This document shows positions 1-64,000 of a DNA stretch of 64,000 bases, piece after piece. The stretch is taken from positions 2,077,501 through 2,141,500 of the forward strand of contig NZ_AP026867.1 in the NCBI RefSeq assembly GCF_026000115.1, in the 5' to 3' direction. Position numbers and translations under genes: made by a program. The notes beneath the pieces are model-generated. The model was not told the origin of the DNA, made no database searches, and was given only the letters and a program-made list of their open reading frames with translations. This DNA is from Aureispira anguillae (GTDB lineage: Bacteria > Bacteroidota > Bacteroidia > Chitinophagales > Saprospiraceae). Within the stretch, counting starts at the first letter, position 1; every line of letters begins with the position of its first letter.

Positions 1-251
1 TCCGCCCAATGATAGGCTCTAGGAATGGGAGCCATAATCTTTGCTTCTAGAAAGTTAAAAGCACCTTCTAGTTGATTAAGATTAAGTTGGTTATAAATAG
101 TGGTTAAGGCAGGTGCTGTTTGTGCCCAATTGTCAATGGCGATTTGCATATTTGCAGCAATTTCAGGAACAGCGATGGCTTTGGTTAGCATTTTATTGAC
201 CACAACTAATTGACCATCTCGGCTGTTGTTGTCTATGGTTGCTAATTTCAT
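1..251 (-). CDS. FAA hydrolase family protein, N-terminal part only
   Basis: This is the first 83 codons of a minus-strand gene that runs off the left edge of the window. The start ATG is at 249-251. The N-terminus MKLATIDNNSRDGQLVVVNK, followed by a helical stretch with NWAQ and a PIPRAYHW-like segment, matches the N-terminal region of bacterial fumarylacetoacetate hydrolase-family proteins. Such enzymes hydrolyse C-C bonds in acylpyruvate-type products of aromatic-ring degradation. The metal-binding catalytic half lies outside the window, so substrate and activity cannot be judged. The paa genes at 37.6 kb also concern aromatic degradation but are too far away to imply co-regulation. Confidence 0.75.
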   Translation of the reverse strand, partial: MKLATIDNNSRDGQLVVVNKMLTKAIAVPEIAANMQIAIDNWAQTAPALTTIYNQLNLNQLEGAFNFLEAKIMAPIPRAYHWA

Positions 252-372
252 TTAGCGTAATTTTTTATTATTCCGCTCATTTTTAGCAGAATATTGGTTT
301 TATAATAAAAGGGCTTAATCCCTTGTTGTTAGGCTTAATTTTTTCTCGGATTTAGAGATGAAGATTGCTAGT

Positions 373-1038
373 TTACAAAATAGAAACGCCATTCATATCT
401 GTTGTTAAAACTTCTGTCATATAGTCGAAAAAAGGACGAATGGCGAGAAAGGTTTCAGTCATTTGATCTGAAAAATCAGGGCGTACCACCTCTTGAACAG
501 TAAAATTTTTGAATGCACAAAACTGCTTCATTCTAATCCATTCGATATTCGGATGTTTTTTGTCAAAACCTCTTGGAGCGGTTTTTAGACCTTTTCCTTG
601 CAATTTGCCAAAGAATTGAATAAAGTTAGGATCTTCGACAATTTGTTTAATGTATTGACTATCCATTTCAAACTCTTTGCGAATGCGCAATAAATCATCT
701 GAGTTAGGACCAAAAAAACCGCCTCCTACAGATGCCCCTTTGGGCGTAATGTCAAAGGTATAACTGCCTCTTCGGTTATTGCCAAAGCGTCTAAAATAAC
801 CTCCAAAATAATCTTTATAGGGGAGTTTGTTCTTAGAAAAACGAACATCTCTGTATATTCTATACAATTTTGAATGTTCGATAACATCTGTTTGGTTTAG
901 ATTTTCTTCAACTTTACAGACGAGATGCTCAATTTCCTTTTTGGTTTTTAGATAGTCCTCTTTGTGCTTTTCGAACCAGTTTCGATTGTTGTTTTCTTGT
1001 AAATTGGATAAGAAATCAATGGTATGATTGGTAATCAT
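373..1038 (-). CDS. DUF2461 (TIGR02453) family protein
   Basis: This 221-residue protein looks like the DUF2461/TIGR02453 family: an N-terminal FLSNLQENNNRNWFEKHK segment, then YRIYRDVRFSKNKLPYK and a GGGFFGP motif in the middle. The biochemical role of the family is unknown to me. The frame stays open further upstream (to 1140), but those extra 34 residues are low-complexity and hydrophobic. The family alignment begins at the internal Met, so I place the start at 1038. No signal peptide is visible, so it is probably cytoplasmic. It is a single gene with a 121-bp gap to the FAA-hydrolase gene downstream. Confidence 0.85.
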   Translation of the reverse strand: MITNHTIDFLSNLQENNNRNWFEKHKEDYLKTKKEIEHLVCKVEENLNQTDVIEHSKLYRIYRDVRFSKNKLPYKDYFGGYFRRFGNNRRGSYTFDITPKGASVGGGFFGPNSDDLLRIRKEFEMDSQYIKQIVEDPNFIQFFGKLQGKGLKTAPRGFDKKHPNIEWIRMKQFCAFKNFTVQEVVRPDFSDQMTETFLAIRPFFDYMTEVLTTDMNGVSIL

Positions 1039-1206
1039 TGGATTAAAAATTGGCGTTTTGAAATAAATGAAATCAAAGCGGGGATACTCCTTTAATGAGA
1101 ATGAAAAGAACTGTGCCTTAAATACAAAAAATAAGACCAATTGTTCAAGCTGATTTTGAAAAAGTTAATAAAATCTTACTAAGAGTGATTCTATTTTGTT
1201 TGCTAC

Positions 1207-1241
1207 CCGATGATTTTTGTGAAAATTAAAAGAGGGGCAGC
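1207..1241 (-). repeat. R5 repeat copy a (35 bp)
   Basis: On the minus strand this 35-bp segment begins GCTGCCCCTCTTTTAATT and ends ACAAAAATCATCGG. It matches a second intact copy at 28689-28723 with four differences, and the two halves of a third copy that brackets element R1b (36841-36858 and 37041-37065). The match is exact in length, so the intact copies serve as the empty-site reference for R1b. Confidence 0.8.
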
Positions 1242-1420
1242 TTTTAACTACTTTTAGCTTCGCTGCTAGGCATCCCCGTTGGTACACCCTACCAAACTGC
1301 TCGTGCACTACGTTTATGTGGTTTTAGAAGAAAGTAATCGATCGTAAGTCGTATGTCCTGTATTTACAGGAACTAAGCATATGACTTACAACCAAAGTAG
1401 TAATAAGCAGTATAGAGTAC
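1242..1420. repeat. R1 repeat copy a, truncated hairpin element
   Basis: This stretch fills most of the 461-bp gap between the DUF2461 and SPFH genes. It carries the R1 core hairpin: arms 1344-1355 and 1378-1389 (GTAAGTCGTATG / CATATGACTTAC), capped by a small CCTGTATTTACAGG hairpin. Its left half (TTTTAACTACTTTTAGC, then GCTGCT) is the reverse complement of the right half of R1d at 60.5 kb. The right side matches other R1 copies only as far as AGTAATAAGCAG and then diverges. The terminal TTTGACAA repeats are missing, so this copy is partial or rearranged. Confidence 0.7.
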
Positions 1421-1601
1421 CTATTTTTTAAGGTAGTAATCATATTATTTATAATAAACTTACTTTAAACGGAATTTTTTTTTTGATAAGGCTGTTGAAA
1501 TAAGGTATAAAATTAATGGACTACTATTATATTATTTATCTTCATTATTTAAATTAATACTCCGTATAACTTGAATGATTCTATCAACTAAAAGAAACAC
1601 G

Positions 1602-2396
1602 ATGAAACACTTATTAGTACTATTAATAGCTTTATTTTTTATAACTTCTTGTACTACTGTACAACCTGGACACAAAGGGGTAAAGGTGTATTGGGGAGGA
1701 AAAACCGAAATGGATCATATCTTACCAGAGGGGATGGAAATGGGAATCAGTTGGCTTTGGAATTCTTGTGTAGAATATGATGTTAGAGAAAAAACACTGG
1801 TTGAAAAATTCGTTTTTAACGATTCTAGAAACATGGAAACTAGTGTAGAAATTGCCTTGGATTACAACCTTAATCCTGAACAAGTGAATTTGATACATAC
1901 CAAAATTACAGACATCGATACCAAGATTTTGAAAACCTTAAAATCTGCTGGAAAGGAAGTTGTGCCTCAATACACTGCTTCGGAACTAAACCTAAAGAAA
2001 AGAAAGGAGGCTGAAACAGCGTTACGTGAAATTATTAGCCAAGAATTGCCAGAATTTTATGTCGAGTTTGCCCGTGTACAAATTACAGATGTTGACATTC
2101 CTAAAGCTTTGGCTAGAGTGGCAGAGGAAACGGCTATTCAAGAGGGTAGAAACTCTTTAGCTGCTAAAAAAGAGTTGGAACAAACCAACTTGGCAAAGGC
2201 TAGAATTGCAGAAGCAAAAGGTAAATATGATGCGGCCTTATACGATGCCAAAACAAAAGATATTTTGTCTTCTCCCAAAATGTTGGAGTTGAAAAAATTA
2301 GAAATTGAGATGGAATGGGCAAAAAAAGGAGTTAGCAAATATGGAAACAATAACGTTTTTGGTGCCAATACTTCTGTACTAAAAGGCTTTAACTAA
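1602..2396 (+). CDS. SPFH/Band 7-like lipoprotein
   Basis: This 264-residue protein starts with the lipoprotein signal MKHLLVLLIALFFITSC and is predicted to be anchored in a membrane by its Cys. After a VQPGHKGVKVYWGG strand, typical of the start of a prohibitin/Band 7 domain, comes a beta-rich part (to about residue 150). A long charged helix rich in Ala, Glu and Lys runs to the C-terminus (about 165-250), as in prohibitin-like proteins that form rings on membranes. I chose the ATG at 1602 over the in-frame ATG at 1575 because only 1602 gives a clean signal peptide. A half copy of the R2 end (TTAATACTCCG, 1554-1564) lies about 40 bp upstream. The specific role is unknown. Confidence 0.8.
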   Translation: MKHLLVLLIALFFITSCTTVQPGHKGVKVYWGGKTEMDHILPEGMEMGISWLWNSCVEYDVREKTLVEKFVFNDSRNMETSVEIALDYNLNPEQVNLIHTKITDIDTKILKTLKSAGKEVVPQYTASELNLKKRKEAETALREIISQELPEFYVEFARVQITDVDIPKALARVAEETAIQEGRNSLAAKKELEQTNLAKARIAEAKGKYDAALYDAKTKDILSSPKMLELKKLEIEMEWAKKGVSKYGNNNVFGANTSVLKGFN

Positions 2397-2539
2397 AAAT
2401 AATTTCAACAGATAATTCTTAGAGACTTTCAGGAGTAAAACAAATGTATTCGTCCTAGTATATTTGCTACTGTTTTTGCAACGAAACGTTTGGCAATGAG
2501 CTTTCTTTGAATCATTTTCTAAGCATCACATAACCCATT

Positions 2540-2760
2540 TTTAGAGTTTTTTTAGGGTGGGCATATGACTGATTGGGAACAAAGTACGCCGCAGAAAGCT
2601 GCTATTTTTCTGTAAGAAAAATAAGGTTTTCAGGTGTCTGAGCGAAGCGAGTTTCTGAAAGCCTAAGCTATCAAGAAGATACTTTGTCCAAGAAGTCATC
2701 AAGTCCTAGCGTTTTTGGTTCTTTTTGGGCAATGCAAAAAGAACAACAGGTATTGATTCC
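2540..2760. repeat. R4 nested inverted-repeat region
   Basis: This lies in the 639-bp gap 2397-3035, which has no gene. Its outer arms are imperfect: CATATGACTGATTGGGAACA at about 2563 faces TACTTTGTCCAAGAAGTCAT at about 2680. Inside are TATTTTTCTgtAAGAAAAATA and a TTTCAG...CTGAAA stem with CGAAGCG in its loop. Next to it GTTCTTTTTG (2718-2727) pairs perfectly with CAAAAAGAAC (2735-2744). Nothing here codes. It looks like a relic of a non-autonomous element; no second copy is in the window. Confidence 0.5.
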
Positions 2761-2970
2761 CCCGCTTTTTGCTATATTGTCTCTAAAATGGGGGCTAGAT
2801 AGAAACTTCTAATGTTTACTTTATTAAAAAGAAACAATTATGTTTGTTATTATAGCTATTAATAAACAATATTTTATAAAATAACAAAATTACTAAAATG
2901 TATTTTTGTTTTACTACAGAATCACCTTACTTATAAAAGTACTGTTTAAGCTAAAACGTATATTCCGATC

Positions 2971-3013
2971 TTAGATTTTAGACCCTATAGCCAATAGGGG
3001 CTAAAATCTAAAA
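2971..3013. terminator. Hairpin downstream of the 3036-3545 gene
   Basis: TTAGATTTTAG pairs with CTAAAATCTAA around an inner CCCTAT/AATAGGG stem. It lies just past the stop codon of the minus-strand lipoprotein gene, so it could end that transcript, but no U-run follows on the minus strand. The downstream ATCTAAAAATAG word also follows the hairpin at 28612-28676, so it may instead belong to a repeat. Confidence 0.45.
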
Positions 3014-3035
3014 ATAGCTCAACTAACCCCTCATT

Positions 3036-3545
3036 TTAAGAACATTTATCGGTTCCCCAAAGGATGCCATTTTTTCGAACCCAGCATTTAAATTGTTGTT
3101 TTAATGCTACAATTTGCCAATGCTTATCCTTTTGTTGAAGCGTCATAACAATGCGATGCCCTTGGATAGAAACATGTTCGCTTTGGTTGTCATGCGTTAA
3201 GGTTACAATTGTTTGTCCACCTTTTTCTTCGCTTTGAACATCTATTTTTTCATAGCTCTTTTCATTTGTTATTTTAGCAGGATAATACAGCTTAATAACT
3301 TCTTTGGCTGAAATTGTTTTAGTAGTTTTTTTCAGTTTTTCATTCAAAGAACGATATTGCCCAGCAGGAATTGCCTCAAAAGAATTTTCTGAAGCAGTAA
3401 CAATCGGTTGCTTACTTTCTTGACGAATATTGTTGTGAACGGTTGTATCGGTTTGATGAACCGTTTTTGTTGATGTTTGGTTGGTTTCGGACTGGCAACC
3501 TAACAATAAGAAAGCAAAAAAAAGAGGGATTAATACGGTATGCAT
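3036..3545 (-). CDS. Hypothetical lipoprotein
   Basis: This is a 169-residue protein with a type II signal peptide (MHTVLIPLFFAFLLLGC, lipobox Cys at 17). A Ser/Thr/Gln-rich linker to about residue 50 precedes a small beta-rich domain whose strands (TIVTLTHDNQ, HVSIQGHRIVMTLQ, HWQIVALKQQF) resemble small domains that bind ligands outside the cell. I do not recognise a family. Two Cys near the C-terminus (FKCW and DKC) may form a disulfide. The gene begins 6 bp after the stop of the MBL-rhodanese gene, so the two are almost certainly co-transcribed. Confidence 0.7.
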   Translation of the reverse strand: MHTVLIPLFFAFLLLGCQSETNQTSTKTVHQTDTTVHNNIRQESKQPIVTASENSFEAIPAGQYRSLNEKLKKTTKTISAKEVIKLYYPAKITNEKSYEKIDVQSEEKGGQTIVTLTHDNQSEHVSIQGHRIVMTLQQKDKHWQIVALKQQFKCWVRKNGILWGTDKCS

Positions 3546-3551
3546 AAAAAC

Positions 3552-4961
3552 TTATTTAGAGTTCGGGCATTTAAATTTAGTACAAGAAAGACCAGTTTGC
3601 TGAATGGCTAAAAAACCTCCTTTGATTTCAATAATGTTTTGGTAACCAGCGGATTTTAGAATAGAACTGGCAACCATAGAGCGATAACCACTACGGCAGT
3701 GCACATAGTATAACGTTTGGTCGTTTAGTTGTTCTACATTATCATTAATATAATCTAAAGGAAAAAGCTGCGCTCCTGTGACATGTTCAGCTTCATATTC
3801 AGAAGGTTTGCGAACGTCTAAGACAATGCCTTTCGTACCATTTTTTAGCTGTGTTTCTAACGCTTCGGCACTAATGGATTCAATTTTTTCGATGGGGTTG
3901 CCTGCGGCAATCCAAGCATCCATTCCACCAGCTAAATAGCCAATGGTATTATCATAACCAATTCGAGCCAAACGAGTAACAACTTCTTGCTCACGTCCAG
4001 CATCAGCGACAATCAATATAGGTTGGTTAATGTCAATAATCACTGTTCCGACCCAAGGTGCAAAGCCTCCATCAATTCCAATATTAATAGCATGAGGAAT
4101 AAAGCCATCCTTAAAAACCTGCGCTTTTCGGGTATCCAAAACTAAGACATCATTTTGTGAAATTTTCGTTTCAAATTGCTTAGGATCCAAGGCCTCCAAA
4201 CCAGATTTTATAACTTGATCGATATTGCCATATCCTGTTTTGTTCAGCATGGCATTTTTGGCAAAATATTGAGGCGCTTGATTTAAGCCTGATGTTACTT
4301 CCTGTATGAACTCTTCCTTGGTCATATCAGCTCTCAATGCATAGTTTACTTTCTTTTGATTGCCTAGAGTATCAAAGGTTTCTGTACTCATGTTTTTGCC
4401 ACAAGCAGAGCCCGCACCATGCGCAGGATAAACAATAATATCGTCTGGCAAAGGCATAATTTTATTGCGCAAAGAGTCATAAAGCATACCTGCCAAGTCC
4501 TCTTGTGTAACAGTTCCTTTTATGGCCAAATCAGGTCGTCCTACATCTCCAATAAATAAGGTATCTCCTGTAAAAATAGCTTTTTGATGTCCTTCTTGAT
4601 CTGTCAATAGATAAGTAGTCGATTCAGGAGTATGTCCAGGAGTATGGAGAACCGTAATAGTGATGTCCCCAATTTGGAAAACTTCATGATCAGAAGCTTC
4701 GTGAATTTCATAATCAGTCGTAGCACTTGGACCATAAACGATGGTGGCTCCTGTCTTTTTTGCCAAGTCAATATGCCCTGATACAAAATCAGCGTGAAAA
4801 TGAGTTTCAAAAATATATTTAATGCGAACTCCATTCTGGTTGGCTAAATCAATATAGGGTTGTGTTTCACGGAGCGGATCAATAATGGCTGCTTCTCCAT
4901 TGGATGCGATATAATAAGCTCCTTGAGCAAGACATTTAGTATAGAGTTGTTCAATTTTCAT
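3552..4961 (-). CDS. MBL-fold hydrolase with two rhodanese domains (persulfide dioxygenase-like)
   Basis: This is a 469-residue cytoplasmic protein. Residues 1-240 form a metallo-beta-lactamase domain with the metal motif THFHADFVSGH (His54, His56, Asp58, His63) and HTPGHTPES further on, as in the ETHE1/CstB group that oxidises glutathione or CoA persulfide. Two rhodanese domains follow (about 255-350 and 365-460). The second has an intact active loop, HCRSGYRS. In the first, the catalytic Cys position reads ADAGREQ, so it is probably inactive and structural. Linked rhodanese domains normally pass sulfane sulfur to the dioxygenase, so sulfide or persulfide detoxification is the likely role. 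It is followed 6 bp later by a lipoprotein gene. Confidence 0.88.
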   Translation of the reverse strand: MKIEQLYTKCLAQGAYYIASNGEAAIIDPLRETQPYIDLANQNGVRIKYIFETHFHADFVSGHIDLAKKTGATIVYGPSATTDYEIHEASDHEVFQIGDITITVLHTPGHTPESTTYLLTDQEGHQKAIFTGDTLFIGDVGRPDLAIKGTVTQEDLAGMLYDSLRNKIMPLPDDIIVYPAHGAGSACGKNMSTETFDTLGNQKKVNYALRADMTKEEFIQEVTSGLNQAPQYFAKNAMLNKTGYGNIDQVIKSGLEALDPKQFETKISQNDVLVLDTRKAQVFKDGFIPHAINIGIDGGFAPWVGTVIIDINQPILIVADAGREQEVVTRLARIGYDNTIGYLAGGMDAWIAAGNPIEKIESISAEALETQLKNGTKGIVLDVRKPSEYEAEHVTGAQLFPLDYINDNVEQLNDQTLYYVHCRSGYRSMVASSILKSAGYQNIIEIKGGFLAIQQTGLSCTKFKCPNSK

Positions 4962-5088
4962 TTTCTTAAGTATCGTTTCTATAGATGGTTAAAACTAGTA
5001 CTACAAATTTAGGGAAAATTAATGGGGGAATGAGGCATTTAAATTACGAATATCGTACGAAATGTACAGGTCTAACGATTTTTGTTGA

Positions 5089-6504
5089 TCAAGAAAAAGG
5101 AATGATTCCCCTAGAACTAAGCATACTAAGAGGAGTAAAAACAAGTCCATTCCATTCTCCAAAAAGATCAATAGAATGCCCGCCACTGATGGCTAAAATT
5201 TTCCAGATGATGTGCTCTTCAATAGGAGCAAGGGGCAAAATAAAGTTTTGGTCATCTTTGAGTTGTAATTGTTGATCCTCATCAATAAAAGCATGAAGAT
5301 TGGACAAACCTACAGGGAAAATTGACAGCCAAGGGCTTTTAGCGATCGTTTGACTATATTGGTTGAGCAATTCATTGACATTGGCATAGGTTTTAAATTC
5401 AATACTCTGATGTAGTGGTGCAGACTCAAAATGGGCAAAAACAGCTCTTTGAGGACAAAGACTAGAGTAATAGGCCAATTGCCCCTTTAATAAGTCGCCA
5501 ACAATGTATTGATGTTCATAGCCTATATGCCCAAAGGCATAATCTAAAATAAGCGCTTTTTTATCGGTTGATTGCCCCTGTAACCACACACGCCTAAAAT
5601 TGCGTCCTTCAATGTCTACGCCTTCTTTTTTGCCAATCACAAGCCAGTTGTCTTTGATGGCGGGATTATTTTCAATCACATCTGCTTTTTTGACCGTTTT
5701 CCCCAACATGCGATACAATTCTTCTTGTAGATCAGGCGACAAATTTGCTCGTTTCTTGAAGGCTTCAATCCATAAATACAGCTCTCCTAAACGAGCAACG
5801 ACCTGCTCCGACCAATTTTGGTGTTGGAGAACAATCTGATGGGTTTCTTTTAGATAGGTGCTGATTCTAGGCAACTTGGCATCCATCATCTTTGCTGCTG
5901 TATGGTTCCAAAAACTGGCTTTTTGCACCTCTACATTGGCAATGCCTTGACGAACAACATCGGTCAACCACAGTTCTAATTCATCCATGCCGCTACTCAT
6001 CAACTGGACACGTTGTTGCCAACGTTTTTCTTTAGCTTGTTTTGCTTTTTCTAACTCCTGGTCCGTTTTTATTAAGGAGGATGTTTTTGTCGTTTTTGTT
6101 GTAGAGACAGTTGGTGAGTTATGCCTAGACAGCCAGTTCTGAACAGCTTCTGGTGGGGCTTGGTATTTAAAAACGGCACTGCTTTTGGCAAATAAAAAAA
6201 ACAAACCCAAAACATGTTTGCAGGGCGGCTTACGAACAGGACAACTGCACTTGTATTTGGGACCTTTTAAATTAATTTGTACCAAATAAGGTTGAGAGCC
6301 AGACCCTTTGCATTCGCCCCAAATGGCTTCATAATTAGTCGCTAAATAATTCCATTTGGAAGAGTTGGCTAATGTTCTTCCTCTTCGTTCGGTTGAATCA
6401 TTCGGTGCTAAAGCGGTTATTTTTTCATCAGTCCATTCCATAAAAAATGAGCTTATAACTTGTTTTATTGGTTGATTAGTTAATTTGGTGTTAGCAGCTA
6501 CCAA
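5089..6504 (-). CDS. SWIM zinc-finger protein
   Basis: This 471-residue protein has a SWIM zinc-binding motif at residues 86-97 (Cys86-x-Cys88-x6-Cys95-x-His97, within YKCSCPVRKPPCKHVLGLF). SWIM domains bind DNA or protein partners. The remainder is a large helical region I do not recognise, with a KAKQAKEKRWQQR charged helix near 155-170. In other Bacteroidota such proteins sit beside MoxR-AAA and VWA genes, but none are here. Its start overlaps the end of the LptE-like gene by 7 bp (6498-6504), so translation is probably coupled. The ATG at 6504 is supported by that overlap. Confidence 0.82.
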   Translation of the reverse strand: MVAANTKLTNQPIKQVISSFFMEWTDEKITALAPNDSTERRGRTLANSSKWNYLATNYEAIWGECKGSGSQPYLVQINLKGPKYKCSCPVRKPPCKHVLGLFFLFAKSSAVFKYQAPPEAVQNWLSRHNSPTVSTTKTTKTSSLIKTDQELEKAKQAKEKRWQQRVQLMSSGMDELELWLTDVVRQGIANVEVQKASFWNHTAAKMMDAKLPRISTYLKETHQIVLQHQNWSEQVVARLGELYLWIEAFKKRANLSPDLQEELYRMLGKTVKKADVIENNPAIKDNWLVIGKKEGVDIEGRNFRRVWLQGQSTDKKALILDYAFGHIGYEHQYIVGDLLKGQLAYYSSLCPQRAVFAHFESAPLHQSIEFKTYANVNELLNQYSQTIAKSPWLSIFPVGLSNLHAFIDEDQQLQLKDDQNFILPLAPIEEHIIWKILAISGGHSIDLFGEWNGLVFTPLSMLSSRGIIPFS

Positions 6505-7007
6505 CCAGAGAAGGCTCTATTAAAGACATCGTCTAGTATTTGGTCATAAATATCCTGAATGAGTTGTTCCTCAACACTCGATAAATCTTGCTCGGAAGAG
6601 AAGTTGGCAAATCTAGAAAAGGTTTGTGACCAATTTTCACTGCCATCCTTTTTCTTGCTGTTTTTATAGTCAATAGATATTTTGATGGTCAATCGTTGGA
6701 AGGCCACGGTCTGGTCTGCTTGAGGGGCTAAGGCTGTAATGGTATAGCCCGTCACATTGCCCGAAAATTGCACATCTCCTTCTTCATTTTTGTATTCCAA
6801 GCGTGTGTTGTTGAGGACCCTATCTTTTAATTGCTCCGAAAAAGTTTGACCGCTTGTTGGGGGAGCGTTAGAATCCTTCGCTCCAAATTGCTCAATAGAA
6901 AAACTCTTCAATTCAGAATAATCAATTCCTGTATTGATAAAACTAACGGTACAAGCTTGAGAAAGAACAATGATAATTATAAAAATAAAGAAACTAAACT
7001 TTTGCAT
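6498..7007 (-). CDS. lptE: LptE-like LPS assembly lipoprotein
   Basis: This is a 169-residue lipoprotein (MQKFSFFIFIIIIVLSQAC, Cys19). The sequence ACTVSFINTGIDYSELKSFS and the later GYTITALAPQADQTVAFQRL are typical of the Bacteroidota LptE family, the outer-membrane partner of the LptD channel that places lipopolysaccharide in the outer leaflet. The C-terminal helical EEQLIQDIYDQILDDVFNRAF also fits. It is the first gene of a minus-strand run with the SWIM, MBL-rhodanese and lipoprotein genes. The mobile repeat R2-1 lies only 34 bp upstream of its start, so its promoter is either inside or beyond that element. Confidence 0.82.
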   Translation of the reverse strand: MQKFSFFIFIIIIVLSQACTVSFINTGIDYSELKSFSIEQFGAKDSNAPPTSGQTFSEQLKDRVLNNTRLEYKNEEGDVQFSGNVTGYTITALAPQADQTVAFQRLTIKISIDYKNSKKKDGSENWSQTFSRFANFSSEQDLSSVEEQLIQDIYDQILDDVFNRAFSGW

Positions 7008-7041
7008 AATCTTATTTATCTTTTAATTTGGTTGTATTATT

Positions 7042-7117
7042 TAATACTCCATTGATTAACTGCGCTATCGCTTATGAGCCAGCATCGCTGTGTTCATGTG
7101 GTTTTAGTGGAGTAATG
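7042..7117. mobile_element. R2 MITE-like element copy 1
   Basis: A 76-bp element with inverted ends TAATACTCC (7042-7050) and GGAGTAATG (7109-7117). It is flanked by a perfect 6-bp direct repeat, ATTATT (7036-7041 and 7118-7123). The interior carries GCTTATGAGC (7070-7079) and GTTCATG, words shared with other R2 and R3 copies. No coding capacity. It sits between the divergent lptE and amidase genes. Confidence 0.8.
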
Positions 7118-7215
7118 ATTATTGGCAACTACTTTTATGATTTGGTTTTGGGTTAATAAGTCCAATAAAAATAATAAACTTTAAACGATTATCTCCTTTC
7201 TTAACACCTACTAAG

Positions 7216-7983
7216 ATGAGTTTAACAATAACCTTAATTCAATCTACCTTACATTGGGAAGATAGTACTGCAAATCTAAGAATGTTTGACGAAAAATTAA
7301 GCAATCTAAAAAATACAGATTTGGTTATTTTGCCTGAGATGTTTACGACAGGCTTTTCTATGGATGCCCCCAATTTGGCAGAAGAAATGAGCAACAGCCC
7401 AACGATTCGTTGGATGCATCAAAAAGCCCAAGAAATCAATGCTGCGGTTACAGGCAGCCTAATTATAAAAGAAAATGAGGCATATTATAATCGCTTGATT
7501 TGGGTAGCCCCCAATGGTGAACAACTGCACTATGACAAAAAGCACCTTTTTTCGATGGCAAAAGAGCATTTGACATTTACAGCAGGAACCCAAAAATTGA
7601 TTATAGACTATAAGGGGTGGAAAATCATGCCTTTTATTTGTTATGATTTGCGCTTTCCTGCTTGGAATAGAAATTTAGAGGATTGCGATTTAATTTTTTA
7701 TGTCGCCAACTGGCCTGCCAAACGTTCCTTTCACTGGCGCAGTTTGCTGACAGCAAGAGCCATTGAAAACCAAGCCTATGTTGTTGGGGTTAATTGTACA
7801 GGTTTTGATGGAAATGGCTTTGCTTATTCGGGCGATTCTTCTGTTTTTGACCCTGCTGGAGAATTGTTGTTTCATCAAGCAGATGAAGAAGCGATTTATA
7901 CCCTAACCCTAACCAAAGAACACCTGAATGCTATGCGAAAAAAGTATCCATTTTTAGCAGACAAAGATCATTACGTACTTTAA
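7216..7983 (+). CDS. Nitrilase-superfamily omega-amidase (YafV type)
   Basis: This 255-residue cytoplasmic enzyme has the complete nitrilase-fold triad: Glu41 (VILPEMFTTGFSM), Lys108 (HYDKKHLFSMA) and Cys142 (PFICYDLRFPAW). The motifs and length match the YafV/Nit2 branch, which hydrolyses 2-oxoglutaramate and 2-oxosuccinamate and so repairs the dead-end products of glutamine and asparagine transamination. The ATG at 7216 is the only sensible start. It is a single-gene unit: divergent from lptE, and convergent with the 8078-9493 gene across a shared terminator hairpin. Confidence 0.88.
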   Translation: MSLTITLIQSTLHWEDSTANLRMFDEKLSNLKNTDLVILPEMFTTGFSMDAPNLAEEMSNSPTIRWMHQKAQEINAAVTGSLIIKENEAYYNRLIWVAPNGEQLHYDKKHLFSMAKEHLTFTAGTQKLIIDYKGWKIMPFICYDLRFPAWNRNLEDCDLIFYVANWPAKRSFHWRSLLTARAIENQAYVVGVNCTGFDGNGFAYSGDSSVFDPAGELLFHQADEEAIYTLTLTKEHLNAMRKKYPFLADKDHYVL

Positions 7984-8026
7984 TTTAATACTCCGTTAAT
8001 TATAACTTTATGCATGGGTATGTATT

Positions 8027-8070
8027 GAAGATGTGCTCACAGATTAATCAAGATATATGAGCACATCTTC
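8027..8070. terminator. Bidirectional terminator hairpin
   Basis: GAAGATGTGCTCA (8027-8039) pairs perfectly with TGAGCACATCTTC (8058-8070) across an 18-nt loop. It lies between the convergent amidase gene and the 8078-9493 gene, which fits transcription ending from both sides, though U-runs are weak. A further R2-like end (TTAATACTCCGTTAA) lies at 7986-8000 just upstream of it. Confidence 0.65.
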
Positions 8071-8077
8071 CAATGCA

Positions 8078-9493
8078 TTACTCTTTTGCTTTCATCACAA
8101 AACTAGCATTAAAAAGTATTTTATTTTTTGCGCTTTCAGGTCCATCAGGCCCATCAATTTGGTAGCTGCCCTTTAGGTCAGGAGCAGTAAACTGGGTGGT
8201 GACGGCCAATAGCAATTCGCCTTGGTCGTTTAAAAACGGTTCAAATTGAGCGGTTGCCTGTACCAATCCTGTTTTGCCGAGAAGCGTTAAATCTGCCTCA
8301 ATATGAGTTTGAGTAATTTTTCCAAGTGTTAATTTAAAGTCCTTGCTTTCTATTTTTTTGAAAACCAAATGAGCAGTAGGATGTTCATCAACCTTTAAAA
8401 TGGATTCTTTTACGGCACTATTCAAACTACTTTCTCCCATTTCTATGGAACTAACCACAACCTCAAATTTACCCATTGCTTCTGCTAGACTTTCATTGCT
8501 TTTTAAGCTAAGGCTGCCATCTACTTGTTTTAATTCTCCAGCGTATTGGCGCAAAGGAGGGGGAAAGCTAAAAGCAAGAATTGGGGTGCCCTCATCCAAT
8601 GCACCTGCCATTTCCCACGCTTTGGGGAAAGTAACCGCTTTAATAGCGGTTTGTGTCCCTTGTTTAGGGGGAGACAAGGTGCTTAAGCCTAAGTCCTCCC
8701 AAGGCGTAAATTTGGTATTTTTAGTGGTGAAATTCATAGCATCGCCCAATTCTGATTCAACCAATTGGCGTTTAATTTCAGCCAAAGAATTAGCGGCAGC
8801 AGCGGCAAAACCTTGGATGGTATTATTGCCGACAGCAGGATTTTCATATTGTTGGTAAATAGGAGTATGGCAATGATAATGGGAAAAAATTTCTGAACTA
8901 ACATAGACTTTTCCGTCCTCAGCAATATAGGGGTAAAAATTGCAATAGATCAACTCATCAGAATTTCTAACGGGATGTTTTTGGGCATATTTAGCTCCTT
9001 CAAATCCTTTTTTTAGCCCTTTTAAATAGTCTTTTTTGAATTTTTTAGCATCAAAATTAGCTGGAAGTTGACCATTAGGCGCAGTAATTTTTAATTTGAT
9101 GAATAAATTAGAATGCTGCTGCTGCCAGACAAACACTTCCTTTTCTTCATAATGAATAGCTTCGGCAGGCAGTCTTCGAACCGTTCTAATAAAATTGAGC
9201 AAACGCTGATGAGAAGTATACCGCCCTTTAAAAACTTTGCGTCCAAGGTGATTTCTATACACAATAAAAGGAGTAAAACCAACTTCTTTGGGCGCACCAG
9301 CCTCATCAATATCAATGATTTTAGTTGGAATATGATGCGCTTGCATATAGGCTTCTAAGGTTGCGATATTGTTGAGTGTAAATTCGCTGTCGCTTGTTTT
9401 TTGAACAAAAATAACGAGTTCTTCATCTATTTTTTGCTGGGCAATGGTCGAAAAAGATAGGAGGAGTATTAAAAATGTAATATATTTTGGCAT
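8078..9493 (-). CDS. Secreted protein with thioredoxin-like N-terminus and YceI-like C-terminus
   Basis: This is a 471-residue exported protein (signal MPKYITFLILLLSFSTIAQ). Residues 22-110 look like a thioredoxin-type fold without active-site cysteines: beta strand LVIFVQ, helix, PTKIIDID, then GFTPFIVYRNHLGRKVFKG with the cis-Pro region. The C-terminal part (about 285-470) resembles a YceI lipocalin-like domain: a KFEVVVSSIEM segment, LKVDEHPTAHLVFKKIES, ADLTLLGKT and the closing ILFNASFVMKA. YceI proteins bind long isoprenoid or fatty-acid chains in the periplasm. The fusion is my reading of weak similarity. Transcription ends at the hairpin at 8027-8070. Confidence 0.62.
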   Translation of the reverse strand: MPKYITFLILLLSFSTIAQQKIDEELVIFVQKTSDSEFTLNNIATLEAYMQAHHIPTKIIDIDEAGAPKEVGFTPFIVYRNHLGRKVFKGRYTSHQRLLNFIRTVRRLPAEAIHYEEKEVFVWQQQHSNLFIKLKITAPNGQLPANFDAKKFKKDYLKGLKKGFEGAKYAQKHPVRNSDELIYCNFYPYIAEDGKVYVSSEIFSHYHCHTPIYQQYENPAVGNNTIQGFAAAAANSLAEIKRQLVESELGDAMNFTTKNTKFTPWEDLGLSTLSPPKQGTQTAIKAVTFPKAWEMAGALDEGTPILAFSFPPPLRQYAGELKQVDGSLSLKSNESLAEAMGKFEVVVSSIEMGESSLNSAVKESILKVDEHPTAHLVFKKIESKDFKLTLGKITQTHIEADLTLLGKTGLVQATAQFEPFLNDQGELLLAVTTQFTAPDLKGSYQIDGPDGPESAKNKILFNASFVMKAKE

Positions 9494-9743
9494 AATAATA
9501 ATAGATATAATCTTATCAATTGTTGGTTTGTTTTAGAAAGTACTTATTAGGAGCAAAAACATTGTACTAGCCATTAAGTTGTTAACTTTCTAACATTTTT
9601 TTTATTTTCGGAGCGAACTTACAAATTTTGAGTCAATAAGTTCTTATTAAGGTTTCGTTTGCTGCATGCACCTTTGGGTTGTCAAAGAATGATATTTTTT
9701 AAGGACAAATTTAAAATTAATTATCAAACAAAATAAATAGAGA

Positions 9744-11663
9744 ATGACATACCGACTAAACGTATTAACTGCATTTTTTGTTTGCTGTATTTCAACTGTA
9801 TGGGCACAGCCTGATCGTTGGCAGCAACGCATTGAGTATAAAATGGATATTGTTGTAGATGCTGAGAACCACCAATTTACAGGCAAGCAAAACATAGTTT
9901 ATCACAACAATTCAAAAGATGAACTCAAACAGGTTTTTTACCATTTATATTTTAATGCTTTTCAGCCTAATAGTATGATGGATGTGCGTTCTAGAACCAT
10001 TAAGGATGCCGATTCAAGAGTTGGTGGTCGCATTTTGGAGCTGAAACAAGATGAGATTGGTTACCACAAAATTAAGTCTTTGAAACAAAATGGAGCAGAT
10101 GTAAAGTTTGAAGTGGTCGGGACTATTTTGGAAGTGACCTTAAATGAGCCCATTCAACCAGGAGCAAGCTGTACGTTTGATATGGAGTTTAATAGTCAAG
10201 TGCCCTTGCAAATTCGTCGTTCTGGTTGGAACAGTGCAGAAGGAATTGAATTGTCAATGACCCAATGGTATCCCAAAATGTGCGAATACGATTATCAAGG
10301 TTGGCATGCCAATCCTTATATTGGAAGGGAATTTCATGGAGTTTGGGGAGATTTTGATGTTAAGATTACAATTGATAAAAACTATACCATTGGAGGAACT
10401 GGAATGCTTCAGAATCCTAGTGAAATAGGACATGGATATGAGAAGGTTGGTGAAAAAGTAGATCATAGCGACAAGAAGGTCTTGACTTGGCATTTTAAAG
10501 CCGAAAATGTACATGATTTTGCATGGGCTGCGGACCCTGATTATATTCATGATATTCAAGAGGTAAGCGAAGGCTTTGTTTTACATTTTATCTACCAAGA
10601 TGATGAAAACTATAAGGATGTCTGGAAGAAAGCTCAAAAAAAGACGGTTCAGGCTTTTAAATTTATCCAATCTAGATATGGAAAATATCCCTACGGACAA
10701 TACACAATTATCCAAGGTGGTGATGGTGGAATGGAATATCCGATGGCAACTTTGATTACAGGAAAGCGTAATTTTGGTTCTTTGGTAGGTGTAATTGTTC
10801 ATGAAGCAATGCACACTTGGTATCAAATGTTGATGGGATCGAATGAGAGTTTGTATGCTTGGATGGATGAAGGCTTTACTTCTTATGCTTCCAATGTTGT
10901 TCGTGCGCATTTGTTTAATAGCCATGGTGCTTTTCCTCACGATGGTTCTTATAGAGGTTATTTTTATTTGGCAACAAGTGGGGCAGAAGAGCCAATGAGT
11001 ACTCATGCGGATCATTTTAATACCAATTTTGCTTATGGGCAAGCCTCTTACTCTAAAGGAGCTGTGTTTTTGGGGCAACTGAACTATATTGTAGGAGAAG
11101 GTGTTTTTGATAAAGCAATGCTAAAATATTATGACGATTGGCATTTTAAACATCCTAATCCAAATGATTTCATTCGAGTAATGGAGAAAGAATCAGGCTT
11201 AGAATTGGATTGGTACAAAGAGCATTGGGTTAATACAACCAATCGTATTGATTATGCTATTGTAGATGTCGTAAAAGGCGGCAAAGCATCTAAGGATTCT
11301 GTAGCGATTAAGGCAACAGAAGGAAACTATTACATACAAAGTGGCAAGGCTTCTAAAAAAGGAACAACCGTTTATTTGGAAAGAAAAGAGCGCATGCCAA
11401 TGCCGTTGGATGTCGTTGTAACCTACAAAAAAGGAAAGTTGACAAAACTCAAAACATTTAATATTCCACTAGAAATTATGCGTGGAAACAAAGTAGATGA
11501 GCTAAAAAATGGCAACCAAACGGTTATGCCCGACTGGAAATGGACGCACTCTGTTTATGAATTGAATTTGTCTATTCCTTTAAAGGACATTGAAAAAATT
11601 GAAATTGACCCTTCTCTACGTTTGGCAGATATTGATCGTGAAAACAATGTTTGGGAGAAATAA
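9744..11663 (+). CDS. M1 family zinc metallopeptidase
   Basis: This is a 639-residue exported peptidase (signal to about residue 21, ending TVWAQ). An N-terminal beta domain (22-230) starts like the M1 aminopeptidase fold (EYKMDIVVDAENHQFTGKQN, HLYFNAFQPNS). The catalytic domain has HEAMH at 353-357 and the third zinc ligand Glu376 in WMDEGFTSYA, at the spacing expected for M1. The GGMEYPM sequence just before it is the GxMEN-like substrate loop, with Tyr in place of Asn, as in many Bacteroidota paralogues. It should trim peptides in the periplasm or at the surface. It is transcribed away from the 8078-9493 gene; the 250-bp gap between them holds both promoters, which I could not pin down. 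Confidence 0.9.
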   Translation: MTYRLNVLTAFFVCCISTVWAQPDRWQQRIEYKMDIVVDAENHQFTGKQNIVYHNNSKDELKQVFYHLYFNAFQPNSMMDVRSRTIKDADSRVGGRILELKQDEIGYHKIKSLKQNGADVKFEVVGTILEVTLNEPIQPGASCTFDMEFNSQVPLQIRRSGWNSAEGIELSMTQWYPKMCEYDYQGWHANPYIGREFHGVWGDFDVKITIDKNYTIGGTGMLQNPSEIGHGYEKVGEKVDHSDKKVLTWHFKAENVHDFAWAADPDYIHDIQEVSEGFVLHFIYQDDENYKDVWKKAQKKTVQAFKFIQSRYGKYPYGQYTIIQGGDGGMEYPMATLITGKRNFGSLVGVIVHEAMHTWYQMLMGSNESLYAWMDEGFTSYASNVVRAHLFNSHGAFPHDGSYRGYFYLATSGAEEPMSTHADHFNTNFAYGQASYSKGAVFLGQLNYIVGEGVFDKAMLKYYDDWHFKHPNPNDFIRVMEKESGLELDWYKEHWVNTTNRIDYAIVDVVKGGKASKDSVAIKATEGNYYIQSGKASKKGTTVYLERKERMPMPLDVVVTYKKGKLTKLKTFNIPLEIMRGNKVDELKNGNQTVMPDWKWTHSVYELNLSIPLKDIEKIEIDPSLRLADIDRENNVWEK

Positions 11664-11776
11664 TTGATTCTTAAATAGACGGTGGGGACGATTTTGTTTA
11701 GAAGAATAAAAGATAAAAATAGGTGTAATATTTTTGATTTTTTGGTACTAACTAGATAAACTAAAAATAGTAAATT

Positions 11777-11995
11777 ATGAAAAATCCTATTGCATCTAAC
11801 AAATTTTTTATTCAATCCTCCAATAAACTCGTTCTGGTCAGCGGTCTTATCTGGTCGTTTGTTCTTTATGGTTGTGGACTTGCTGTCAACTGGAATGGCA
11901 ATGCAGGTTTTGCTGTTGTTTTTGTGGCCATTGGAGCCTTGGTTCATCTAGTCATTTTAACTCAGTTTTTTAAACATAAAGAACGAGAGGATTAA
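11777..11995 (+). CDS. Small two-helix membrane protein
   Basis: This is a 72-residue protein with two likely membrane helices (about 19-35, LVLVSGLIWSFVLYGCG, and 43-63, AGFAVVFVAIGALVHLVILT) and a charged tail, KHKERED. I do not recognise a family. It is supported as a gene by its clean start, a strong terminator directly after it (12029-12065) and the absence of a better frame. Function unknown. Confidence 0.6.
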   Translation: MKNPIASNKFFIQSSNKLVLVSGLIWSFVLYGCGLAVNWNGNAGFAVVFVAIGALVHLVILTQFFKHKERED

Positions 11996-12028
11996 ATCTT
12001 ATTATTCCAAATCGAGAATAGAATACTT

Positions 12029-12065
12029 CAGCCTTGCTAATTAATTTAGTAAGGCTGTTTTTTTT
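12029..12065 (+). terminator. Rho-independent terminator
   Basis: CAGCCTTGCTAA (12029-12040) pairs with TTAGTAAGGCTG (12046-12057), with one G-U pair and a 5-nt loop, and is followed by eight T. It ends transcription of the small membrane protein gene. Confidence 0.88.
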
Positions 12066-12149
12066 AGTTACGAAGTCTGTTTATTCTGCAACTTTTTGCT
12101 TTTCTATGAGGTTTTATAATAAAGTCTCTTAACCACTAAAAAAAAGCAG

Positions 12150-12713
12150 ATGAATTACCTCGAAAACACTAATAATTTATTCAAATACTACAAACAATTG
12201 GGCGATCAATCTATGGCGCAATTAACTGAAGAACAAATTTTTTGGAAAAATGCGAGCGATGAAAATAGCATAGCAACGATTGTTAAGCATTTGTCTGGAA
12301 ATATGTTGTCAAGATGGACCAATTTTAGAACCGAAGATGGTGAGAAAACTTGGAGAAATCGAGATGATGAATTTGAAGATGCTACCCTAAAAAATAAGCA
12401 GCAGGTACTAGACAAATGGCAAATAGGTTGGGCTTGTTTATTTGATGCAATTGAGCCCTTAAAAGAGCCCGATTTAGAACAGATTGTTTACATTAGAAAT
12501 CAAGGCCACACAGTGCTAGAAGCGATGAATCGTCAGTTGGGGCATTACGCTTATCATGTTGGGCAATTGGTGCTGATGGCTAAAATGCAAAAGGGAAAAG
12601 ATTGGCAAACTCTGTCCATTGCAAAAGGTGAATCTAAAAATTATAACCGTGCAAAGTTTGCTAAAGAGAAGGAGCGAGGTCATTTTACCGAGGAAATTTT
12701 AAAGAAAAAATAG
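12150..12713 (+). CDS. DUF1572 (DinB-like) family protein
   Basis: A 187-residue cytoplasmic protein. NLFKYYKQLGDQSMAQLTEE, SIATIVKHLSGNMLSRWTNF and the later QLGHYAYHVGQLVLMAKM match DUF1572, a member of the DinB/YfiT four-helix superfamily. Those proteins often bind a metal through three His; His47 and the two His of GHYAYH are the candidates. Many act as thiol transferases or have unknown roles. It is monocistronic, ending in a strong bidirectional terminator. Confidence 0.85.
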   Translation: MNYLENTNNLFKYYKQLGDQSMAQLTEEQIFWKNASDENSIATIVKHLSGNMLSRWTNFRTEDGEKTWRNRDDEFEDATLKNKQQVLDKWQIGWACLFDAIEPLKEPDLEQIVYIRNQGHTVLEAMNRQLGHYAYHVGQLVLMAKMQKGKDWQTLSIAKGESKNYNRAKFAKEKERGHFTEEILKKK

Positions 12714-12756
12714 AATTTGAATTCAGGGCTGGATGGAGCCATATTTTTAATACAAA

Positions 12757-12794
12757 TAAGGCACAACATTGATACATAGCAATGTTGTGCCTTA
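12757..12794. terminator. Bidirectional terminator hairpin
   Basis: A perfect 15-bp stem: TAAGGCACAACATTG (12757-12771) with CAATGTTGTGCCTTA (12780-12794), loop 8 nt. It lies between the convergent DUF1572 gene and the 12799-13296 gene. Confidence 0.8.
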
Positions 12795-12798
12795 TACC

Positions 12799-13296
12799 TT
12801 AATTTAAGCTAAAAGATTCTCTACAAATCAAATCGGGATAGATGTCTTTAAAAACTTGTTCTTGCCTATGGTAAATTTTGCCACTTATCTTAAGCTGGCT
12901 AGCAAATGAGCCATTAATTCCAAATCGCAATTCTTTTATTTTTTTATTTAGATGATATGAAATAATGGAGAACTGACGCTTGTATCTTTGCCATGATTTT
13001 TCAGAAAGCTTCTTTTGTTTAATAATTTCATCATAGCAATTATTTAATCCTGTTACCTTGGAGAACCCTTGGTTTCCTAGTGCATCTAAGATAATACGAT
13101 TGTCATTGGATAGAATAAAAGAGATTTTATTAATATGGTTCTTGTTAATTAATTTTTGTATTTGCCAAGTTGTATCGTTATTAAATACAATAGAATTTCC
13201 AAGTGAAGTATAATAATAATTTCTCCCCCTAAATGTGTAATCGATAATAGTTTCAAGGTTATCTGTAGGACAAATAAAATACAAATGGTTCTGCAT
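12799..13296 (-). CDS. Hypothetical protein
   Basis: This 165-residue protein has no signal peptide and no family I recognise. It begins MQNHLYFICPTDNLETII, with alternating beta and alpha elements to about residue 85, then a Lys-rich helical part (KQKKLSEKSWQRYKRQF). The upstream gene's TAA stop and this gene's ATG overlap as TAATG at 13296, so translation is coupled to the NTF2-like gene. The two are likely to work together or be inherited together. Confidence 0.65.
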   Translation of the reverse strand: MQNHLYFICPTDNLETIIDYTFRGRNYYYTSLGNSIVFNNDTTWQIQKLINKNHINKISFILSNDNRIILDALGNQGFSKVTGLNNCYDEIIKQKKLSEKSWQRYKRQFSIISYHLNKKIKELRFGINGSFASQLKISGKIYHRQEQVFKDIYPDLICRESFSLN

Positions 13297-13793
13297 TAGG
13301 TCGTAGTATTTGGTTGATGTTGGTAAGGAAAAGAAGAGTGGTGCAAATCAATTTTTAATTCACCATCGATCAATTTATAACCAAAAGTATATTCAACTTT
13401 AGCTTCATTTTCGTCTAAATCCGTAAAATAATAATTGCCCATAGCGATGGCACGATTGTCTTCCAAAATAAAATCTGTATTCTCAAATCGCACCTTTGTC
13501 CAAGGTTGGATGGCAAAACCTTTGTCTTCTTTGCATGCACGATTTTCTCCTGCAATAAAGTAGGATAATGCTTTTGGTTTAGTTGGTCTAAACTGCTCTA
13601 TTTCGCATTTTGTAGGTTTAAATAAAACAGGACCATTTTTAAAGGAATAGAGTTTATCGAGAAATTCACTAGCAAATGCTTCACATTCAGGTCTGTTGTC
13701 TTTTAATGAACCAATTTTAACTACTCCATTTCCCCATTCATTTTGGGCCTTTAATACTTGTTCTTTCGTTATCATTTTTATTTTTTTATTCAA
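13296..13793 (-). CDS. NTF2-like fold protein
   Basis: This is a 165-residue cytoplasmic protein resembling the SnoaL/NTF2-like proteins (often mis-named phosphoribosyl-AMP cyclohydrolase in databases). Matching segments are the first helix VLKAQNEWGNGVVKIG, then LYSFKNGPVLFKPTK, EDKGFAIQPWTKVRFEN and a TFGYKLIDGELKIDLHHSS ending. NTF2-like cups bind small ligands or act as dimer enzymes; the substrate here is unknown. The start could instead be the second Met (13775), which gives MITKEQVLKAQ. Two GCAACA-type palindromes upstream suggest control by a repressor. Confidence 0.72.
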   Translation of the reverse strand: MNKKIKMITKEQVLKAQNEWGNGVVKIGSLKDNRPECEAFASEFLDKLYSFKNGPVLFKPTKCEIEQFRPTKPKALSYFIAGENRACKEDKGFAIQPWTKVRFENTDFILEDNRAIAMGNYYFTDLDENEAKVEYTFGYKLIDGELKIDLHHSSFPYQHQPNTTT

Positions 13794-13829
13794 AAACTAG
13801 GTTTTTCGATAGGATAAAAGTATTGCTAA

Positions 13830-13890
13830 TGCAACACTATTGCAATATAAGAATAAATTAATTAATGCAACAGTGTTGCGTTAATTAATT
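13830..13890. promoter_or_regulatory. Two repressor-type palindromes upstream of the NTF2-like gene
   Basis: Site 1 is TGCAACACTATTGCA (13830-13844). Site 2 is TGCAACAGTGTTGCG (13866-13880), embedded in a longer palindrome (13856-13890; arms of 17 bp with one mismatch around a single central base). The two share TGCAACA half-sites and their starts are 36 bp apart. They lie 37-97 bp upstream of the start codon. Palindromes of this type and size are typical of TetR-family operators; no TetR gene is in the window. Confidence 0.55.
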
Positions 13891-14033
13891 ATGTAAAAAT
13901 TAAAACCATAACTTTGGGGAGATGGGTAGTAATCTTTTCCCTAGTTGAGTAAAAGGGAGCATTTTATAGATTGAATGGAGAATTATAGTATAAACAATAA
14001 GCCTTATTGCGAAAATGAGCGCTTTTATAGTTG

Positions 14034-14846
14034 TTACAAGCAGCTTCTCATTAAATCATTCCACAATTCATAAGGAAATTTATACGTAGAGGAGTCGGTT
14101 GTGACCTCATAAATATCAATAGGCTTTTTAAGACCTTTATCAAAATGTGCATTTCTCATCGAATGGGCAGCAAATCCATATAAATGATAACGATTATTTT
14201 TTTGCAGTTTCCAAGAAACCCCTTCATTGATCGTAAAATGCAAAGGCATAGTTAGAGCTTTAATCTTCTTTAATTTCATCATCCAATCTGTTCCAAAAAT
14301 TTTATTTCCATAAGGTTCGATTTTAGCTATGTCAAAATTTGTCTCTTTCTTGCTATTTAATAGCTTTGAATAAGCAGATATTGCATCTGTCATTAATTTA
14401 GCAGCATTTTTTTCGTGAATTAGGGTGACATACCTCGCCAAAAGCAGGAAGTAGACGTTGTATTGATCGTCGTCTTTTGGGTTGCTTTTTACGGACTGCA
14501 TTAAGCTATAAAACTCTTCAAATTGGAATACCATCTCGTGGTTATGACAATCAAACCATCCAATGATATAAAATTCACCTTTGTATTTTAGATAAAGGTT
14601 TTCTTCAAATTCTGCTTTTTTGTTGAGATGAAAAAACAGACAGAAACAATAGTCGTTATGAATCGGCAACTCGATGAGTAGGGTTTCAAAGTCCCATTCG
14701 TGCAATTCTCCTTCATACTTGGATTGTTTTTTTGCCTTATGATACACAAAATCAGTTTTTAGCATACCATAAACCTCTTCCGTCAATGGTTGTTGACCCA
14801 AGCTGTATAGCCAATCCCAAAACGCTATTTTTTTTAGCGATTTCAT
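14034..14846 (-). CDS. Hypothetical protein
   Basis: This is a 270-residue protein without signal or membrane segments. It is rich in aromatic residues, with a beta-rich N-terminal half (EWDFETLLIELPIHNDYCFC, LYLKYKGEFYIIGWFDCHNH) and a helical middle (VYFLLLARYVTLIHEKNAAK). I do not recognise it. Its ATG directly follows the TAA of the preceding gene (TAAATG at 14844-14849), so it is the last gene of a tightly packed minus-strand run starting at 18554. Role unknown. Confidence 0.62.
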   Translation of the reverse strand: MKSLKKIAFWDWLYSLGQQPLTEEVYGMLKTDFVYHKAKKQSKYEGELHEWDFETLLIELPIHNDYCFCLFFHLNKKAEFEENLYLKYKGEFYIIGWFDCHNHEMVFQFEEFYSLMQSVKSNPKDDDQYNVYFLLLARYVTLIHEKNAAKLMTDAISAYSKLLNSKKETNFDIAKIEPYGNKIFGTDWMMKLKKIKALTMPLHFTINEGVSWKLQKNNRYHLYGFAAHSMRNAHFDKGLKKPIDIYEVTTDSSTYKFPYELWNDLMRSCL

Positions 14847-15497
14847 TTATCCAAGCCTTATAGAGTTTACAAATGAGTCAAATTCATTTTGTGCTATTTC
14901 GCCTTGGGCTTTACACTGAGTCATAGAAAAATCAAGAAAAACGTCACCATGGTCAATGTTTAGAACATTCATTTCAACCATAACTCCTTCTTCTAATTCT
15001 TCATGTTCAAATAAATACTCCGTTTTATAGGTAATGGAATCAACATTATTGAGCTTTTGGGGTTCTCCTTTTTCAAGTATTTTAAATCCTTTTATGGCAG
15101 ATGAAGCAACTTTATTATCTAAGAGTGCTATATAATCTTCAAGAGAAAGATTTTTTGTAAAAGCATCTTTTGCATCGATTGTAAAGCAAATAACAGGAGA
15201 GATAATGCCATCCTTTTCGTCATTGTCTAAGCTGTATTTTGAAATATAACAGGCAACTCCTGCCATTTCCTCTATAAGCTTATTCTTTTCCTCATCAGGA
15301 ATGTTTATTTTTTGCCCTTGTATAATTTCTTTATATTTATTTATGCTTATTAAGTGCCAATTTTTGGGAATTTCAAATCTTACTTCAAAAAGACGATTAT
15401 GATAGATGTTGTTTGATACAGTAACTATATTTTCGAGATTCTCTGTGGATTCGTTGATTAGTTGTTGTAAGTATTTATTTTGAGCTGAAATTTTCAT
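14847..15497 (-). CDS. Hypothetical protein, DcrB/PsbP-like fold suspected
   Basis: A 216-residue protein with no signal peptide. After an N-terminal helix, the order of segments (NRLFEVRFEIPKNWHLISI, then SPVICFTIDAKDA, LSLEDYIALLDNKV, FKILEKGEPQKLNN, YKTEYLFEH, FLDFSMTQCK and a final EFDSFVNSIRLG) is the pattern of small DcrB/PsbP-like alpha-beta domains. Those bind partners rather than catalyse. This is a fold impression only. It lies 27 bp after the NADAR gene and directly abuts the next gene. Confidence 0.6.
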   Translation of the reverse strand: MKISAQNKYLQQLINESTENLENIVTVSNNIYHNRLFEVRFEIPKNWHLISINKYKEIIQGQKINIPDEEKNKLIEEMAGVACYISKYSLDNDEKDGIISPVICFTIDAKDAFTKNLSLEDYIALLDNKVASSAIKGFKILEKGEPQKLNNVDSITYKTEYLFEHEELEEGVMVEMNVLNIDHGDVFLDFSMTQCKAQGEIAQNEFDSFVNSIRLG

Positions 15498-15524
15498 AGT
15501 TTTAGTTTTTGCTAGCGTTTGATC

Positions 15525-16073
15525 TTATGGTTTTTTATTGACGGCTTCCTTAAGTTGTGTTCTCAAAGTTTCTAAATTAGTCCAACGTTGTAGATTTTTC
15601 CCTTTAGGGACTCTCATGAGATAGTGCCAAAGCTCAGCATCTTTAGTGGCTAATAGGACTTCTTTAGCTTTTAGGCATTGTGTGAATTTTTCATAATGCA
15701 TATTATTAATATGGGCTATTTTTTCTTTATCCCATTTCGTTAATTCTGTTTCTTTTAATAAAATAGTCTTACGCATTTTTCGTGCATCAAGCCCACTGCC
15801 TTTTGATAAAGCAGATTCAGATTCCAAAGCAAAAGATTCAAACAAGTCTTGGTTTATCGCTTGGAATTTTTTTGCTTGTAGTGCATGCTCCACGGTTTTA
15901 TAAGTTCTGCCTTCATAGACAAAATTGCACTCGTAAAAATTACCTAGTATTTTTCTCCAATCGGTAAAACTTGCTAACCCTTTATACATATATGGGTCTT
16001 CAGTATATTCACCTTTTCCCTCACCTGGAGCTTTATCAGCGGATTTGGAATAAAAAATAAATTTATCTTTCAT
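15525..16073 (-). CDS. NADAR family protein (YbiA-like)
   Basis: A 182-residue cytoplasmic protein with the NADAR hallmarks: FYSKSAD near the start, ILGNFYECNFVYEGRTYKTV followed by EHALQAKKF at about 50-75, a SKGSGLDARKMR segment and a closing LWHYLMRVPKGKN with LQRW. Known NADAR proteins cleave N-glycosidic bonds, either of riboflavin precursors (YbiA) or of ADP-ribose attached to guanine; in the second role they act as antitoxins to DarT-like toxins. No DarT-like gene is adjacent. It is embedded in a run of unknown genes, so a protective function is possible but unproven. Confidence 0.85.
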   Translation of the reverse strand: MKDKFIFYSKSADKAPGEGKGEYTEDPYMYKGLASFTDWRKILGNFYECNFVYEGRTYKTVEHALQAKKFQAINQDLFESFALESESALSKGSGLDARKMRKTILLKETELTKWDKEKIAHINNMHYEKFTQCLKAKEVLLATKDAELWHYLMRVPKGKNLQRWTNLETLRTQLKEAVNKKP

Positions 16074-16123
16074 ATAATTGATGTTTTGGATGTCGTGTAT
16101 TTTTAAATATAGGGAGGGGGGAT

Positions 16124-16951
16124 TTATTGATTTTTAAAGCTATTGTTGTATTCTTTTACATGATGAGAAAATTCTTCTTCATAGGATGGATAAGGAACGC
16201 CTTCAACGTGAATTTCAAATGCTTCTGAATCCATACCACAAATTTGATTTCCTATGCCTTTGATTTCGATCATCTCCTTATTGTACACTTTTAAGTCAGG
16301 TATTGCCCTTGTTGAAATCAGCTTTTCGTCTTCATAATCTGCTGTGAGTTCAATCTGATTTTCATAACAGTATTTTTTTAACCACTGATATGACAGGAGA
16401 GAGTCTTCAATTTTTCCAAATACACATCCCATTGGAGGATCTGCCCTCTCAAAATATGTATAACCAATATAATAGTTCTTTAAAAATAATTCATATTTCA
16501 CATTTCTTCCTTGGTGGCGATATTCTTTAGTGTCGATTCGAGATTTTAGGAATTTAAAATATTTGGGATGCTCTCCTTTAAAAATTTTTTTACCTTCCAA
16601 TGCATAGGCTCTAACAAGCTCATTCGCTGCCCTATTAAAGTTTCCAGTTTCATACGAACATTGTCCAAGTCTTAAGTGAATAAATGAGTTGCCGAAAGCA
16701 TTAGGGCATTCGAGCGTTTCAGTGAATTTTAATAATGACTTTTCAAATTGTCCATCTAAAAAAAGAGCATCAGCAATTGCCGTTAGAACCCAAGTAGTTG
16801 CTTCCCATTCATTTTGTGGAAAGGGGATAAGCTTCAATGCCTTTTCATATTTATTGATAGCTTCAATAAAAAATTCATTTTCAGCAATTAAATCTCCTTC
16901 TCGACAAAGTTGCGTTATTTGCTCATGTATTTTATCCTTTAGTTCTTTCAT
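16124..16951 (-). CDS. Tetratricopeptide-repeat protein
   Basis: A 275-residue protein whose N-terminal half (about 15-130) reads as three TPR-like helix pairs: FFIEAINKYEKALKLIPFP, ADALFLDGQFEKSLLKFTET and RLGQCSYETGNFNRAANELV. TPRs mediate protein contacts. The C-terminal half is a mixed domain I do not recognise, ending HVEGVPYPSYEEEFSHHV. Its first 20 bp overlap the end of the preceding gene (16932-16951), so the two are translationally linked. Similar TPR proteins occur among immunity-type genes, but no toxin is next to it. Confidence 0.7.
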   Translation of the reverse strand: MKELKDKIHEQITQLCREGDLIAENEFFIEAINKYEKALKLIPFPQNEWEATTWVLTAIADALFLDGQFEKSLLKFTETLECPNAFGNSFIHLRLGQCSYETGNFNRAANELVRAYALEGKKIFKGEHPKYFKFLKSRIDTKEYRHQGRNVKYELFLKNYYIGYTYFERADPPMGCVFGKIEDSLLSYQWLKKYCYENQIELTADYEDEKLISTRAIPDLKVYNKEMIEIKGIGNQICGMDSEAFEIHVEGVPYPSYEEEFSHHVKEYNNSFKNQ

Positions 16952-18110
16952 AATTTTTTACAACAACATTCTCCATGTCCAAATACTGTTCTGCAATAAG
17001 GTTAGTTCTATTTGGTTCTTTTTTCAGCTCTTTATTTATTTTTTCTAACTGGAGAGCTAAATTTTCAGCGTACTCAATTTGGACAACGATTCCTTTTTGC
17101 AAATGCATCAAAAAGAAATAATCGTTGTAGGCACCAACAAGTTTCATTTTTCGAATAATGGAATAATCCTTACCCTTAAGTGGAATATTTTTTTGTTGCT
17201 TTCCATTTTTATCAAAAAGAATTAGGTTTTTAGAGGATTTAAATAGGAGGTTTTCTTTGAGTGGAAAAGCCAATATATTTTCTTCGACAAAAGGGCTGTC
17301 TTCCAATTTATAAAAATTGGTACTTTTAAAAGGCTTTAAGCCGCTTACAAATTTTAAATGTCCAGTAATGTTGCCTGTTTTTTTATCAATAAAAAGATAA
17401 AAAAATGGAGAATTCTTATTGGTACTTGTGGCTGGATTTTTTTTATATTTTCGATGGCATATGATAACCAGCAATCGATTGTTATCTACATCAATTAGAT
17501 GCTCAATATTGAGGAATTTTTCATCGTCATCAAATCCTTTCATTCTGATGTAATCCGTAATTGAAGTCGTTTTTGTTTTTTTGTATTCAGGAATGTATTT
17601 TTTTAGATTATTTTCTGAGCCTAAATGTTGAAGATACCCCAACGGCTCACCTGAAGCTTTGCTAAGAACGATTATTTGGGTTTTATTTAGAGCGCTTCCA
17701 ACCTCCATTAAAGAGTAAATGCCATTATTGGTTTGAAGGGATTGAAGGAGTTCGTTTTCACCTCTTTTTTGAAATGGCATATCTTCGCTTAAATATAGAT
17801 GGGTAGCCTTATGTTTGAAAAAGGCTAATTGTCCATCCTTAAAGCCACAAGGATGAAGAAAACCATCCCATGATTTTGTATAATAAACATATTGACTTTT
17901 TATTTGAAGGGGCTGTGAACAATCAAAAAGCCATACCAAATAAAATCGTCCTATTGTTTCATATTGATTGGGATCTAAAAAGTTAATTCTAGAACTGATA
18001 ATTAGACTAGAATCAAACACTTGAGATTGGTAATCATTTGAAATGGTAGTCTGTATTTCATTTAGTTTAGATGTATCAGAACATTGCTGTATAGATAAGA
18101 ATTCTTTCAT
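16932..18110 (-). CDS. Hypothetical protein
   Basis: A 392-residue cytoplasmic protein not assigned to a family. It contains repeated beta-strand units that look like blades of a propeller: FFYLFIDKKTGNITGHLKFV, LLFKSSKNLILFDKNGKQQK, HLIDVDNNRLLVIICHRK. A charged helical tail closes it (EKINKELKKEPNRTNLIAEQ). Its stop region overlaps the TPR gene start by 20 bp, and the NUDIX gene lies 45 bp upstream, so it belongs to the same run. Confidence 0.6.
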   Translation of the reverse strand: MKEFLSIQQCSDTSKLNEIQTTISNDYQSQVFDSSLIISSRINFLDPNQYETIGRFYLVWLFDCSQPLQIKSQYVYYTKSWDGFLHPCGFKDGQLAFFKHKATHLYLSEDMPFQKRGENELLQSLQTNNGIYSLMEVGSALNKTQIIVLSKASGEPLGYLQHLGSENNLKKYIPEYKKTKTTSITDYIRMKGFDDDEKFLNIEHLIDVDNNRLLVIICHRKYKKNPATSTNKNSPFFYLFIDKKTGNITGHLKFVSGLKPFKSTNFYKLEDSPFVEENILAFPLKENLLFKSSKNLILFDKNGKQQKNIPLKGKDYSIIRKMKLVGAYNDYFFLMHLQKGIVVQIEYAENLALQLEKINKELKKEPNRTNLIAEQYLDMENVVVKNYERTKG

Positions 18111-18155
18111 TTTTAATTGGGTTATTTTATATCAGATTCTTTAAAATCGTGTTTT

Positions 18156-18554
18156 CTATTCTAAATCTCCCTTTTCTTTAAGAAATCGGAATATTTTTTT
18201 GTCTACCTCTGATATAATGTCTAAGTCCTTATAATTCAGCCATTTTATTTCTTCAATTTCACTTTGGGGTTTTAAGTCACCTTCAAACTTTGCTTTGTAA
18301 CAAGTCATTTTAACTAAAACACCTTTTTTAGCTCCATCCGATTGTGCCTTGAAGGTTCCGACGTACTCAATAGAATCAGGTTTAATTTTTACATCCAGTT
18401 CTTCAGCTATTTCCCTTACAAGAGTTTGTTCATCGGTTTCTCCAAGCTCTCGTTTTCCACCAGGAATATAATACTTAGTTTTTCCTTTAGACCTAGTGCT
18501 TAAAATTTGCCCATTTTGGGTTTCAATAAAAGCTATTTTGTCAACTTCGTTCAT
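18156..18554 (-). CDS. NUDIX hydrolase
   Basis: A 132-residue NUDIX protein. The Nudix box spans residues 33-55 (GKRELGETDEQTLVREIAEE onward): Gly33, Glu39, Arg47, Glu48, Glu51 and Glu52 are in place, but the penultimate Gly of the motif is Asp54. The catalytic metal ligands are intact, so it should still hydrolyse a nucleoside diphosphate derivative. It resembles the small MutT/ADP-ribose branch; the substrate cannot be told. It is the first gene of the 18554-14034 run. Confidence 0.82.
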   Translation of the reverse strand: MNEVDKIAFIETQNGQILSTRSKGKTKYYIPGGKRELGETDEQTLVREIAEELDVKIKPDSIEYVGTFKAQSDGAKKGVLVKMTCYKAKFEGDLKPQSEIEEIKWLNYKDLDIISEVDKKIFRFLKEKGDLE

Positions 18555-18649
18555 TGTAGAATACTTATGTTAAGACCATACTTATTTTGAAATTACAAAA
18601 AAAAACAGTCCTTTACCTAGATTTTTAGAACGATAGCGAATTATTGGTT

Positions 18650-18796
18650 TTAAATTTCAGCATACCAAGATCGTCCAATACGCCTTTTGAGAATAAAACT
18701 AGTGCAGTGTTCTTTAAATTCGCTACAGACTGTGTACCAAGCCTTATTTTTAGATGGGAATAATCGATCGAATAGCGTCAGAGCCAGGCGTTTCAT
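18650..18796 (-). CDS. Possible 48-residue small protein
   Basis: The 294-bp gap 18555-18848 contains a short open frame from the ATG at 18796 to a stop at 18650. It would encode a basic 48-residue peptide (MKRLALTLFDRLFPSKNKAW and a Cys-containing middle, ending GRSWYAEI). Composition looks protein-like, with scattered Trp, Cys and basic residues rather than poly-Lys/Phe. There is no homologue I know, and it may also be a remnant of a larger gene. The rest of the gap shows nothing. Confidence 0.3.
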   Translation of the reverse strand: MKRLALTLFDRLFPSKNKAWYTVCSEFKEHCTSFILKRRIGRSWYAEI

Positions 18797-18848
18797 CAAT
18801 TATAAATAAGGCTAGGCAGGTGATTTTTTAGAGGAGCGCATTTGGGGT

Positions 18849-19091
18849 TTAAATCGTACTTTTTACCCAAGTTTTTACTGCGTAAGCTTCAGCTGCCTCT
18901 GCGGTATCGAATGTTGGAGAAGCCTTATAATTTTTCCAGACAGCTAAGTAGTCATCGTATTCATCATAAATCCATAGATCAGCTCTAAAAATTGATTGGT
19001 TTGGTAATGAAACAATTTTATAGCGCCAACTTGCATTTTTCCATTCAATGGTACAATAGTCAATTTCTACCTGCTTGATTACATACTCCAT
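18849..19091 (-). CDS. Small hypothetical protein
   Basis: An 80-residue acidic, aromatic-rich protein (MEYVIKQVEIDYCTIEWKNA; DLWIYDEYDDYLAVWKNYKA; then an AEAAEAYAVKTWVK helix). It looks like a compact alpha/beta domain, with a closing helix as in small sheet-plus-helix proteins. It begins 9 bp after the pentapeptide-repeat gene and should be co-transcribed with it. Function unknown. Confidence 0.6.
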   Translation of the reverse strand: MEYVIKQVEIDYCTIEWKNASWRYKIVSLPNQSIFRADLWIYDEYDDYLAVWKNYKASPTFDTAEAAEAYAVKTWVKSTI

Positions 19092-19100
19092 GGTAAAATA

Positions 19101-19682
19101 CTATTCAATGATAATATTATATTTTCTAAGTAATCCTACCACACCATCTTTAGAAAATCTTGCCTTACCAACTTTATTGTTGTCAGGATCAATGGAATAA
19201 TTGAAAGAAGTATAGAAATCGGCTTTTTCAAGATTGGTAAAGTCGAAAATAGCATTGGTGAAATCACAATTATCAAAAACGGCTTCGTTAATATCCGCAG
19301 AAGCAAATTCAACTTTTTCTAGGTTGCAATTTTTAAATTGTGTTTTGGGAAGCTTTAAATCAAAAAAGGAAGCATAACTCAGATTGCACCCTTTAAAATC
19401 AACCGAAAACAAAAAGTCATTGCAGTCGTTAAAATTAAAACCAACCAGTTTGCACTCTATAAATTGGACTCCTTTTAGTGCCGTATCTTTGTTTCTGACT
19501 AAGCTAAAGTCGCAGTTATCAAAGGTGCAGTCCATAAAAGTAACGCCCGATAAATCACAAGCGTTAAAATTACAATGACTAAAGGTACAGGTATCGAATT
19601 TTTGATTTTTTAGATTTGCATCAGAGTAATCTACTTTATCAAAAGCTTTATGCTCTGTTATTTTGTTAGACATGTTTTTCAT
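19101..19682 (-). CDS. Pentapeptide-repeat protein
   Basis: A 193-residue cytoplasmic protein built of about 25 pentapeptides of the form A(D/N)LXX, with Phe or Leu at the centre of each (for example CTFSHCNFNACDLSGVTFMD). This predicts a right-handed square beta-helix. The tail DFYTSFNYSIDPDNNKVGKA followed by RFS is typical of Qnr-like and related single-domain pentapeptide proteins. Some members protect DNA gyrase; whether this one does is unknown. The start could be Met1 or Met4 (MSNKITEHKAFDKV), which gives a Qnr-like N-terminus. Confidence 0.85.
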   Translation of the reverse strand: MKNMSNKITEHKAFDKVDYSDANLKNQKFDTCTFSHCNFNACDLSGVTFMDCTFDNCDFSLVRNKDTALKGVQFIECKLVGFNFNDCNDFLFSVDFKGCNLSYASFFDLKLPKTQFKNCNLEKVEFASADINEAVFDNCDFTNAIFDFTNLEKADFYTSFNYSIDPDNNKVGKARFSKDGVVGLLRKYNIIIE

Positions 19683-19776
19683 TCAGAGGGTAAATGCCGA
19701 AGATAAGATTTTTACGTAAGAATATATGCACTTTTTGCATAGGAATAATAAATTTTTATTCTTTGAATGCTAAGAG

Positions 19777-19817
19777 CCGTTGCAAGTCTAGCCCTACAAA
19801 GATTAGACTTACAACGG
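19777..19817 (-). terminator. Hairpin after the COG2509 gene
   Basis: CCGTTGCAAGTCTA (19777-19790) pairs with TAGACTTACAACGG (19804-19817) with one mismatch that is a G-U pair in the minus-strand RNA. It lies 15 bp past the stop of the minus-strand flavoprotein gene. No clear U-run, so moderate confidence. Confidence 0.55.
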
Positions 19818-19831
19818 ATTGTGCTATAAAG

Positions 19832-21427
19832 TTAGCTTAAAAAGTTAGCAATCATTTTGGCTACATTTTCGCCATCCATGGCAGCCGAAACAATACCTCC
19901 TGCATAACCTGCACCTTCGCCACAGGGATAAAGCCCAGTAACATCAGGATGCATCAAGGTTTCGCTATTTCTAGGGATGCGAATTGGAGAACTAGTACGG
20001 CTTTCTGTCCCAATAATTTGCGCTTCGTTTGTAAAGTATCCTTTTTTCTTTTTGTTGAATTCTGGCAATGCCTTTTGCAGGCGCTTGGCAACCCAATTGG
20101 GGAGCAGTTGATCCATTCTGGCGCTATAAATTCCTGGAATATAAGAGGTGGCAGGCAAGTTAGTTGACAGTTTGCCTTTTGTAAAGTCGATGACTCGCTG
20201 TGCAGGAGCTTTTTGGCTGCCATCTCCAGCCTTAAACATCGTTTGTTCTACTTCTTGCTGAAATTTTAAACCATTAAAGAGCGGATCTTGAATTCCTTGG
20301 AATTTTTTAGAATTGTAAGCGGTTAAATCCTCTAACTCAATAGCTACCACTAAGCCTGAATTAGAGAAGGGAGAATCTCTTCGAGAGAGCGACATCCCAT
20401 TTACTACCAGCTCATTAGGAGCTGTTGCGGCAGGAACAATTAAACCACCAGGGCACATACAAAAAGAAAAAACACCTCGTTTTTGAACCTGACAAACAAC
20501 GCTGTAACTAGCAGCGGGTAGGTGTTGATCTCGTTTAGGCTGGCGGTATTGAATTTTATCAATCAACGCTTGCGGATGTTCAATCCGAACCCCCAAAGCA
20601 AACGGTTTGGCTTCCAATCGAATCTTTTTGCTATAAAGCAGGGTATAAATATCTCGTGCAGAATGCCCCGTTGCTAGAATCGTTGCAGCAGCAAAATATT
20701 CCTTTTTGTGATTGACCACAACGCCAGTGAGCTGCCGTTCACCACTATTTTTTTGCTCAACAATAAAATCCGTAACCGTACTATTAAAATGGATTTGCCC
20801 ACCGTGCTTTAGAATTGTTTCACGAATATTAGCAACCACTTTAGGCAATTTATTGGAACCAATGTGCGGATGAGCGTCTACCAAAATATCAGAAGTAGCA
20901 CCGTGTTCTACCAATAGGCGAAGCACTTTTTCTATTTTCCCTCGTTTTTTGGAGCGAGTATATAATTTACCATCGGAATAAGTACCTGCACCTCCTTCTC
21001 CAAAACAATAATTAGAATCGGGATTGACAAGACCCTCTTGTTGGATGGCTTTGAGGTCTCGGCGACGTTCTCGAACATCTTTGCCTCGGTCAAAAATAAT
21101 AGGTTGAAGCCCCAATTCTATCAGTTGAAGCGCTGCGAAATACCCAGCGGGACCAGCTCCCACAATAATTACTTTTTTTGCTTGGTGGACAGCAGGGTAT
21201 TGAGGGACAATCTTAGGTTTGGGTAGGTAGGCTTCATTAATATAAACATCGACCAACAAACGAATGACTGGAATCCTGCTTCGGGCATCAATAGATCGCC
21301 GAACAGGAATGATGTCGGTTAGCTGCTCATTAATTTGGAGCGTTAATTTTTGCTTTACCAAATGCTCAATGGCCTGTTTGGATTGGGCATCTTTGGGAGA
21401 AAGGGCTATTTCTATACGTTTTATCAT
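19832..21427 (-). CDS. FAD-dependent oxidoreductase (COG2509 type)
   Basis: A 531-residue cytoplasmic flavoprotein of the uncharacterised COG2509 dehydrogenase group. After an N-terminal small domain (1-80, MIKRIEIALSPKDAQSKQAI) comes the FAD-binding Rossmann motif GAGPAG at 90-95. Next follow CFGEGGAGTYSDGKLYTRSK, a second ATGHSARD motif and a C-terminal YPCGEGAGYAGGIVSAAMDG that closes the FAD site. Length matches the family. The substrate is not known for the group. It is separated from the rhodanese gene by a 61-bp gap that holds a near-perfect hairpin. Confidence 0.85.
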   Translation of the reverse strand: MIKRIEIALSPKDAQSKQAIEHLVKQKLTLQINEQLTDIIPVRRSIDARSRIPVIRLLVDVYINEAYLPKPKIVPQYPAVHQAKKVIIVGAGPAGYFAALQLIELGLQPIIFDRGKDVRERRRDLKAIQQEGLVNPDSNYCFGEGGAGTYSDGKLYTRSKKRGKIEKVLRLLVEHGATSDILVDAHPHIGSNKLPKVVANIRETILKHGGQIHFNSTVTDFIVEQKNSGERQLTGVVVNHKKEYFAAATILATGHSARDIYTLLYSKKIRLEAKPFALGVRIEHPQALIDKIQYRQPKRDQHLPAASYSVVCQVQKRGVFSFCMCPGGLIVPAATAPNELVVNGMSLSRRDSPFSNSGLVVAIELEDLTAYNSKKFQGIQDPLFNGLKFQQEVEQTMFKAGDGSQKAPAQRVIDFTKGKLSTNLPATSYIPGIYSARMDQLLPNWVAKRLQKALPEFNKKKKGYFTNEAQIIGTESRTSSPIRIPRNSETLMHPDVTGLYPCGEGAGYAGGIVSAAMDGENVAKMIANFLS

Positions 21428-21447
21428 GCTTGCTTATAGATTACAAA

Positions 21448-21479
21448 TTACGAATCACGAATTGATTCGTAATTCGTAA
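21448..21479 (-). terminator. Near-perfect palindrome after the rhodanese gene
   Basis: TTACGAATCACGAAT (21448-21462) and ATTCGTAATTCGTAA (21465-21479) are inverted repeats with one mismatch and only 2 bp between them. It lies 10 bp downstream of the minus-strand rhodanese stop. It may act as a terminator or be a protein-binding palindrome; no U-run follows. Confidence 0.4.
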
Positions 21480-21488
21480 CTAAAATGA

Positions 21489-21821
21489 TTAATAGACTGT
21501 AATACTGGAATCTATATCTCTAGCATAAGCTGTAATACCACCATTTAGAGTATAAAGGTTTTCGTATTCGTATTCTTGTTGTAAAAATAATACCGCCATA
21601 TAACTGCGTTTACCACTTTTACAGAGTATGATAACAGGTTTATCTCTTGGGATTTTGTCCGTATTTTTATCGATCAAACCCAAAGGAATATTTTCTCCGC
21701 CAATAGAAGCAATCTCGGTTTCATCTGGTTCTCTTACGTCAATGATTACAAAATCATCACCATTGTCCATCATTTCTTTTAGTGAATGAACATTAATTCC
21801 TTGTACTTCGTTTCTATCCAT
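21489..21821 (-). CDS. Single-domain rhodanese
   Basis: A 110-residue cytoplasmic rhodanese. The CDC25-like active-site loop has Cys67 in ILCKSGKRSYMA, and VIIDVREPDE at about 25-35 is the first conserved motif. This family carries sulfane sulfur as a Cys persulfide for thiol or cofactor chemistry. The ATG at 21821 gives a natural N-terminus, MDRNEVQGINVHSLKEMM. It is followed by the COG2509 gene on the same strand. Confidence 0.85.
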   Translation of the reverse strand: MDRNEVQGINVHSLKEMMDNGDDFVIIDVREPDETEIASIGGENIPLGLIDKNTDKIPRDKPVIILCKSGKRSYMAVLFLQQEYEYENLYTLNGGITAYARDIDSSITVY

Positions 21822-21870
21822 AATAGATAAGTCGTTTTAGTATGCTTTCAATAGAATGAATGAGTAACTC

Positions 21871-21959
21871 GTTTAAAAATAGTTGAAAATTAATTCACTA
21901 TGCTTATGAGCGGGAGAGAAAGGTCTAGTTCGCCCACAGCATTTAGGTTATTTTTAAAC
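21871..21959. repeat. R3 inverted-repeat element copy a
   Basis: Inverted ends GTTTAAAAATA (21871-21881) and TATTTTTAAAC (21949-21959) bound an 89-bp non-coding stretch containing GCTTATGAGC (21902-21911), the word also found inside R2 copies. It lies in the 597-bp gene-free gap 21822-22418. No flanking direct repeat is obvious. Confidence 0.5.
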
Positions 21960-22067
21960 AATTTAAAGAAGTGTTGTATGCACTCAAGACGTAAAATTAC
22001 TATTTTTATGCATTTTAACAAAGGAGCCTAAAGGCATAATATCTTTTTTGTGTACAATTCATTTTTT

Positions 22068-22338
22068 GAAGTTGTTTAAGAATGTTGTTGATTTTATTCA
22101 CGATGTTCATGATAAGAGTTCGAGATCAAAGCTAGTAGTTATTAGCTTAGTCCATTAATGTACTAACATTAAGCCAGCTCGAAAGCTCGTTTTTTGTTTC
22201 GTAGCTATGAACTAACACAAAGTCTGATAGACTTTGTGTGTTGTGAACTGCGAAGCAGCTACGGGGCTAAAAATAGCTGCTGATCCGATGGCTGCTATGG
22301 TTGGATCGCAGGTGTTAAGATCATTTTTAAACAACTTC
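22068..22338. repeat. R3 inverted-repeat element copy b
   Basis: A 271-bp element with 17-bp inverted ends matching at 16 positions: GAAGTTGTTTAAGAATG (22068-22084) and CATTTTTAAACAACTTC (22322-22338). It is full of internal hairpins, the clearest being ACACAAAGTC/GACTTTGTGT (22215-22224 with 22230-22239), nested within GTAGCT...AGCTAC. No open frame. It fills the second half of the gap before the 22419 gene and may carry or displace its promoter. Confidence 0.65.
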
Positions 22339-22418
22339 TTTTAGAACAAAAGTAGAATACTTGTTGTTCCTATTTATTCTTACAAGATTTTTTATATCCT
22401 TAAGTAGTAACATCCATC

Positions 22419-22988
22419 ATGCATACATTAGAACCCCATTATAGGTGGCGTTTAGAATATATAGCCTCAGAAGATCCCAAATCGCCTTTTTATGGACAGG
22501 TATATAGTGAATTTGAATTTTCTACCAAAATTTATAATTATTACATACATCCTCAGTGGGATGATTTTGGTTCCGAAACACTCTATGTTAAAATTCTCTA
22601 TGTTAATTATGCAGATAACTATGCTATTTTGGAGCTAATAGGAGAGTGGAACGATTGTTTGCACAATGATATTATGCTCTTAAAACAAGGGGTTATTGAT
22701 CGCTTACAAGAGCACGGCATTTCCAAATTTGTTTTGATTGCAGAAAATGTGTTAAATTTTCATGCCTCAGACGATTGTTATTATGAAGAATGGTACGATG
22801 ATATAGCCGATGAGGATGGTTGGGTTTGCATTGTGGGCTTGAGGGATCATATCATTGAGGAAATGGAAGAATATGGCATCCACAACTATATTAATTTTGG
22901 CTATCATTTTAACATCAATTGGCGTCCTCAAAAGCCCCAAATGGTTTACGAAACCATTCGGTATGCAGTGGAAGAACAAGGCTATTAA
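22419..22988 (+). CDS. Conserved hypothetical protein
   Basis: A 189-residue, strongly acidic cytoplasmic protein rich in Tyr and Trp. The alternating strands and helices (TLYVKILYVNYADNYAILEL, HGISKFVLIAENVLNFHASD, GWVCIVGLRDHIIEEMEEYG) suggest a small alpha/beta fold like an STAS/SpoIIAA domain. No catalytic motif is evident. I have no functional assignment. It is monocistronic: the 271-bp repeat R3b lies 80 bp upstream and a 22-bp-stem terminator follows. Confidence 0.7.
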   Translation: MHTLEPHYRWRLEYIASEDPKSPFYGQVYSEFEFSTKIYNYYIHPQWDDFGSETLYVKILYVNYADNYAILELIGEWNDCLHNDIMLLKQGVIDRLQEHGISKFVLIAENVLNFHASDDCYYEEWYDDIADEDGWVCIVGLRDHIIEEMEEYGIHNYINFGYHFNINWRPQKPQMVYETIRYAVEEQGY

Positions 22989-23000
22989 TGTCCTATTGTT

Positions 23001-23056
23001 TAATTTGATAATTTGAAGATGCTTTTATAGTGTAGCATCTTCAAATTATCAAATTA
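23001..23056. terminator. Bidirectional terminator hairpin
   Basis: A perfect 22-bp stem from TAATTTGATAATTTGAAG onward (23001-23022 with 23035-23056), loop 12 nt, between two convergent genes (22419 forward and 23073 reverse). It is one of the longest perfect stems in the window. Confidence 0.8.
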
Positions 23057-23072
23057 GCCCATAGAAAAGCAA

Positions 23073-24005
23073 CTATTCTGCCTTTGCTACAGTTTTGATG
23101 GTTTCTGCCTCAATAAAGATGCGATTCACCGCAGGAATGGCAGCTTTGATTTTAGATTCGATCCGATCTATTGCCAATTCAATATCATCTGAAGTTAATT
23201 CATCTTTAAAATTCACATCAAGATTGACCAAAACTTCATTTGGACCAAAATATAAACTAAGTGGGCGTTTGTAACGGTCAACGTTTTTGTCTTCGTCTAG
23301 AATGCCTGTAATCTTGTCTAAATCTGATTGCATCAAACCTTCGCCAATCAATAAATCTTTACATTCTACGGCAAAGAATAGAGAGACACTAATTAATAAA
23401 ACGCCGATTAGAATAGAGCCCAAGCCATCAAAATAAACATTGCCAGTCATATCTGCCAAAAATACAGAAAGCAAAGCAATCACTAGACCAATCAATGCCG
23501 CTGAATCTTCAATTACGATAGCCGCAGTGGAAGTATCCTTGATGTCTACTAATTCTTGAAAAAAGGATTTATCACCACGGTTTGCGTTAAATTGATTGAG
23601 AGCAACTCGCAACGCAGAACCTTCAAAAATCATCGCAAAAATCAAAACCGCATAATTCCACTTAATATGCTCCCGATCTACCTCGTGAGGAGGGTGCAAA
23701 ACTGCTTCAATTCCTTCATATAAAGCAATGCCACCACCCAAAGCGAAAATAAGAACGGCCACAATAAAAGACCAAAAATAAATTTCGTTTCCATAGCCAT
23801 AGGGATGTTGCTCGTCAGCTGGCTTTTGGCTTTTTTTGATGCCCATTAGGAGCAAAGCCCCATTTCCTGTATCGACTAAGGAGTGAATGCCTTCCGATAA
23901 CATAGAAGAGGAACCTGTAAAAAATGCAGCAATAAATTTACTGACAGCAATTGCTGTATTGGCTATAATAGCTCCATAAATTGCCTTTTTGGATGAACCT
24001 GCCAT
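23073..24005 (-). CDS. Cation diffusion facilitator (CDF) transporter
   Basis: A 310-residue inner-membrane protein of the CDF family, nearest to the SLC30A9/ZnT9-like branch. The N-terminal part has six likely membrane helices: helix 2 carries SEGIHSLVDTGN with metal ligands His41 and Asp45, and helix 5 carries IEDSAALIGLVIAL. A cytoplasmic C-terminal ferredoxin-like domain (about 215-310) ends RIFIEAETIKTV. The family exports Zn2+ or other divalent ions in exchange for protons. A solo R2-like end (TACTCCGTTG, near 24060) lies about 50 bp upstream of the start. Confidence 0.88.
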   Translation of the reverse strand: MAGSSKKAIYGAIIANTAIAVSKFIAAFFTGSSSMLSEGIHSLVDTGNGALLLMGIKKSQKPADEQHPYGYGNEIYFWSFIVAVLIFALGGGIALYEGIEAVLHPPHEVDREHIKWNYAVLIFAMIFEGSALRVALNQFNANRGDKSFFQELVDIKDTSTAAIVIEDSAALIGLVIALLSVFLADMTGNVYFDGLGSILIGVLLISVSLFFAVECKDLLIGEGLMQSDLDKITGILDEDKNVDRYKRPLSLYFGPNEVLVNLDVNFKDELTSDDIELAIDRIESKIKAAIPAVNRIFIEAETIKTVAKAE

Positions 24006-24143
24006 TGGTGTATTTTAATTTTATAGTAATGAGAATTTTTTCCTTTTGAGATTAAATAGTACTCCGTTGAAAAAAGTGTAATAGTTTAATTATTAGCATT
24101 GTATGTTTTTTTGTTAAAAACAAAGAGTACCAGCATTAAAAAA

Positions 24144-25823
24144 TTATGAAAATAAAAGATATAGACAAATGATGGCAAGAACAACAAGTGCAATTTGGTA
24201 AATTCCTTTTGACCCAACCGCATTGGCTAGTTCTTGTTCATGCTCTGCTAGATCAGAGAGCGCCTGTCCCAATTTTGTTTCGTTTTCTTTTAAGTTATTT
24301 TTGGCTGCTTCCAAATCGGTTGAAAGCCAGTCTATTTTTTTGGATTGATCAACCAAAGTTTGTACCAATTTTTTCGTTTCCCGTTGTTGTCCCACCGCTG
24401 TCGCTTCCAAAGAACTAATAATAAGATGCTGTTGTTGAATCGAGCGCTCGGTGTGTTCCAACATGGTCATATAGCTATTTTTGTCTGCTCGATACTGCTT
24501 TTGGGCTTCCAAAAAACGAGTAATTCGCTTATCTACAAAAATATCCTCTGGATGGATTGGTCGTTTGAGTGTAATCCCTTTGAACGAGGTACAACGACTT
24601 AGGGCAACATAGGTTTGCCCTGTGGCAAAGGCCTTTCTGCCAAGGTTGATAATAACGTGGTCAAAGGTTTGTCCTTGGCTTTTGTGAATGGTAATCCCCC
24701 AAGCTAACTTGATGGGCAGTTGAGTAAAAGATCCGACGGTCTTGTGTTCTACGGTTTCGGTTTCATGATTCCACTCATAAATATATTTGTGCCAAGTGTA
24801 TTGCTTGACGGCAACCACCTCCATTGTCTTTGCGACCTTTATCTCTACCAAAACTTGGTCTTCAAAAATTTCGGCAACTCGACCAATGGTACCATTGGTC
24901 CAACGCCCTTCCTCATCATCTTTTACAAACATTACTTGAGCACCAACTTTTATGCTCAATTCTTTATCGGTAGGATAAGCGCTGCCCACATTGGCAAAAT
25001 TACCAGCCTCATCAGCATGGAAGGTAACCAAAGGAGCGTCAATAGCGGCTAAATTTTCTTCGTTAAGTTGTTTAATAACCGCATTGGTTGATGCTAAGGT
25101 GATTTTAAAATTGGTCGATAAACCGCCCTTGACACCAAAACGTTCATTCAGTAATTCTAAATGGTTGCGATCCAATTGATTGACACGAATGGCATTCAAT
25201 AAACTAATGAATTTTTTATCTCGCTGGCGATAGACTTTGGATAGTTCTACAATTTGATATTTAAAATCTCCTTCAAAAGCCTTGGCACTAAAAAAGTAAC
25301 GAGAGGTATAATTGGTACGCAACAAGCTAACCGCTTCTTTGTCTCGTTCGTCAATAATTGGAGGCAATTGGTACAAATCTCCAATCATCATCAATTGTTT
25401 TCCTCCAAACGGCAAATTAGACCTTAAATTGGCTCGCAATGCTAAATCTATTGCATTCATTAGATCACAGCGCACCATTGAGATTTCATCAATAATAATG
25501 AGCTCGATTTCATCTAACAATTGAATGGTTGTGGGAGGCAAAGGAGGAATGCCTTTGTCGTCGGGCAAATAAGCTCTCCATTCAAAACCAAAAAAGGAAT
25601 GAATATTTTCTCCACCAACTTGCAATGCTGCTAATTCTGTAGGAGCTAATACGATATGTTTTTTGGTAAGACTCTTTGTGAGTACATTAAGAAGGGTTGA
25701 TTTGCCTGTTCCTGCTTTTCCCGTCAGAAAAACAGAACTAGAAGTATGTTCAATCAATCGAATAGCATCTTGTGCTTTCTGATTGTTACTATATGCTTTT
25801 AATAAATTGGTAATAGAATTCAT
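24144..25823 (-). CDS. Pif1/RecD-like helicase with C-terminal membrane anchor
   Basis: A 559-residue superfamily 1B helicase. The Walker A motif is GKAGTGKS (35-42). Walker B is LIIIDEISMVRCDLM near 105. The middle has GGKQLMMIGDLYQLPP, and the C-terminal RecA-like part has AWGITIHKSQGQTFDHVIIN followed by TYVALSRC (about 375-420), all typical of Pif1-like enzymes. A charged coiled-coil region (about 450-530) then leads into a hydrophobic terminal segment, IYQIALVVLAIICLYLLFS (541-559), which looks like a tail anchor. A membrane-tethered Pif1-type helicase is unusual. Element R2-2 begins 38 bp upstream of its start. Confidence 0.85.
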   Translation of the reverse strand: MNSITNLLKAYSNNQKAQDAIRLIEHTSSSVFLTGKAGTGKSTLLNVLTKSLTKKHIVLAPTELAALQVGGENIHSFFGFEWRAYLPDDKGIPPLPPTTIQLLDEIELIIIDEISMVRCDLMNAIDLALRANLRSNLPFGGKQLMMIGDLYQLPPIIDERDKEAVSLLRTNYTSRYFFSAKAFEGDFKYQIVELSKVYRQRDKKFISLLNAIRVNQLDRNHLELLNERFGVKGGLSTNFKITLASTNAVIKQLNEENLAAIDAPLVTFHADEAGNFANVGSAYPTDKELSIKVGAQVMFVKDDEEGRWTNGTIGRVAEIFEDQVLVEIKVAKTMEVVAVKQYTWHKYIYEWNHETETVEHKTVGSFTQLPIKLAWGITIHKSQGQTFDHVIINLGRKAFATGQTYVALSRCTSFKGITLKRPIHPEDIFVDKRITRFLEAQKQYRADKNSYMTMLEHTERSIQQQHLIISSLEATAVGQQRETKKLVQTLVDQSKKIDWLSTDLEAAKNNLKENETKLGQALSDLAEHEQELANAVGSKGIYQIALVVLAIICLYLLFS

Positions 25824-25861
25824 CTAAATAGTTGGGTAAATAATTCGTAACGCCATAAAAA

Positions 25862-26083
25862 TAATACTCTCTGCTGCTGCTTCAATGTTTTAGTTCGTTA
25901 TACTCATGAAATAGTTAATAAAAAACATAAAAAAGAAGAGTTAGTACGCTAACGCTTATGAGCTCGCAGGGCTCAGTTCGCTGCGTTCATGTATCAATTT
26001 GATGATCAGTATTTTAGTATTCTGATTGTTAGAAAATTATCTTATTGATTATCAAATTAATACGATTTTATAGCGGAGTAATG
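25862..26083. mobile_element. R2 MITE-like element copy 2
   Basis: A 222-bp element with ends TAATACTCT (25862-25870) and GGAGTAATG (26075-26083), flanked by AAAAA on both sides (25857-25861, 26084-26088). Its right end reads in reverse CATTACTCCGCTATAAAATC, closely matching the left ends of copies 3, 4 and 5. The interior has GCTTATGAGC (25954-25963) and GTTCGCTGCGTTCATG. It fills most of the 430-bp gap 25824-26253; the remainder shows no feature. Confidence 0.8.
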
Positions 26084-26253
26084 AAAAATGTATTTGCAAT
26101 TTGTGAACCACACATACAAGTTGTAATTACAAAGTTGAAAAAGTAAACATACGCATTTTAAAATATACGCTATGGATTATCCGCTTTTAATCGCTTAGTG
26201 TCTACAAATAAGTTACTGCGTAATTACTGATGCTTATGCCACAAAGATAAAAA

Positions 26254-27696
26254 TTATTTTAAAGCAAAATAATAGGTATAACCAATAAGTAGCGTAGCAG
26301 CATGATAATTAATAAAAGCACTATCATCTCTTTGCCCCACCAAAAAGAGAGGAGACTGGATGAGTGGGTCCGTAAAATTGATTAATTGGCTAAAGCCTTT
26401 GTCTCGATGTCCATAAGTATAATTAACTCCAATGCTCATTAGGCTAGCTTTTCTGCGCCAAGAGATGCCAGCCGCAAAATGCCACAAATCAATTGGGGCA
26501 CTAATAATGGTTAAATCTCCTGCTCGGATTCGGTCAGAGCGTCTGGCATAGCTAAAGTCACTACGAACACCTAAATGCAGTTTTATTTTTTTGACCAATT
26601 GTTGTTCCCAACCAATGGCACCATTCAATACTTGATTTGCTCCTAAATAAACCGTAAATAAATCTAAGCCAGGTTTGCTAAGAAAAGCAGGAAAAGTAGG
26701 CTGGTTAGGATCGGATTCGATCATTTTGTATTGCTTAATGCTAGAAAAATATTCTGCGGAAAAACTAAATAAACCTGTTTTGTATAAAAAAGCAGCTCCT
26801 AAACCAATGCTAAAAGGATATTTGTATTGAGATTTTAGCTGAGTTTGTTCTCCCGTTTGCACTTTATCTATGTTGCCTGGCAAATTGGTTTGGTTGACCT
26901 CTCGTTGAACACGAGATTCTCCCCAAATAGTAATGGATGGAGAAGAAATATTTAAGCCAAAACGCCACTTGCCAAAACGAGCATGAAAGCCTGCTTTCAG
27001 AAGCCCTCCAACTAAATTGGTACGGGTGTGTACATAAAAAGAATTGGTTGCTATATCAAGTGGAATATAATTGCCTGTATGAGTAGTAGAGTCTATACTA
27101 ATGGATCGAGCGGTATAGGCAAAGGTGTGTTTTTGGGAGCGATAGGTGACAATGGCTGTCAAGCCCACAGAAAAGTGAGCATTAATTTTGTAACCAAGGC
27201 CTAAACAGCCCCACGTTTCATTTAAATTATTTCGCAACTCTATACTGCCGATATAATGCTCTTTACCAGCTTGGTTAGGATTGATTTCATAGAGGGCTTC
27301 ATGGCGTTGGGTCATATCTATGTTAACGTGCTGCCGAGTGAGAATATTAAACCCCAGTCGCCATCTTTTTTCAGGGTTTTTGGTTAACAAACCAGAAATC
27401 ATTTGTTGATACAAACTAATCCTTTGGGACGTTAAATCTATTTGAGTGCCTGCTCCATTCCCAATATACATATCGGTGTATTTATAAACAGAGGTATTGA
27501 GCGAAACGGTGCTTTGTTTGATAAAAGCCAAATTAGCAGGATTATAATATACAGAACTATTATCATCTAAACCAGCAATAACAGCCCCTCCAAGCAAAGA
27601 GGCACGAGCACCAAATTGATTGGTCCAATAATGGGTGTCTTGAGCTTGCAATAAAGAAGATAAAAGGATAAGGCAATAAGTAAGTATATTTTTCAT
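26254..27696 (-). CDS. FadL/OmpP1-like outer-membrane protein
   Basis: A 480-residue outer-membrane beta-barrel of the FadL/OmpP1 type. The signal peptide is MKNILTYCLILLSSLLQAQ; then comes the N-terminal hatch pattern HYWTNQFGARASLLGGAVIA and DDNSSVYYNPANLAFI, the family signature (a Pro-Ala-Asn-Leu loop). The rest is amphipathic strands ending in a YYFALK terminus. Such channels take up hydrophobic compounds. The start is set at the Met that begins the signal (27696); the in-frame Met at 27708 would add four residues. A perfect 26-bp palindrome lies 60 bp upstream. Confidence 0.8.
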   Translation of the reverse strand: MKNILTYCLILLSSLLQAQDTHYWTNQFGARASLLGGAVIAGLDDNSSVYYNPANLAFIKQSTVSLNTSVYKYTDMYIGNGAGTQIDLTSQRISLYQQMISGLLTKNPEKRWRLGFNILTRQHVNIDMTQRHEALYEINPNQAGKEHYIGSIELRNNLNETWGCLGLGYKINAHFSVGLTAIVTYRSQKHTFAYTARSISIDSTTHTGNYIPLDIATNSFYVHTRTNLVGGLLKAGFHARFGKWRFGLNISSPSITIWGESRVQREVNQTNLPGNIDKVQTGEQTQLKSQYKYPFSIGLGAAFLYKTGLFSFSAEYFSSIKQYKMIESDPNQPTFPAFLSKPGLDLFTVYLGANQVLNGAIGWEQQLVKKIKLHLGVRSDFSYARRSDRIRAGDLTIISAPIDLWHFAAGISWRRKASLMSIGVNYTYGHRDKGFSQLINFTDPLIQSPLFLVGQRDDSAFINYHAATLLIGYTYYFALK

Positions 27697-27755
27697 GGAG
27701 AATGCCAATTAGAATAGTTTAGTTAGCAGTTTTAAATACTTTAAAAGGAGATAAA

Positions 27756-27781
27756 ACATCAAAACACTAGTGTTTTGATGT
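27756..27781 (-). terminator. Perfect 26-bp palindrome
   Basis: ACATCAAAACACT (27756-27768) is followed immediately by its reverse complement (27769-27781). On the minus strand it is followed by TTTTATC and lies 17 bp after the NrtR-like stop, which fits a terminator. It is also 60 bp upstream of the porin start, so it could be an operator for that gene. Confidence 0.55.
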
Positions 27782-27798
27782 CATTCATCAATGATTTT

Positions 27799-28512
27799 TT
27801 AAGAATTGCGTTCTTTGGGAGGAGATATAGCAAATTCAAACCCATTTTTGCTTAACTCTTCATATTTTTCTTTATTAAATTTGTACAAAAAAGCAGGGCG
27901 ATGGGGAACATCTTTTTGGCGTTCTAATTGCTCCAGAATATTCATTTTTAGAATTTTGGATCTAAAGTTTCGACGGTTGAGTTGGCGACCCAAGATGGTT
28001 TCATACAATTTTTGCAATTCACTAAGGGTAAATTTGTCGGGCAATAATTCAAACCCAATCGGCTGATAGCGAACTTTTGCATCCAAACGTTTGGTGGCAA
28101 CTTCTAGAATTTGGGCATGATCAAATGCTAAGTCAGGAAGTTCTGACAGTTTGAACCATTGGGCTTCTTGGGCATCTGTAGCCGCAAAGGGAGGGTGTTC
28201 TTCTAGATTGACAAGGGCAAAATATGCTACACTAATAACCTGCCCCCTAGGATCTCGATGGAGATCGCTAAAGGTATAAAGTTGTTCTATAAAAATATCT
28301 CGAACGCCTGTTTCTTCTTCTAACTCACGTCTAGCAGCGGCATCTAATGTTTCATTTTCTTTGATAAACCCCCCAGGTAAGGCCCATGAACCTTGGTAGG
28401 GAGCATAAGCTCGTTTGATGAGCAAAACACGAACTTCTGAGCTTTGATCTAGCCCAAAGACTACACAGTCAACAGTAACTAGTGGTTTATAATTTGTGTT
28501 ATAATCGGTCAT
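27799..28512 (-). CDS. NrtR-type NUDIX transcriptional regulator
   Basis: A 237-residue protein with a NUDIX domain (1-140) followed by a winged-helix region (about 150-235, with [20 protein letters not shown]). The Nudix box (48-70: [20 protein letters not shown] and TGV) is fully intact. The architecture and length match NrtR, a repressor of NAD-biosynthesis genes whose NUDIX domain senses ADP-ribose or another NAD catabolite. It lies next to nicotinate phosphoribosyltransferase on the same strand, which supports the assignment. Many NrtR proteins lose hydrolase residues, but this one keeps them. Another target, a sugar-utilisation operon as in some Bacteroidota, remains possible. Confidence 0.8.
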
Positions 28513-28611
28513 TATTTTATTTTTATTTGCATAGAGTTAAATACACTGTTACTCTACGCAATGGTTTTTTAAATTTAACTAAATGGGCTTTCTCTAGCCC
28601 TATTTTAGCCG

Positions 28612-28676
28612 TTAGATCGTTTCACGCTTAGATCCCAATTAAGTTGTAATTGGGATCTAAGAGCAAAACGATCTAA
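28612..28676. repeat. Nested hairpin between pncB and the NrtR-like gene
   Basis: The outer stem is TTAGATCGTTT (28612-28622) with AAACGATCTAA (28666-28676). The inner stem is CTTAGATCCCAATTA (28627-28641) with TAATTGGGATCTAAG (28647-28661), both perfect. It sits in the 235-bp gap downstream of pncB and upstream of the regulator gene. It is followed directly by an R5 repeat. It could end the pncB transcript or be part of the repeat; it is unlikely to be a simple operator because of its length. Confidence 0.6.
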
Positions 28677-28688
28677 AAATAGATAAAA

Positions 28689-28723
28689 GCTGCTCCCATT
28701 TTAATTTTTACAAAAATCATCGG
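28689..28723 (+). repeat. R5 repeat copy b (35 bp)
   Basis: Begins GCTGCTCCCATTTTAATT and ends ACAAAAATCATCGG. It is uninterrupted and matches the reconstructed 36841-37065 copy at 33 of 35 positions, which is what identifies the R1b insertion there. Confidence 0.8.
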
Positions 28724-28747
28724 ATAGAGGGAGGCACTGTAATAAAT

Positions 28748-30184
28748 TTAGATATGTTGTTGTATCAACGCTAATTTTAGGGCATTTAATTGTTCTTCTA
28801 ATCCAATTGGATATAACTTAAAATCTACTTTTTTGAATAAATCTATTTCTTCTTTTCCTCGTTTTCTAATTTGGTGAATATTGGGCGCTTGGTAGACCAG
28901 TTCACCAGCTTGAAAAATGGGAACCAATAATTCTTTGTAAGCTCGGTTGTTGGTGACAATCGCTCTACCATCAAAACTTTGGATTCTAGGAATTGGTTCC
29001 TTATCCTCTGTATTCCAAATCATGTCCCCAAAAGGCTGACCATCGCTAAGTAAATAACGTCGAACTTGTAAAAGACCAGGGGTAGAGACCTTGTTGGGTG
29101 TATTGGATAGCTTAATTTTATACTGCCAAGGAGCGTTCTTTTTTTTGATGGCTGCAAGTTTGTAGACCGCTCCCAATGCAGGTTGATCTTTTGCGGTAAC
29201 TAAGTTTGTACCAACTCCCCAAGCTGTAATCTGAGCATCCTTGTTTTTTAAGGTTTTAAGTTGATACTCATCTAAGCTATCACTGGCAAGAATAATGGCA
29301 TCTTCAAACCCTGCTTTATCCAATAATTGACGAGCTTGAATACTTAAGGCACTCAAGTCGCCACTGTCCAAGCGAATGCCCAAGAAAGAATGCCCCTTTT
29401 TTCTTAGTTTTTTACCAACTCGAATTGCCTTCTTGACTCCTTTTATAGTATCATAGGTGTCCACTAAAAAGATACAATTGTTGGGCATTGCTTTGGCATA
29501 GGCTTCAAAAGCCTCAATCTCATCGTCAAAACTCATTACCCAACTATGTCCGTGCGTACCCTTGACAGGAATGCCATATATTTTGCCTGCCAATACATTG
29601 CTAGTGGCGTGACAGCCCCCAATATAAGCAGCACGACTGGCAGACAAGCTTCCGTCTATTCCCTGTGCTCGCCTCAATCCAAATTCTAAGACCGTATCAT
29701 TTTCTGCTGCTTGAACAATTCTTGCGGCTTTAGTCGCAATGAGCGTTTGAAAGTTGATACAGTTTAACAAAATGGTTTCTAAAAGTTGTGCTTGAATTAG
29801 AGGACCTTTTATTCGCAGAATTGGTTCTTGTGGAAAAACAACAGTTCCTTCTTCAATGGCATCAACGGTACACGAAAATTTCATTTCAGCCAAATAAACT
29901 AAAAAATCTTCTTCAAAAAGTAAATCGTCATTGGAATCTTTAAGGCTCCTTAAATAGGCAATATCAGAAGGAGAAAACTGAAAGGTCGATAAAAAATCAA
30001 TAACATCTTGAAGGCCGCATGCTATGGCATAGTCTCCTTGAAATGGATTTTTTCTATAGAATAGGTGAAATATAGCTTCATCTTCTATGCGATTTGATTT
30101 CCAATAGCCATAAGCCATTGTTAATTGATACAAATCAGTCAATAAGGCTAAATTTGTTTGATACCGAGTTTTAAGGTGATTCAT
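28748..30184 (-). CDS. pncB: Nicotinate phosphoribosyltransferase
   Basis: A 478-residue enzyme that joins nicotinate to phosphoribosyl pyrophosphate, giving nicotinate mononucleotide in the Preiss-Handler route of NAD salvage. Family motifs are LALLTDLYQLTMAYGYWKS at the N-terminus, the catalytic-His region GTHGHSWVMSF near 220, the phosphate-binding GIRLDSGDLSAL and ILASDSLDEYQL, and WGVGTNLVTA. Length suits the bacterial type. The neighbouring NrtR-like gene lies immediately downstream on the same strand, which links it to NAD-dependent control. Confidence 0.92.
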   Translation of the reverse strand: MNHLKTRYQTNLALLTDLYQLTMAYGYWKSNRIEDEAIFHLFYRKNPFQGDYAIACGLQDVIDFLSTFQFSPSDIAYLRSLKDSNDDLLFEEDFLVYLAEMKFSCTVDAIEEGTVVFPQEPILRIKGPLIQAQLLETILLNCINFQTLIATKAARIVQAAENDTVLEFGLRRAQGIDGSLSASRAAYIGGCHATSNVLAGKIYGIPVKGTHGHSWVMSFDDEIEAFEAYAKAMPNNCIFLVDTYDTIKGVKKAIRVGKKLRKKGHSFLGIRLDSGDLSALSIQARQLLDKAGFEDAIILASDSLDEYQLKTLKNKDAQITAWGVGTNLVTAKDQPALGAVYKLAAIKKKNAPWQYKIKLSNTPNKVSTPGLLQVRRYLLSDGQPFGDMIWNTEDKEPIPRIQSFDGRAIVTNNRAYKELLVPIFQAGELVYQAPNIHQIRKRGKEEIDLFKKVDFKLYPIGLEEQLNALKLALIQQHI

Positions 30185-30333
30185 AAAATCTTTGAATGAT
30201 TCTTATTATTTTGTAACTTTCCCACGCAATATAAGACAGCTTAGTTTTTAATGCAAACTAAGTTGAATATTTATGGCAGCAATGATTAACTAAATATAGC
30301 ACAAACTATTTGCAAAAAATAAGAATTGAAAAA

Positions 30334-31065
30334 ATGGCAAAAAAGGATTATACGGTATTATTAGAAGATGAACATCTATTAATCGTTAATAAGAGGAGTG
30401 GTTTGTTAACCATTCCCGATCGATATAGAGCGGACATTCCTAATTTATACCACAAACTTCAAGCAGTATATGGGGAGATTTATATTGTTCATCGATTGGA
30501 TAAAGGAACAAGTGGCTTGATTTGTTTTGCCAAAACCAAAGAGGCACACCGTTTGCTAAGTTTACAGTTTGAAGCTAGAGAACCCGTCAAACGTTATTAC
30601 GCAATTGTGCAGGGAGTACCTTTTGAGAAGGAAGGAATTATAGATGTTGGTTTGTCACCGAACAAAGAAGGTGGAATGCATGTAGATATAAAGCGGGGGA
30701 AACCTTCTGTTACAGAATATCAAGTGATAGAAGCATTTGGGCAGTTTTCATTGGTTGAAGCAACGATTTTAACAGGAAGAACGCACCAGATTAGAATTCA
30801 TTTTAAGCACCTTGGACACCCCTTAGCGGTAGATGCTTTGTACGCTAACAAATCAGAATTATATTTATCAGAAATAAAACGTAAACGCTTTAACTTAAAG
30901 AAAAACACGGACGAAAGACCCTTACTGAGTAGGGTTCCTTTGCATGCACATTCTTTAAAATTGTTGCACCCTGTTACAAACGAACCAATTGATATTAACT
31001 GTGAGGTTCCCAAAGATATGCGGGCCATCTTGAGTCAGTTAAGAAAGTGGAGTAAAAAAAATTAA
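30334..31065 (+). CDS. RluA-family pseudouridine synthase
   Basis: A 243-residue RNA-modifying enzyme that converts uridine to pseudouridine in rRNA or tRNA. It has the catalytic HRLDKGTSGL (Asp in the RLD motif), the GRTHQIRIHFKHLGHPLAVD motif and a pseudouridine-synthase N-terminus (LLEDEHLLIVNKRSGLLTIP). It lacks an S4 domain and so resembles the RluA/RluC-short type; the target position is unknown. The ATG at 30334 (MAKKDYTVL) fits the family better than 30310. It is the first gene of a three-gene forward run. Confidence 0.88.
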   Translation: MAKKDYTVLLEDEHLLIVNKRSGLLTIPDRYRADIPNLYHKLQAVYGEIYIVHRLDKGTSGLICFAKTKEAHRLLSLQFEAREPVKRYYAIVQGVPFEKEGIIDVGLSPNKEGGMHVDIKRGKPSVTEYQVIEAFGQFSLVEATILTGRTHQIRIHFKHLGHPLAVDALYANKSELYLSEIKRKRFNLKKNTDERPLLSRVPLHAHSLKLLHPVTNEPIDINCEVPKDMRAILSQLRKWSKKN

Positions 31066-31099
31066 TTGGTTTAATTTGGAAGCAAAACAGTAGAATTGG

Positions 31100-31876
31100 A
31101 TGAAAAAGACATTAAGCTTATTTATGGCGTTTCTTTTATTAATAAGTTGTTCTGATGAGCAACCTAAAAAGCAAATTTCTACCACAGGATTTTGGTCTAA
31201 AGAAAAGAAAGAAGCACATTTGGCAAACAGAGAAGATTCTACCAAATGGGATCTAACCTTGCTGAAACAGGATCAACAATATACAGCATTAGGACTGGGG
31301 GCTAATCTTCCCATAACCAATGGTGTTTTTCCTGTTCCTAATTATGACTTAATGGGAAAAGGGAGTTTTAAAGGATTAGGCAATCATGGTTGTTTGGGGG
31401 GAGAAGGGTATGAAAAAAAAATTGGAGATAAAACCATTTTGTACAATAGTTTTTTGAGCAAAAAAAGCCCAATTAATGCAGCCTTTGTACAAGATAAGGA
31501 GAATGAAATTTTTTTCCATATTGTAGTGTTGACCGATTTTGTAGATACTGTTGAGTATAGTCACCATAAAGGAGATGTTATTTCCCGAAATCATCCCGAT
31601 TACATTTGTGAAGGATTTTTTAAAACTCAAAAGACCAAAATTGACTACACTGCTTTTATTACTGCTGATCGACATTCTTATGCAATTGTTAATATGCGTT
31701 TGTTTGATTTGAAGGATGGAAAGACCATTTTAATTGCTCCCCAAAAAGATCAGACTTTGCGTTCTATGCAAATAAAATCTCCCGATTTGTCAAACAAAGA
31801 AATTGATCAGTATACCAATGAGTTGCTAAAAAAGCAGTCGATTGTTGATTTTTTTACAAAGGATGGAACGATCTAG
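31100..31876 (+). CDS. Hypothetical lipoprotein
   Basis: A 258-residue lipoprotein (MKKTLSLFMAFLLLISC, Cys17). The mature part has beta-rich segments (FFHIVVLTDFVDTVEYSHHK, TKIDYTAFITADRHSYAIVN) and a helical end, with no known motif. It lies 34 bp after the RluA gene and 25 bp before the K+ channel gene, so it is in an operon, but neither neighbour suggests a function. Confidence 0.65.
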   Translation: MKKTLSLFMAFLLLISCSDEQPKKQISTTGFWSKEKKEAHLANREDSTKWDLTLLKQDQQYTALGLGANLPITNGVFPVPNYDLMGKGSFKGLGNHGCLGGEGYEKKIGDKTILYNSFLSKKSPINAAFVQDKENEIFFHIVVLTDFVDTVEYSHHKGDVISRNHPDYICEGFFKTQKTKIDYTAFITADRHSYAIVNMRLFDLKDGKTILIAPQKDQTLRSMQIKSPDLSNKEIDQYTNELLKKQSIVDFFTKDGTI

Positions 31877-31901
31877 CAGAACGTACCCCAAATTTTAATT
31901 A

Positions 31902-33002
31902 ATGTTACCAACAGGCTATACTAGACATACCGTCCACCTAAAGCGATTTGAGCGCATCAATAAATATATTCGAAATATTTTATTGGCCTTTATTTTATTG
32001 TGTACAACAACAGTCATTGGCATTGTGGGGTTTATGACCATAGACGATTATACCTTTAGTGAAGCCTTTTATATGACGATTATCACATTGTCAACGGTTG
32101 GTTATGGAGAAGTGAAGCCACTGTCTCCTAATGGGCAGATTTTTACTTCTTTCTTGATTATTTTTAACCTAGGAGTATTTGCTTATGCCATTTCTATTAT
32201 TTCTAATTTTATTATTGAAGGCGAATTGCGTTCCTTTCTAAAAGATTACAAAATGTATCAAAAAATACACAAATTGGAGGATCATACGATTGTTTGTGGC
32301 TTTGGTCGCCACGGGCGTCAAATTTGCGAAGAACTGACCAAAAATAACCTACCTTTTGTGGTCATAGAGCCCGAATCAAAAAACTTTGAGGATCTACGAA
32401 CGCTGAAATATTTTTTTATGGAAGGCGATGCTACTTCGGATGAAATGTTAATTGATGCAGGAATTCACAGGGCAAAAGCAGTGGTTGTTACCTATAGTGA
32501 AAATGCATTTAATGTCTATACGGTTTTGACAGCTAGACAACTCAATCCAAAACTTAGAATCATCACAAGGGCAACCGATCGAGCAGCAGAAAAAAAATTA
32601 ATGAGAGCTGGGGCAAATCATGTGGTTTTGACGGAAGTTATTGGTGGGTTTTATATGGCTACCTTGATTCATCAGCCTAATGTAGTAGAGTTTTTTAGCA
32701 TTATTTCCAACATGGGGGATGTTTCCATTCATTTTAAGGAGGTGCATTATCACGAAATGAAAAGAGAATATCGGGATAAATCGATTCTTGATTTAAGTTT
32801 GCGTTCGCATACTGGCGTTAATATCATTGGGGTTCGTTTGTTGGATGGAAATTATAATGTAAACCCCAAGCCTGATGTCATTATAAGAAAAGGAATGACG
32901 CTTGTCGTTTTGGGAGATTTGAATCAAATTAAATTGTTTAAGAATATAATTATGATTGATGAACCTCCTAGAGAGGACCCAGGAAGCCATTCTCGGTATT
33001 AA
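31902..33002 (+). CDS. Potassium channel with RCK (TrkA) domain
   Basis: A 366-residue inner-membrane K+ channel. Two membrane helices (about 25-46 and 73-97) flank a pore loop with the selectivity filter TVGYGE (65-70). Then comes an RCK-N domain with a Rossmann GFGRHGRQICEEL motif near 130 that binds NAD or another nucleotide, and a C-terminal TrkA-C domain (about 250-345). This is the Kch/MthK-like architecture; channels gate on ligand binding to the RCK ring. A terminator hairpin follows. Confidence 0.88.
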   Translation: MLPTGYTRHTVHLKRFERINKYIRNILLAFILLCTTTVIGIVGFMTIDDYTFSEAFYMTIITLSTVGYGEVKPLSPNGQIFTSFLIIFNLGVFAYAISIISNFIIEGELRSFLKDYKMYQKIHKLEDHTIVCGFGRHGRQICEELTKNNLPFVVIEPESKNFEDLRTLKYFFMEGDATSDEMLIDAGIHRAKAVVVTYSENAFNVYTVLTARQLNPKLRIITRATDRAAEKKLMRAGANHVVLTEVIGGFYMATLIHQPNVVEFFSIISNMGDVSIHFKEVHYHEMKREYRDKSILDLSLRSHTGVNIIGVRLLDGNYNVNPKPDVIIRKGMTLVVLGDLNQIKLFKNIIMIDEPPREDPGSHSRY

Positions 33003-33008
33003 AAAAAA

Positions 33009-33036
33009 CAGTAGCCCCTAATTGTAGAGGCTACTG
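33009..33036. terminator. Bidirectional terminator hairpin
   Basis: CAGTAGCC (33009-33016) pairs with GGCTACTG (33029-33036), loop 12 nt. On the minus strand the stem is followed by a run of T, so it should end the repeat-protein gene at 33076; it can also serve the K+ channel gene. Confidence 0.75.
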
Positions 33037-33075
33037 AAAACTGTTTGGGGAATGTATAAGGGGGGCTCTATTTTT

Positions 33076-33597
33076 CTAATCTAACAATAGTAACAAAGCA
33101 GCAGCAGCAATAGCTTCTTTGGTATTGCAATCATCTTTACTGCTATTTGGGCGTATTTGTCCAACGGTTACATAATCATATCTCCCTTCTTTTTTTTCAA
33201 TCCAAACAGTTTTACTATCACTGCCATAGGTGCGTGCCTGACCAATGGTTACATAATCATATCTCCCTTCTTTTTTTTCGATCCAAATAGTTTCACTACT
33301 ACCACCATTGTCTCGGACTTGCCCAACGGTTACATAATCATATCTTCCTTCTTTTTTTTCAATCCAAACTGTTTTACTGTCACTACCATTGGAACGTGCT
33401 TGTCCAACGGTTACATAATCATATCTCCCTTCTTTTTTTTCAATCCAAGTAGTTTTACTATCACTGCCATTGGAACGTGCCTGTCCAACGGTTACATAAT
33501 CATATCTCCCTTCTTTTTTTTCAACCCAACATTGTGCGTTAGTTTGAAGAATGTTTAATAATAGTAGTGATGTTGTTAATAAAATTAAATTTTTCAT
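33076..33597 (-). CDS. Exported tandem-repeat protein A (five 27-residue repeats)
   Basis: A 173-residue protein with an N-terminal signal (MKNLILLTTSLLLLNILQTN) and mature start near AQCW. From residue 24 it has five near-identical units of the form W(I/V)EKKEGRYDYVTVGQxR plus a Gly/Ser-rich linker, 27 residues each (81 bp at DNA level). It ends with SSKDDCNTKEAIAAAA and a hydrophobic LLLLLD. There are only two Cys in the mature protein, Cys23 and one in KDDCNT, bracketing the repeats. A paralogue lies at 34090-34596 and shares the signal, the repeat pattern and the identical tail. I do not recognise the family. A beta-rich repeat domain is likely. Confidence 0.7.
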   Translation of the reverse strand: MKNLILLTTSLLLLNILQTNAQCWVEKKEGRYDYVTVGQARSNGSDSKTTWIEKKEGRYDYVTVGQARSNGSDSKTVWIEKKEGRYDYVTVGQVRDNGGSSETIWIEKKEGRYDYVTIGQARTYGSDSKTVWIEKKEGRYDYVTVGQIRPNSSKDDCNTKEAIAAAALLLLLD

Positions 33598-33685
33598 TGT
33601 AATTTAAAATCTAGGTTATATATATAATTTTCAGTTACATGGGAGGAGTAGTTTGTTATTTGTTCTGTTTTTGTTGTAAAAAAAA

Positions 33686-34060
33686 CTAAAAATGGTCAAG
33701 TTTTTCTTTTAATGGTGGGGTCTCAATGATCACCATCTGATCTACTTTTGAACCGTTTTTGTAAAGTACGGTTGTAGGCGTAGCTTTAATGCCTTCTTTT
33801 TCAAAAAAATCGATATTTTCATCATAATTGATCTTAAAAAATATTACCTCTTGATGTATTAGAGTAAGCTCTTCTACTTTGGGTAAGAAGTCTTTGCAGT
33901 AATCACACCATTCTGCTGCAAAAAAAACAACTACTTTCTCATTATTTTGAATGGCGATGTCAAGTGCTGCTTTATTAGCAAGGTTCTTAATATTCGATTG
34001 TGCTACAACAGATACGCTTGCAAAAGGCATAAAGAATAAGATGAATAAAATCTGTTTCAT
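33686..34060 (-). CDS. Exported thioredoxin-like protein
   Basis: A 124-residue thioredoxin-fold protein with a signal peptide ending VVAQ (about residue 21), so it acts outside the cytoplasm. The active-site motif is WCDYCK (Cys52, Cys55), with FFAAEWCDYCKDFLPKVEEL and the cis-Pro region IKATPTTVLYK, all typical. The CDYC dipeptide between the cysteines differs from the CGPC of cytoplasmic thioredoxin. It lies between two repeat-protein genes on the same strand whose proteins each carry exactly two cysteines, so it may be their thiol partner. Confidence 0.82.
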   Translation of the reverse strand: MKQILFILFFMPFASVSVVAQSNIKNLANKAALDIAIQNNEKVVVFFAAEWCDYCKDFLPKVEELTLIHQEVIFFKINYDENIDFFEKEGIKATPTTVLYKNGSKVDQMVIIETPPLKEKLDHF

Positions 34061-34089
34061 TATAATAGTTGTTTAGCAATTGATAAAAT

Positions 34090-34596
34090 CTAATCTAACA
34101 ATAGTAACAAAGCAGCAGCAGCAATAGCTTCTTTGGTGTTGCAATTATCTTTACTGCTATTTGGGCGTAATTTACCAACGGTAACAAAGTCGTACCCTTC
34201 TTTTTTATCAATCCAGATGGTTTCAATTCCTCCACCATTTTCTCGTGCTTTACCAACGGTAACAAAATCGTATCCTTCTTTTTTATCAATCCAAATGGTT
34301 TCAATTCCACCGCCATTTTCTCGTAATTTACCAACGGTAACAAAGTCGTATCCTTCTTTTTTATCAATCCAAGTGGTTTCAATTCCCCCACCATTTTCTC
34401 GCACTTTACCAACGGTAACAAAGTCGTATCCTTCTTTTTTATCAATCCAAGTGGTTTCAATTCCTCCACCGTTTTCTCGAGTTTTACCAACGGTAACAAA
34501 GTCGTATCCTTCTTTTTTGTCAACCCAGCATTGTGCGTTGGTTTGAAGAGTGCTTAATACTAGTAGTGATGTGATTAATAAGATTAATTTTTTCAT
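34090..34596 (-). CDS. Exported tandem-repeat protein B (five 26-residue repeats)
   Basis: A 168-residue paralogue of the 33076-33597 protein: signal MKKLILLITSLLVLSTLQTN, then AQCW and five units W(I/V)DKKEGYDFVTVGKxREN plus GGGIETx of 26 residues (78 bp), ending SSKDNCNTKEAIAAAA and LLLLLD. The unit lacks one Arg relative to protein A, so the two arrays have changed and become uniform separately. I place the start at 34596; the in-frame Met at 34662 precedes an AT-rich leader without coding character. Two Cys, as in protein A. The gene runs 29 bp before the thioredoxin-like gene. Confidence 0.7.
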   Translation of the reverse strand: MKKLILLITSLLVLSTLQTNAQCWVDKKEGYDFVTVGKTRENGGGIETTWIDKKEGYDFVTVGKVRENGGGIETTWIDKKEGYDFVTVGKLRENGGGIETIWIDKKEGYDFVTVGKARENGGGIETIWIDKKEGYDFVTVGKLRPNSSKDNCNTKEAIAAAALLLLLD

Positions 34597-34902
34597 TGTG
34601 ATTATCAAATTTAGGTTAGTAATAAAAATGTTTGAATAATTGATATTGTAAATATGGCGCAAATAAACAAAGGTGATCCCAAATAGACTTTCACAGTTGA
34701 TACCAAAATTTGACGGCTTGTTACATTGCTTTTCTTAGGGCGTTAAAATGAGGTTTTTATAAGTAAAGTGGATCAATTTTTTTGTAACTTCTAGAGTGTT
34801 TTTTGGGGTAAACAGCAATTTTATGGCATTCGTTATGTACTTTGTTAAGTCAAAGCCTAATTGCAGAGATATAGGTTATGGTTAAATGATAATTTATTTA
34901 TT
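34597..34902. other. Gene-free gap before the cytochrome c lipoprotein
   Basis: No gene or strong hairpin is visible. The one notable part is 34656-34696, GGCGCAAA followed by CCCAAATAGACTTTCACAG, which recurs in altered form at 47227-47275. Promoters for the repeat protein B gene (reverse) and the cytochrome c gene (forward) must lie here, but I could not identify a clear TTG/TAnnTTTG pair. Confidence 0.5.
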
Positions 34903-36246
34903 ATGTTTTTGAATAAATCCATGCTTGTTTTTTATGTTTTAATCGTGTATTTATTGTTCGCTTGCACTCCAGAACAGTCTCAAAAAATGCCCGATATATT
35001 ATCCCTAGCCAACCTTCCTGTTGCTACTCTTGAATTCCCTGCGAATCGAGATACCATTTTAACGAGTAAAGGAGGAATCATTTTTCACCTTCCTGCAAAT
35101 GCTTTTTTGGATGCAGACAACAAGCCATACAAAGGGGAGGTTAAGATAGAATTAATAGAAGCTTTTGAGTTAGAAAATATGGTGCTGGGAGGGCTGACTA
35201 CACATTCAGAAGATGGGCGTTTTTTAGAAAGTAGTGGAATGTTTCGTTTAGAAATAAAGGGAAATGGTAAGCAGTTAAAGATTGATCCTAAAAAAAAGAT
35301 TATGTTGATGCTTCCAGTGACCAATTCTAAAGAAAAGGCGCAGTTTTTTTATGCAAGTCAAGAAGATTATCCTGCACTAAAGTGGATTTCATCAGAGCAA
35401 CTCAATTTAAAATCGAACAATGATCGCTTATTGTTGGGGCATACCTTGTTATTTATGAATTGTGCTTCTTGTCATAACATGGATTTAGTTTCTGATATGA
35501 CAGGACCAGCTTTAGTTTGGGTAACCAAACGCTGGAATACGATGGAAGAACTATTTGCTTTTACTAGGAATTCAGAAGCAACAGCTTTGGGAAAGAGCCT
35601 TAGAGCAAGAGCAATGGTAGATTGGGATGCCTCTGCTATGGTTCCTTTTGAAGATTTGACAGACGAAGAATTGAGTGCAATCTATTATTATATTGATGAG
35701 ACTGCAAGAACAAGAGGAATTGATTCTTCCGAACATCGTGCATGGAGTGATGAAGAATATAAAGAAATGTTTGCTAAACAAAATGCCCTTAGGGAAAAAT
35801 ATTGGTTAGATTCAATTCGTCAAAAATCAACTGTATTGTATCGCATTCCAGCTCTTTTAGATACTCGATTTAGGTGGGGGAATATTAATCAATATATGAG
35901 GACAGGTGCCCCTGTGCAAAAAAAATTAGAGGTTGAAGTACTCGATGATTTTGACTATTCTTTTATTAAGGTAAGAATTATATTTCCTGATCGAAATGCT
36001 ATTTTTAGTGCTTATCCATCCAAACAGGACAAAAAAGGCTATTATTCTTTTACAGAAGGGTATAATTTAGCAAGAACGCCTTTTCCTATTGGAGAAAAAG
36101 CTTATTTAATGGCAACAGCATTTAAGGAAAATGAGTTATATTTTCAACTAAAGGAAATTAAAATAGGAGATCAGGAAAGAGAGCAACTTAATTTAGAATT
36201 GTCTTCCAAAGAAGCGATTATAGAAACGATAAAAACAACCTTTTAA
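34903..36246 (+). CDS. Cytochrome c lipoprotein with N-terminal beta domain
   Basis: A 447-residue lipoprotein (LIVYLLFAC lipobox). Residues about 35-150 form a beta domain like the ZU5/carboxypeptidase-regulatory type (RDTILTSKGGIIFHLPANAF, GEVKIELIEAFELENMVLGG). A class I cytochrome c domain follows: heme motif CASCH (Cys187, Cys190, His191) and likely axial Met246 in SAMVPFEDLTDEEL. The C-terminal 150 residues are beta-rich and unknown. The protein should carry an electron-transferring heme on the outer face of a membrane. I start at ATG 34903; the TTG at 34861 would add a non-coding-looking leader. The next gene begins 5 bp after the stop. Confidence 0.75.
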   Translation: MFLNKSMLVFYVLIVYLLFACTPEQSQKMPDILSLANLPVATLEFPANRDTILTSKGGIIFHLPANAFLDADNKPYKGEVKIELIEAFELENMVLGGLTTHSEDGRFLESSGMFRLEIKGNGKQLKIDPKKKIMLMLPVTNSKEKAQFFYASQEDYPALKWISSEQLNLKSNNDRLLLGHTLLFMNCASCHNMDLVSDMTGPALVWVTKRWNTMEELFAFTRNSEATALGKSLRARAMVDWDASAMVPFEDLTDEELSAIYYYIDETARTRGIDSSEHRAWSDEEYKEMFAKQNALREKYWLDSIRQKSTVLYRIPALLDTRFRWGNINQYMRTGAPVQKKLEVEVLDDFDYSFIKVRIIFPDRNAIFSAYPSKQDKKGYYSFTEGYNLARTPFPIGEKAYLMATAFKENELYFQLKEIKIGDQEREQLNLELSSKEAIIETIKTTF

Positions 36247-36251
36247 TACTT

Positions 36252-36806
36252 ATGGAGCACTTGGAAGATTTGCTAGACGATAGCGATATTAATAACAAGG
36301 AACTAGCAGCAGTCAATAAAGAGTTAAAAGGACTGGAATACTGGCTGTACATTACAGGACTTATTTTATTGATAGGAGGAACGTTGGTGGCTTTGGTTGC
36401 TTTTAAAATCCTCTTAAAAGAAAGGTATTATATGCCTGGATTAATACCTCTAGCCTTCTCAGGCATATCTATTGCTGGTGTGACTGCGGGAGGACTTGCT
36501 TACACCCATTTTAGGTATGCCTCTGCTATCAAAGAATTTAGAGGAGAAGAAAGCCCTTTGGCTTTTGAAAAAGTAGCTCGGAAAAGCCTAAACGATTGGC
36601 GGTTATTTTTTGTCTTTGCTTTTTTTATTACTTTAACCATAGGAGGTCTTATTGCGGTCGAAACCTATGAAAAGTATGCCTACACCTATGAACTTAAAGA
36701 GGATCGGGAAGCGGTAGAAGAATTTATGGTGCCTGATGAAGAATTTCCCTTGCAAGAAGCATTTGAAGAAGGGGAAGAACTAGATCCAGCTCCTCCTTCC
36801 AATTAG
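36252..36806 (+). CDS. Hypothetical membrane protein
   Basis: A 184-residue inner-membrane protein with three likely helices (about 33-58, 66-86 and 115-135: YWLYITGLILLIGGTLVALV, LIPLAFSGISIAGVTAGGLA, LFFVFAFFITLTIGGLIAVE) and a very acidic C-terminal tail (DEEFPLQEAFEEGEELDPAP). It is 5 bp downstream of the cytochrome c lipoprotein gene and so co-transcribed with it. Function unknown. Confidence 0.65.
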   Translation: MEHLEDLLDDSDINNKELAAVNKELKGLEYWLYITGLILLIGGTLVALVAFKILLKERYYMPGLIPLAFSGISIAGVTAGGLAYTHFRYASAIKEFRGEESPLAFEKVARKSLNDWRLFFVFAFFITLTIGGLIAVETYEKYAYTYELKEDREAVEEFMVPDEEFPLQEAFEEGEELDPAPPSN

Positions 36807-36858
36807 TTAGCGTAAAGACTATTTAATCTCTAAGAGCAAAGCTGCCCCTATTTTAATT

Positions 36859-37040
36859 GGTCCTTTGACAACTCTATCACGACAACGGAGTAGCAGTTCA
36901 GCTAAGTAAATGGTGTGAAATCGTAAATTACCTTGCCTGCTTATTACTACTTTTGTTATAAGTTATAGGTTGTAAGTCGTATGTCCTGTATTTACAGGAA
37001 CTAAGCATACGACTTACAACCTATAACTTTCTACTAAAAC
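36859..37040. mobile_element. R1 MITE-like element copy b, inserted in an R5 repeat
   Basis: A 182-bp R1 element beginning GGTCCTTTGACAACTC. The core hairpin has arms AGTTATAGGTTGTAAGTC... (36960-36983) and ...GACTTACAACCTATAACT (37006-37029), with a CCTGTATTTACAGG cap (36985-36998). The element is flanked by the perfect 8-bp repeat TTTTAATT (36851-36858 and 37041-37048). Removing it and one repeat restores a complete 35-bp R5 sequence. The right end is shorter than in copy d. Confidence 0.85.
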
Positions 37041-37082
37041 TTTTAATTTTTACAAAAATCATCGGGCAGAGAACCCAAAGAC

Positions 37083-37529
37083 CTATCCTCCTAAAGCAGC
37101 AAGCAGAACTAGAATAAAGTAAAATCCAATGATTACGGTGGTGGCAATTCCTGCAACTGTCCAGTAAACTTTTTGCTTTTCAAACGCTTCTTCTAAAGAG
37201 TAGTTTTTGCCTGTGTTAATAAATGATTTTAAACTGCTACCGTATTGAAAAATCAGGACACTCATATAAATAGCAAAGGACATAAACAGCAGACTCATAA
37301 ACAACGTACCAAAATAAACGCCAGAATATCGGTACCCCGTTCCATTTGCACTAAAGAGATTAAATAGGGTGATAAACGTAATTATAATTCCTAGCCCAGC
37401 GAGCACAAAACCCATTATGCCAAGGTAGCGCAGCCAACCTGAGGTAACCTTTAAATCGGCTATAATTTTAGGCGTAATTTCGGAACCCGAACGGCTATCG
37501 TCCAAGATCCAATCTTCATTTTCTTTCAT
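37083..37529 (-). CDS. Hypothetical membrane protein (DUF5362-like)
   Basis: A 148-residue inner-membrane protein with about three or four helices (WLRYLGIMGFVLAGLGIIIT; SLLFMSFAIYMSVLIFQY; TVAGIATTVIIGFYFILVLL) separated by a Ser/Gly/Tyr-rich loop and a GKNYSLEEAFEKQKVYW amphipathic segment. The pattern resembles the DUF5362 family of small Bacteroidota membrane proteins. Function unknown. It is the only gene on the minus strand between the R1b element and paaD, with which it is divergent. Confidence 0.65.
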   Translation of the reverse strand: MKENEDWILDDSRSGSEITPKIIADLKVTSGWLRYLGIMGFVLAGLGIIITFITLFNLFSANGTGYRYSGVYFGTLFMSLLFMSFAIYMSVLIFQYGSSLKSFINTGKNYSLEEAFEKQKVYWTVAGIATTVIIGFYFILVLLAALGG

Positions 37530-37603
37530 GGTATTCAGTGGTTAGATTTAATGTATAAATGTTTAGGAAGAAGTATAATTCTAAAAATTGATAGATGCAA
37601 ACT

Positions 37604-37632
37604 TTGATTGCTATAATTTTAGTGTATTTTTG
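37604..37632 (+). promoter_or_regulatory. Bacteroidota-type promoter for paaD
   Basis: TTG (37604-37606) is followed after 18 bp by TATTTTTG (37625-37632), an exact match to the -33 TTG / -7 TAnnTTTG consensus of the primary Bacteroidota sigma factor. The paaD ATG lies 18 bp further, so the transcript would have a very short leader. Confidence 0.65.
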
Positions 37633-37650
37633 TCTAAACTATTGTATAAA

Positions 37651-38142
37651 ATGGCAGATAAAAACAATAAAAAAATTTGGGATCTATTGGAGAAAGTAAG
37701 TGATCCTGAAATTCCTGTGTTGACGGTAGTTGATATGGGAATAATTAGAGCAGTAAAAACAACAGAAGAACAACTAGAAGTTGTTATTACACCTACCTAT
37801 TCAGGCTGTCCAGCGATGGATATGATAGAGGTAGAAATTCGTGCAGTATTACAAGATCATGGATATGATAATGTTGTTGTGTCAACAGTCTTGTCGCCTG
37901 CGTGGACAACCGAATGGATGTCTGAATCAGGAAAGAAAAAACTAAAAGAATACGGAATTGCTCCTCCTGAGGGAGCTGTGATTGATAAGAGCGTTTTATT
38001 TGGAGCAGCAAAAAAAATAGAATGCCCTCGATGTGGCTCTAGAAATACCGAAATGCTCAGTCAATTTGGATCAACGGCTTGCAAAGCCTTATATCAATGT
38101 TCCGATTGCAAAGAGCCGTTCGATTATTTTAAATGTCACTAG
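37651..38142 (+). CDS. paaD: PaaD, phenylacetyl-CoA epoxidase assembly subunit
   Basis: A 163-residue protein. The N-terminal MIP18/DUF59 domain (to about residue 95) has the family signature SDPEIPVLTVVDMGII and TPTYSGCPAMDM; the C-terminal part has a zinc-ribbon-like CPRCGSRNTEM at 125 and QCSDCKEPFDYFKCH. PaaD is needed for assembly of the PaaABCE phenylacetyl-CoA epoxidase, probably for its iron or Fe-S centres. I choose the ATG at 37651 since the upstream in-frame start at 37588 overlaps the promoter. It is followed by paaG, paaH and paaI. Confidence 0.88.
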   Translation: MADKNNKKIWDLLEKVSDPEIPVLTVVDMGIIRAVKTTEEQLEVVITPTYSGCPAMDMIEVEIRAVLQDHGYDNVVVSTVLSPAWTTEWMSESGKKKLKEYGIAPPEGAVIDKSVLFGAAKKIECPRCGSRNTEMLSQFGSTACKALYQCSDCKEPFDYFKCH

Positions 38143-38284
38143 CTTATCTAAGCATAGAATAGAACAAAACAATTGGAATTAAATAAAGTAAGGGTTTAGC
38201 ATCTAAAATCGGAAGATCGGTTTTGGTTTGCCCTGTACTGAGATTCAAAAAACTATTTAATTAAAGGAAAGAAGAAAACGTAAA

Positions 38285-39064
38285 ATGTCAGAAACCATTC
38301 TAGTTAAGAAAGAAAATGGCGTTGCAGTATTAACGCTCAATAGACCCAAGGCTTTTAATAGTTTTAATCGTGAAATGGCATTTGCCTTAATTGAAGCACT
38401 AAAAAATTGTGCTAAGGAAGAAGAGATTCGTGCAATTGTGTTGACTGGAGCGGGTAGAGCTTTTTGTGCAGGTCAAGATTTGAAAGAGGCGACAGAAGAT
38501 AATGGGGTGAGTTTTGAAATGATTCTTAACGAGCATTACAACCCAATTGTTAAACTTATTCGCACCCTCAAAAAGCCTATAGTTGCTGCGATTAACGGTG
38601 TTGCTGCGGGAGCAGGAGCTAATATTGCCTTTGCTTGCGATATGACAATTGCTAAAAGTACGGCCAGTTTTACACAGGCATTTAGTAAGATTGGCTTGGT
38701 GCCAGACAGCGGAGGAACCTTCTTTTTGCCCCGTTTGGTAGGGTTACAACGAGCTACAGCAATGATGATGTTGAGCAATAAAATCACTGCTCAAGAAGCT
38801 GTTGATATGGGGTTGATTTATCAATGTGTAGAAGAGGCAGATTTTGAATCTACTGTGACTAAATTGGCAAATAAATTAGCAAAAATGCCGACCAAAGCAT
38901 TGGGAATGACCAAAGAGCTTATCAATGCAGGGCTGACAAATGATTTGAATGCACAGTTAGACATGGAAGGGAGTTATCAGATTGAGGTCAGCGAAAGTTA
39001 TGATTATCAAGAAGGGGTTAATGCCTTTTTAGAAAAAAGAAAACCTGAGTTTAAAGGAAAGTAA
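38285..39064 (+). CDS. paaG: PaaG, epoxyphenylacetyl-CoA isomerase (enoyl-CoA hydratase family)
   Basis: A 259-residue crotonase-fold enzyme. The oxyanion-hole segment AFCAGQDLKEAT and INGVAAGAGANIAFACDM, plus GLVPDSGGTFFLPRLVG with the PaaG-type Asp (rather than the Glu pair of hydratases), support the isomerase that turns ring-1,2-epoxyphenylacetyl-CoA into the oxepin. Its position between paaD and paaH fits. It starts 142 bp after paaD. Reaction assignment rests on sequence and neighbours. Confidence 0.87.
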   Translation: MSETILVKKENGVAVLTLNRPKAFNSFNREMAFALIEALKNCAKEEEIRAIVLTGAGRAFCAGQDLKEATEDNGVSFEMILNEHYNPIVKLIRTLKKPIVAAINGVAAGAGANIAFACDMTIAKSTASFTQAFSKIGLVPDSGGTFFLPRLVGLQRATAMMMLSNKITAQEAVDMGLIYQCVEEADFESTVTKLANKLAKMPTKALGMTKELINAGLTNDLNAQLDMEGSYQIEVSESYDYQEGVNAFLEKRKPEFKGK

Positions 39065-39071
39065 ATAAGAT

Positions 39072-39180
39072 CATTGCTCCGTGAAAAATCCGAGCAGGTC
39101 GAACAACAAATAATGTGGCTTATAAGAAAGCAAAAAATGCTCTTATGAGCAAAGTACATTAATAATTCACGGAGTATTAT
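39072..39180. mobile_element. R2 MITE-like element copy 6
   Basis: A 109-bp element with ends CATTGCTCC (39072-39080) and GGAGTATTA (39171-39179); 6-bp flanks TAAGAT (39066-39071) and TACGAT match at 5 of 6. The centre has GCTCTTATGAGC. It lies inside the paa operon, 24 bp upstream of the paaH start, and does not interrupt a gene. Confidence 0.75.
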
Positions 39181-39203
39181 ACGATAAAACAAAAATAGAT
39201 AAA

Positions 39204-40346
39204 ATGAAAGTAGGAGTACTTGGTGCAGGATCTATGGGGATTGGAATTGCGCAGATTGCTGCAACCTTTGGTCATGAAGTAGTTTTGTGCGATAATAATG
39301 CTGCAGCAATGGAGCAATCTATCCAACGATTAACGAAAATTTTATTGAGACTAGTAGAAAAGGGGAGAATTAGCCAATCTGATGCAGATGGATTGGTTGG
39401 TCGAATTCAGACTACTTCTATGATTAATGAATTTAACGATTGTGATATTGTTATTGAGGCAATTATTGAAAACTTGGACATTAAAAAATCGGTGTTCCAA
39501 AAAATGGAGGATGTGGTTAGCAGTCAATGTATTTTGGCAACCAATACTTCTTCTCTTTCTGTTGCTTCTATTGCAGCGGCTTGCCAAAAGCCAGAGCGAG
39601 TGATTGGAATTCATTTCTTTAATCCAGCACCTTTGATGAAGTTGGTCGAAATTATTCCTGCTATCCAAACTAGTGAAAGTGTATTGGAACAGTCAAGAGC
39701 TTTGATTGATAGTTGGAAAAAAGTTACAGTATTGGCAAAAGATACCCCTGGTTTTATTGTTAATCGTGTAGCTCGTCCTTTTTATGGCGAGTCGTTGCGG
39801 ATACTAGAAGAGGGGATTGCTGATGTGGCAACCATTGATTGGGCGATGACAGAATTGGCAGGCTTTAGAATGGGACCATTCACCTTGATGGACTATATTG
39901 GGAATGATGTTAATTATGTGGTGACCGAAACGGTATTTACCGCATTTTATTACGATCCAAGATACAAACCTGCTTTTACGCAAAAGCGTCTTTCTGAAGC
40001 TGGATATTATGGTAGAAAATCAGGACGAGGATATTATAATTATGCTGAGGGAGCTACTAATCCAGCACCAACAGAGGATCAAGCACTTGGTCAAAAAATT
40101 GTTGATCGAGTGGTTGTAATGTTAATTAACGAGGCTGCTGATGCGTTGTTTTGGAATGTAGCATCTGCTCAGGATATTGATCTGGCAATGACCAAAGGCG
40201 TTAACTACCCCAAAGGGTTGTTAGAATGGGCAAAGGAAATTGGTTATCAGAACTGTGTAGATCGATTGGATGCACTTTATAACGAGTATCACGAAGATCG
40301 TTATCGTTGTAGCCCTATGTTGAGAAAATTAGCTAAAGAAAATTAG
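39204..40346 (+). CDS. paaH: PaaH, 3-hydroxyacyl-CoA dehydrogenase
   Basis: A 380-residue NAD-dependent dehydrogenase. The Rossmann GAGSMGIGIAQIAA motif is at the N-terminus; further motifs are EAIIENLDIKKSVFQKMED, ATNTSSLSVASIA and HFFNPAPLMKLVEIIP (catalytic His), then the C-terminal GPFTLMDYIGNDVNY domain. In phenylacetate degradation PaaH oxidises 3-hydroxyadipyl-CoA to 3-oxoadipyl-CoA. It ends one base before the paaI start (40346/40348), so the two are translated together. Homologues also act in fatty-acid oxidation, but the paa context favours PaaH. Confidence 0.88.
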   Translation: MKVGVLGAGSMGIGIAQIAATFGHEVVLCDNNAAAMEQSIQRLTKILLRLVEKGRISQSDADGLVGRIQTTSMINEFNDCDIVIEAIIENLDIKKSVFQKMEDVVSSQCILATNTSSLSVASIAAACQKPERVIGIHFFNPAPLMKLVEIIPAIQTSESVLEQSRALIDSWKKVTVLAKDTPGFIVNRVARPFYGESLRILEEGIADVATIDWAMTELAGFRMGPFTLMDYIGNDVNYVVTETVFTAFYYDPRYKPAFTQKRLSEAGYYGRKSGRGYYNYAEGATNPAPTEDQALGQKIVDRVVVMLINEAADALFWNVASAQDIDLAMTKGVNYPKGLLEWAKEIGYQNCVDRLDALYNEYHEDRYRCSPMLRKLAKEN

Positions 40347-40347
40347 G

Positions 40348-40776
40348 ATGGACTCAAAAGAAAAGGCACACAAAATAGCAGAGGAACAAATGTACAATCA
40401 AGATGCTTTTAGCCAATGGTTAGGCATTGATATTGTTGCCTTGGATGCTGGTCAGGCGGTCTTGAAAATGGTCGTTCGAAAAGAAATGACAAATGGCTTT
40501 GGCATAGCGCATGGTGGAATTACCTATTCTTTGGCAGATAGTGCTTTGGCTTTTGCGGCGAATGCACACGGTCGCCAGAGTGTTTCTGTAGAAACTTCTA
40601 TTTCGCATACACAATCTGTTAAGACAGGAGACGAATTAACAGCAACAGCTTGCGAGGAGAGTTTGAGTCACAAGATTGGGGTGTATAGAATTATAATTAC
40701 CAATCAGGAAAAAGTAACCGTTGCCGTTTTTAAAGGAGTGGTTTATCGAAGTTCTAAAGAATGGCCTTTGTCCTAA
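40348..40776 (+). CDS. paaI: PaaI, phenylacetyl-CoA thioesterase
   Basis: A 142-residue hotdog-fold thioesterase. NGFGIAHGGITYSLADSALA has the PaaI signature (HGG with the catalytic Asp later in the helix), and SVETSISHTQSVKTGDELTA follows. The enzyme frees CoA from blocked ring-hydroxylated phenylacetyl-CoA intermediates. It is the last gene of the run, with a strong hairpin after it. Confidence 0.88.
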   Translation: MDSKEKAHKIAEEQMYNQDAFSQWLGIDIVALDAGQAVLKMVVRKEMTNGFGIAHGGITYSLADSALAFAANAHGRQSVSVETSISHTQSVKTGDELTATACEESLSHKIGVYRIIITNQEKVTVAVFKGVVYRSSKEWPLS

Positions 40777-40784
40777 AATAAAAA

Positions 40785-40812
40785 GAGCGTGAATTTGAAA
40801 AAATTCACGCTC
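40785..40812. terminator. Bidirectional terminator hairpin
   Basis: A perfect 12-bp stem, GAGCGTGAATTT (40785-40796) with AAATTCACGCTC (40801-40812), and a GAAA tetraloop. On the minus strand it is followed by TTTTTATTTTA. It lies between the convergent paaI and T9SS-protein genes. Confidence 0.85.
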
Positions 40813-40839
40813 AACATTATGAGTAAAATAACTAGGTTA

Positions 40840-42168
40840 TTATTTCTTGGTAAATTGGCTTAAATAAGTTCCTTTTGGAGTTTTTATCTGCATAAAATAA
40901 TTGCCCTTGTTCAATGTTTGAACAGAAAAGGTAGTCGCTGTTGTTTGGAGAACCAGAACTCCCAATGTATTAAAAACAAGCACCTCTTCAACTTCTTCTA
41001 ACGCTATTGTTAATTGCTTGTTGGCAGGATTAGGATAAACAGTGACGGGTTCAGAACTTGCTAATTTTTTAACATCAACTCCAAGCGTATTTTCAAACCA
41101 ATCTACAAAATGCCCAGATCTAGAGCTGGAAACAATATCCATTCTATTGTCTTGGTTTAAATCGACGGCGATAACATTCCATGCGCCATCCGCTTGGGTA
41201 TAAACAGTATGCATGTTAAAATTTTGGTTGCCATCATTTTCAAACCATGCAATTCTGTCATCTCCTAAAGAAGAAGCCACAAGATCCAAATCTGAATCGC
41301 CATCCATGTCCGCTGCAATTAAGCAAGTTGGTCCATCCATCGCATAACTAATGGTATGTACGGTAAAATTCTGAAGGCCATCATTTTCATACCAAACAAG
41401 AGAATCTCCATAAACACTTGGAGCTAAAAAATCTATGTCTAAGTCGTTGTCTAAGTCTACCGCATTAATTGTAAACGCACCTCCACCCAAAGTAGCTACA
41501 GCGTGTTCTGTAAATTGTTGACTGCCGTTGTTCTCATACCAATTAATGGTTCCATTAGTTTCTGAGGAGCCAACAACATCTAGGTCACCATCATTGTCTA
41601 TGTCTTCAATGTCTAAATCTACCGCCCAATTGATATTGGTAGTGATGGTGTGGGGAGAGAAGTTTTGATTGCCATCATTTTCATACCAAGCCAATTTATT
41701 GTCCAGTCTAGAAGCAGATAGTACATCTAGGTCTCCATCTTGGTCTAGGTCTATGGCTCTGACATCTTCGGCACCATCCGCATTGGTCGAAATTAAATTC
41801 ATCGTAAAATTTTCAGAACCATCGTTCTCATACCAAAGGACTCGATCATTCATAAAGGAAGCAACTAGCACATCTAGATCGTTGTCTCCATCCAAATCAA
41901 CAACAAAAACAGATTCGGGGCGATCCACTTCTCCTGTATTGCTGATGATGATTTTGGTGAAATTTTCGGAACCATCATTTTGTGCCCAAGAGATTCTACG
42001 ACCACTAGCTTCTGCCGTAACAATATCGAGATCGCCATCACCATCCAAGTCGATGGCTTGTGAGCTTGCTGCCCCTGTAGCATGGGAGACCGCTTGTTTG
42101 GTAAATGGAATTTGGGCATTAGCTAATCCTGCCCAGAATAGGCAAATTAATAGTAAGTTGTTTTTCAT
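40840..42168 (-). CDS. FG-GAP repeat protein with T9SS sorting domain
   Basis: A 442-residue secreted protein. Signal MKNNLLLICLFWAGLANA. It has about seven VCBS/FG-GAP repeats, each with a calcium-binding core such as DLDGDGDLDIVTA or DLDQDGDLDVL and a WYENDG motif, predicting a beta-propeller. The last 70 residues form a type A T9SS C-terminal sorting domain (VYPNPANKQLTIALEEV, ending GTYLSQFTKK), so the protein should be exported by the type IX system. The start at 42168 gives the signal peptide; an upstream in-frame Met (42204) does not. Adhesion or extracellular binding is a reasonable guess. Confidence 0.85.
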   Translation of the reverse strand: MKNNLLLICLFWAGLANAQIPFTKQAVSHATGAASSQAIDLDGDGDLDIVTAEASGRRISWAQNDGSENFTKIIISNTGEVDRPESVFVVDLDGDNDLDVLVASFMNDRVLWYENDGSENFTMNLISTNADGAEDVRAIDLDQDGDLDVLSASRLDNKLAWYENDGNQNFSPHTITTNINWAVDLDIEDIDNDGDLDVVGSSETNGTINWYENNGSQQFTEHAVATLGGGAFTINAVDLDNDLDIDFLAPSVYGDSLVWYENDGLQNFTVHTISYAMDGPTCLIAADMDGDSDLDLVASSLGDDRIAWFENDGNQNFNMHTVYTQADGAWNVIAVDLNQDNRMDIVSSSRSGHFVDWFENTLGVDVKKLASSEPVTVYPNPANKQLTIALEEVEEVLVFNTLGVLVLQTTATTFSVQTLNKGNYFMQIKTPKGTYLSQFTKK

Positions 42169-42612
42169 AAAAAATGGTTTAAGATTTAGAAATTCACAAC
42201 TCAAAAATAAGGGATTGATTGTATTGGAGCAATAGCAAATAATGAATCGGTATTTTTTTATCTTGAAAAGAGCAAATTACTTAATGAAAAGAGCATTTTA
42301 TTTGATGAATAAAAGTCAATAATCTATTTATTAGGCGATTATATTATCTTGCACCAATCGAAGAATTGATGTTGTCGGTCGAAAAAGCATTCGTTTTTAT
42401 TGGAAAAAATAGATATTTGTTAAACAATTTAATAATAATAATATTTATATTGGCTACACATAAGGGCAAGAAAAAATGACCTATTTAAAGTTTATGTTAA
42501 ATTATGGTGTCATTTTTATTTTTAGTTTAGCGGGCTAGAATCTACTTTCTACTTTATTTTTTGAAAAAAAAACTTATTTTTACGGCACTTTCAATAACTA
42601 AAAAAGCTATAG
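42169..42612. other. Gene-free gap before fabH
   Basis: This 444-bp AT-rich gap has no supported gene and no hairpin beyond chance. A GAAAAGAGCA word occurs twice near 42265-42295. It must hold promoters for the FG-GAP gene (reverse) and fabH (forward); none matches the consensus clearly. Confidence 0.4.
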
Positions 42613-43668
42613 ATGACACAGATCAGAACTAAAATAGAGGGCTTAGGTTTTTTTGTACCTAAAAATATTGTTACCAATGATGATTTAACAAAAGTCATGG
42701 ACACTAGTGATGAGTGGATTCGTGCTAGAACAGGAATCGAAGAGCGTCGTTACATCACTCGTTTTGAAGATACGCCTTCAACAATGGGGGCTGCTGCTGC
42801 TAGAATAGCAATGGAGCGAGCAGGTGTTAAGCCAGAGGACATTGATTTTGTTATTTTTGCAACTTTAAGCCCAGACTATTATTTTCCAGGTGGAGGTGTT
42901 TTGGTGCAACGTGAATTGGGATTAGGGCATTGTGGTTGTTTGGACGTTCGCAATCAGTGTTCAGGTTTTGTTTATGGCTTGTCAGTGGCAGATCAATATA
43001 TTCGAACAGGAACCTATAAGAACATTTTGTTAATTGGTTCAGAAGTACATTCTGCGGGAATTGATTTCAGTACTAGAGGGCGTGATGTAACCGTTATTTT
43101 TGGAGATGGAGCAGGAGCAGCAGTTTTGCAACCTACTACCGAAGAAGGCAAAGGCGTTTTAACTACTCATTTGCATGCTGATGGGCGTTATGCAGAAAAA
43201 CTAGCATTTAAAAACCCAGGGTCACATGCAGGAGTATTTACAGGCGAAACAGATGTCTTTCCAAAAGATGATCCTTATGCTTCTTTAATGATTACACCAA
43301 AAATGGTAGAGGATGGCGACCATTACCCTAATATGGACGGGCAGTTTGTCTTTAAGAATGCTGTGCGACGTTTTCCTGAGGTAATTGGAGAAGCACTTCA
43401 AGCAACGGGCTTATCTGTTAGTGATATAGATTTGTTGGTGCCTCATCAAGCCAATTTGAGAATAGCGCAATTTGTTCAGAAAACACTGCAATTGCCAGAT
43501 GAAAAGGTATATAACAATATCCAAAAATATGGAAATACCACAGCGGCTTCTATTCCAATCGCTTTGACAGAAGCTTGGGAAAAAGGGCTAGTAAAAGATG
43601 GCGACCTAGTTTGTTTAGCTGCTTTTGGTAGTGGATTTACTTGGGCAAGTGCCTTAATTAGATGGTAG
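42613..43668 (+). CDS. fabH: 3-oxoacyl-ACP synthase III family protein
   Basis: A 351-residue ketoacyl synthase III. The catalytic triad is complete: Cys116 (DVRNQCSGFVYG), His278 (PHQANLRI) and Asn308 (YGNTTAAS). The N-terminal SDEWIRARTGIEERRY is typical of KAS III. It starts fatty-acid synthesis by condensing an acyl-CoA with malonyl-ACP. Bacteroidota often carry several KAS III paralogues, so this copy may serve another lipid or secondary product; the lack of fab neighbours leaves this open. Confidence 0.85.
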   Translation: MTQIRTKIEGLGFFVPKNIVTNDDLTKVMDTSDEWIRARTGIEERRYITRFEDTPSTMGAAAARIAMERAGVKPEDIDFVIFATLSPDYYFPGGGVLVQRELGLGHCGCLDVRNQCSGFVYGLSVADQYIRTGTYKNILLIGSEVHSAGIDFSTRGRDVTVIFGDGAGAAVLQPTTEEGKGVLTTHLHADGRYAEKLAFKNPGSHAGVFTGETDVFPKDDPYASLMITPKMVEDGDHYPNMDGQFVFKNAVRRFPEVIGEALQATGLSVSDIDLLVPHQANLRIAQFVQKTLQLPDEKVYNNIQKYGNTTAASIPIALTEAWEKGLVKDGDLVCLAAFGSGFTWASALIRW

Positions 43669-43879
43669 CGTTTGATTTTAACAAAATATTGACCTTGGGT
43701 TTAAAATCTTGTTAAATCATTTTTTTTGATAAATTCGGCATTGCTATTGAATTTAGGGATGTCGTAAGTAAGATAATCTTTACTTTGTCAAAAGCATTTC
43801 AGTTGTAGATTAACTGAATTAGATGTGGCAAAAACATTACTTAACAATAATAATTATTATTCAACAATTTAACAACAGT

Positions 43880-45487
43880 ATGAAATTAAGAAATATTATA
43901 TTTCCTGTTTGCTTAGTTGCTCATTCTCTTTTTGTAAACGCCCAAGACCAAGCTCCTGAGAATTGGTATAACTTGGATATGGGTACTGATAAAGTACAAG
44001 GTGTTAGCACAGAAAAGGCTTATAAAGAACTATTGAAAGATAAACAATCTTCAACAGTTGTTGTGGCTATTATTGATTCAGGGATTGATGAGGAGCATGA
44101 GGATCTAAAAGATGTAATGTGGATCAATAAGGGTGAAATTGCTGGTAATGGCATTGATGATGATAAAAATGGATACATTGATGATATTTATGGCTGGAAC
44201 TTTATTGGTGGCAAAGATGGAAAGCATGTAGGAAAAGATAGCTATGAGTTAACTCGTTTATATGTTTATCTAAAAAATAAAAAGCGCAATAAAAAAGAAG
44301 AAGAGCAGTATAAGAAGATTAGAGAAGAGTACGATGCAAAGGTAACTGGCATGCAAAAAAACATGCAAGAAACACAGGCTATTCACGGTGTGGTTACTGC
44401 TTTGTTGGATGCGCTAGGTTCTAAGCCAATGACGGCTGAAAATGTAAAAGCTATTGAGGCGAAAGGTGAAAAAATCACCATGGCTAAGCAATTGTTTGAG
44501 GCTGTATTTGTTCCTCAATTGGCTGTTCAAGGAAAAACAGAACAAGACACCATTAACGGTAAAGAGATTGTTAAACAATTGGAAGGTGCCTTGGAATATT
44601 ATGGTGGCGGATTGGAGCATGGATACAGTGAGGAATTTGATCCTAGAGATATTGTAGGAGATAACTACATGAAATCAAATGAAAAGTTCTATGGCAATAA
44701 TGACATTACTGGTCCTGATGCAACTCACGGAACGCATGTTGCTGGAATCGTTGGTGCTGTTCGTACCAATGACCTAGGAAACAAAGGAGTTGCTGATAAT
44801 GTACGTCTAATGGCTGTACGTGTAGTGCCTGATGGAGATGAGCGTGACAAAGATGTTGCTAATGGTATCATTTATGCCGTTGATAATGGAGCTAAAATCA
44901 TCAACATGAGTTTTGGAAAAGGTTTCGCTTTTGACAAAAAAATCGTTGATAAAGCTGTAAAATACGCAGAAAGAAAAGGTGTATTATTGGTACATGCTGC
45001 TGGTAATAGTGCTTTGAATACAGATGTTGAGAGCAACTATCCTAATAAATATATGAAGGATAAGAAAAATAAGGTTTATAAAAACTGGTTAGAAGTTGGT
45101 GCTCTTTCTTGGAAAGGTGGTGCTGATGCTCCTGCTGTATTCTCTAACTATGGCAAAGACAATGTAGATTTGTTTGCTCCTGGTGTTGACATTTATGCTA
45201 CAGTACCTGGTTCTAAATATGAAGCATTGAGTGGAACTAGTATGGCTTCTCCTGTAACTGCTGGTGTTGCTGCTTTGGTATGGTCTTATTACCCAGAGTT
45301 GACAATGAAAGAATTGAGAAAGTGTTTGGTAGAATCAACGGTTAAGGTTACAGATCATGTTAATCTACCTGGTTCTCATGGCGCTAAGCAAGTTGAATTC
45401 AAAGAATTGTGTAACACAAGTGGTGTTGTGAATGCTTATAACGCTTTGAAAATGGCTGAGAAAATAGTCGCTGGAAAGAAAAAATAA
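43880..45487 (+). CDS. S8 family subtilisin-like serine peptidase
   Basis: A 535-residue exported subtilase (signal ending SLFVNAQ). The catalytic triad is Asp66 (AIIDSGIDEEHED), His283 (THGTHVAGIVG) and Ser454 (GTSMASPVTAGVAAL). The roughly 215 residues between Asp and His are much longer than in subtilisin; this insert is helical and Lys/Glu-rich (KNKKRNKKEEEQYKKI) and is seen in some Bacteroidota family members. I chose ATG 43880 because it begins the signal peptide; an in-frame Met at 43823 starts an AT-rich leader. No T9SS sorting tail is seen. Confidence 0.88.
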   Translation: MKLRNIIFPVCLVAHSLFVNAQDQAPENWYNLDMGTDKVQGVSTEKAYKELLKDKQSSTVVVAIIDSGIDEEHEDLKDVMWINKGEIAGNGIDDDKNGYIDDIYGWNFIGGKDGKHVGKDSYELTRLYVYLKNKKRNKKEEEQYKKIREEYDAKVTGMQKNMQETQAIHGVVTALLDALGSKPMTAENVKAIEAKGEKITMAKQLFEAVFVPQLAVQGKTEQDTINGKEIVKQLEGALEYYGGGLEHGYSEEFDPRDIVGDNYMKSNEKFYGNNDITGPDATHGTHVAGIVGAVRTNDLGNKGVADNVRLMAVRVVPDGDERDKDVANGIIYAVDNGAKIINMSFGKGFAFDKKIVDKAVKYAERKGVLLVHAAGNSALNTDVESNYPNKYMKDKKNKVYKNWLEVGALSWKGGADAPAVFSNYGKDNVDLFAPGVDIYATVPGSKYEALSGTSMASPVTAGVAALVWSYYPELTMKELRKCLVESTVKVTDHVNLPGSHGAKQVEFKELCNTSGVVNAYNALKMAEKIVAGKKK

Positions 45488-45512
45488 TCATTGTATACCG
45501 CATATTCTTTAT

Positions 45513-45549
45513 AGCCCTCTTCTAGTTTTTTACTAGAAGAGGGCTTTTT
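45513..45549 (+). terminator. Rho-independent terminator
   Basis: AGCCCTCTTCTAGT (45513-45526) pairs perfectly with ACTAGAAGAGGGCT (45532-45545), 5-nt loop, then TTTTT. It ends the subtilase gene. The remainder of the 395-bp gap to 45882 shows only a possible promoter. Confidence 0.88.
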
Positions 45550-45809
45550 ATTGGATAGATTAGGTACTTAAAAAAGTGCTTGGAAATAAGGGATTTTTTG
45601 AAAAAAGTAATATATTGATAGTCAGGTAGTTTGCTTGGGTCGAACAATTGTTTTAAAAAAAAGTATTATATCGTTTTTTAACTGTATATGATAAAAAAAT
45701 AAGTGAATTGAATTTTGCAAAAGCTCTAATCTCCATTCTAAATACAGGAACTTTAGCCAAATTTTAAACCTAGGCATCAAAACTACTGAGTTGTAATTTA
45801 TTATTCCCA

Positions 45810-45840
45810 TTGTTAAACATAGTCTGTTATTGTAGTTTTT
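45810..45840 (+). promoter_or_regulatory. Possible promoter for the OmpA-family gene
   Basis: TTG (45810-45812), 20 bp, then TAGTTTTT (45833-45840), which differs from TAnnTTTG only in its last base. It lies 42 bp upstream of the ompA-like start, so it is plausible but not certain. Confidence 0.35.
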
Positions 45841-45882
45841 ATCATCTTCTATGGTAACGAACTATTGAAAAAATGAATCACT

Positions 45883-46977
45883 ATGAAATCAAATTTACCC
45901 TTATTGTATTGTTTTATTTTAATCCTCAGTTATTGCCAAACCTTACATAGTGCACCTTCTAATATGGAAAGCCATATAGATTATGTGCCAAAATACCGAA
46001 ATCAAAACAAAAACTTTATTCTAGCAAAAATCGAATATACTGCTGATGAAATGATCTTGCATTTTCGATATGTTGCTAGTAGAGAAGAAGAGTCGCTTCG
46101 ATTTTCTGGATCATTAACACCTTCTGCTTGGAGGTTGTATACAAGTGCTAGAAATACGACAGCATTTACGAAGTATGCAACGTTGCAGAATATAAAAATT
46201 AATGGAGAACTCAAATCCGAAATAATAGCTGCTAATGATGAATCTCAATTTGTTGCAAAGTACGGCGAAATTGTTTCAGGTGAAGCCCATTTTAGCAAGC
46301 TTCCTGGCAATATTCGTGCAATCAATTTTGAAGGAGGAGGTATTGCGCTCTGCAATGATATTTTGATCAAAGATGATAAAAGTCCAATGTTAGGAACGGT
46401 TAGCCAAATGACTGGAAATGTGGATCGGTTTTATAATATGCTAAGTAATTTTGGGGTTAATGTAATTCGAAAAAAAGAAACAATTGCAGAACCTAAGAAT
46501 TTGAGCTTAACAAACGCTACTAATAGTAAGACTGAACAAGAGAAAGAGGCAGTTAAAATGCTTAAAGCAGCAGAACCCGTTAATTATATCCCTAAACAAT
46601 TAACCTCCGCAAAAGACATGGGCTGCAATACAAGAGTTATTTTAAAAAATGTATACTTTGGTGATAACAGCGCTAACTATGCAGGAAGGGTTGAAGCCAT
46701 GTCTACCATTCAGATTATTGTTGACTACATGAATTATTATCCAGAATCTACCATTATTTTACATGGGCATACGGATGTTCACGGAATCGCTGAGAAGAAT
46801 ATGGAACTATCTAGAAAACGAGTTTTGACGGTTCGAAATACCCTAGTTACAAAGGGAATTGATGCAGATAGGATTAAGATGATGCATCATGGAAGTACTC
46901 AACCTCTTCCTGGTTATTCTAAAGGAAGTCGAAAAAATAGAAGGGTGGAAGTAGAAGCTTTTTGCAAAGATTCTTAA
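45883..46977 (+). CDS. OmpA-family protein
   Basis: A 364-residue exported protein. Signal to about residue 24 (ending TLHSA), a beta-rich N-terminal domain of unknown type (LRFSGSLTPSAWRLYTSARN), then a C-terminal OmpA-like peptidoglycan-binding domain (about 250-362). The latter has VYFGDNSANYAGR, HGHTDVHGIAEKNMELSRKR and a closing RKNRRVEVEAF; the Asp and Arg of the peptidoglycan-binding motif (HTD, SRKR) are present. It should tether the outer membrane to the cell wall. A strong terminator follows. Confidence 0.85.
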   Translation: MKSNLPLLYCFILILSYCQTLHSAPSNMESHIDYVPKYRNQNKNFILAKIEYTADEMILHFRYVASREEESLRFSGSLTPSAWRLYTSARNTTAFTKYATLQNIKINGELKSEIIAANDESQFVAKYGEIVSGEAHFSKLPGNIRAINFEGGGIALCNDILIKDDKSPMLGTVSQMTGNVDRFYNMLSNFGVNVIRKKETIAEPKNLSLTNATNSKTEQEKEAVKMLKAAEPVNYIPKQLTSAKDMGCNTRVILKNVYFGDNSANYAGRVEAMSTIQIIVDYMNYYPESTIILHGHTDVHGIAEKNMELSRKRVLTVRNTLVTKGIDADRIKMMHHGSTQPLPGYSKGSRKNRRVEVEAFCKDS

Positions 46978-47010
46978 TGGACAAAATTACAAGGTTTAAA
47001 TTTATAGCTA

Positions 47011-47046
47011 GAGTTGTCAGGGTTTTATCCTGATAACTCTTTTTTG
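47011..47046 (+). terminator. Rho-independent terminator
   Basis: GAGTTGTCAGG (47011-47021) pairs with CCTGATAACTC (47029-47039) with one G-U pair and a 7-nt loop, followed by seven T. It ends the OmpA-family gene. Confidence 0.85.
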
Positions 47047-47283
47047 TAGAAGGATTATTTTAAATGGCTTTGTCGTGTTATGAAAAATAATAACTAGGTG
47101 ATTTTTTCTGATAAATTAATTTTTTTGTCATTGGCGAGTTTTATTTTTTGTTTTATCCTTGTAAAAGAAAGAATAAATAGAAGTTGGTTATGTATAATGT
47201 TCGCTTTGTAAAAGGTGTTTAAATTTGGCGCAAAAAAAGTTTATTGTGAGTAGTTTGCCCAAATGACTTTTACAGCAATAAGT

Positions 47284-47368
47284 AAGGAGATCTTTCTTTC
47301 TGAATTGGATTTGGTGGTTCGATATCTAATTCGTAAAAAAAAGAAAGATCACCTTGCTTTTTATTTTT
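47284..47368 (+). ncRNA. Structured region with terminator, possible small RNA 3' end
   Basis: Outer stem AAGGAGATCTTTCTTT (47284-47299) with AAAGAAAGATCACCTT (47340-47355), one mismatch; inner stem GAATTGGAT with ATCTAATTC. It is followed by GCTTTTTATTTTTTA. It is separated from the ompA gene by that gene's own terminator and has no coding frame, so it may end an independent short transcript. A TAAATTTG box lies at 47220-47227, but no TTG is at the correct distance. Low confidence as a gene, moderate as a terminator. Confidence 0.4.
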
Positions 47369-47384
47369 TATGACGTTATGTAAG

Positions 47385-47479
47385 CATTACTCCGTTAAAA
47401 AATCGTATTCAACTGATTATTAGAATGATGTATTTTTATCGTTCAAAATATTAGTTATTTGATAATCAACGGAGTATTA
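47385..47479. mobile_element. R2 MITE-like element copy 3
   Basis: A 95-bp element with ends CATTACTCCGTTAAAAAATC (left) and AACGGAGTATTA (right), flanked by GTAAG (47380-47384 and 47480-47484). It is a compact R2 without the GCTTATGAGC core. The methyltransferase start is 81 bp downstream. Confidence 0.82.
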
Positions 47480-47559
47480 GTAAGAATAATATACCTAAAA
47501 TAGAGCCTTCTAAATGTCTTTGTTCCCCAATGTTAGTCATAAGTGAAATCCCCATAATT

Positions 47560-48243
47560 ATGAGTTCCCCAATAGCAAAAAATACAAAGAATATCCTCGA
47601 AAGAGCCATTGTTAATTCACATCAAAAGCTATCCCACAATAAAAGAATTAATTATTTATCAGAGCTGTTTATTAAATTATTAGATGAATTAGCGATAGAA
47701 AAAGCAACCATTTTGGATATTGGTTGTGGCGATATGTCTATCGCAGAAAATTTAATGAATCAAAGAACAGAAGTTAAGATTACCTGCTTAGATACCTATC
47801 CACTCCCTGAAGATTTTAAAAATCATCAACGTTGGCAAAAATATGTGAGTTTTGACGGGCGTCAAATCCCTTTTGAAGCCAACCAATTTGACGTTGTTAT
47901 TCTCTGCGACGTTTTGCATCATGATATTGAATATGCAGAAGTGATTTTAAAAGAGGCTTATAGAGTTGCTAAGTATGTAATTATTAAGGACCATTTTGAG
48001 TATGGTTTTGTTTCTAGACAAACCCTGCGTTTAATGGACTTTATTGGCAACTGGGGATATGGAGTCTCAGTGCCCAAACGGTATTTTTCGAAAGAAAATT
48101 ATCAAAAATTGCTGCTTCAACAACCCTCTATAACCGAAATTAAGCAGATTTGTCCAATCCCTTTATACCAGCATAATTTTATGTTTAATCTTATCTGCCC
48201 AGGGAAACTACAATATATATCCATCCTACAAAAGATCAAATAG
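47560..48243 (+). CDS. Class I SAM-dependent methyltransferase
   Basis: A 227-residue cytoplasmic protein with the methyltransferase motif I TILDIGCGDMSIAEN near 56-70, then YPLPEDFKNHQRW, FDVVILCDVLHHD (motif III-IV) and YVIIKDHFEYGF. It is of the UbiE/type 11 group that methylates small molecules or lipids; the substrate is not evident. I start at the ATG at 47560 because the upstream in-frame ATG (47530) adds only a hydrophobic leader. It is followed by a polyprenol-phosphate sugar-transferase-like gene 92 bp later, so lipid or glycan modification is the likely setting. Confidence 0.8.
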   Translation: MSSPIAKNTKNILERAIVNSHQKLSHNKRINYLSELFIKLLDELAIEKATILDIGCGDMSIAENLMNQRTEVKITCLDTYPLPEDFKNHQRWQKYVSFDGRQIPFEANQFDVVILCDVLHHDIEYAEVILKEAYRVAKYVIIKDHFEYGFVSRQTLRLMDFIGNWGYGVSVPKRYFSKENYQKLLLQQPSITEIKQICPIPLYQHNFMFNLICPGKLQYISILQKIK

Positions 48244-48335
48244 TACTGTAAAGCTACTTAACCATAAGCATCTGTCATAGTGTCGTCCGATAACTATGAT
48301 AAAATAACCACATTCCCTAATTAAATTGTAAACTA

Positions 48336-49496
48336 ATGACTACTGAATCTTTAGAGTTAACGATCTTGATGCCCTGCTTAAACGAGCATCTAACCTTAGG
48401 AACCTGCATAGAAAAAGCTCAAACTTCTCTCAAGGAGAATCATATCAATGGCGAAATTGTTATTGGAGATAACGGAAGTACAGACGGCTCGATTCAAATT
48501 GCAAAATCGATGGGAGCAAGGGTGATAAATATCAAAGAAAAAGGCTATGGAAGCGCCCTGATTGGAGGGATGAAAGCTGCCAAGGGTAAGTATATTATCA
48601 TGGGGGATTCAGACGATAGCTATGATTTTTCTACCTTAATGCCTTATGTCAATAAATTGAGAGAAGGTTATGATTTGGTGATGGGTAATCGTTTTAGAGG
48701 AGGGATAGAAAAGGGAGCGATGCCTTTTTTGCATCGTTATTTGGGAAACCCTGTATTGTCCTTTATTGGACGTTTGTTTTTTAGAACAAAAATTAGGGAT
48801 TTTCATTGTGGCCTAAGAGGATTTAATCGCACAAAAATGTTGTCAGTTGGATTGGAATGCTCAGGTATGGAATTTGCTTCGGAGATGGTCGTAAAATCTA
48901 TTCTAAATGATTTTCGAGTAACGGAAGTGCCAACTACTTTAGCAAAAGATGGGAGAGATAGACCGCCTCACCTTAATACTTGGTCAGACGGTTGGCGGCA
49001 CCTACGATTTTTGTTGCTGTACAGCCCTGTTTGGTTGTTTTTATATCCAGGTTTATTTTTGTTTGTATTTGGAGGCTTCCTAACGGGATTGTTATTGTTC
49101 AAGCCTATTCAAATTTTAGGAGTAGAATTGGATGTGCACACCTTAGCCTATAGTGCAACTAGTATGTTTATTGGATTTCAGTTGGTGTTTTTCTTTGCCT
49201 TTTCAAGAATTTATGCCAGTATGAATAGCTTGTTGCCCAAGGGCAAACTCTATCGATACTATAAAGCAAAATTTTCATTAGAAAAAGGATTGATAGGCGG
49301 CGTATTTTTTGTCTTGTTTGGCTTAGGTTTATTGGTGATAACTTGGATGGATTGGAGATCAGTAAGTTATGGTGAATTGTTGCCAAGGGAAACGCTAAGA
49401 CTTGTTATCCCTTCTATCTTTTTTTTGATTGGAGGAATTCAAATTGCCCAAGGCAGCTTTTTTATGAGCATTTTAGGACTAAAGCAAAATAAATAA
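48336..49496 (+). CDS. Family 2 glycosyltransferase with membrane helices
   Basis: A 386-residue GT2 enzyme. The N-terminal catalytic domain (1-225) has ILMPCLNEHLTLGTCI, IGDNGSTDGSIQIAKSMGAR, GYGSALIGGMKAAKGKYIIM and the GDSDDSYDF metal-binding site. Four membrane helices follow (about 225-250, 260-290, 312-335, 345-375). This is the layout of dolichol- or undecaprenyl-phosphate glycosyltransferases (DPM1/GtrB-like), which load a sugar onto a lipid carrier. The next gene starts 1 bp after its stop. Confidence 0.85.
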   Translation: MTTESLELTILMPCLNEHLTLGTCIEKAQTSLKENHINGEIVIGDNGSTDGSIQIAKSMGARVINIKEKGYGSALIGGMKAAKGKYIIMGDSDDSYDFSTLMPYVNKLREGYDLVMGNRFRGGIEKGAMPFLHRYLGNPVLSFIGRLFFRTKIRDFHCGLRGFNRTKMLSVGLECSGMEFASEMVVKSILNDFRVTEVPTTLAKDGRDRPPHLNTWSDGWRHLRFLLLYSPVWLFLYPGLFLFVFGGFLTGLLLFKPIQILGVELDVHTLAYSATSMFIGFQLVFFFAFSRIYASMNSLLPKGKLYRYYKAKFSLEKGLIGGVFFVLFGLGLLVITWMDWRSVSYGELLPRETLRLVIPSIFFLIGGIQIAQGSFFMSILGLKQNK

Positions 49497-49497
49497 G

Positions 49498-50877
49498 ATG
49501 TCAACTCAACAAAAATGGTTCTGCTTTTTTGTCAGCTCATTGGTTTTATGCATTCCTGCCTTTTATAATGGTTTTCCTTTTTTGTTTCCAGACACAGTAG
49601 GGTATATAGATTCGGGATTTGAAAACAGAGTAGGAAATGCAAGGACTTGGTTATATGCGGGGTTTCTGAGGCACAGTAGTTTGTGGGAGTCATTATGGAT
49701 CGTTATTTTTGCACAGGGAATGCTTGTTTCTGGGACAGTTTATTTGATGTTTAAGTATTTTTTTGAGGAAAAAAAATTAGAGCTGTCTTTTATCAGTTAT
49801 TTATTGATTGTAGGGACAACAACAGCCGTTTCTTTTCATGTGAGCATGATAATGCCAGATATTTTTACCCCTATTGTGATTTTGTGTTTTTGTCTTTTGA
49901 TTTTTTCAGAGAATATGTCTCGAAGAGATTATTGGCTAGTGATTTTTTTGTTTTTGTTTTCTTCGGGAACACATAATTCTCACTTGGTTCTTAATTTAGG
50001 ATTAGTTGGAGGGCTTGCAGTAGGGAAATTGATCAAAAAATGGCAACCCTTTTACATAAAGGCAGGGATAACAAGCCGAAAAATAGGTTTTATTACTGGT
50101 TTGATCGTTGTGACTCATTTTAGTGTTTGCGCCATTCACTATAGCAAAGGAGGCGATTTTGCTGCAACTAGAGGAGGGAGTATTTTTCTTTTTGCTCGAT
50201 TGTGTGATTTTGGAATAGCTCAAAGTTATCTTAATGAAAACTGTGAAGAGTGGGGGCATGATATTTGCAATTATGTAGAGCGGATGACTTTGGGAAGGCA
50301 CTATTTGTGGGCAGGAACGAGTTATTTTAATAAAACGGGGAATTGGACGGCGGAGAACGAAGCGTTTTATAAAGAATTAGTATGGAATATCTTAACGACA
50401 CCTAAATACTTAAAAAAGTATATGATTAGCTGCATAGAGGCTACCTTTATGCAATTTTTCTCTTTTGAAAGTAGCCCCTTGTCGGAAATGGAAAATAGCA
50501 AAGAAAACGGTCCTATAGGACAGGTAAAAAACTACTTCCCCAATTATTACATAGCAGCATACCACAGTCGGCAAATACAGGGAAATTATGATACAATTCA
50601 AATAAATTTGAACAATATGGTGCAACAAATTGTACTATATCTAGCAGGCTTTGTTTTGGTCTTGTTGTTTTTTGATGAAAACTACGACAAAAAGCAAAAA
50701 ATGCTGGCGCTGTTTATACTATTAGGGATGCTGATTAATGCTTTTATTGCAGGCGCAACATCAGGAGTCTATAGTCGTTATCAAAGCCGAGTCGCTTGGT
50801 TAATTACCCTACCTGCTTTTTGGTATCTTTTTGCGATATACCGTACAAAAATTAGCGACAAACTATTCAAAAAATAA
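49498..50877 (+). CDS. Multi-pass membrane protein, possible GT-C type
   Basis: A 459-residue integral membrane protein with roughly ten hydrophobic helices and a large loop near residues 200-370. The N-terminus (CIPAFYNGFPFLFPDTVGYI, with an acidic DTVGY in the first extracytoplasmic loop) resembles membrane glycosyltransferases of the GT-C type, which use lipid-linked sugars; it also has SFHVSMIMPDIFTPIVI. I cannot name the family. Its position one base after the GT2 gene suggests they act in sequence: the GT2 protein loads a lipid carrier and this protein passes the sugar on. Confidence 0.7.
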   Translation: MSTQQKWFCFFVSSLVLCIPAFYNGFPFLFPDTVGYIDSGFENRVGNARTWLYAGFLRHSSLWESLWIVIFAQGMLVSGTVYLMFKYFFEEKKLELSFISYLLIVGTTTAVSFHVSMIMPDIFTPIVILCFCLLIFSENMSRRDYWLVIFLFLFSSGTHNSHLVLNLGLVGGLAVGKLIKKWQPFYIKAGITSRKIGFITGLIVVTHFSVCAIHYSKGGDFAATRGGSIFLFARLCDFGIAQSYLNENCEEWGHDICNYVERMTLGRHYLWAGTSYFNKTGNWTAENEAFYKELVWNILTTPKYLKKYMISCIEATFMQFFSFESSPLSEMENSKENGPIGQVKNYFPNYYIAAYHSRQIQGNYDTIQINLNNMVQQIVLYLAGFVLVLLFFDENYDKKQKMLALFILLGMLINAFIAGATSGVYSRYQSRVAWLITLPAFWYLFAIYRTKISDKLFKK

Positions 50878-50948
50878 ACGATTTTTACCTTAAAATGCTG
50901 TAGAAGAAGGCTCGGTAAGAATGGAATGTTATAATGTGTTTTTATGTA

Positions 50949-51000
50949 GCGTGCCAATCAGCAAGACAAACCCTCGTCTTGCTGGTAGCACGCATTTTTT
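50949..51000. terminator. Bidirectional terminator hairpin
   Basis: GCGTGC...CAGCAAGAC pairs with GTCTTGCTG...GCACGC (50949-50967 with 50976-50993) with a small internal bulge and an 8-nt loop, followed by ATTTTTTATT. It lies between the convergent GT-C-like and kinase genes. Confidence 0.85.
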
Positions 51001-51001
51001 A

Positions 51002-54000
51002 TTATAGCACAATAGTGCTAGCTTCTGGCTTATTTTGGGGAGGTATATAAAGGGGAAGTTCAACATAAAAATCAGTCCCTTTTCCTTCTTTAGATTTGAA
51101 ATAAATTTGCCCCTTAGCCATTTCAACAATTGTTTTTGACATCGCTAAGCCAATTCCTGTGCCTGAGCTTTTGGTGGTGAAATTTGGAACAAAAATATCG
51201 TCCTCTTGAGCTTTGGGAATACCACAGCCATTGTCAGACACTTTTAAAATAACAATTGTACTTGTTGCAGAGAGCTGAACTTTTATAATACCAGGTTGGT
51301 CATCTGGAATTGCCTGTACGGCATTTTTTAGCAAATTATTGAGCACTCTCATAATTTGTGTTTTATCTGCAAACACCGTACAAACCTTGTCCGTCATATC
51401 TAGGTACAATTGGACATTTTCTTCTTCACTGAATAAGCTATATGCATTGGATACCAACTCATTGATGTTTAGGTATTCATTGTTGGCCGTGGGCATTTTG
51501 GCAAAGTTAGAGAACTCAGAAGCAATATGCGCCAAACTATCAATTTGTTCAATTAAGGTTTTGGATACCCTGTGCACCATTTTTTGTGCCTTATCAGGAT
51601 TGGTATTAACAACCCGTTCCAAGAGTTGGATGTTGAGTTTCATCGGAGTAAGCGGATTTTTGATTTCATGAGCAATCTGTTTTGCCATTTCTCGCCAAGC
51701 ACTTTCCCGTTGCGATCGAGCCAATTTTTTACTACTATCTTCCAATTCTCGAATCATATGATTGTAACGTTCTACCAACTCGCCAATTTCATCTTTGTTG
51801 TTCCAGATCAGGGGCTCATTTTTTTTGCCCAATTCTACTTCATCTAATTTTGCACCAATTACGGAGAGCGGATTTGTCACCGAGTTAGCAATAAAAAAAG
51901 CGGCACCACCTGCGATTAATAGAAAGATAACATAGACATTAAGCAAGGCACCTAAAAACTCTGCGACATCTTGTGAACCAATGTTGTTGGAGCCCGCCAA
52001 ATCGTAAGGGAGATTAAGGTAAGCAATCGTTACTTCGTTTTTATCTTTGAGCGGAACATAAGCCGAGATATATTCAAAATTATTAATGATTTCTTCATGG
52101 GATACACGACTTAACTGCTCATTCCGTAGCCGCTGGAAGGCAATGGGGTTCATTTTACGACTAATCAGGTGTCGTTCAAAGATGACTTCTTCTGAGGAGC
52201 TTAATAAGTTGCCTCCCAAATCGTAAATGTTAACATCTATTTTGTGAATATCTGCCAAACTCCTTGCATTAGGAAGCGTTGCAACAGAATCCTGTCCTTC
52301 GTGAATTTGCCAAACAGCGGTTCGTGCTGTACTGCTTATTTTTCTTGACAGACGAGAGCGATGATAATCGTCATATTCACTGCTGTAATACCAGATGGTA
52401 ATGATTGCAATAGCAACAAAAGAAGCTAGTGTTACCATAATGATTCCCCGTTGGATTTGTTCCCGTAGGGAGTTTTCAAATTGCAAATAAATAAAAGACC
52501 TTTTGGTAATTTTAGAGAAAATATAATTGACAAACTGTCCTGCAAGCAATAGAAAAATTCCAAAACAAAATATATAAGCAAAAATGGTAAAAACTTTAAA
52601 TAAATTAAGCTTAGGAACCATCACAATAGAAATGCAAGAGCCATCAAAACGACTCCTATAAACTAAATAATTATCGTGGTTGTCTTTGCTTCTGTTTTTT
52701 AGCATTTTGTGTTTGCCTGGCTCTGGTCTAGGCAAGTTGTAAGCCAATTGAGCCTTAAATAAGGAACCATTCGTGGCAACTCTTTCTTCATATTTATAAA
52801 CAGCATAGGTAAATTGAGAAAAAATGCTTTCCAGTCGGTCTTTATTTCTACTGAGTAGTTCAACGTAAATATTTGATTTTTTGAATTCTTTTTTGGGGGT
52901 AAACTCAATGATAATTATTCCTAATAAAGAGCCATTTTGTGAAATTGGCAGTTGGGCGAAATAAGAATATTGTCCATCTGGAATAGAATGAAACTGAAGG
53001 TATTTACAATTCGTTTTGCGAGTTTCTTTGATGGTGCTCATCAACTCTTCATAATCTCTTGTTTCGCCACGATAAGGCAATCCTTTATCGGTATAAATGT
53101 GCACGCTATAATCGTATCGCCCAAAGAAATAATTGTCCAAGTAACGATAGGTTAAGAGCTGTATTGCTTGGCTTCTTGGAGAGGGAGATAAAGGGTTGCT
53201 GATGAATAATTTTAGAAAACCGTCGCTTAGTATTTTAGGAACCAATGAGTTGAATGTACTTTCGGTTTCTAAGTCTCGTTCAAAGGCAAGTGCTTTTGAA
53301 AATTCCTTGCGGAGTAGAATCCCCTTATCTGTATTGGCATTTTCAATCATAATAGTGGCCAACACAGAAAATAACATTAGCCAGATGCTAATCCAGGCTA
53401 GGGAGGTTGCTGATCGTTGGACAAAAAAGTATAGTGTGAATGCATGCACAATAGCAGCAATACTAAAAACAAGGCGATCAATAAGGAGAAATTCAAAATA
53501 GTTACTCAGTGCAAAAATAATTAGCAAGCTGATACCAAATAACACCATATGGGTGCGTAAACGAAGATTAAATTGCCGAAAAAGTGCACAAAAACGATAG
53601 CTAATAAAGAAATAGGATAGCAGCATAACCCCAATTCCTGTTAGAGCCAATAAGGAGTATAAATCTAAGCGTGAAAAATCGTCAAACTCAAATGAAATAA
53701 AGGAAGACATAACAATGTCTCGCATGGCAAACTGAATGCCTGCCAAGCCTCCAATCAATGTGCTATAACCTATTAGTCCAAACAACGATTGCTGAAAGGA
53801 ACCGTACTGTTTTATATCGGCAGGGCGGATGATTTTGGATACATAGATCGAAAACCAAAATAATAGGGCGGTATCAATCAAAAAATCCCCTAGAGAATAA
53901 AACCAAAAGGTATTGGCATTGGAAAGCCGTTCATTAAAAATGGCATACTCTTGTGCCAATAGTGGAAAGTCAAAGAATATGGTAAAGAGCCTAAATAAGA

Positions 54001-54781
54001 AAAAACTACCCAAAAATAGACAGATTCCACCAACTACATAGCCTTTCTTATTGAGCGTTTTAGCCATTAAATAGACTGCTAAAAGCAAAGAAAAACTACT
54101 GAAAAAATAAAGCAAGGTGCTAAAAATAACAAACCAATGGTAGGGGTAACTCTCTTGAGCTTTTATATAAATAATGGGATTGCCTCGTCGGTCTTTGACG
54201 CTAAACGCTGTTGCTTCTTCGCTAATGGTAACAAAGTCTGAAAAACTTTTGGGCATCAACGCAAAATGATCTTTTAAATAATCATTTTGGATCGAATAAT
54301 GTCTGTAAAGAGGGATGAGCGCTTCAAGATTATAGTAATAATTAACCCCATCGATCAAAAAATCGTAGGGGCGTCGAATCTTAAGAAAAATGGATTCTCC
54401 TATTTTATCTTTTTTTATAGTGTCTAGCAGTGTGTATTTAATGTCAGACTGGAAGGGGAGAATCTTGTTGTTGTTCCAATATACGATAGAATCCTTATCG
54501 TTGTAAATAATGAAGGTATAAGGCTTGTTGATATACTTTTGGATGGTGTCTCCCAAGACATAGCCTTCAACAGCATTTAATAAAAAGGAACCATTGTTGA
54601 ATAGTCCCTCTATTTCCTCTTCTGCTTGATGCAAGGCCTGTTCTAGATCTTGTGCATAGGTAGCAACATCAGGCGTCTGATGAGCATAATTTTCTATTGT
54701 TCTACCACTCAAAAAGCCGATGGCAGCTACCATTAAGCAGAATACAATACTATTTAAAAAGAAAGGTTTAAGTTGATTCAT
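51002..54781 (-). CDS. Large NtrY-like sensor histidine kinase
   Basis: A 1259-residue membrane histidine kinase. Order: helix near the N-terminus; an extracytoplasmic region (about 40-210); a block of about seven helices (about 220-480); a second extracytoplasmic region; a single helix near 730; another extracytoplasmic domain; HAMP (about 950-1010); HisKA with HEIKNPLTPMKL (His1038); and HATPase_c with NLLKNAVQAIP, DNGCGIPKAQ and GTGIGLAMSK. The HEIKNPLTP box is typical of NtrY. The multi-helix block is far larger than in NtrY. No response regulator is adjacent. The start at 54781 is preferred over 54829. Element R2-4 lies 81 bp upstream. Confidence 0.85.
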   Translation of the reverse strand: MNQLKPFFLNSIVFCLMVAAIGFLSGRTIENYAHQTPDVATYAQDLEQALHQAEEEIEGLFNNGSFLLNAVEGYVLGDTIQKYINKPYTFIIYNDKDSIVYWNNNKILPFQSDIKYTLLDTIKKDKIGESIFLKIRRPYDFLIDGVNYYYNLEALIPLYRHYSIQNDYLKDHFALMPKSFSDFVTISEEATAFSVKDRRGNPIIYIKAQESYPYHWFVIFSTLLYFFSSFSLLLAVYLMAKTLNKKGYVVGGICLFLGSFFLFRLFTIFFDFPLLAQEYAIFNERLSNANTFWFYSLGDFLIDTALLFWFSIYVSKIIRPADIKQYGSFQQSLFGLIGYSTLIGGLAGIQFAMRDIVMSSFISFEFDDFSRLDLYSLLALTGIGVMLLSYFFISYRFCALFRQFNLRLRTHMVLFGISLLIIFALSNYFEFLLIDRLVFSIAAIVHAFTLYFFVQRSATSLAWISIWLMLFSVLATIMIENANTDKGILLRKEFSKALAFERDLETESTFNSLVPKILSDGFLKLFISNPLSPSPRSQAIQLLTYRYLDNYFFGRYDYSVHIYTDKGLPYRGETRDYEELMSTIKETRKTNCKYLQFHSIPDGQYSYFAQLPISQNGSLLGIIIIEFTPKKEFKKSNIYVELLSRNKDRLESIFSQFTYAVYKYEERVATNGSLFKAQLAYNLPRPEPGKHKMLKNRSKDNHDNYLVYRSRFDGSCISIVMVPKLNLFKVFTIFAYIFCFGIFLLLAGQFVNYIFSKITKRSFIYLQFENSLREQIQRGIIMVTLASFVAIAIITIWYYSSEYDDYHRSRLSRKISSTARTAVWQIHEGQDSVATLPNARSLADIHKIDVNIYDLGGNLLSSSEEVIFERHLISRKMNPIAFQRLRNEQLSRVSHEEIINNFEYISAYVPLKDKNEVTIAYLNLPYDLAGSNNIGSQDVAEFLGALLNVYVIFLLIAGGAAFFIANSVTNPLSVIGAKLDEVELGKKNEPLIWNNKDEIGELVERYNHMIRELEDSSKKLARSQRESAWREMAKQIAHEIKNPLTPMKLNIQLLERVVNTNPDKAQKMVHRVSKTLIEQIDSLAHIASEFSNFAKMPTANNEYLNINELVSNAYSLFSEEENVQLYLDMTDKVCTVFADKTQIMRVLNNLLKNAVQAIPDDQPGIIKVQLSATSTIVILKVSDNGCGIPKAQEDDIFVPNFTTKSSGTGIGLAMSKTIVEMAKGQIYFKSKEGKGTDFYVELPLYIPPQNKPEASTIVL

Positions 54782-54861
54782 AGCGAAGCGTCCACATATT
54801 TTATACCATACTAATAAAAAGCTAGGCAAGAACCAAAAAAAAAACGTACTTTTTAAAGAAT

Positions 54862-55094
54862 CATTACTCCGTTGAAAAATCGTATTCGATTGATTATTAA
54901 AACAATGTAATTCTACTGCTCAAAACATTAGTTACTTAATAATCAATCGAATACAAGATGTTTTTTTGCTTTTTTTTAGTTCGCTTTGCTCATGAGAACA
55001 GTTGTAAAAAAGTAAAAAACTATCTCACGAGTGTAACGAACCGACCTCAGGGAGCTCATAAGCGCTAGCGCACTAGCTAATTAACGGAGTATTA
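54862..55094. mobile_element. R2 MITE-like element copy 4
   Basis: A 233-bp element with ends CATTACTCCGTTG (from 54862) and AACGGAGTATTA (ending 55094), flanked by the perfect 7-bp repeat AAAGAAT (54855-54861 and 55095-55101). The interior carries GCTCATAAGC (55054-55063), the reverse of the GCTTATGAGC core, and GTTCGCTTTGCTCATG. It fills most of the 344-bp gap upstream of the kinase. Confidence 0.85.
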
Positions 55095-55125
55095 AAAGAA
55101 TTAAACCTTTCCTTAAATTGGATAC

Positions 55126-55452
55126 TTAAAGCGTTTCAGCTTTTGATTTTAAATATAAAAAAAGCGGAAAACCACCTGCAATGCCAAATAAAAAAGTCAA
55201 AATCCAAGTTACCCAATAATTGGCAATTTTGTACTTTTTGGCTTCTTGGTATGACCAAATCATAAACAGTAAAACCATATAAAATAAGTCTGTCATAAAA
55301 GCACTGGCAATATCATTGGCAAACATACTATTGAGGGTGGTCGGAATATCTGTCCAAAGCAAAATATTCCCCGTTTCTATGCCTACTTTTAAAACAAAAA
55401 TATTGGGTAAAATAAAACCAATAATGGCTAGGGCTAGATATAGATTTTTCAT
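55126..55452 (-). CDS. DUF2834 family membrane protein
   Basis: A 108-residue membrane protein with three likely helices (LYLALAIIGFILPNIFVLKV; MTDLFYMVLLFMIWSYQ; YWVTWILTFLFGIAGGFPLF) and the NDIASAFMTDL segment, matching DUF2834. The role of the family is unknown. A diverged R1-type element lies directly upstream of its start (55477-55775), so the gene and its promoter are separated from other genes by repeats. Confidence 0.8.
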   Translation of the reverse strand: MKNLYLALAIIGFILPNIFVLKVGIETGNILLWTDIPTTLNSMFANDIASAFMTDLFYMVLLFMIWSYQEAKKYKIANYWVTWILTFLFGIAGGFPLFLYLKSKAETL

Positions 55453-55476
55453 TTGTTCTGTTGTTTTGAAAATAAG

Positions 55477-55775
55477 GGTTCAATAACAAGTTTTGTGCAA
55501 GACCAAAAGAAAAAGATTACCTTTTGCAATAGTGAGTGGGCTATAAGTTACAATTCCTATAGTTTTATATATTGTAAGTAATGGGGCAAAATTATTTATA
55601 GAATTTGCAGTAAAAGATTTTTGATATTAACAAGGCGAAAAACACAGTCATAGCCTTAGCTATGGCGAGTATTTTCAACACAGTTAAGATTAAAAAGATT
55701 GCTCGAATAAACTATCAATAATTTAGATTCATTACTTAGTTGTTAAGATCTTATCACAAAACTTGTCAAAGAGCC
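55477..55775. repeat. R1-like element copy f, diverged
   Basis: A 299-bp stretch with imperfect inverted ends: GGTTCAATAACAAG then TTTTGTG (55477-55497), and CACAAAACTTGTCAAAGA then GCC (55755-55775). The inner 12 bp are perfect and the right end reads GGCTCTTTGACAAG in reverse, as in other R1 ends. It lacks the core hairpin. The interior holds AGTCATAGCCTTAGCTATGG, a partly palindromic word. It fills most of the 380-bp gap 55453-55832. Flanks do not match well, so moderate confidence. Confidence 0.5.
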
Positions 55776-55832
55776 AAAAAAATTATTAAAACAAAGATAA
55801 ACAGCAACAAGGCGGCAATCCATTGACTTAAG

Positions 55833-56420
55833 TTAAGATTTTTTAGTTTTGGTAGCAATTCTCTTTTTTATTCTACTCAACGATTCTGCGCTAACTCCTA
55901 AATAAGAAGCAATATAATGTTGTGGCAAACGGTTGATTAAACTGCCTTTTTGGGCGAGAAATTGCAGATAACGCTGTTCGGGGTTTAGGGTGATAAAAGC
56001 GGCGATCATATTTTGATAAGTAGATAGTTCTTCTTCCATAATGACCCTAGCTAAAAAGTCAAATTTGGGAGAATAAGCCAATAATTTATAAGCAGAATCG
56101 GCAGATATTACAATCACTTGGGTGCTTTCTGTTGCTTGAAAATTGTGTTTGGCAGGTGCTTGTTTGGTAAAACTTTCGTAAGAGCTAACAAACTCGTTTT
56201 CGGTATAAAAAAAAGCGGATTTTTCTATCCCATCAACGACATAGAACAAACGAATACAACCCTTGATAATGAAAAAAAAATGCTTCGAAATAGCCTCTTG
56301 TTGCAACAGAAAATCTCCTCTAGAAAAGGTCTTTATAGGCAATAGTTCGTCCATAAAAGCCATTTCTTTTGGATCAAGTTGGATGTGTTGCTGGACAAAA
56401 TCAAAAAAAGCTTGTTTCAT
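55833..56420 (-). CDS. Crp/Fnr-family transcriptional regulator
   Basis: A 195-residue regulator. An N-terminal cyclic-nucleotide-binding fold (about 20-120; FLLQQEAISKHFFFIIKGCI, FFYTENEFVSSYESF) lacks the residues that bind cAMP in CRP and no Fnr-type Cys cluster is present. The C-terminal HTH (about 155-190) has the recognition region HYIASYLGVSAESLSRIKKR. It is of the short Bacteroidota type with unknown effector. Target genes cannot be told. Confidence 0.88.
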   Translation of the reverse strand: MKQAFFDFVQQHIQLDPKEMAFMDELLPIKTFSRGDFLLQQEAISKHFFFIIKGCIRLFYVVDGIEKSAFFYTENEFVSSYESFTKQAPAKHNFQATESTQVIVISADSAYKLLAYSPKFDFLARVIMEEELSTYQNMIAAFITLNPEQRYLQFLAQKGSLINRLPQHYIASYLGVSAESLSRIKKRIATKTKKS

Positions 56421-56440
56421 AGATAAAGAAATCTAAAAAT

Positions 56441-56620
56441 GATTCTTTGACAACCCGTAGGCTCACGCAGTAAATCATGTGATAAACACTAAAAAGGGTA
56501 AGTTTATTACCTATAACTTATAACAAAAGCAGTAATAAGCAGGCAAGGTAGTTTACGATTTTACACCATTTACTTAGCTGCGCTGCTACTCTGTGGTCGT
56601 GATAGAGTTGTCAAAAAACC
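56441..56620. mobile_element. R1 MITE-like element copy c
   Basis: A 180-bp R1 element between the Crp-like and dynamin genes: ends GATTCTTTGACAA (56441-) and TTGTCAAAAAACC (-56620), flanked by CTAAAAAT (56433-56440) and TTAAAAAT (56621-56628), which match at 7 of 8. It lacks the hairpin arms but shares over 100 bp with R1b (reverse orientation). Its right end overlaps the dynamin gene: the TGA stop at 56611-56613 is inside the TTTGACAA end. Confidence 0.8.
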
Positions 56621-58338
56621 TTAAAAATTTTACGTTCAACGTCCTTCAACTCATTTTTGAGCTCATGAGCCATTTTATCATAATCCATAATCTGATTTTT
56701 TTCTGACTTTAGGTGATGGTCAAAATCGGTAAATTGATCGTTGATTTTGGTTTTGATTTGCTGAAAATAACTGCTTAAATTCTTAGTAAGGCTCTCTTCA
56801 AATGTCATTCGTTTCTGGGCAAGTGCTTCTTTGACCGCAGCAATGTATTTTCCTTTTTTGCTAAAGGCAATTCCACCCGCTAAAAGCAGTCCCAAACCAG
56901 TAGCGATCCCTCCTGTAATATCCAAGACCGAAATTTGGGTGATAAATGTTAGAGCACCGCCAACAGCTGCCACTCCACCAGCTACATTTACCCCTGTGTA
57001 ATCAACGCCATTTCCTTTTGCAATTTTTTCTCCTTTAAAAACGTCAGATTTATCAATGAAATCGGTTAAGTTTTGTTTTAAAGAATGAACAATTTCATTG
57101 CGTTTTTGATCAATTTTATTGAACATTTCGGTAGGGTGGATGCGTAAATTTTCCAAGCTATCGAGTTCTTCTTTGACCCCGATGACCATATACGTAATAT
57201 CACTTTTTAGGCTGTCAATTCCACCATCCAAAACCAGATTGGTATCTTTGTTGAGTTGCTGAACATGTTGCTTGTTAATGTTTTCCAACCAATCCTGAGT
57301 AGATTCTCCGCCAAACATAGAACGAATGGATTTGAAGGTAAAACTAAAAAAGCCAATCCCTTTGTTGAGTTCTTCCAGTGTTTTTTCGGTATTGGCATCA
57401 TAGGCATTCATGCATTTTTGAGTCAAACCTTGGATATTTGCCAAGGTCAATGATTCTTTGCTGCTAATGATGCGATCAATACGTTCTCTAGTGCCAAAGT
57501 CAGTTTCATATTTGTTTTTGCGCAAATCAAATTCTTGGTTAATGTCCGCCATTAATTTTTTGATGATCTTGACATCTTCAATAATTTTATTGGTTGCAGC
57601 ATCTTTTAACACATCCTTGTTGATGTATTCTCGAATTGGCTCAAAACCACTAGATTCAAGATTACCTTCGTCCTCAAGTTTAGATGAAGTAATATAAATA
57701 AGCGGCGATTCAACATGCTCATTCAAAGCATACTGGTGCAATATATTTTTGTAGTTTATTTTTTCTTCCTCAGTATAGCGATCTGCTTTAGTTAAAATAA
57801 AAACAACTTTTTTAGACCATTCGCCTTTTATTTTCTTAAATAAATCCCAAGCAGATTGCACATGGATATTATCCAGTTGGAAGACAAACAGAACTAAATT
57901 ACACTTGGGGATAAAACGTTCGGTAATGATTTGGTGATCTAGTTCACGGCTATTGGTACCTGGGGTATCGACCACTGTAAGCTCTTTGAGAATCTCTGTT
58001 GGAAATTCACGAGTTGTGATTCGTTCATGACTGTTTTGGCTTAATTTTTCCGATTCCCCATAAATGATTTTCTGGACATCTTGAGTACAAATTTCGTGGC
58101 TAGTGGCACAAACGGGACTTCCCAACAATGCATTAACAAAACTACTTTTGCCCGCATTTACCTCCCCAACAATAACAAAAAGAAAATTTTCATTGATATT
58201 GTCAATTTGCCCTTTTAAAATGGTTCTAGTTTCTTTAGAGGCTCCAAATTGTCGAGCAGCTTCTAATAAATTAGAGCCCATTATTTTTAAAGAGGCTTTT
58301 AGTTCTTTTATTTTTTGGCTAACTTCTATTTTGCTCAT
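56611..58338 (-). CDS. Dynamin-like GTPase
   Basis: A 575-residue bacterial dynamin-like protein. The GTPase domain has the P-loop GEVNAGKSS (58-66), the G2/G3 segment ending VVDTPGTNSRELDH and the G4 motif LTKADRY. A helical stalk follows (about 270-420), then two adjacent hydrophobic segments (GVAAVGGALTFITQISVLD and GGIATGLGLLLAGGIAF, about 465-510) that act as a membrane paddle, and a coiled C-terminus. It should remodel or repair membranes. I start at 58338; the in-frame Met at 58377 adds a proline-rich leader. The last codons and stop lie in the R1c element end. Confidence 0.87.
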   Translation of the reverse strand: MSKIEVSQKIKELKASLKIMGSNLLEAARQFGASKETRTILKGQIDNINENFLFVIVGEVNAGKSSFVNALLGSPVCATSHEICTQDVQKIIYGESEKLSQNSHERITTREFPTEILKELTVVDTPGTNSRELDHQIITERFIPKCNLVLFVFQLDNIHVQSAWDLFKKIKGEWSKKVVFILTKADRYTEEEKINYKNILHQYALNEHVESPLIYITSSKLEDEGNLESSGFEPIREYINKDVLKDAATNKIIEDVKIIKKLMADINQEFDLRKNKYETDFGTRERIDRIISSKESLTLANIQGLTQKCMNAYDANTEKTLEELNKGIGFFSFTFKSIRSMFGGESTQDWLENINKQHVQQLNKDTNLVLDGGIDSLKSDITYMVIGVKEELDSLENLRIHPTEMFNKIDQKRNEIVHSLKQNLTDFIDKSDVFKGEKIAKGNGVDYTGVNVAGGVAAVGGALTFITQISVLDITGGIATGLGLLLAGGIAFSKKGKYIAAVKEALAQKRMTFEESLTKNLSSYFQQIKTKINDQFTDFDHHLKSEKNQIMDYDKMAHELKNELKDVERKIFKVF

Positions 58339-58406
58339 GGTAACTGATTTGTGGTGCTTGGGGGGGTGTCGAAACACACTTTTATAAACTAAACTTTATG
58401 AGATAA

Positions 58407-58509
58407 CATTACTCCGCTAGAAAATCGTATCAATTTGCTTTTTTATGTTTTTTACTTCGTGAGCGCTATGCTTTAGTTGTTAAAAGACTAAAAAATCAGC
58501 GGAGTATTA
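58407..58509. mobile_element. R2 MITE-like element copy 5
   Basis: A 103-bp element with ends CATTACTCCGCTAGAAAATC (58407-) and CAGCGGAGTATTA (-58509), flanked by AGATAA (58401-58406 and 58510-58515). The interior has GTGAGCGCTATGC. It lies 69 bp upstream of the dynamin start. Confidence 0.82.
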
Positions 58510-58554
58510 AGATAATATAAGGAAAGTCTAAGATTCTCCAAAGATCGTCAAGTA

Positions 58555-59190
58555 TTATTGTTTGTATTTAGAAAGATTCTGTCTTATACCCTTAGGTAAT
58601 AGTGGGATGTTGAGAATTTTGTTTAACAAAAGTTGGTCTTCTCCTTTGCTAACAAAGGATTGCACAATATCTGAAATAGAGCAATGGTAAGTAGACGTTT
58701 CTAGCAGTTGAATGTTATCTCCTGCCTCAATAATTCCTTCTTGAATCACTTTAAAATAGATGCCATAGCACTTCTTTTCGTAGAAAAGAGACAAAAGGTC
58801 ATCCCGTTGAAAACGAAGATTAAGTTTAAAGCAAGGAATTCTAGGTTGTATGGCTTGAAAAATAAGCGTTCCTGCTTGATAGACATTGCCGATTTGAACC
58901 TGATGATCTGGCAGGCCTTCCGTTGTTAAATTTTCTCCAAACATACCTGCTGACCAATCCACCGTTGGAAGAGTTGTTTTCCAAGCAGTATAATAACTAG
59001 AGTCATAGCTATAAATAGCTTTGTTGACACCGCCATGAAAACGAAGATCAGCTTGCCCATCTCCTTCAATATTCAAAGAAGAAACCCTTTTAGGGCCTTT
59101 TACAGGAGATTTGAAAATGCTAGTTCGAATACTTTTGCCTTTCCATTGAACCGTTTCGGGCTGACCAATATTAATGGATAAAATTTTCAT
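58555..59190 (-). CDS. MOSC-domain protein (YiiM type)
   Basis: A 211-residue protein matching the YiiM group of MOSC (molybdenum cofactor sulfurase C-terminal) proteins: MKILSINIGQPETVQWKGKS, DGQADLRFHGGVNKAIYSYD, AGMFGENLTTEGL and the conserved Cys in IQPRIPCFKLNLRF. Molybdenum-cofactor-bound MOSC enzymes reduce N-hydroxylated compounds; YiiM acts on 6-N-hydroxylaminopurine and similar. Its neighbours do not refine this. Gene is on its own after the R2-5 element. Confidence 0.85.
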   Translation of the reverse strand: MKILSINIGQPETVQWKGKSIRTSIFKSPVKGPKRVSSLNIEGDGQADLRFHGGVNKAIYSYDSSYYTAWKTTLPTVDWSAGMFGENLTTEGLPDHQVQIGNVYQAGTLIFQAIQPRIPCFKLNLRFQRDDLLSLFYEKKCYGIYFKVIQEGIIEAGDNIQLLETSTYHCSISDIVQSFVSKGEDQLLLNKILNIPLLPKGIRQNLSKYKQ

Positions 59191-59235
59191 AGATAAGAAA
59201 TCAGGATGAATAGGTCTAAAAGATGGTAATTAAAA

Positions 59236-60243
59236 TTACCGCCAAAGTAATGAAAAATCTAAAAAGTCTTTAGCGGTTTGTAGTTTATAATTTTGTTTGT
59301 TTTGGATGGCCTTCCAAAATTGTTTCCATTCGTCATTGTTTAACAACAATGCAAAACCATCTTCTAGTATTCTAGCCTTATTTTCTTTTTGTTGACCAAT
59401 AATTAAAAGCATACAGCCTCCCATTGTGTTTCCTTGGCTATTGGGTGGCGTGATGGCTTCTGGAGCATTGGGTTGAAAAGACCAGGTTAAGCAAGCATCT
59501 GCTTTGGAATCCAAACTGGGCAAAAATGCCAAGGGAATAGAACTGGGGAACGTTTCATGTGCTAGGTTGAGTTGAGCAGTATAATTGATGGTTAGGTAAA
59601 TGTGTTGATTATTAATTAGGGTTACAGAGGCTTCAGGAAAAACCATTCGCCGAAGGCTTTTTAAAAGACTTTTGTTAAGTTCCTGAATTAATAAGTTTTC
59701 TCTATAATGATCTGTCCAATAAGGAAAGGGATAATAGCGTGCTTGCTTCCCTAACATGGATAGAATGCGAGTATATCCAAATTCTTGAACGGCTTGAACC
59801 TCCTCTAAACTTAACAAAACCATATTTAGGCATTGTTTGGGTAAAATTCCTTGTAGATGAGCAGGAGCTTTAGCATAAACAATTCCTTTCCATCCCCACA
59901 AATCGTTTTCGCCAAACTGTGTAATACTACCTTCTTTGGCAAGATGCCCTTGTTGTGCTACTTTATAAACTTGTTGAAAAAAATAGAGGGGCTCTTGAGG
60001 AACTTCATCAAGATTGGTGCGATTGGTTTTTAATACAAAAAACAACTCTTGTTGCCCCTGACTTTCTAAGCCTCTTGTTGTAAAAGATAGCGCTTTCTTA
60101 TTTTGATTGTCAAAGGTAACGGGAAGTTCATGTACAGCAACAGATACCCATAGTTCTCCAGGGATTAACTCAAGGGTAGCAGGGAGGCTCGTTGCCTCTT
60201 TATTGGTTCTAAATTTATTAAATATTTTTTTGAAGAAACCCAT
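59236..60243 (-). CDS. Hypothetical protein
   Basis: A 335-residue cytoplasmic protein not assigned to a family. It has a basic N-terminal helix (MGFFKKIFNKFRTNKEA), then beta-rich segments (PGELWVSVAVHELPVTFDNQ, QQELFFVLKTNR, WGWKGIVYAK) and a mixed C-terminal half with LLIIGQQKENKARILEDGFA. The overall look is of a two-domain alpha/beta protein. It lies 45 bp upstream of the MOSC gene, so they may be co-transcribed. Confidence 0.65.
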   Translation of the reverse strand: MGFFKKIFNKFRTNKEATSLPATLELIPGELWVSVAVHELPVTFDNQNKKALSFTTRGLESQGQQELFFVLKTNRTNLDEVPQEPLYFFQQVYKVAQQGHLAKEGSITQFGENDLWGWKGIVYAKAPAHLQGILPKQCLNMVLLSLEEVQAVQEFGYTRILSMLGKQARYYPFPYWTDHYRENLLIQELNKSLLKSLRRMVFPEASVTLINNQHIYLTINYTAQLNLAHETFPSSIPLAFLPSLDSKADACLTWSFQPNAPEAITPPNSQGNTMGGCMLLIIGQQKENKARILEDGFALLLNNDEWKQFWKAIQNKQNYKLQTAKDFLDFSLLWR

Positions 60244-60306
60244 CTTTTGTTTTCTGATAAGGATAAAAAAGGTTCAAGCGTAAGCTTACGAAGTTAAACA
60301 AATAAT

Positions 60307-60528
60307 GGTTCTTTGACAAATGGTGTGGAATCGTAAACTACCTTGCCTGCTTATTACTATTCTTGTTATAAGTTATAGGTGGTAAGTCGTATGTCCTGTA
60401 TTTACAGGAACTAAGCATACGACTTACCACCTATAACTTTCTTCTAAAACCACGTAGTAGCAGCGAAGCTAAAAGTAGTTAAAAGCTTATCCTTTTTTAG
60501 TGTTTACCACACGATTTGTCAAAGAACC
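60307..60528. mobile_element. R1 MITE-like element copy d, complete
   Basis: A 222-bp element with perfect 15-bp inverted ends GGTTCTTTGACAAAT (60307-60321) and ATTTGTCAAAGAACC (60514-60528). Flanks CAAATAAT (60299-60306) and CCAATAAT (60529-60536) match at 7 of 8. The core hairpin arms are 60370-60393 and 60416-60439, with GGTGG/CCACC where R1b has GGTTG/CAACC: paired changes that keep the stem. No coding potential. It fills the middle of the 473-bp gap before ltaE. Confidence 0.9.
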
Positions 60529-60716
60529 CCAATAATTAGATTATTATATGAGTTTTTTATAAACAAAACGAGGAAATAGAACAATTTGTAGGTTTCTTGG
60601 TTGTTTAGAATTTTATTTTTTATAAAGTAGAGAAAGAGGACGCAAGAATCATAGGAATTATTTTTTAGTTTTATGCTCGCTGTCTGGCAAAAATAAAAAC
60701 TTAAATAGAAAAACAA

Positions 60717-61736
60717 ATGATTGTAGATTTACGAAGCGATACGGTTACACAACCAACACTAGCTATGAAAACGGCTATGTTTGAAGCTCCCTTGGGAGAT
60801 GATGTCTTTGGGGATGATCCTTCTGTTAATGAGTTAGAGCGCTTTTCGGCTGCTTTATTTGGAATGGAGGCTGCTGTATATTGCCCCTCAGGGACGATGA
60901 CAAACCAAATTGCCATCAAAATTAATAGCAATGCACCTGGCGAAATTATTTGTGACCAATTAGCTCATATCTATAAATATGAAGGTGGAGGGATTGGTTT
61001 TAATGCTGGTTTAGCAAGCCACTTATTGGCTGGTGATAAGGGGCGTTTGAGTGCCGAACAAATTGAAGCCGCAATACAGCCAGATGATCCTCATTTTCCC
61101 GAAACACAGGTCGTAAGTTTGGAAAATACTTGCAATAAAGGAGGTGGTTCAATTTATGACTTGGAAGAAATCAAAAAAATAAGCACTTTATGCAAGAATA
61201 GAGGGCTAAAATTGCATTTGGATGGGGCAAGGGTTTTTAACGCCATTGTAGAAGCAGATTATGGGGCAAAAGATTTGGGAGCGCAATTTGATACCATTTC
61301 AGTCTGTTTATCGAAGGGCTTGGGGGCTCCTGTGGGTTCCGTTTTATTGGGGAGTCAAAGGGCTATAAAGAAGGCTAGACGGATTCGGAAATTGTTTGGT
61401 GGTGGAATGAGGCAGGCAGGTATTTTAGCTGCTGCTGGTACATTTGCCTTAAAAAATAACATTGAACGGTTGAAAGAGGATCATGCCAAGGCAAAAATAC
61501 TAGGCAATACCTTAGAGAATTGTTCTTATGTCAAGCGAGTGTTGCCAGTATATACCAATATTGTAGTTTTTGAAGTACAAGACCACCTGTCGCATACTGC
61601 TATTATAGAGCAACTCAATCAAGAACAGATCAAAACCGTTGCTTTTGGCCCACAGCAAATACGTTTGGTAACGCATCTAAATTTTACAGAAAAAATGTTG
61701 GAAAAAACAATAACAGTATTAGATAAATTAAAATAA
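60717..61736 (+). CDS. ltaE: Low-specificity L-threonine aldolase
   Basis: A 339-residue pyridoxal-phosphate enzyme that splits threonine and allo-threonine to glycine and acetaldehyde. Motifs: MIVDLRSDTVTQPTLAMKTA, PLGDDVFGDDPSVNELE, HIYKYEGGG, LHLDGARVFNA (PLP-binding Asp) and the Schiff-base Lys200 in SVCLSKGLGAPVGS. Length matches. It is monocistronic with its own terminator. The R1d element lies about 190 bp upstream. Confidence 0.92.
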   Translation: MIVDLRSDTVTQPTLAMKTAMFEAPLGDDVFGDDPSVNELERFSAALFGMEAAVYCPSGTMTNQIAIKINSNAPGEIICDQLAHIYKYEGGGIGFNAGLASHLLAGDKGRLSAEQIEAAIQPDDPHFPETQVVSLENTCNKGGGSIYDLEEIKKISTLCKNRGLKLHLDGARVFNAIVEADYGAKDLGAQFDTISVCLSKGLGAPVGSVLLGSQRAIKKARRIRKLFGGGMRQAGILAAAGTFALKNNIERLKEDHAKAKILGNTLENCSYVKRVLPVYTNIVVFEVQDHLSHTAIIEQLNQEQIKTVAFGPQQIRLVTHLNFTEKMLEKTITVLDKLK

Positions 61737-61816
61737 AAACAAAGTATAATGTTCTATTTATAATCCTTTAAAATGGCTGAATAATAGAGACCTTATAACC
61801 GTTTTTTACCCTCTAA

Positions 61817-61850
61817 TGCCCTAAAAATGGACTTTTAAGGCAATTTTTTT
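61817..61850 (+). terminator. Rho-independent terminator
   Basis: TGCCCTAAAA (61817-61826) pairs with TTTTAAGGCA (61833-61842) with one G-U pair and a 6-nt loop, then seven T. It ends ltaE. Confidence 0.8.
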
Positions 61851-61869
61851 AAAAAAAAGTGTGTGTGCT

Positions 61870-61899
61870 TTGGATATTTTAGATGTTATTGTACATTTG
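61870..61899 (+). promoter_or_regulatory. Bacteroidota-type promoter for histone H1 gene
   Basis: TTG (61870-61872), 19 bp, TACATTTG (61892-61899): an exact -33/-7 match. The start codon is 77 bp downstream. The leader holds TGTAATAT then ATATTACA, an 8-bp inverted repeat around 61937-61956 that might bind a regulator. Confidence 0.68.
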
Positions 61900-61975
61900 C
61901 TTTCCTCCGAAAAGGATTTTTATTAAAAACACCTTTGTAATATCACTATATTACAAAAAAAACAAAGAAACTGTA

Positions 61976-62155
61976 ATGGACAAATTTAATGAATTAAAAG
62001 GTATCGTAGATGCTTTGGAAGCTGACTTTGGAAAATTCTATAATGATAACAACAATGCAGCTGGTACTCGTGTACGTAAAGGTATGCAAGAATTGAAAAC
62101 GCTTGCTCAAAATATCCGTCTTGAAGTTCAGGAAATCAAAAACAAAGCAAAATAA
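61976..62155 (+). CDS. Histone H1-like protein (Hc1 type)
   Basis: A 59-residue protein starting MDKFNELKGIVDALEADFGK and continuing FYNDNNNAAGTRVRKGMQEL with a Lys-rich end (EIKNKAK). It matches the short Bacteroidota histone H1/Hc1-like family. Unlike chlamydial Hc1 it has almost no lysine-alanine tail, so it is probably an architectural or accessory nucleoid protein. The start is set by the promoter and by the family; the longer frame back to 61883 is the untranslated leader. The clear promoter and strong terminator suggest high expression. Confidence 0.85.
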   Translation: MDKFNELKGIVDALEADFGKFYNDNNNAAGTRVRKGMQELKTLAQNIRLEVQEIKNKAK

Positions 62156-62190
62156 GCTTCGTTTTATTACATATATTGTAATACCAAAAA

Positions 62191-62229
62191 AAACAGTTTA
62201 CAGCTCAATGCTGTAAACTGTTTTTTTTT
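62191..62229. terminator. Bidirectional Rho-independent terminator
   Basis: AAACAGTTTACAGC (62191-62204) pairs with GCTGTAAACTGTTT (62210-62223), loop TCAAT, preceded by AAAAA and followed by T-run to 62229. It serves the histone gene and the convergent fadH gene. Confidence 0.9.
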
Positions 62230-62246
62230 GAATTTATCAAGCATTA

Positions 62247-64000
62247 TTAAATCTGGGCCGCTAAACGAGCACCTTGATTGATGGCTCTTTTGGCATCTAA
62301 TTCAGAAGCAACATCTGCTCCGCCAATTAAATGAACGGTAACTCCTGCATCCAACAAAGGTTGTTGTAGGGCTCTTAGAGGAACTTGCCCTGCACAGATA
62401 ATAACGTGGTCAACCTCTAAAATTTGAGGCTTATCATCAATACTTAGATGCAGACCTTGATCGTCAATTTTGTGATAACTAATCCCATTGAGCATGGTTA
62501 CTTTTTTCTTTTTGAGACTTGCTCTATGACCAAACCCTGTTGTTTTACCCAATCCTCCTCCAACTTTGGTTTTCTTGCGTTGCAGTAAATAGATTTCTCT
62601 AGGAGAAGGGTGTAACTTAGGTTGCTCTAATAAGCCTGCACGGTTCTTTATGGCCATGTCAACGCCCCATTCTTCCATATAAGCAGGAATATCGACACTA
62701 GAAGAAACGCCTTCATGAGAAAGATATTCTGCTACGTCAAAGCCAATTCCACCTGCTCCAATAATGGCAACTCTTTTTCCTACCGCTTTTTTGTCTCTTA
62801 ATACTTCTATATAAGTTAGTGCCTTAGGATGATCCTCGCCTTCTAGGTTAATGACCCTTGGAAGAATACCCGTAGCTAAAATTACTTCATCAAATTTTCC
62901 TATTAAGTCATTGGCGGCTACTTTGGTATTTAATAGGAGCTGAACGCCTGTCAATTCAATTTGCCGTTTAAAATATCGAATCGTTTCATAGAACTCTTCT
63001 TTTCCTGGAACTTGTTTGGCCATGTTAAATTGTCCACCAATTTCATGACTAGCATCAAATAAAGTGACCTCATGTCCACGGCGAGCGGCAATGGTAGCAG
63101 CAGAAAGCCCCGCAGGGCCAGCACCAACCACAGCAATTCGTTTTTTATTTTGAGTAGGGAGATAATTTAATTCTGTTTCATGTCCAGCACGAGGATTCAC
63201 CAAACAAGAAACTTTCTTTTGCTCAAAAACATGATCTAAGCAAGCTTGATTACAGGCAATGCAAGTATTGATTTCATCCTCACGCCCTTCCATTGCTTTG
63301 AGAACCAATTCGGGATCTGCCAAAAATGGACGAGCCATAGAAACCATGTCCGCTTTACCTTCTTCCAAGATTTTCTCGGCTACCTGAGGCATATTGATTC
63401 TGTTGGTTGCAATTAGAGGAATACTTACTTCCCCTTTCATTTTTTCGGTAACCCAAGCAAAAGCTGCTCTGGGGACCCTAGTAGATATAGTGGGGACTCG
63501 TGCTTCATGCCAACCAATGCCTGTATTAATGATTGTAACACCAGCTTTTTCCAGTTCTTTTGCCAACTGCACAATCTCATCCCAAGTTGATCCACCTTCC
63601 ACCAAATCAAGCATAGATAAACGGAAAATAATAATGAAGTTCTTGCCTACACGAGCTCTTGTTTTTCGTACAATTTCTAAGGCAAAACGGATGCGATTTT
63701 CATAGCTGCCTCCCCATTTATCGGTTCGTTTATTGGTTCGAGCAGCAATAAATTGATTGATTAAATAACCTTCTGACCCCATAATTTCAACTCCATCATA
63801 ACCTGCTTGCTGGGCTAGATAAGCAGAGTTGGCATAATCGTTAATCGTCCAATTAATCATAAAACTGGGCAACTTCCAGGCCTTAAACATAGAAATAGGC
63901 GACTTGCTCGCTGACGGAGATACACAATAGGGCACATAGGCGTAGCGACCTGCATGTAAAATCTGCATGCAAATTTTACCCCCTTCTTTGTGAACAGCAT
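62247..64000 (-). CDS. fadH: 2,4-dienoyl-CoA reductase, 5' end beyond the window
   Basis: The frame runs from 62247 to the window edge; its N-terminus is outside, so at least 583 residues are present out of about 670 expected. The TIM-barrel part has EIMGSEGYLINQFI, RTDKWGGSYENR and IAACNQACLDHVFEQ-like CIACNQACLDH with four Cys for the 4Fe-4S cluster (the fourth in KKVSCLVNPR). The second half has the FAD motif VVGAGPAGLSAA and an NADPH-binding IIGAGGIGFDVAEYLSHEG. This is the bacterial FadH layout: it reduces the 2,4-dienoyl-CoA formed from unsaturated fatty acids so that beta-oxidation can continue. The ATG at 63968 is internal. Confidence 0.9.
   Translation of the reverse strand, partial: AVHKEGGKICMQILHAGRYAYVPYCVSPSASKSPISMFKAWKLPSFMINWTINDYANSAYLAQQAGYDGVEIMGSEGYLINQFIAARTNKRTDKWGGSYENRIRFALEIVRKTRARVGKNFIIIFRLSMLDLVEGGSTWDEIVQLAKELEKAGVTIINTGIGWHEARVPTISTRVPRAAFAWVTEKMKGEVSIPLIATNRINMPQVAEKILEEGKADMVSMARPFLADPELVLKAMEGREDEINTCIACNQACLDHVFEQKKVSCLVNPRAGHETELNYLPTQNKKRIAVVGAGPAGLSAATIAARRGHEVTLFDASHEIGGQFNMAKQVPGKEEFYETIRYFKRQIELTGVQLLLNTKVAANDLIGKFDEVILATGILPRVINLEGEDHPKALTYIEVLRDKKAVGKRVAIIGAGGIGFDVAEYLSHEGVSSSVDIPAYMEEWGVDMAIKNRAGLLEQPKLHPSPREIYLLQRKKTKVGGGLGKTTGFGHRASLKKKKVTMLNGISYHKIDDQGLHLSIDDKPQILEVDHVIICAGQVPLRALQQPLLDAGVTVHLIGGADVASELDAKRAINQGARLAAQI

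Follow-up and report, generated by a model that had tools for sequence, protein, structure and literature searches.

We confirm that positions 60307-60528 of the window (the whole 64-kb stretch of DNA analysed here, positions 2077501-2141500 of contig 1 in a 7.79 Mb genome of three contigs) are one copy of a large MITE family; that is, of elements that are short, that have no transposase gene, that have inverted ends and a fixed 8-bp target duplication, and that have ends in common with autonomous IS elements. The reading that we favour, and consider probable as a whole, is that the family consists of MITEs with ISL3-type ends, and that the pairing of their hairpin results from template switching between the hairpin arms. 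According to this reading, MITEs with ends recognised by DDE transposases of the ISL3 family would insert between genes in A+T-rich DNA, duplicating 8 bp of the target, an ISL3 transposase would act in trans on the gene-less elements, and DNA polymerase would switch template between hairpin arms during replication, which would copy one arm onto the other, yielding paired stem changes, and would turn the loop.

The search of the full genome with copy d (60307-60528) that the earlier note had proposed gave 114 BLASTN match rows, at no fewer than 40 separate places at E <= 1.5e-37, a lower bound, with 40 of 176 BLASTN candidates scored. The end motif GGNTCTTTGACAA has 63 exact matches in the genome, vs. 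1 for the reversed pattern, and GGTTCTTTGACAA with at most one mismatch has 177, vs. 10 for the reversed pattern. We fetched 90 loci around copies and ends in this genome, a subset of all copies, and analysed two sets of elements: a flank-blind set of 55 distinct pairs of ends that face inward, with a spacing of 90-450 bp and at most two mismatches per end, and a flank-selected set, also of 55 elements, chosen with flanks matching at 6/8 or better. Elements of the flank-selected set are 136-346 bp long, and none of the 55 lies within an ORF that is at least 100 codons long; the inverted ends are 13-22 bp. By interior sequence, 37 of the 55 flank-selected elements are type A and 16 are type B, a third interior type is present at 55477-55775, and other interiors are present in relatives (genomes G001, G006, G026 and G029), with short modules near the ends swapped between interior types. 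A CCACGTAGTAGCAGCGAAGCTAA-like module is present inside another repeat in two genomes of the same genus as that of the window (L092, L093, L096 and L097 in G003 and G008), with no GGTTCTTTGACAA end beside it in the stretches inspected; this module seems to be common to different repeat families.

Within the window (Table 1), copies b, c and d were found where the earlier note had placed them, with the flanking repeats that it had described. The ends that it had described are present on both sides of copy d, where the two 22-bp termini, one of them read inverted, are the same at 21 of 22 positions, but not on both sides of copy b, which stops on its right at CTACTAAAAC without a terminal repeat, possibly because a deletion has since removed it up to the duplication. 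Two further stretches had been named as relatives: one, at 1242-1420, is a fragment, and the other, at 55477-55775, has related ends, as claimed, around a different interior (its right end, at 55763-55775, or 2133263-2133275 of contig 1, was located in the genome-wide end search).

Table 1. Copies, target duplications and hairpin parts of the MITE family in the window (window positions)
Feature	Position	Strand	Remarks
MITE copy d (type A)	60307-60528	+	222 bp; ends 13/13 GGTTCTTTGACAA at both sides; flanks 7/8; BLASTN query
Copy d, left 8-bp target duplication	60299-60306	.	CAAATAAT
Copy d, right 8-bp target duplication	60529-60536	.	CCAATAAT; 7/8 vs. left duplication
Copy d, core hairpin, left arm	60372-60393	+	22 nt counted
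Copy d, hairpin loop/apex	60394-60415	+	TCCTGTATTTACAGGAACTAAG; both orientations occur among copies
Copy d, core hairpin, right arm	60416-60437	+	22 nt counted
MITE copy b (type A)	36859-37040	+	Left end GGTCCTTTGACAA; right terminal repeat missing
Copy b, target duplications	36851-36858 and 37041-37048		TTTTAATT on both sides, 8/8
MITE copy c (type A, core hairpin lost)	56441-56620	-	Ends GATTCTTTGACAA and GGTTTTTTGACAA (inverted); flanks CTAAAAAT/TTAAAAAT, 7/8
Element with related ends and a third, unrelated interior	55477-55775	.	Ends GGTTCAATAACAAG, and GGCTCTTTGACAAG inverted; flanks 6/8 by eye
Type A fragment without terminal repeats	1242-1420	-	Fused to a repeat of a different kind
Paralogous repeat with uninterrupted target resembling that of copy b	28699-28729	+	Sequence comparison

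The window contains other repeats. A further repeat, present at 28612-28727, 37041-37078 and 1203-1257, forms its own hairpin at 28612-28676, and its stretch at 37041-37078 carries an end that reads GGTTCTCTGCCCGATGATTTTTG on inversion; it looks like another MITE, host to the insertion of copy b and forming a mosaic with the fragment at 1242-1420, and its stretch at 28699-28729 looks, by comparison of the sequences, like the uninterrupted target of copy b. An isolated end-like stretch at 9658-9697, GGTTGTCAAAGAATG, matches, once inverted, the start of copy c. Motif ATTACTCCG and inverted relatives of it occur in additional repeats at 47382-47476, 54859-54953, 26053-26083 and 58407-58437. Two arrays, of 81-bp and 78-bp units and flanked by related sequence, are present within neighbouring minus-strand ORFs at 33152-33556 and 34153-34542, and repeats at a spacing of 147 bp or double that are present at 41207-41840, within a minus-strand ORF (40840-42204).

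Most copies of the family contain a long internal inverted repeat. We found 49 type A cores and counted stem pairs in the 40 that have arms of equal length, nine being dropped for an arm indel. Watson-Crick pairs account for 822 of the 880 stem cells in these 40 cores, and the 58 mismatched cells comprise 16 G.T, 16 A.C and 26 others. Changes on both sides of the stem occur at 6 of 22 stem positions and give ten further pair types; at stem position 13, C-G is present in 25 cores, T-A in 5, A-T in 4 and G-C in 1. The paired change between copies b and d that the earlier note had reported (GGTTG/CAACC vs. GGTGG/CCACC) is present, and copy c is an exception to the core hairpin described there, having lost it (inner fold z -0.7). 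The number of double-changed cells is 24, vs. 5.9 in column shuffles (maximum 15 in 2000 shuffles; 31 distinct rows); in the same test the 6 double-changed positions are unexceptional (the shuffles average 3.8 and reach 9), and the 10 types are only as many as the richest shuffle gave. We conclude that stem covariation is present, and that the arms change together as had been claimed, in a comparison with column shuffles that ignore relatedness. In type B, one core (L041) is longer by one base pair, through an insertion in each arm, and another has a paired substitution (L068).

The 22-nt loop is in the forward orientation in 28, and in the inverted orientation in 20, of 48 type A cores; the corresponding numbers for 10 type B cores are 5 and 5. 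On a tree of low resolution, built from element sequence outside the core and with 5 of its 45 inner branches starred, loop orientation needs 17 changes, vs. 15.5 with shuffled labels, and the starred branches alone force four orientation changes. Outside the core, two copies with opposite loops, L017 and L052, agree at 98% over 150 columns. In the few copies of two other genomes (G001 and G006) that were compared by eye no inverted loop was seen, and the demonstration of free loop inversion thus applies to the genome of the window only. One account of these orientations is that about every transposition sets the direction of the loop and the identity of the arms anew, the hairpin being opened and recopied in random orientation in an ISL3-type cycle. 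This account is compatible with the results because orientation is unclustered on the tree; fast background inversion fits as well, and we hold redrawing at each jump to be rather unlikely.

A further alternative, and the one for which the earlier note had argued, is that the hairpin is kept by selection on a fold of RNA or of single-stranded DNA, such as a regulatory RNA, a terminator or a structure used in transposition. The covariation of the arms, with its 6 of 22 positions and 10 double-change types, is what this alternative predicts, as is the recurrence of hairpins of unrelated sequence among 19 hand-picked representatives from five genomes (inner fold z <= -3 in 12 of the 19, and above -1 in three, copy c and two elements of G026). 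However, a fold of one RNA strand should accept G.U and purge A.C, whereas G.T and A.C mismatches are equally frequent, 16 to 16, and loops that invert freely are likewise not expected under it. Elements without the core also count against it: in the flank-blind set, flanks of 7/8 or better are present in 5 of 5 pairs without the core, vs. 38 of 50 with the core, and the core is missing from nine of the 55 flank-selected elements, these nine having flanks of 7/8 (three) or 8/8 (six). Moreover, two hairpin-less type B forms are each present at multiple sites (L040 and L053; L044, L079 and L083). Gaps between convergent genes hold 3 of 53 elements (16 divergent, 34 tandem), vs. 10 of 63 background gaps (7 divergent, 46 tandem), with ORF calls that are crude and after exclusion of 2 of 55 elements that lie at the edge of a locus; gene orientation thus leaves a terminator role unsupported. 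A search of 55000-61000 against Rfam gave no family at gathering score, two microRNA models matching the long hairpin below threshold. Taken with the paired insertion in both arms, these results weaken the claim that the folded form is under selection; we consider such selection unlikely as the explanation of the hairpin, and possible as a second layer.

Most likely, the paired changes and inverted loops come from template switching, and a maintained RNA fold is not needed to explain them. Polymerase template switching between inverted repeats yields homogenised arms and an inverted spacer or loop in the cases described in the available portions of two studies (PMC8604942, PMC8794818). Because template switching would explain at once why substitutions and indels are paired, why mismatches are symmetric and why loops are inverted, it provides a better account than selection on an RNA fold. 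We infer the mechanism from the pattern, that is, from arm homogenisation and loop inversion in place. The results carry a warning: paired stem changes in repeated palindromes, often taken as proof of a functional fold, can stem from DNA copying. The dozens of copies in each genome also make the family a dataset in which arm homogenisation and loop inversion can be measured in bacteria.

ISL3-family elements have ends that resemble GGTTCTTTG, and ISL3 was for this reason tested first as the source of the transposase. A search for IS elements with the ends of the window family, as the earlier note had suggested, identified three ISL3-family elements in three other genera of the Saprospiraceae (L262, L259 and L261; 1279, 1276 and 1267 bp), each with GGTTCTTTGACAA at 13/13 at both ends and each reading GGTTCTTTGACAATTTTTGC at both ends. 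L259 and L262 each encode a protein of 395 aa that passes the models NF033550 (NCBIfam), PF01610 and PF14690 (both Pfam); L261 may be broken, because its longest ORF is only 349 aa. The flanks of these three elements match at 7/8 in a T run (L262), do not match (L261) or are cut by a contig end (L259). MITEs of two relatives (G029 and G001) share a 20-bp end with the L262-type IS. Beyond the 13 bp, the ends of copy d continue as ATGGTGTGG and ATCGTGTGG, vs. TTTTTGC in L259, L261 and L262; the continuation of the window type, ATCGTGTGG/ATGGTGTGG, is also present in another ISL3 element, L251 (GGCTCTATGCTAAATCGTGTGGG, flanks 8/8). Of 61 ISL3 loci examined, many of the remainder being fragments, 12 have GG-starting ends and 8/8 flanks (L101, L102, L103, L106, L109, L110, L113, L116, L251, L254, L272 and L277), L103, with a palindromic flank, being less sure. 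Among genomes of the Saprospiraceae, 45 of 398 have ISL3 transposase matches, and among those of the class, 51 of 395.

By their sequence, the ends of the window family are assigned to the ISL3 type. In the genome of the window, PF01610 has no match at E <= 0.001, and because no ISL3 transposase was found there, the copies in this genome look like orphans; we infer that an ISL3 transposase now missing from the genome probably moved them in trans. ORFs of MITE loci from this genome and from relatives gave no match to an HMM of 12 ISL3 proteins, in a scan limited to ISL3. End pairs at most 4 kb apart in relatives are mostly MITE-sized, and one 3350-bp pairing encloses a complete 199-bp MITE at one end. 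Two candidates were rejected: an ISL3 remnant in G029 (L099), considered as a source, is degenerate and has no motif at its ends, and a stretch of a Bernardetia MAG that is 64% alike to an ISL3 protein and lies between 12/13 ends has flanks of only 6/8, in an A run.

IS1595 elements, too, have GG-starting ends and 8-bp duplications, and on this likeness the earlier note had proposed an IS1595-like transposase as the mover of the elements. The identical ends are, however, carried by ISL3 elements, and PF12762 is present in none of seven genomes, including that of the window and four relatives with at least 35 exact ends each; we regard movement by an IS1595-like transposase as highly improbable. 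Against the ISL3 and template-switching reading as a whole we count the missing ISL3 transposase in the genome of the window and in the scanned ORFs of MITE loci, the want of a clean duplication around the IS elements with 13/13 ends, the perhaps broken state of L261, the missing right repeat of copy b, the difference between the ends of copy d and those of L259, L261 and L262 beyond 13 bp, the unexceptional number of positions in the shuffle test and a number of types there no higher than the shuffled maximum, and the recurrence of hairpins of unrelated sequence, which is equally expected under selection for structure.

Target duplications establish that the elements have transposed. In the flank-blind set, 8-bp flanks match at 8/8 in 30 of 55 pairs, at 7/8 in 13, at 6/8 in four and at fewer positions in eight; misregistered windows beside the same elements match at 8/8 in 0.03% and at 7/8 in 0.23%. 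Flanks of 7/8 or better are thus present in 43 of 55 pairs, vs. 0.26% in the misregistered control, in agreement with the non-autonomous, transposed family with 8-bp duplications of the earlier note. Perfect adjacent repeats peak at exactly 8 bp (30 of 55, vs. 1 of 55 at 7 bp and 1 of 55 at 9 bp). In relatives, flanks match at 7/8 or better in 26 of the 42 end pairs whose ends each have one mismatch or none; these pairs, like the flank-blind set, were chosen regardless of flanks, whereas flank counts of the flank-selected set are not independent evidence. The 51 duplications of 7/8 or better in the flank-selected set are 90% A+T, vs. 64% in the loci. A+T-rich flanks of this kind, and modules shuffled between copies, might suggest that the copies are chromosomal repeats spread by recombination with flanks that match by chance, an explanation to which the exact 8-bp duplications in 30 of 55 pairs (0.03% in the control), with their peak at 8 bp, and the paralogous uninterrupted target for copy b leave a negligible probability.

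Allowing up to one mismatch, we found the end in its 22-bp form in 49 of 398 sampled genomes and in 27 of 112 genera of the family Saprospiraceae (genomes and genera tallied by hand). Of these 49 genomes, 29 have two or more matches and 20 have a single match, and genera with two or more matches per genome number 16; some of the single-match genomes may be due to chance, because the reversed 22-bp control also gives single matches, in 7 of 398 genomes. With the ISL3 assignment, a repeat whose end reaches 27 of the 112 genera sampled from a single bacterial family is tied to a transposase family that already has a name.

Elements of this general kind are already known: Microcystis has a stem-loop MITE that is linked to ISL3 and flanked by 8-nt duplications (PMC11448079, in the portion of the paper available). 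Our search of the open-access literature found no description, for this family, of a spread over many genera, of an orphan state or of loops in two orientations, and nothing on transposable elements of Aureispira; it found miniature inverted-repeat elements together with template switching for Drosophila only, and no inversion of a MITE loop or spacer. As judged by that open-access literature only, the Saprospiraceae family appears to be undescribed.

As excerpted, the account of the 187-nt MITE of Microcystis aeruginosa PCC 7806 describes a non-coding, mainly intergenic element with a stem-loop, 8-nt duplications, 31-33 copies and inverted ends GGCTCTTCG that match an ISL3-family IS of its genome (PMC11448079). 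The window family resembles it, so far as that excerpt goes, in ISL3-type ends, small size and 8-bp duplication. It differs in that the Microcystis MITE has an ISL3 element in the same genome and 33 identical copies, whereas for the window family no ISL3 gene was found and the copies have diverged, and in that the window family has at least three unrelated interior types and loops in both orientations. IS elements of the ISL3 family itself (NF033550, PF01610) have the GG-starting ends, the 8-bp flanks and, in L259, L261 and L262, the 13-bp end of the window family, but carry a transposase gene, which the window elements do not. BrickBuilt of Porphyromonas gingivalis is, according to its abstract, also a MITE of Bacteroidota and always intergenic, but is built of a 23-nt minisatellite, and the abstract mentions no ISL3 ends (PMC4596501). 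For the hairpin, the nearest likeness is to the yeast (PMC8604942) and rRNA (PMC8794818) hairpins, which, in the available extracts, have identical arms, an inverted spacer or loop and stem-half insertions, as here; the inverted spacers and loops of those cases are at most about eight nt in the same extracts, whereas here a loop of 22 nt is inverted in 20 of 48 type A cores.
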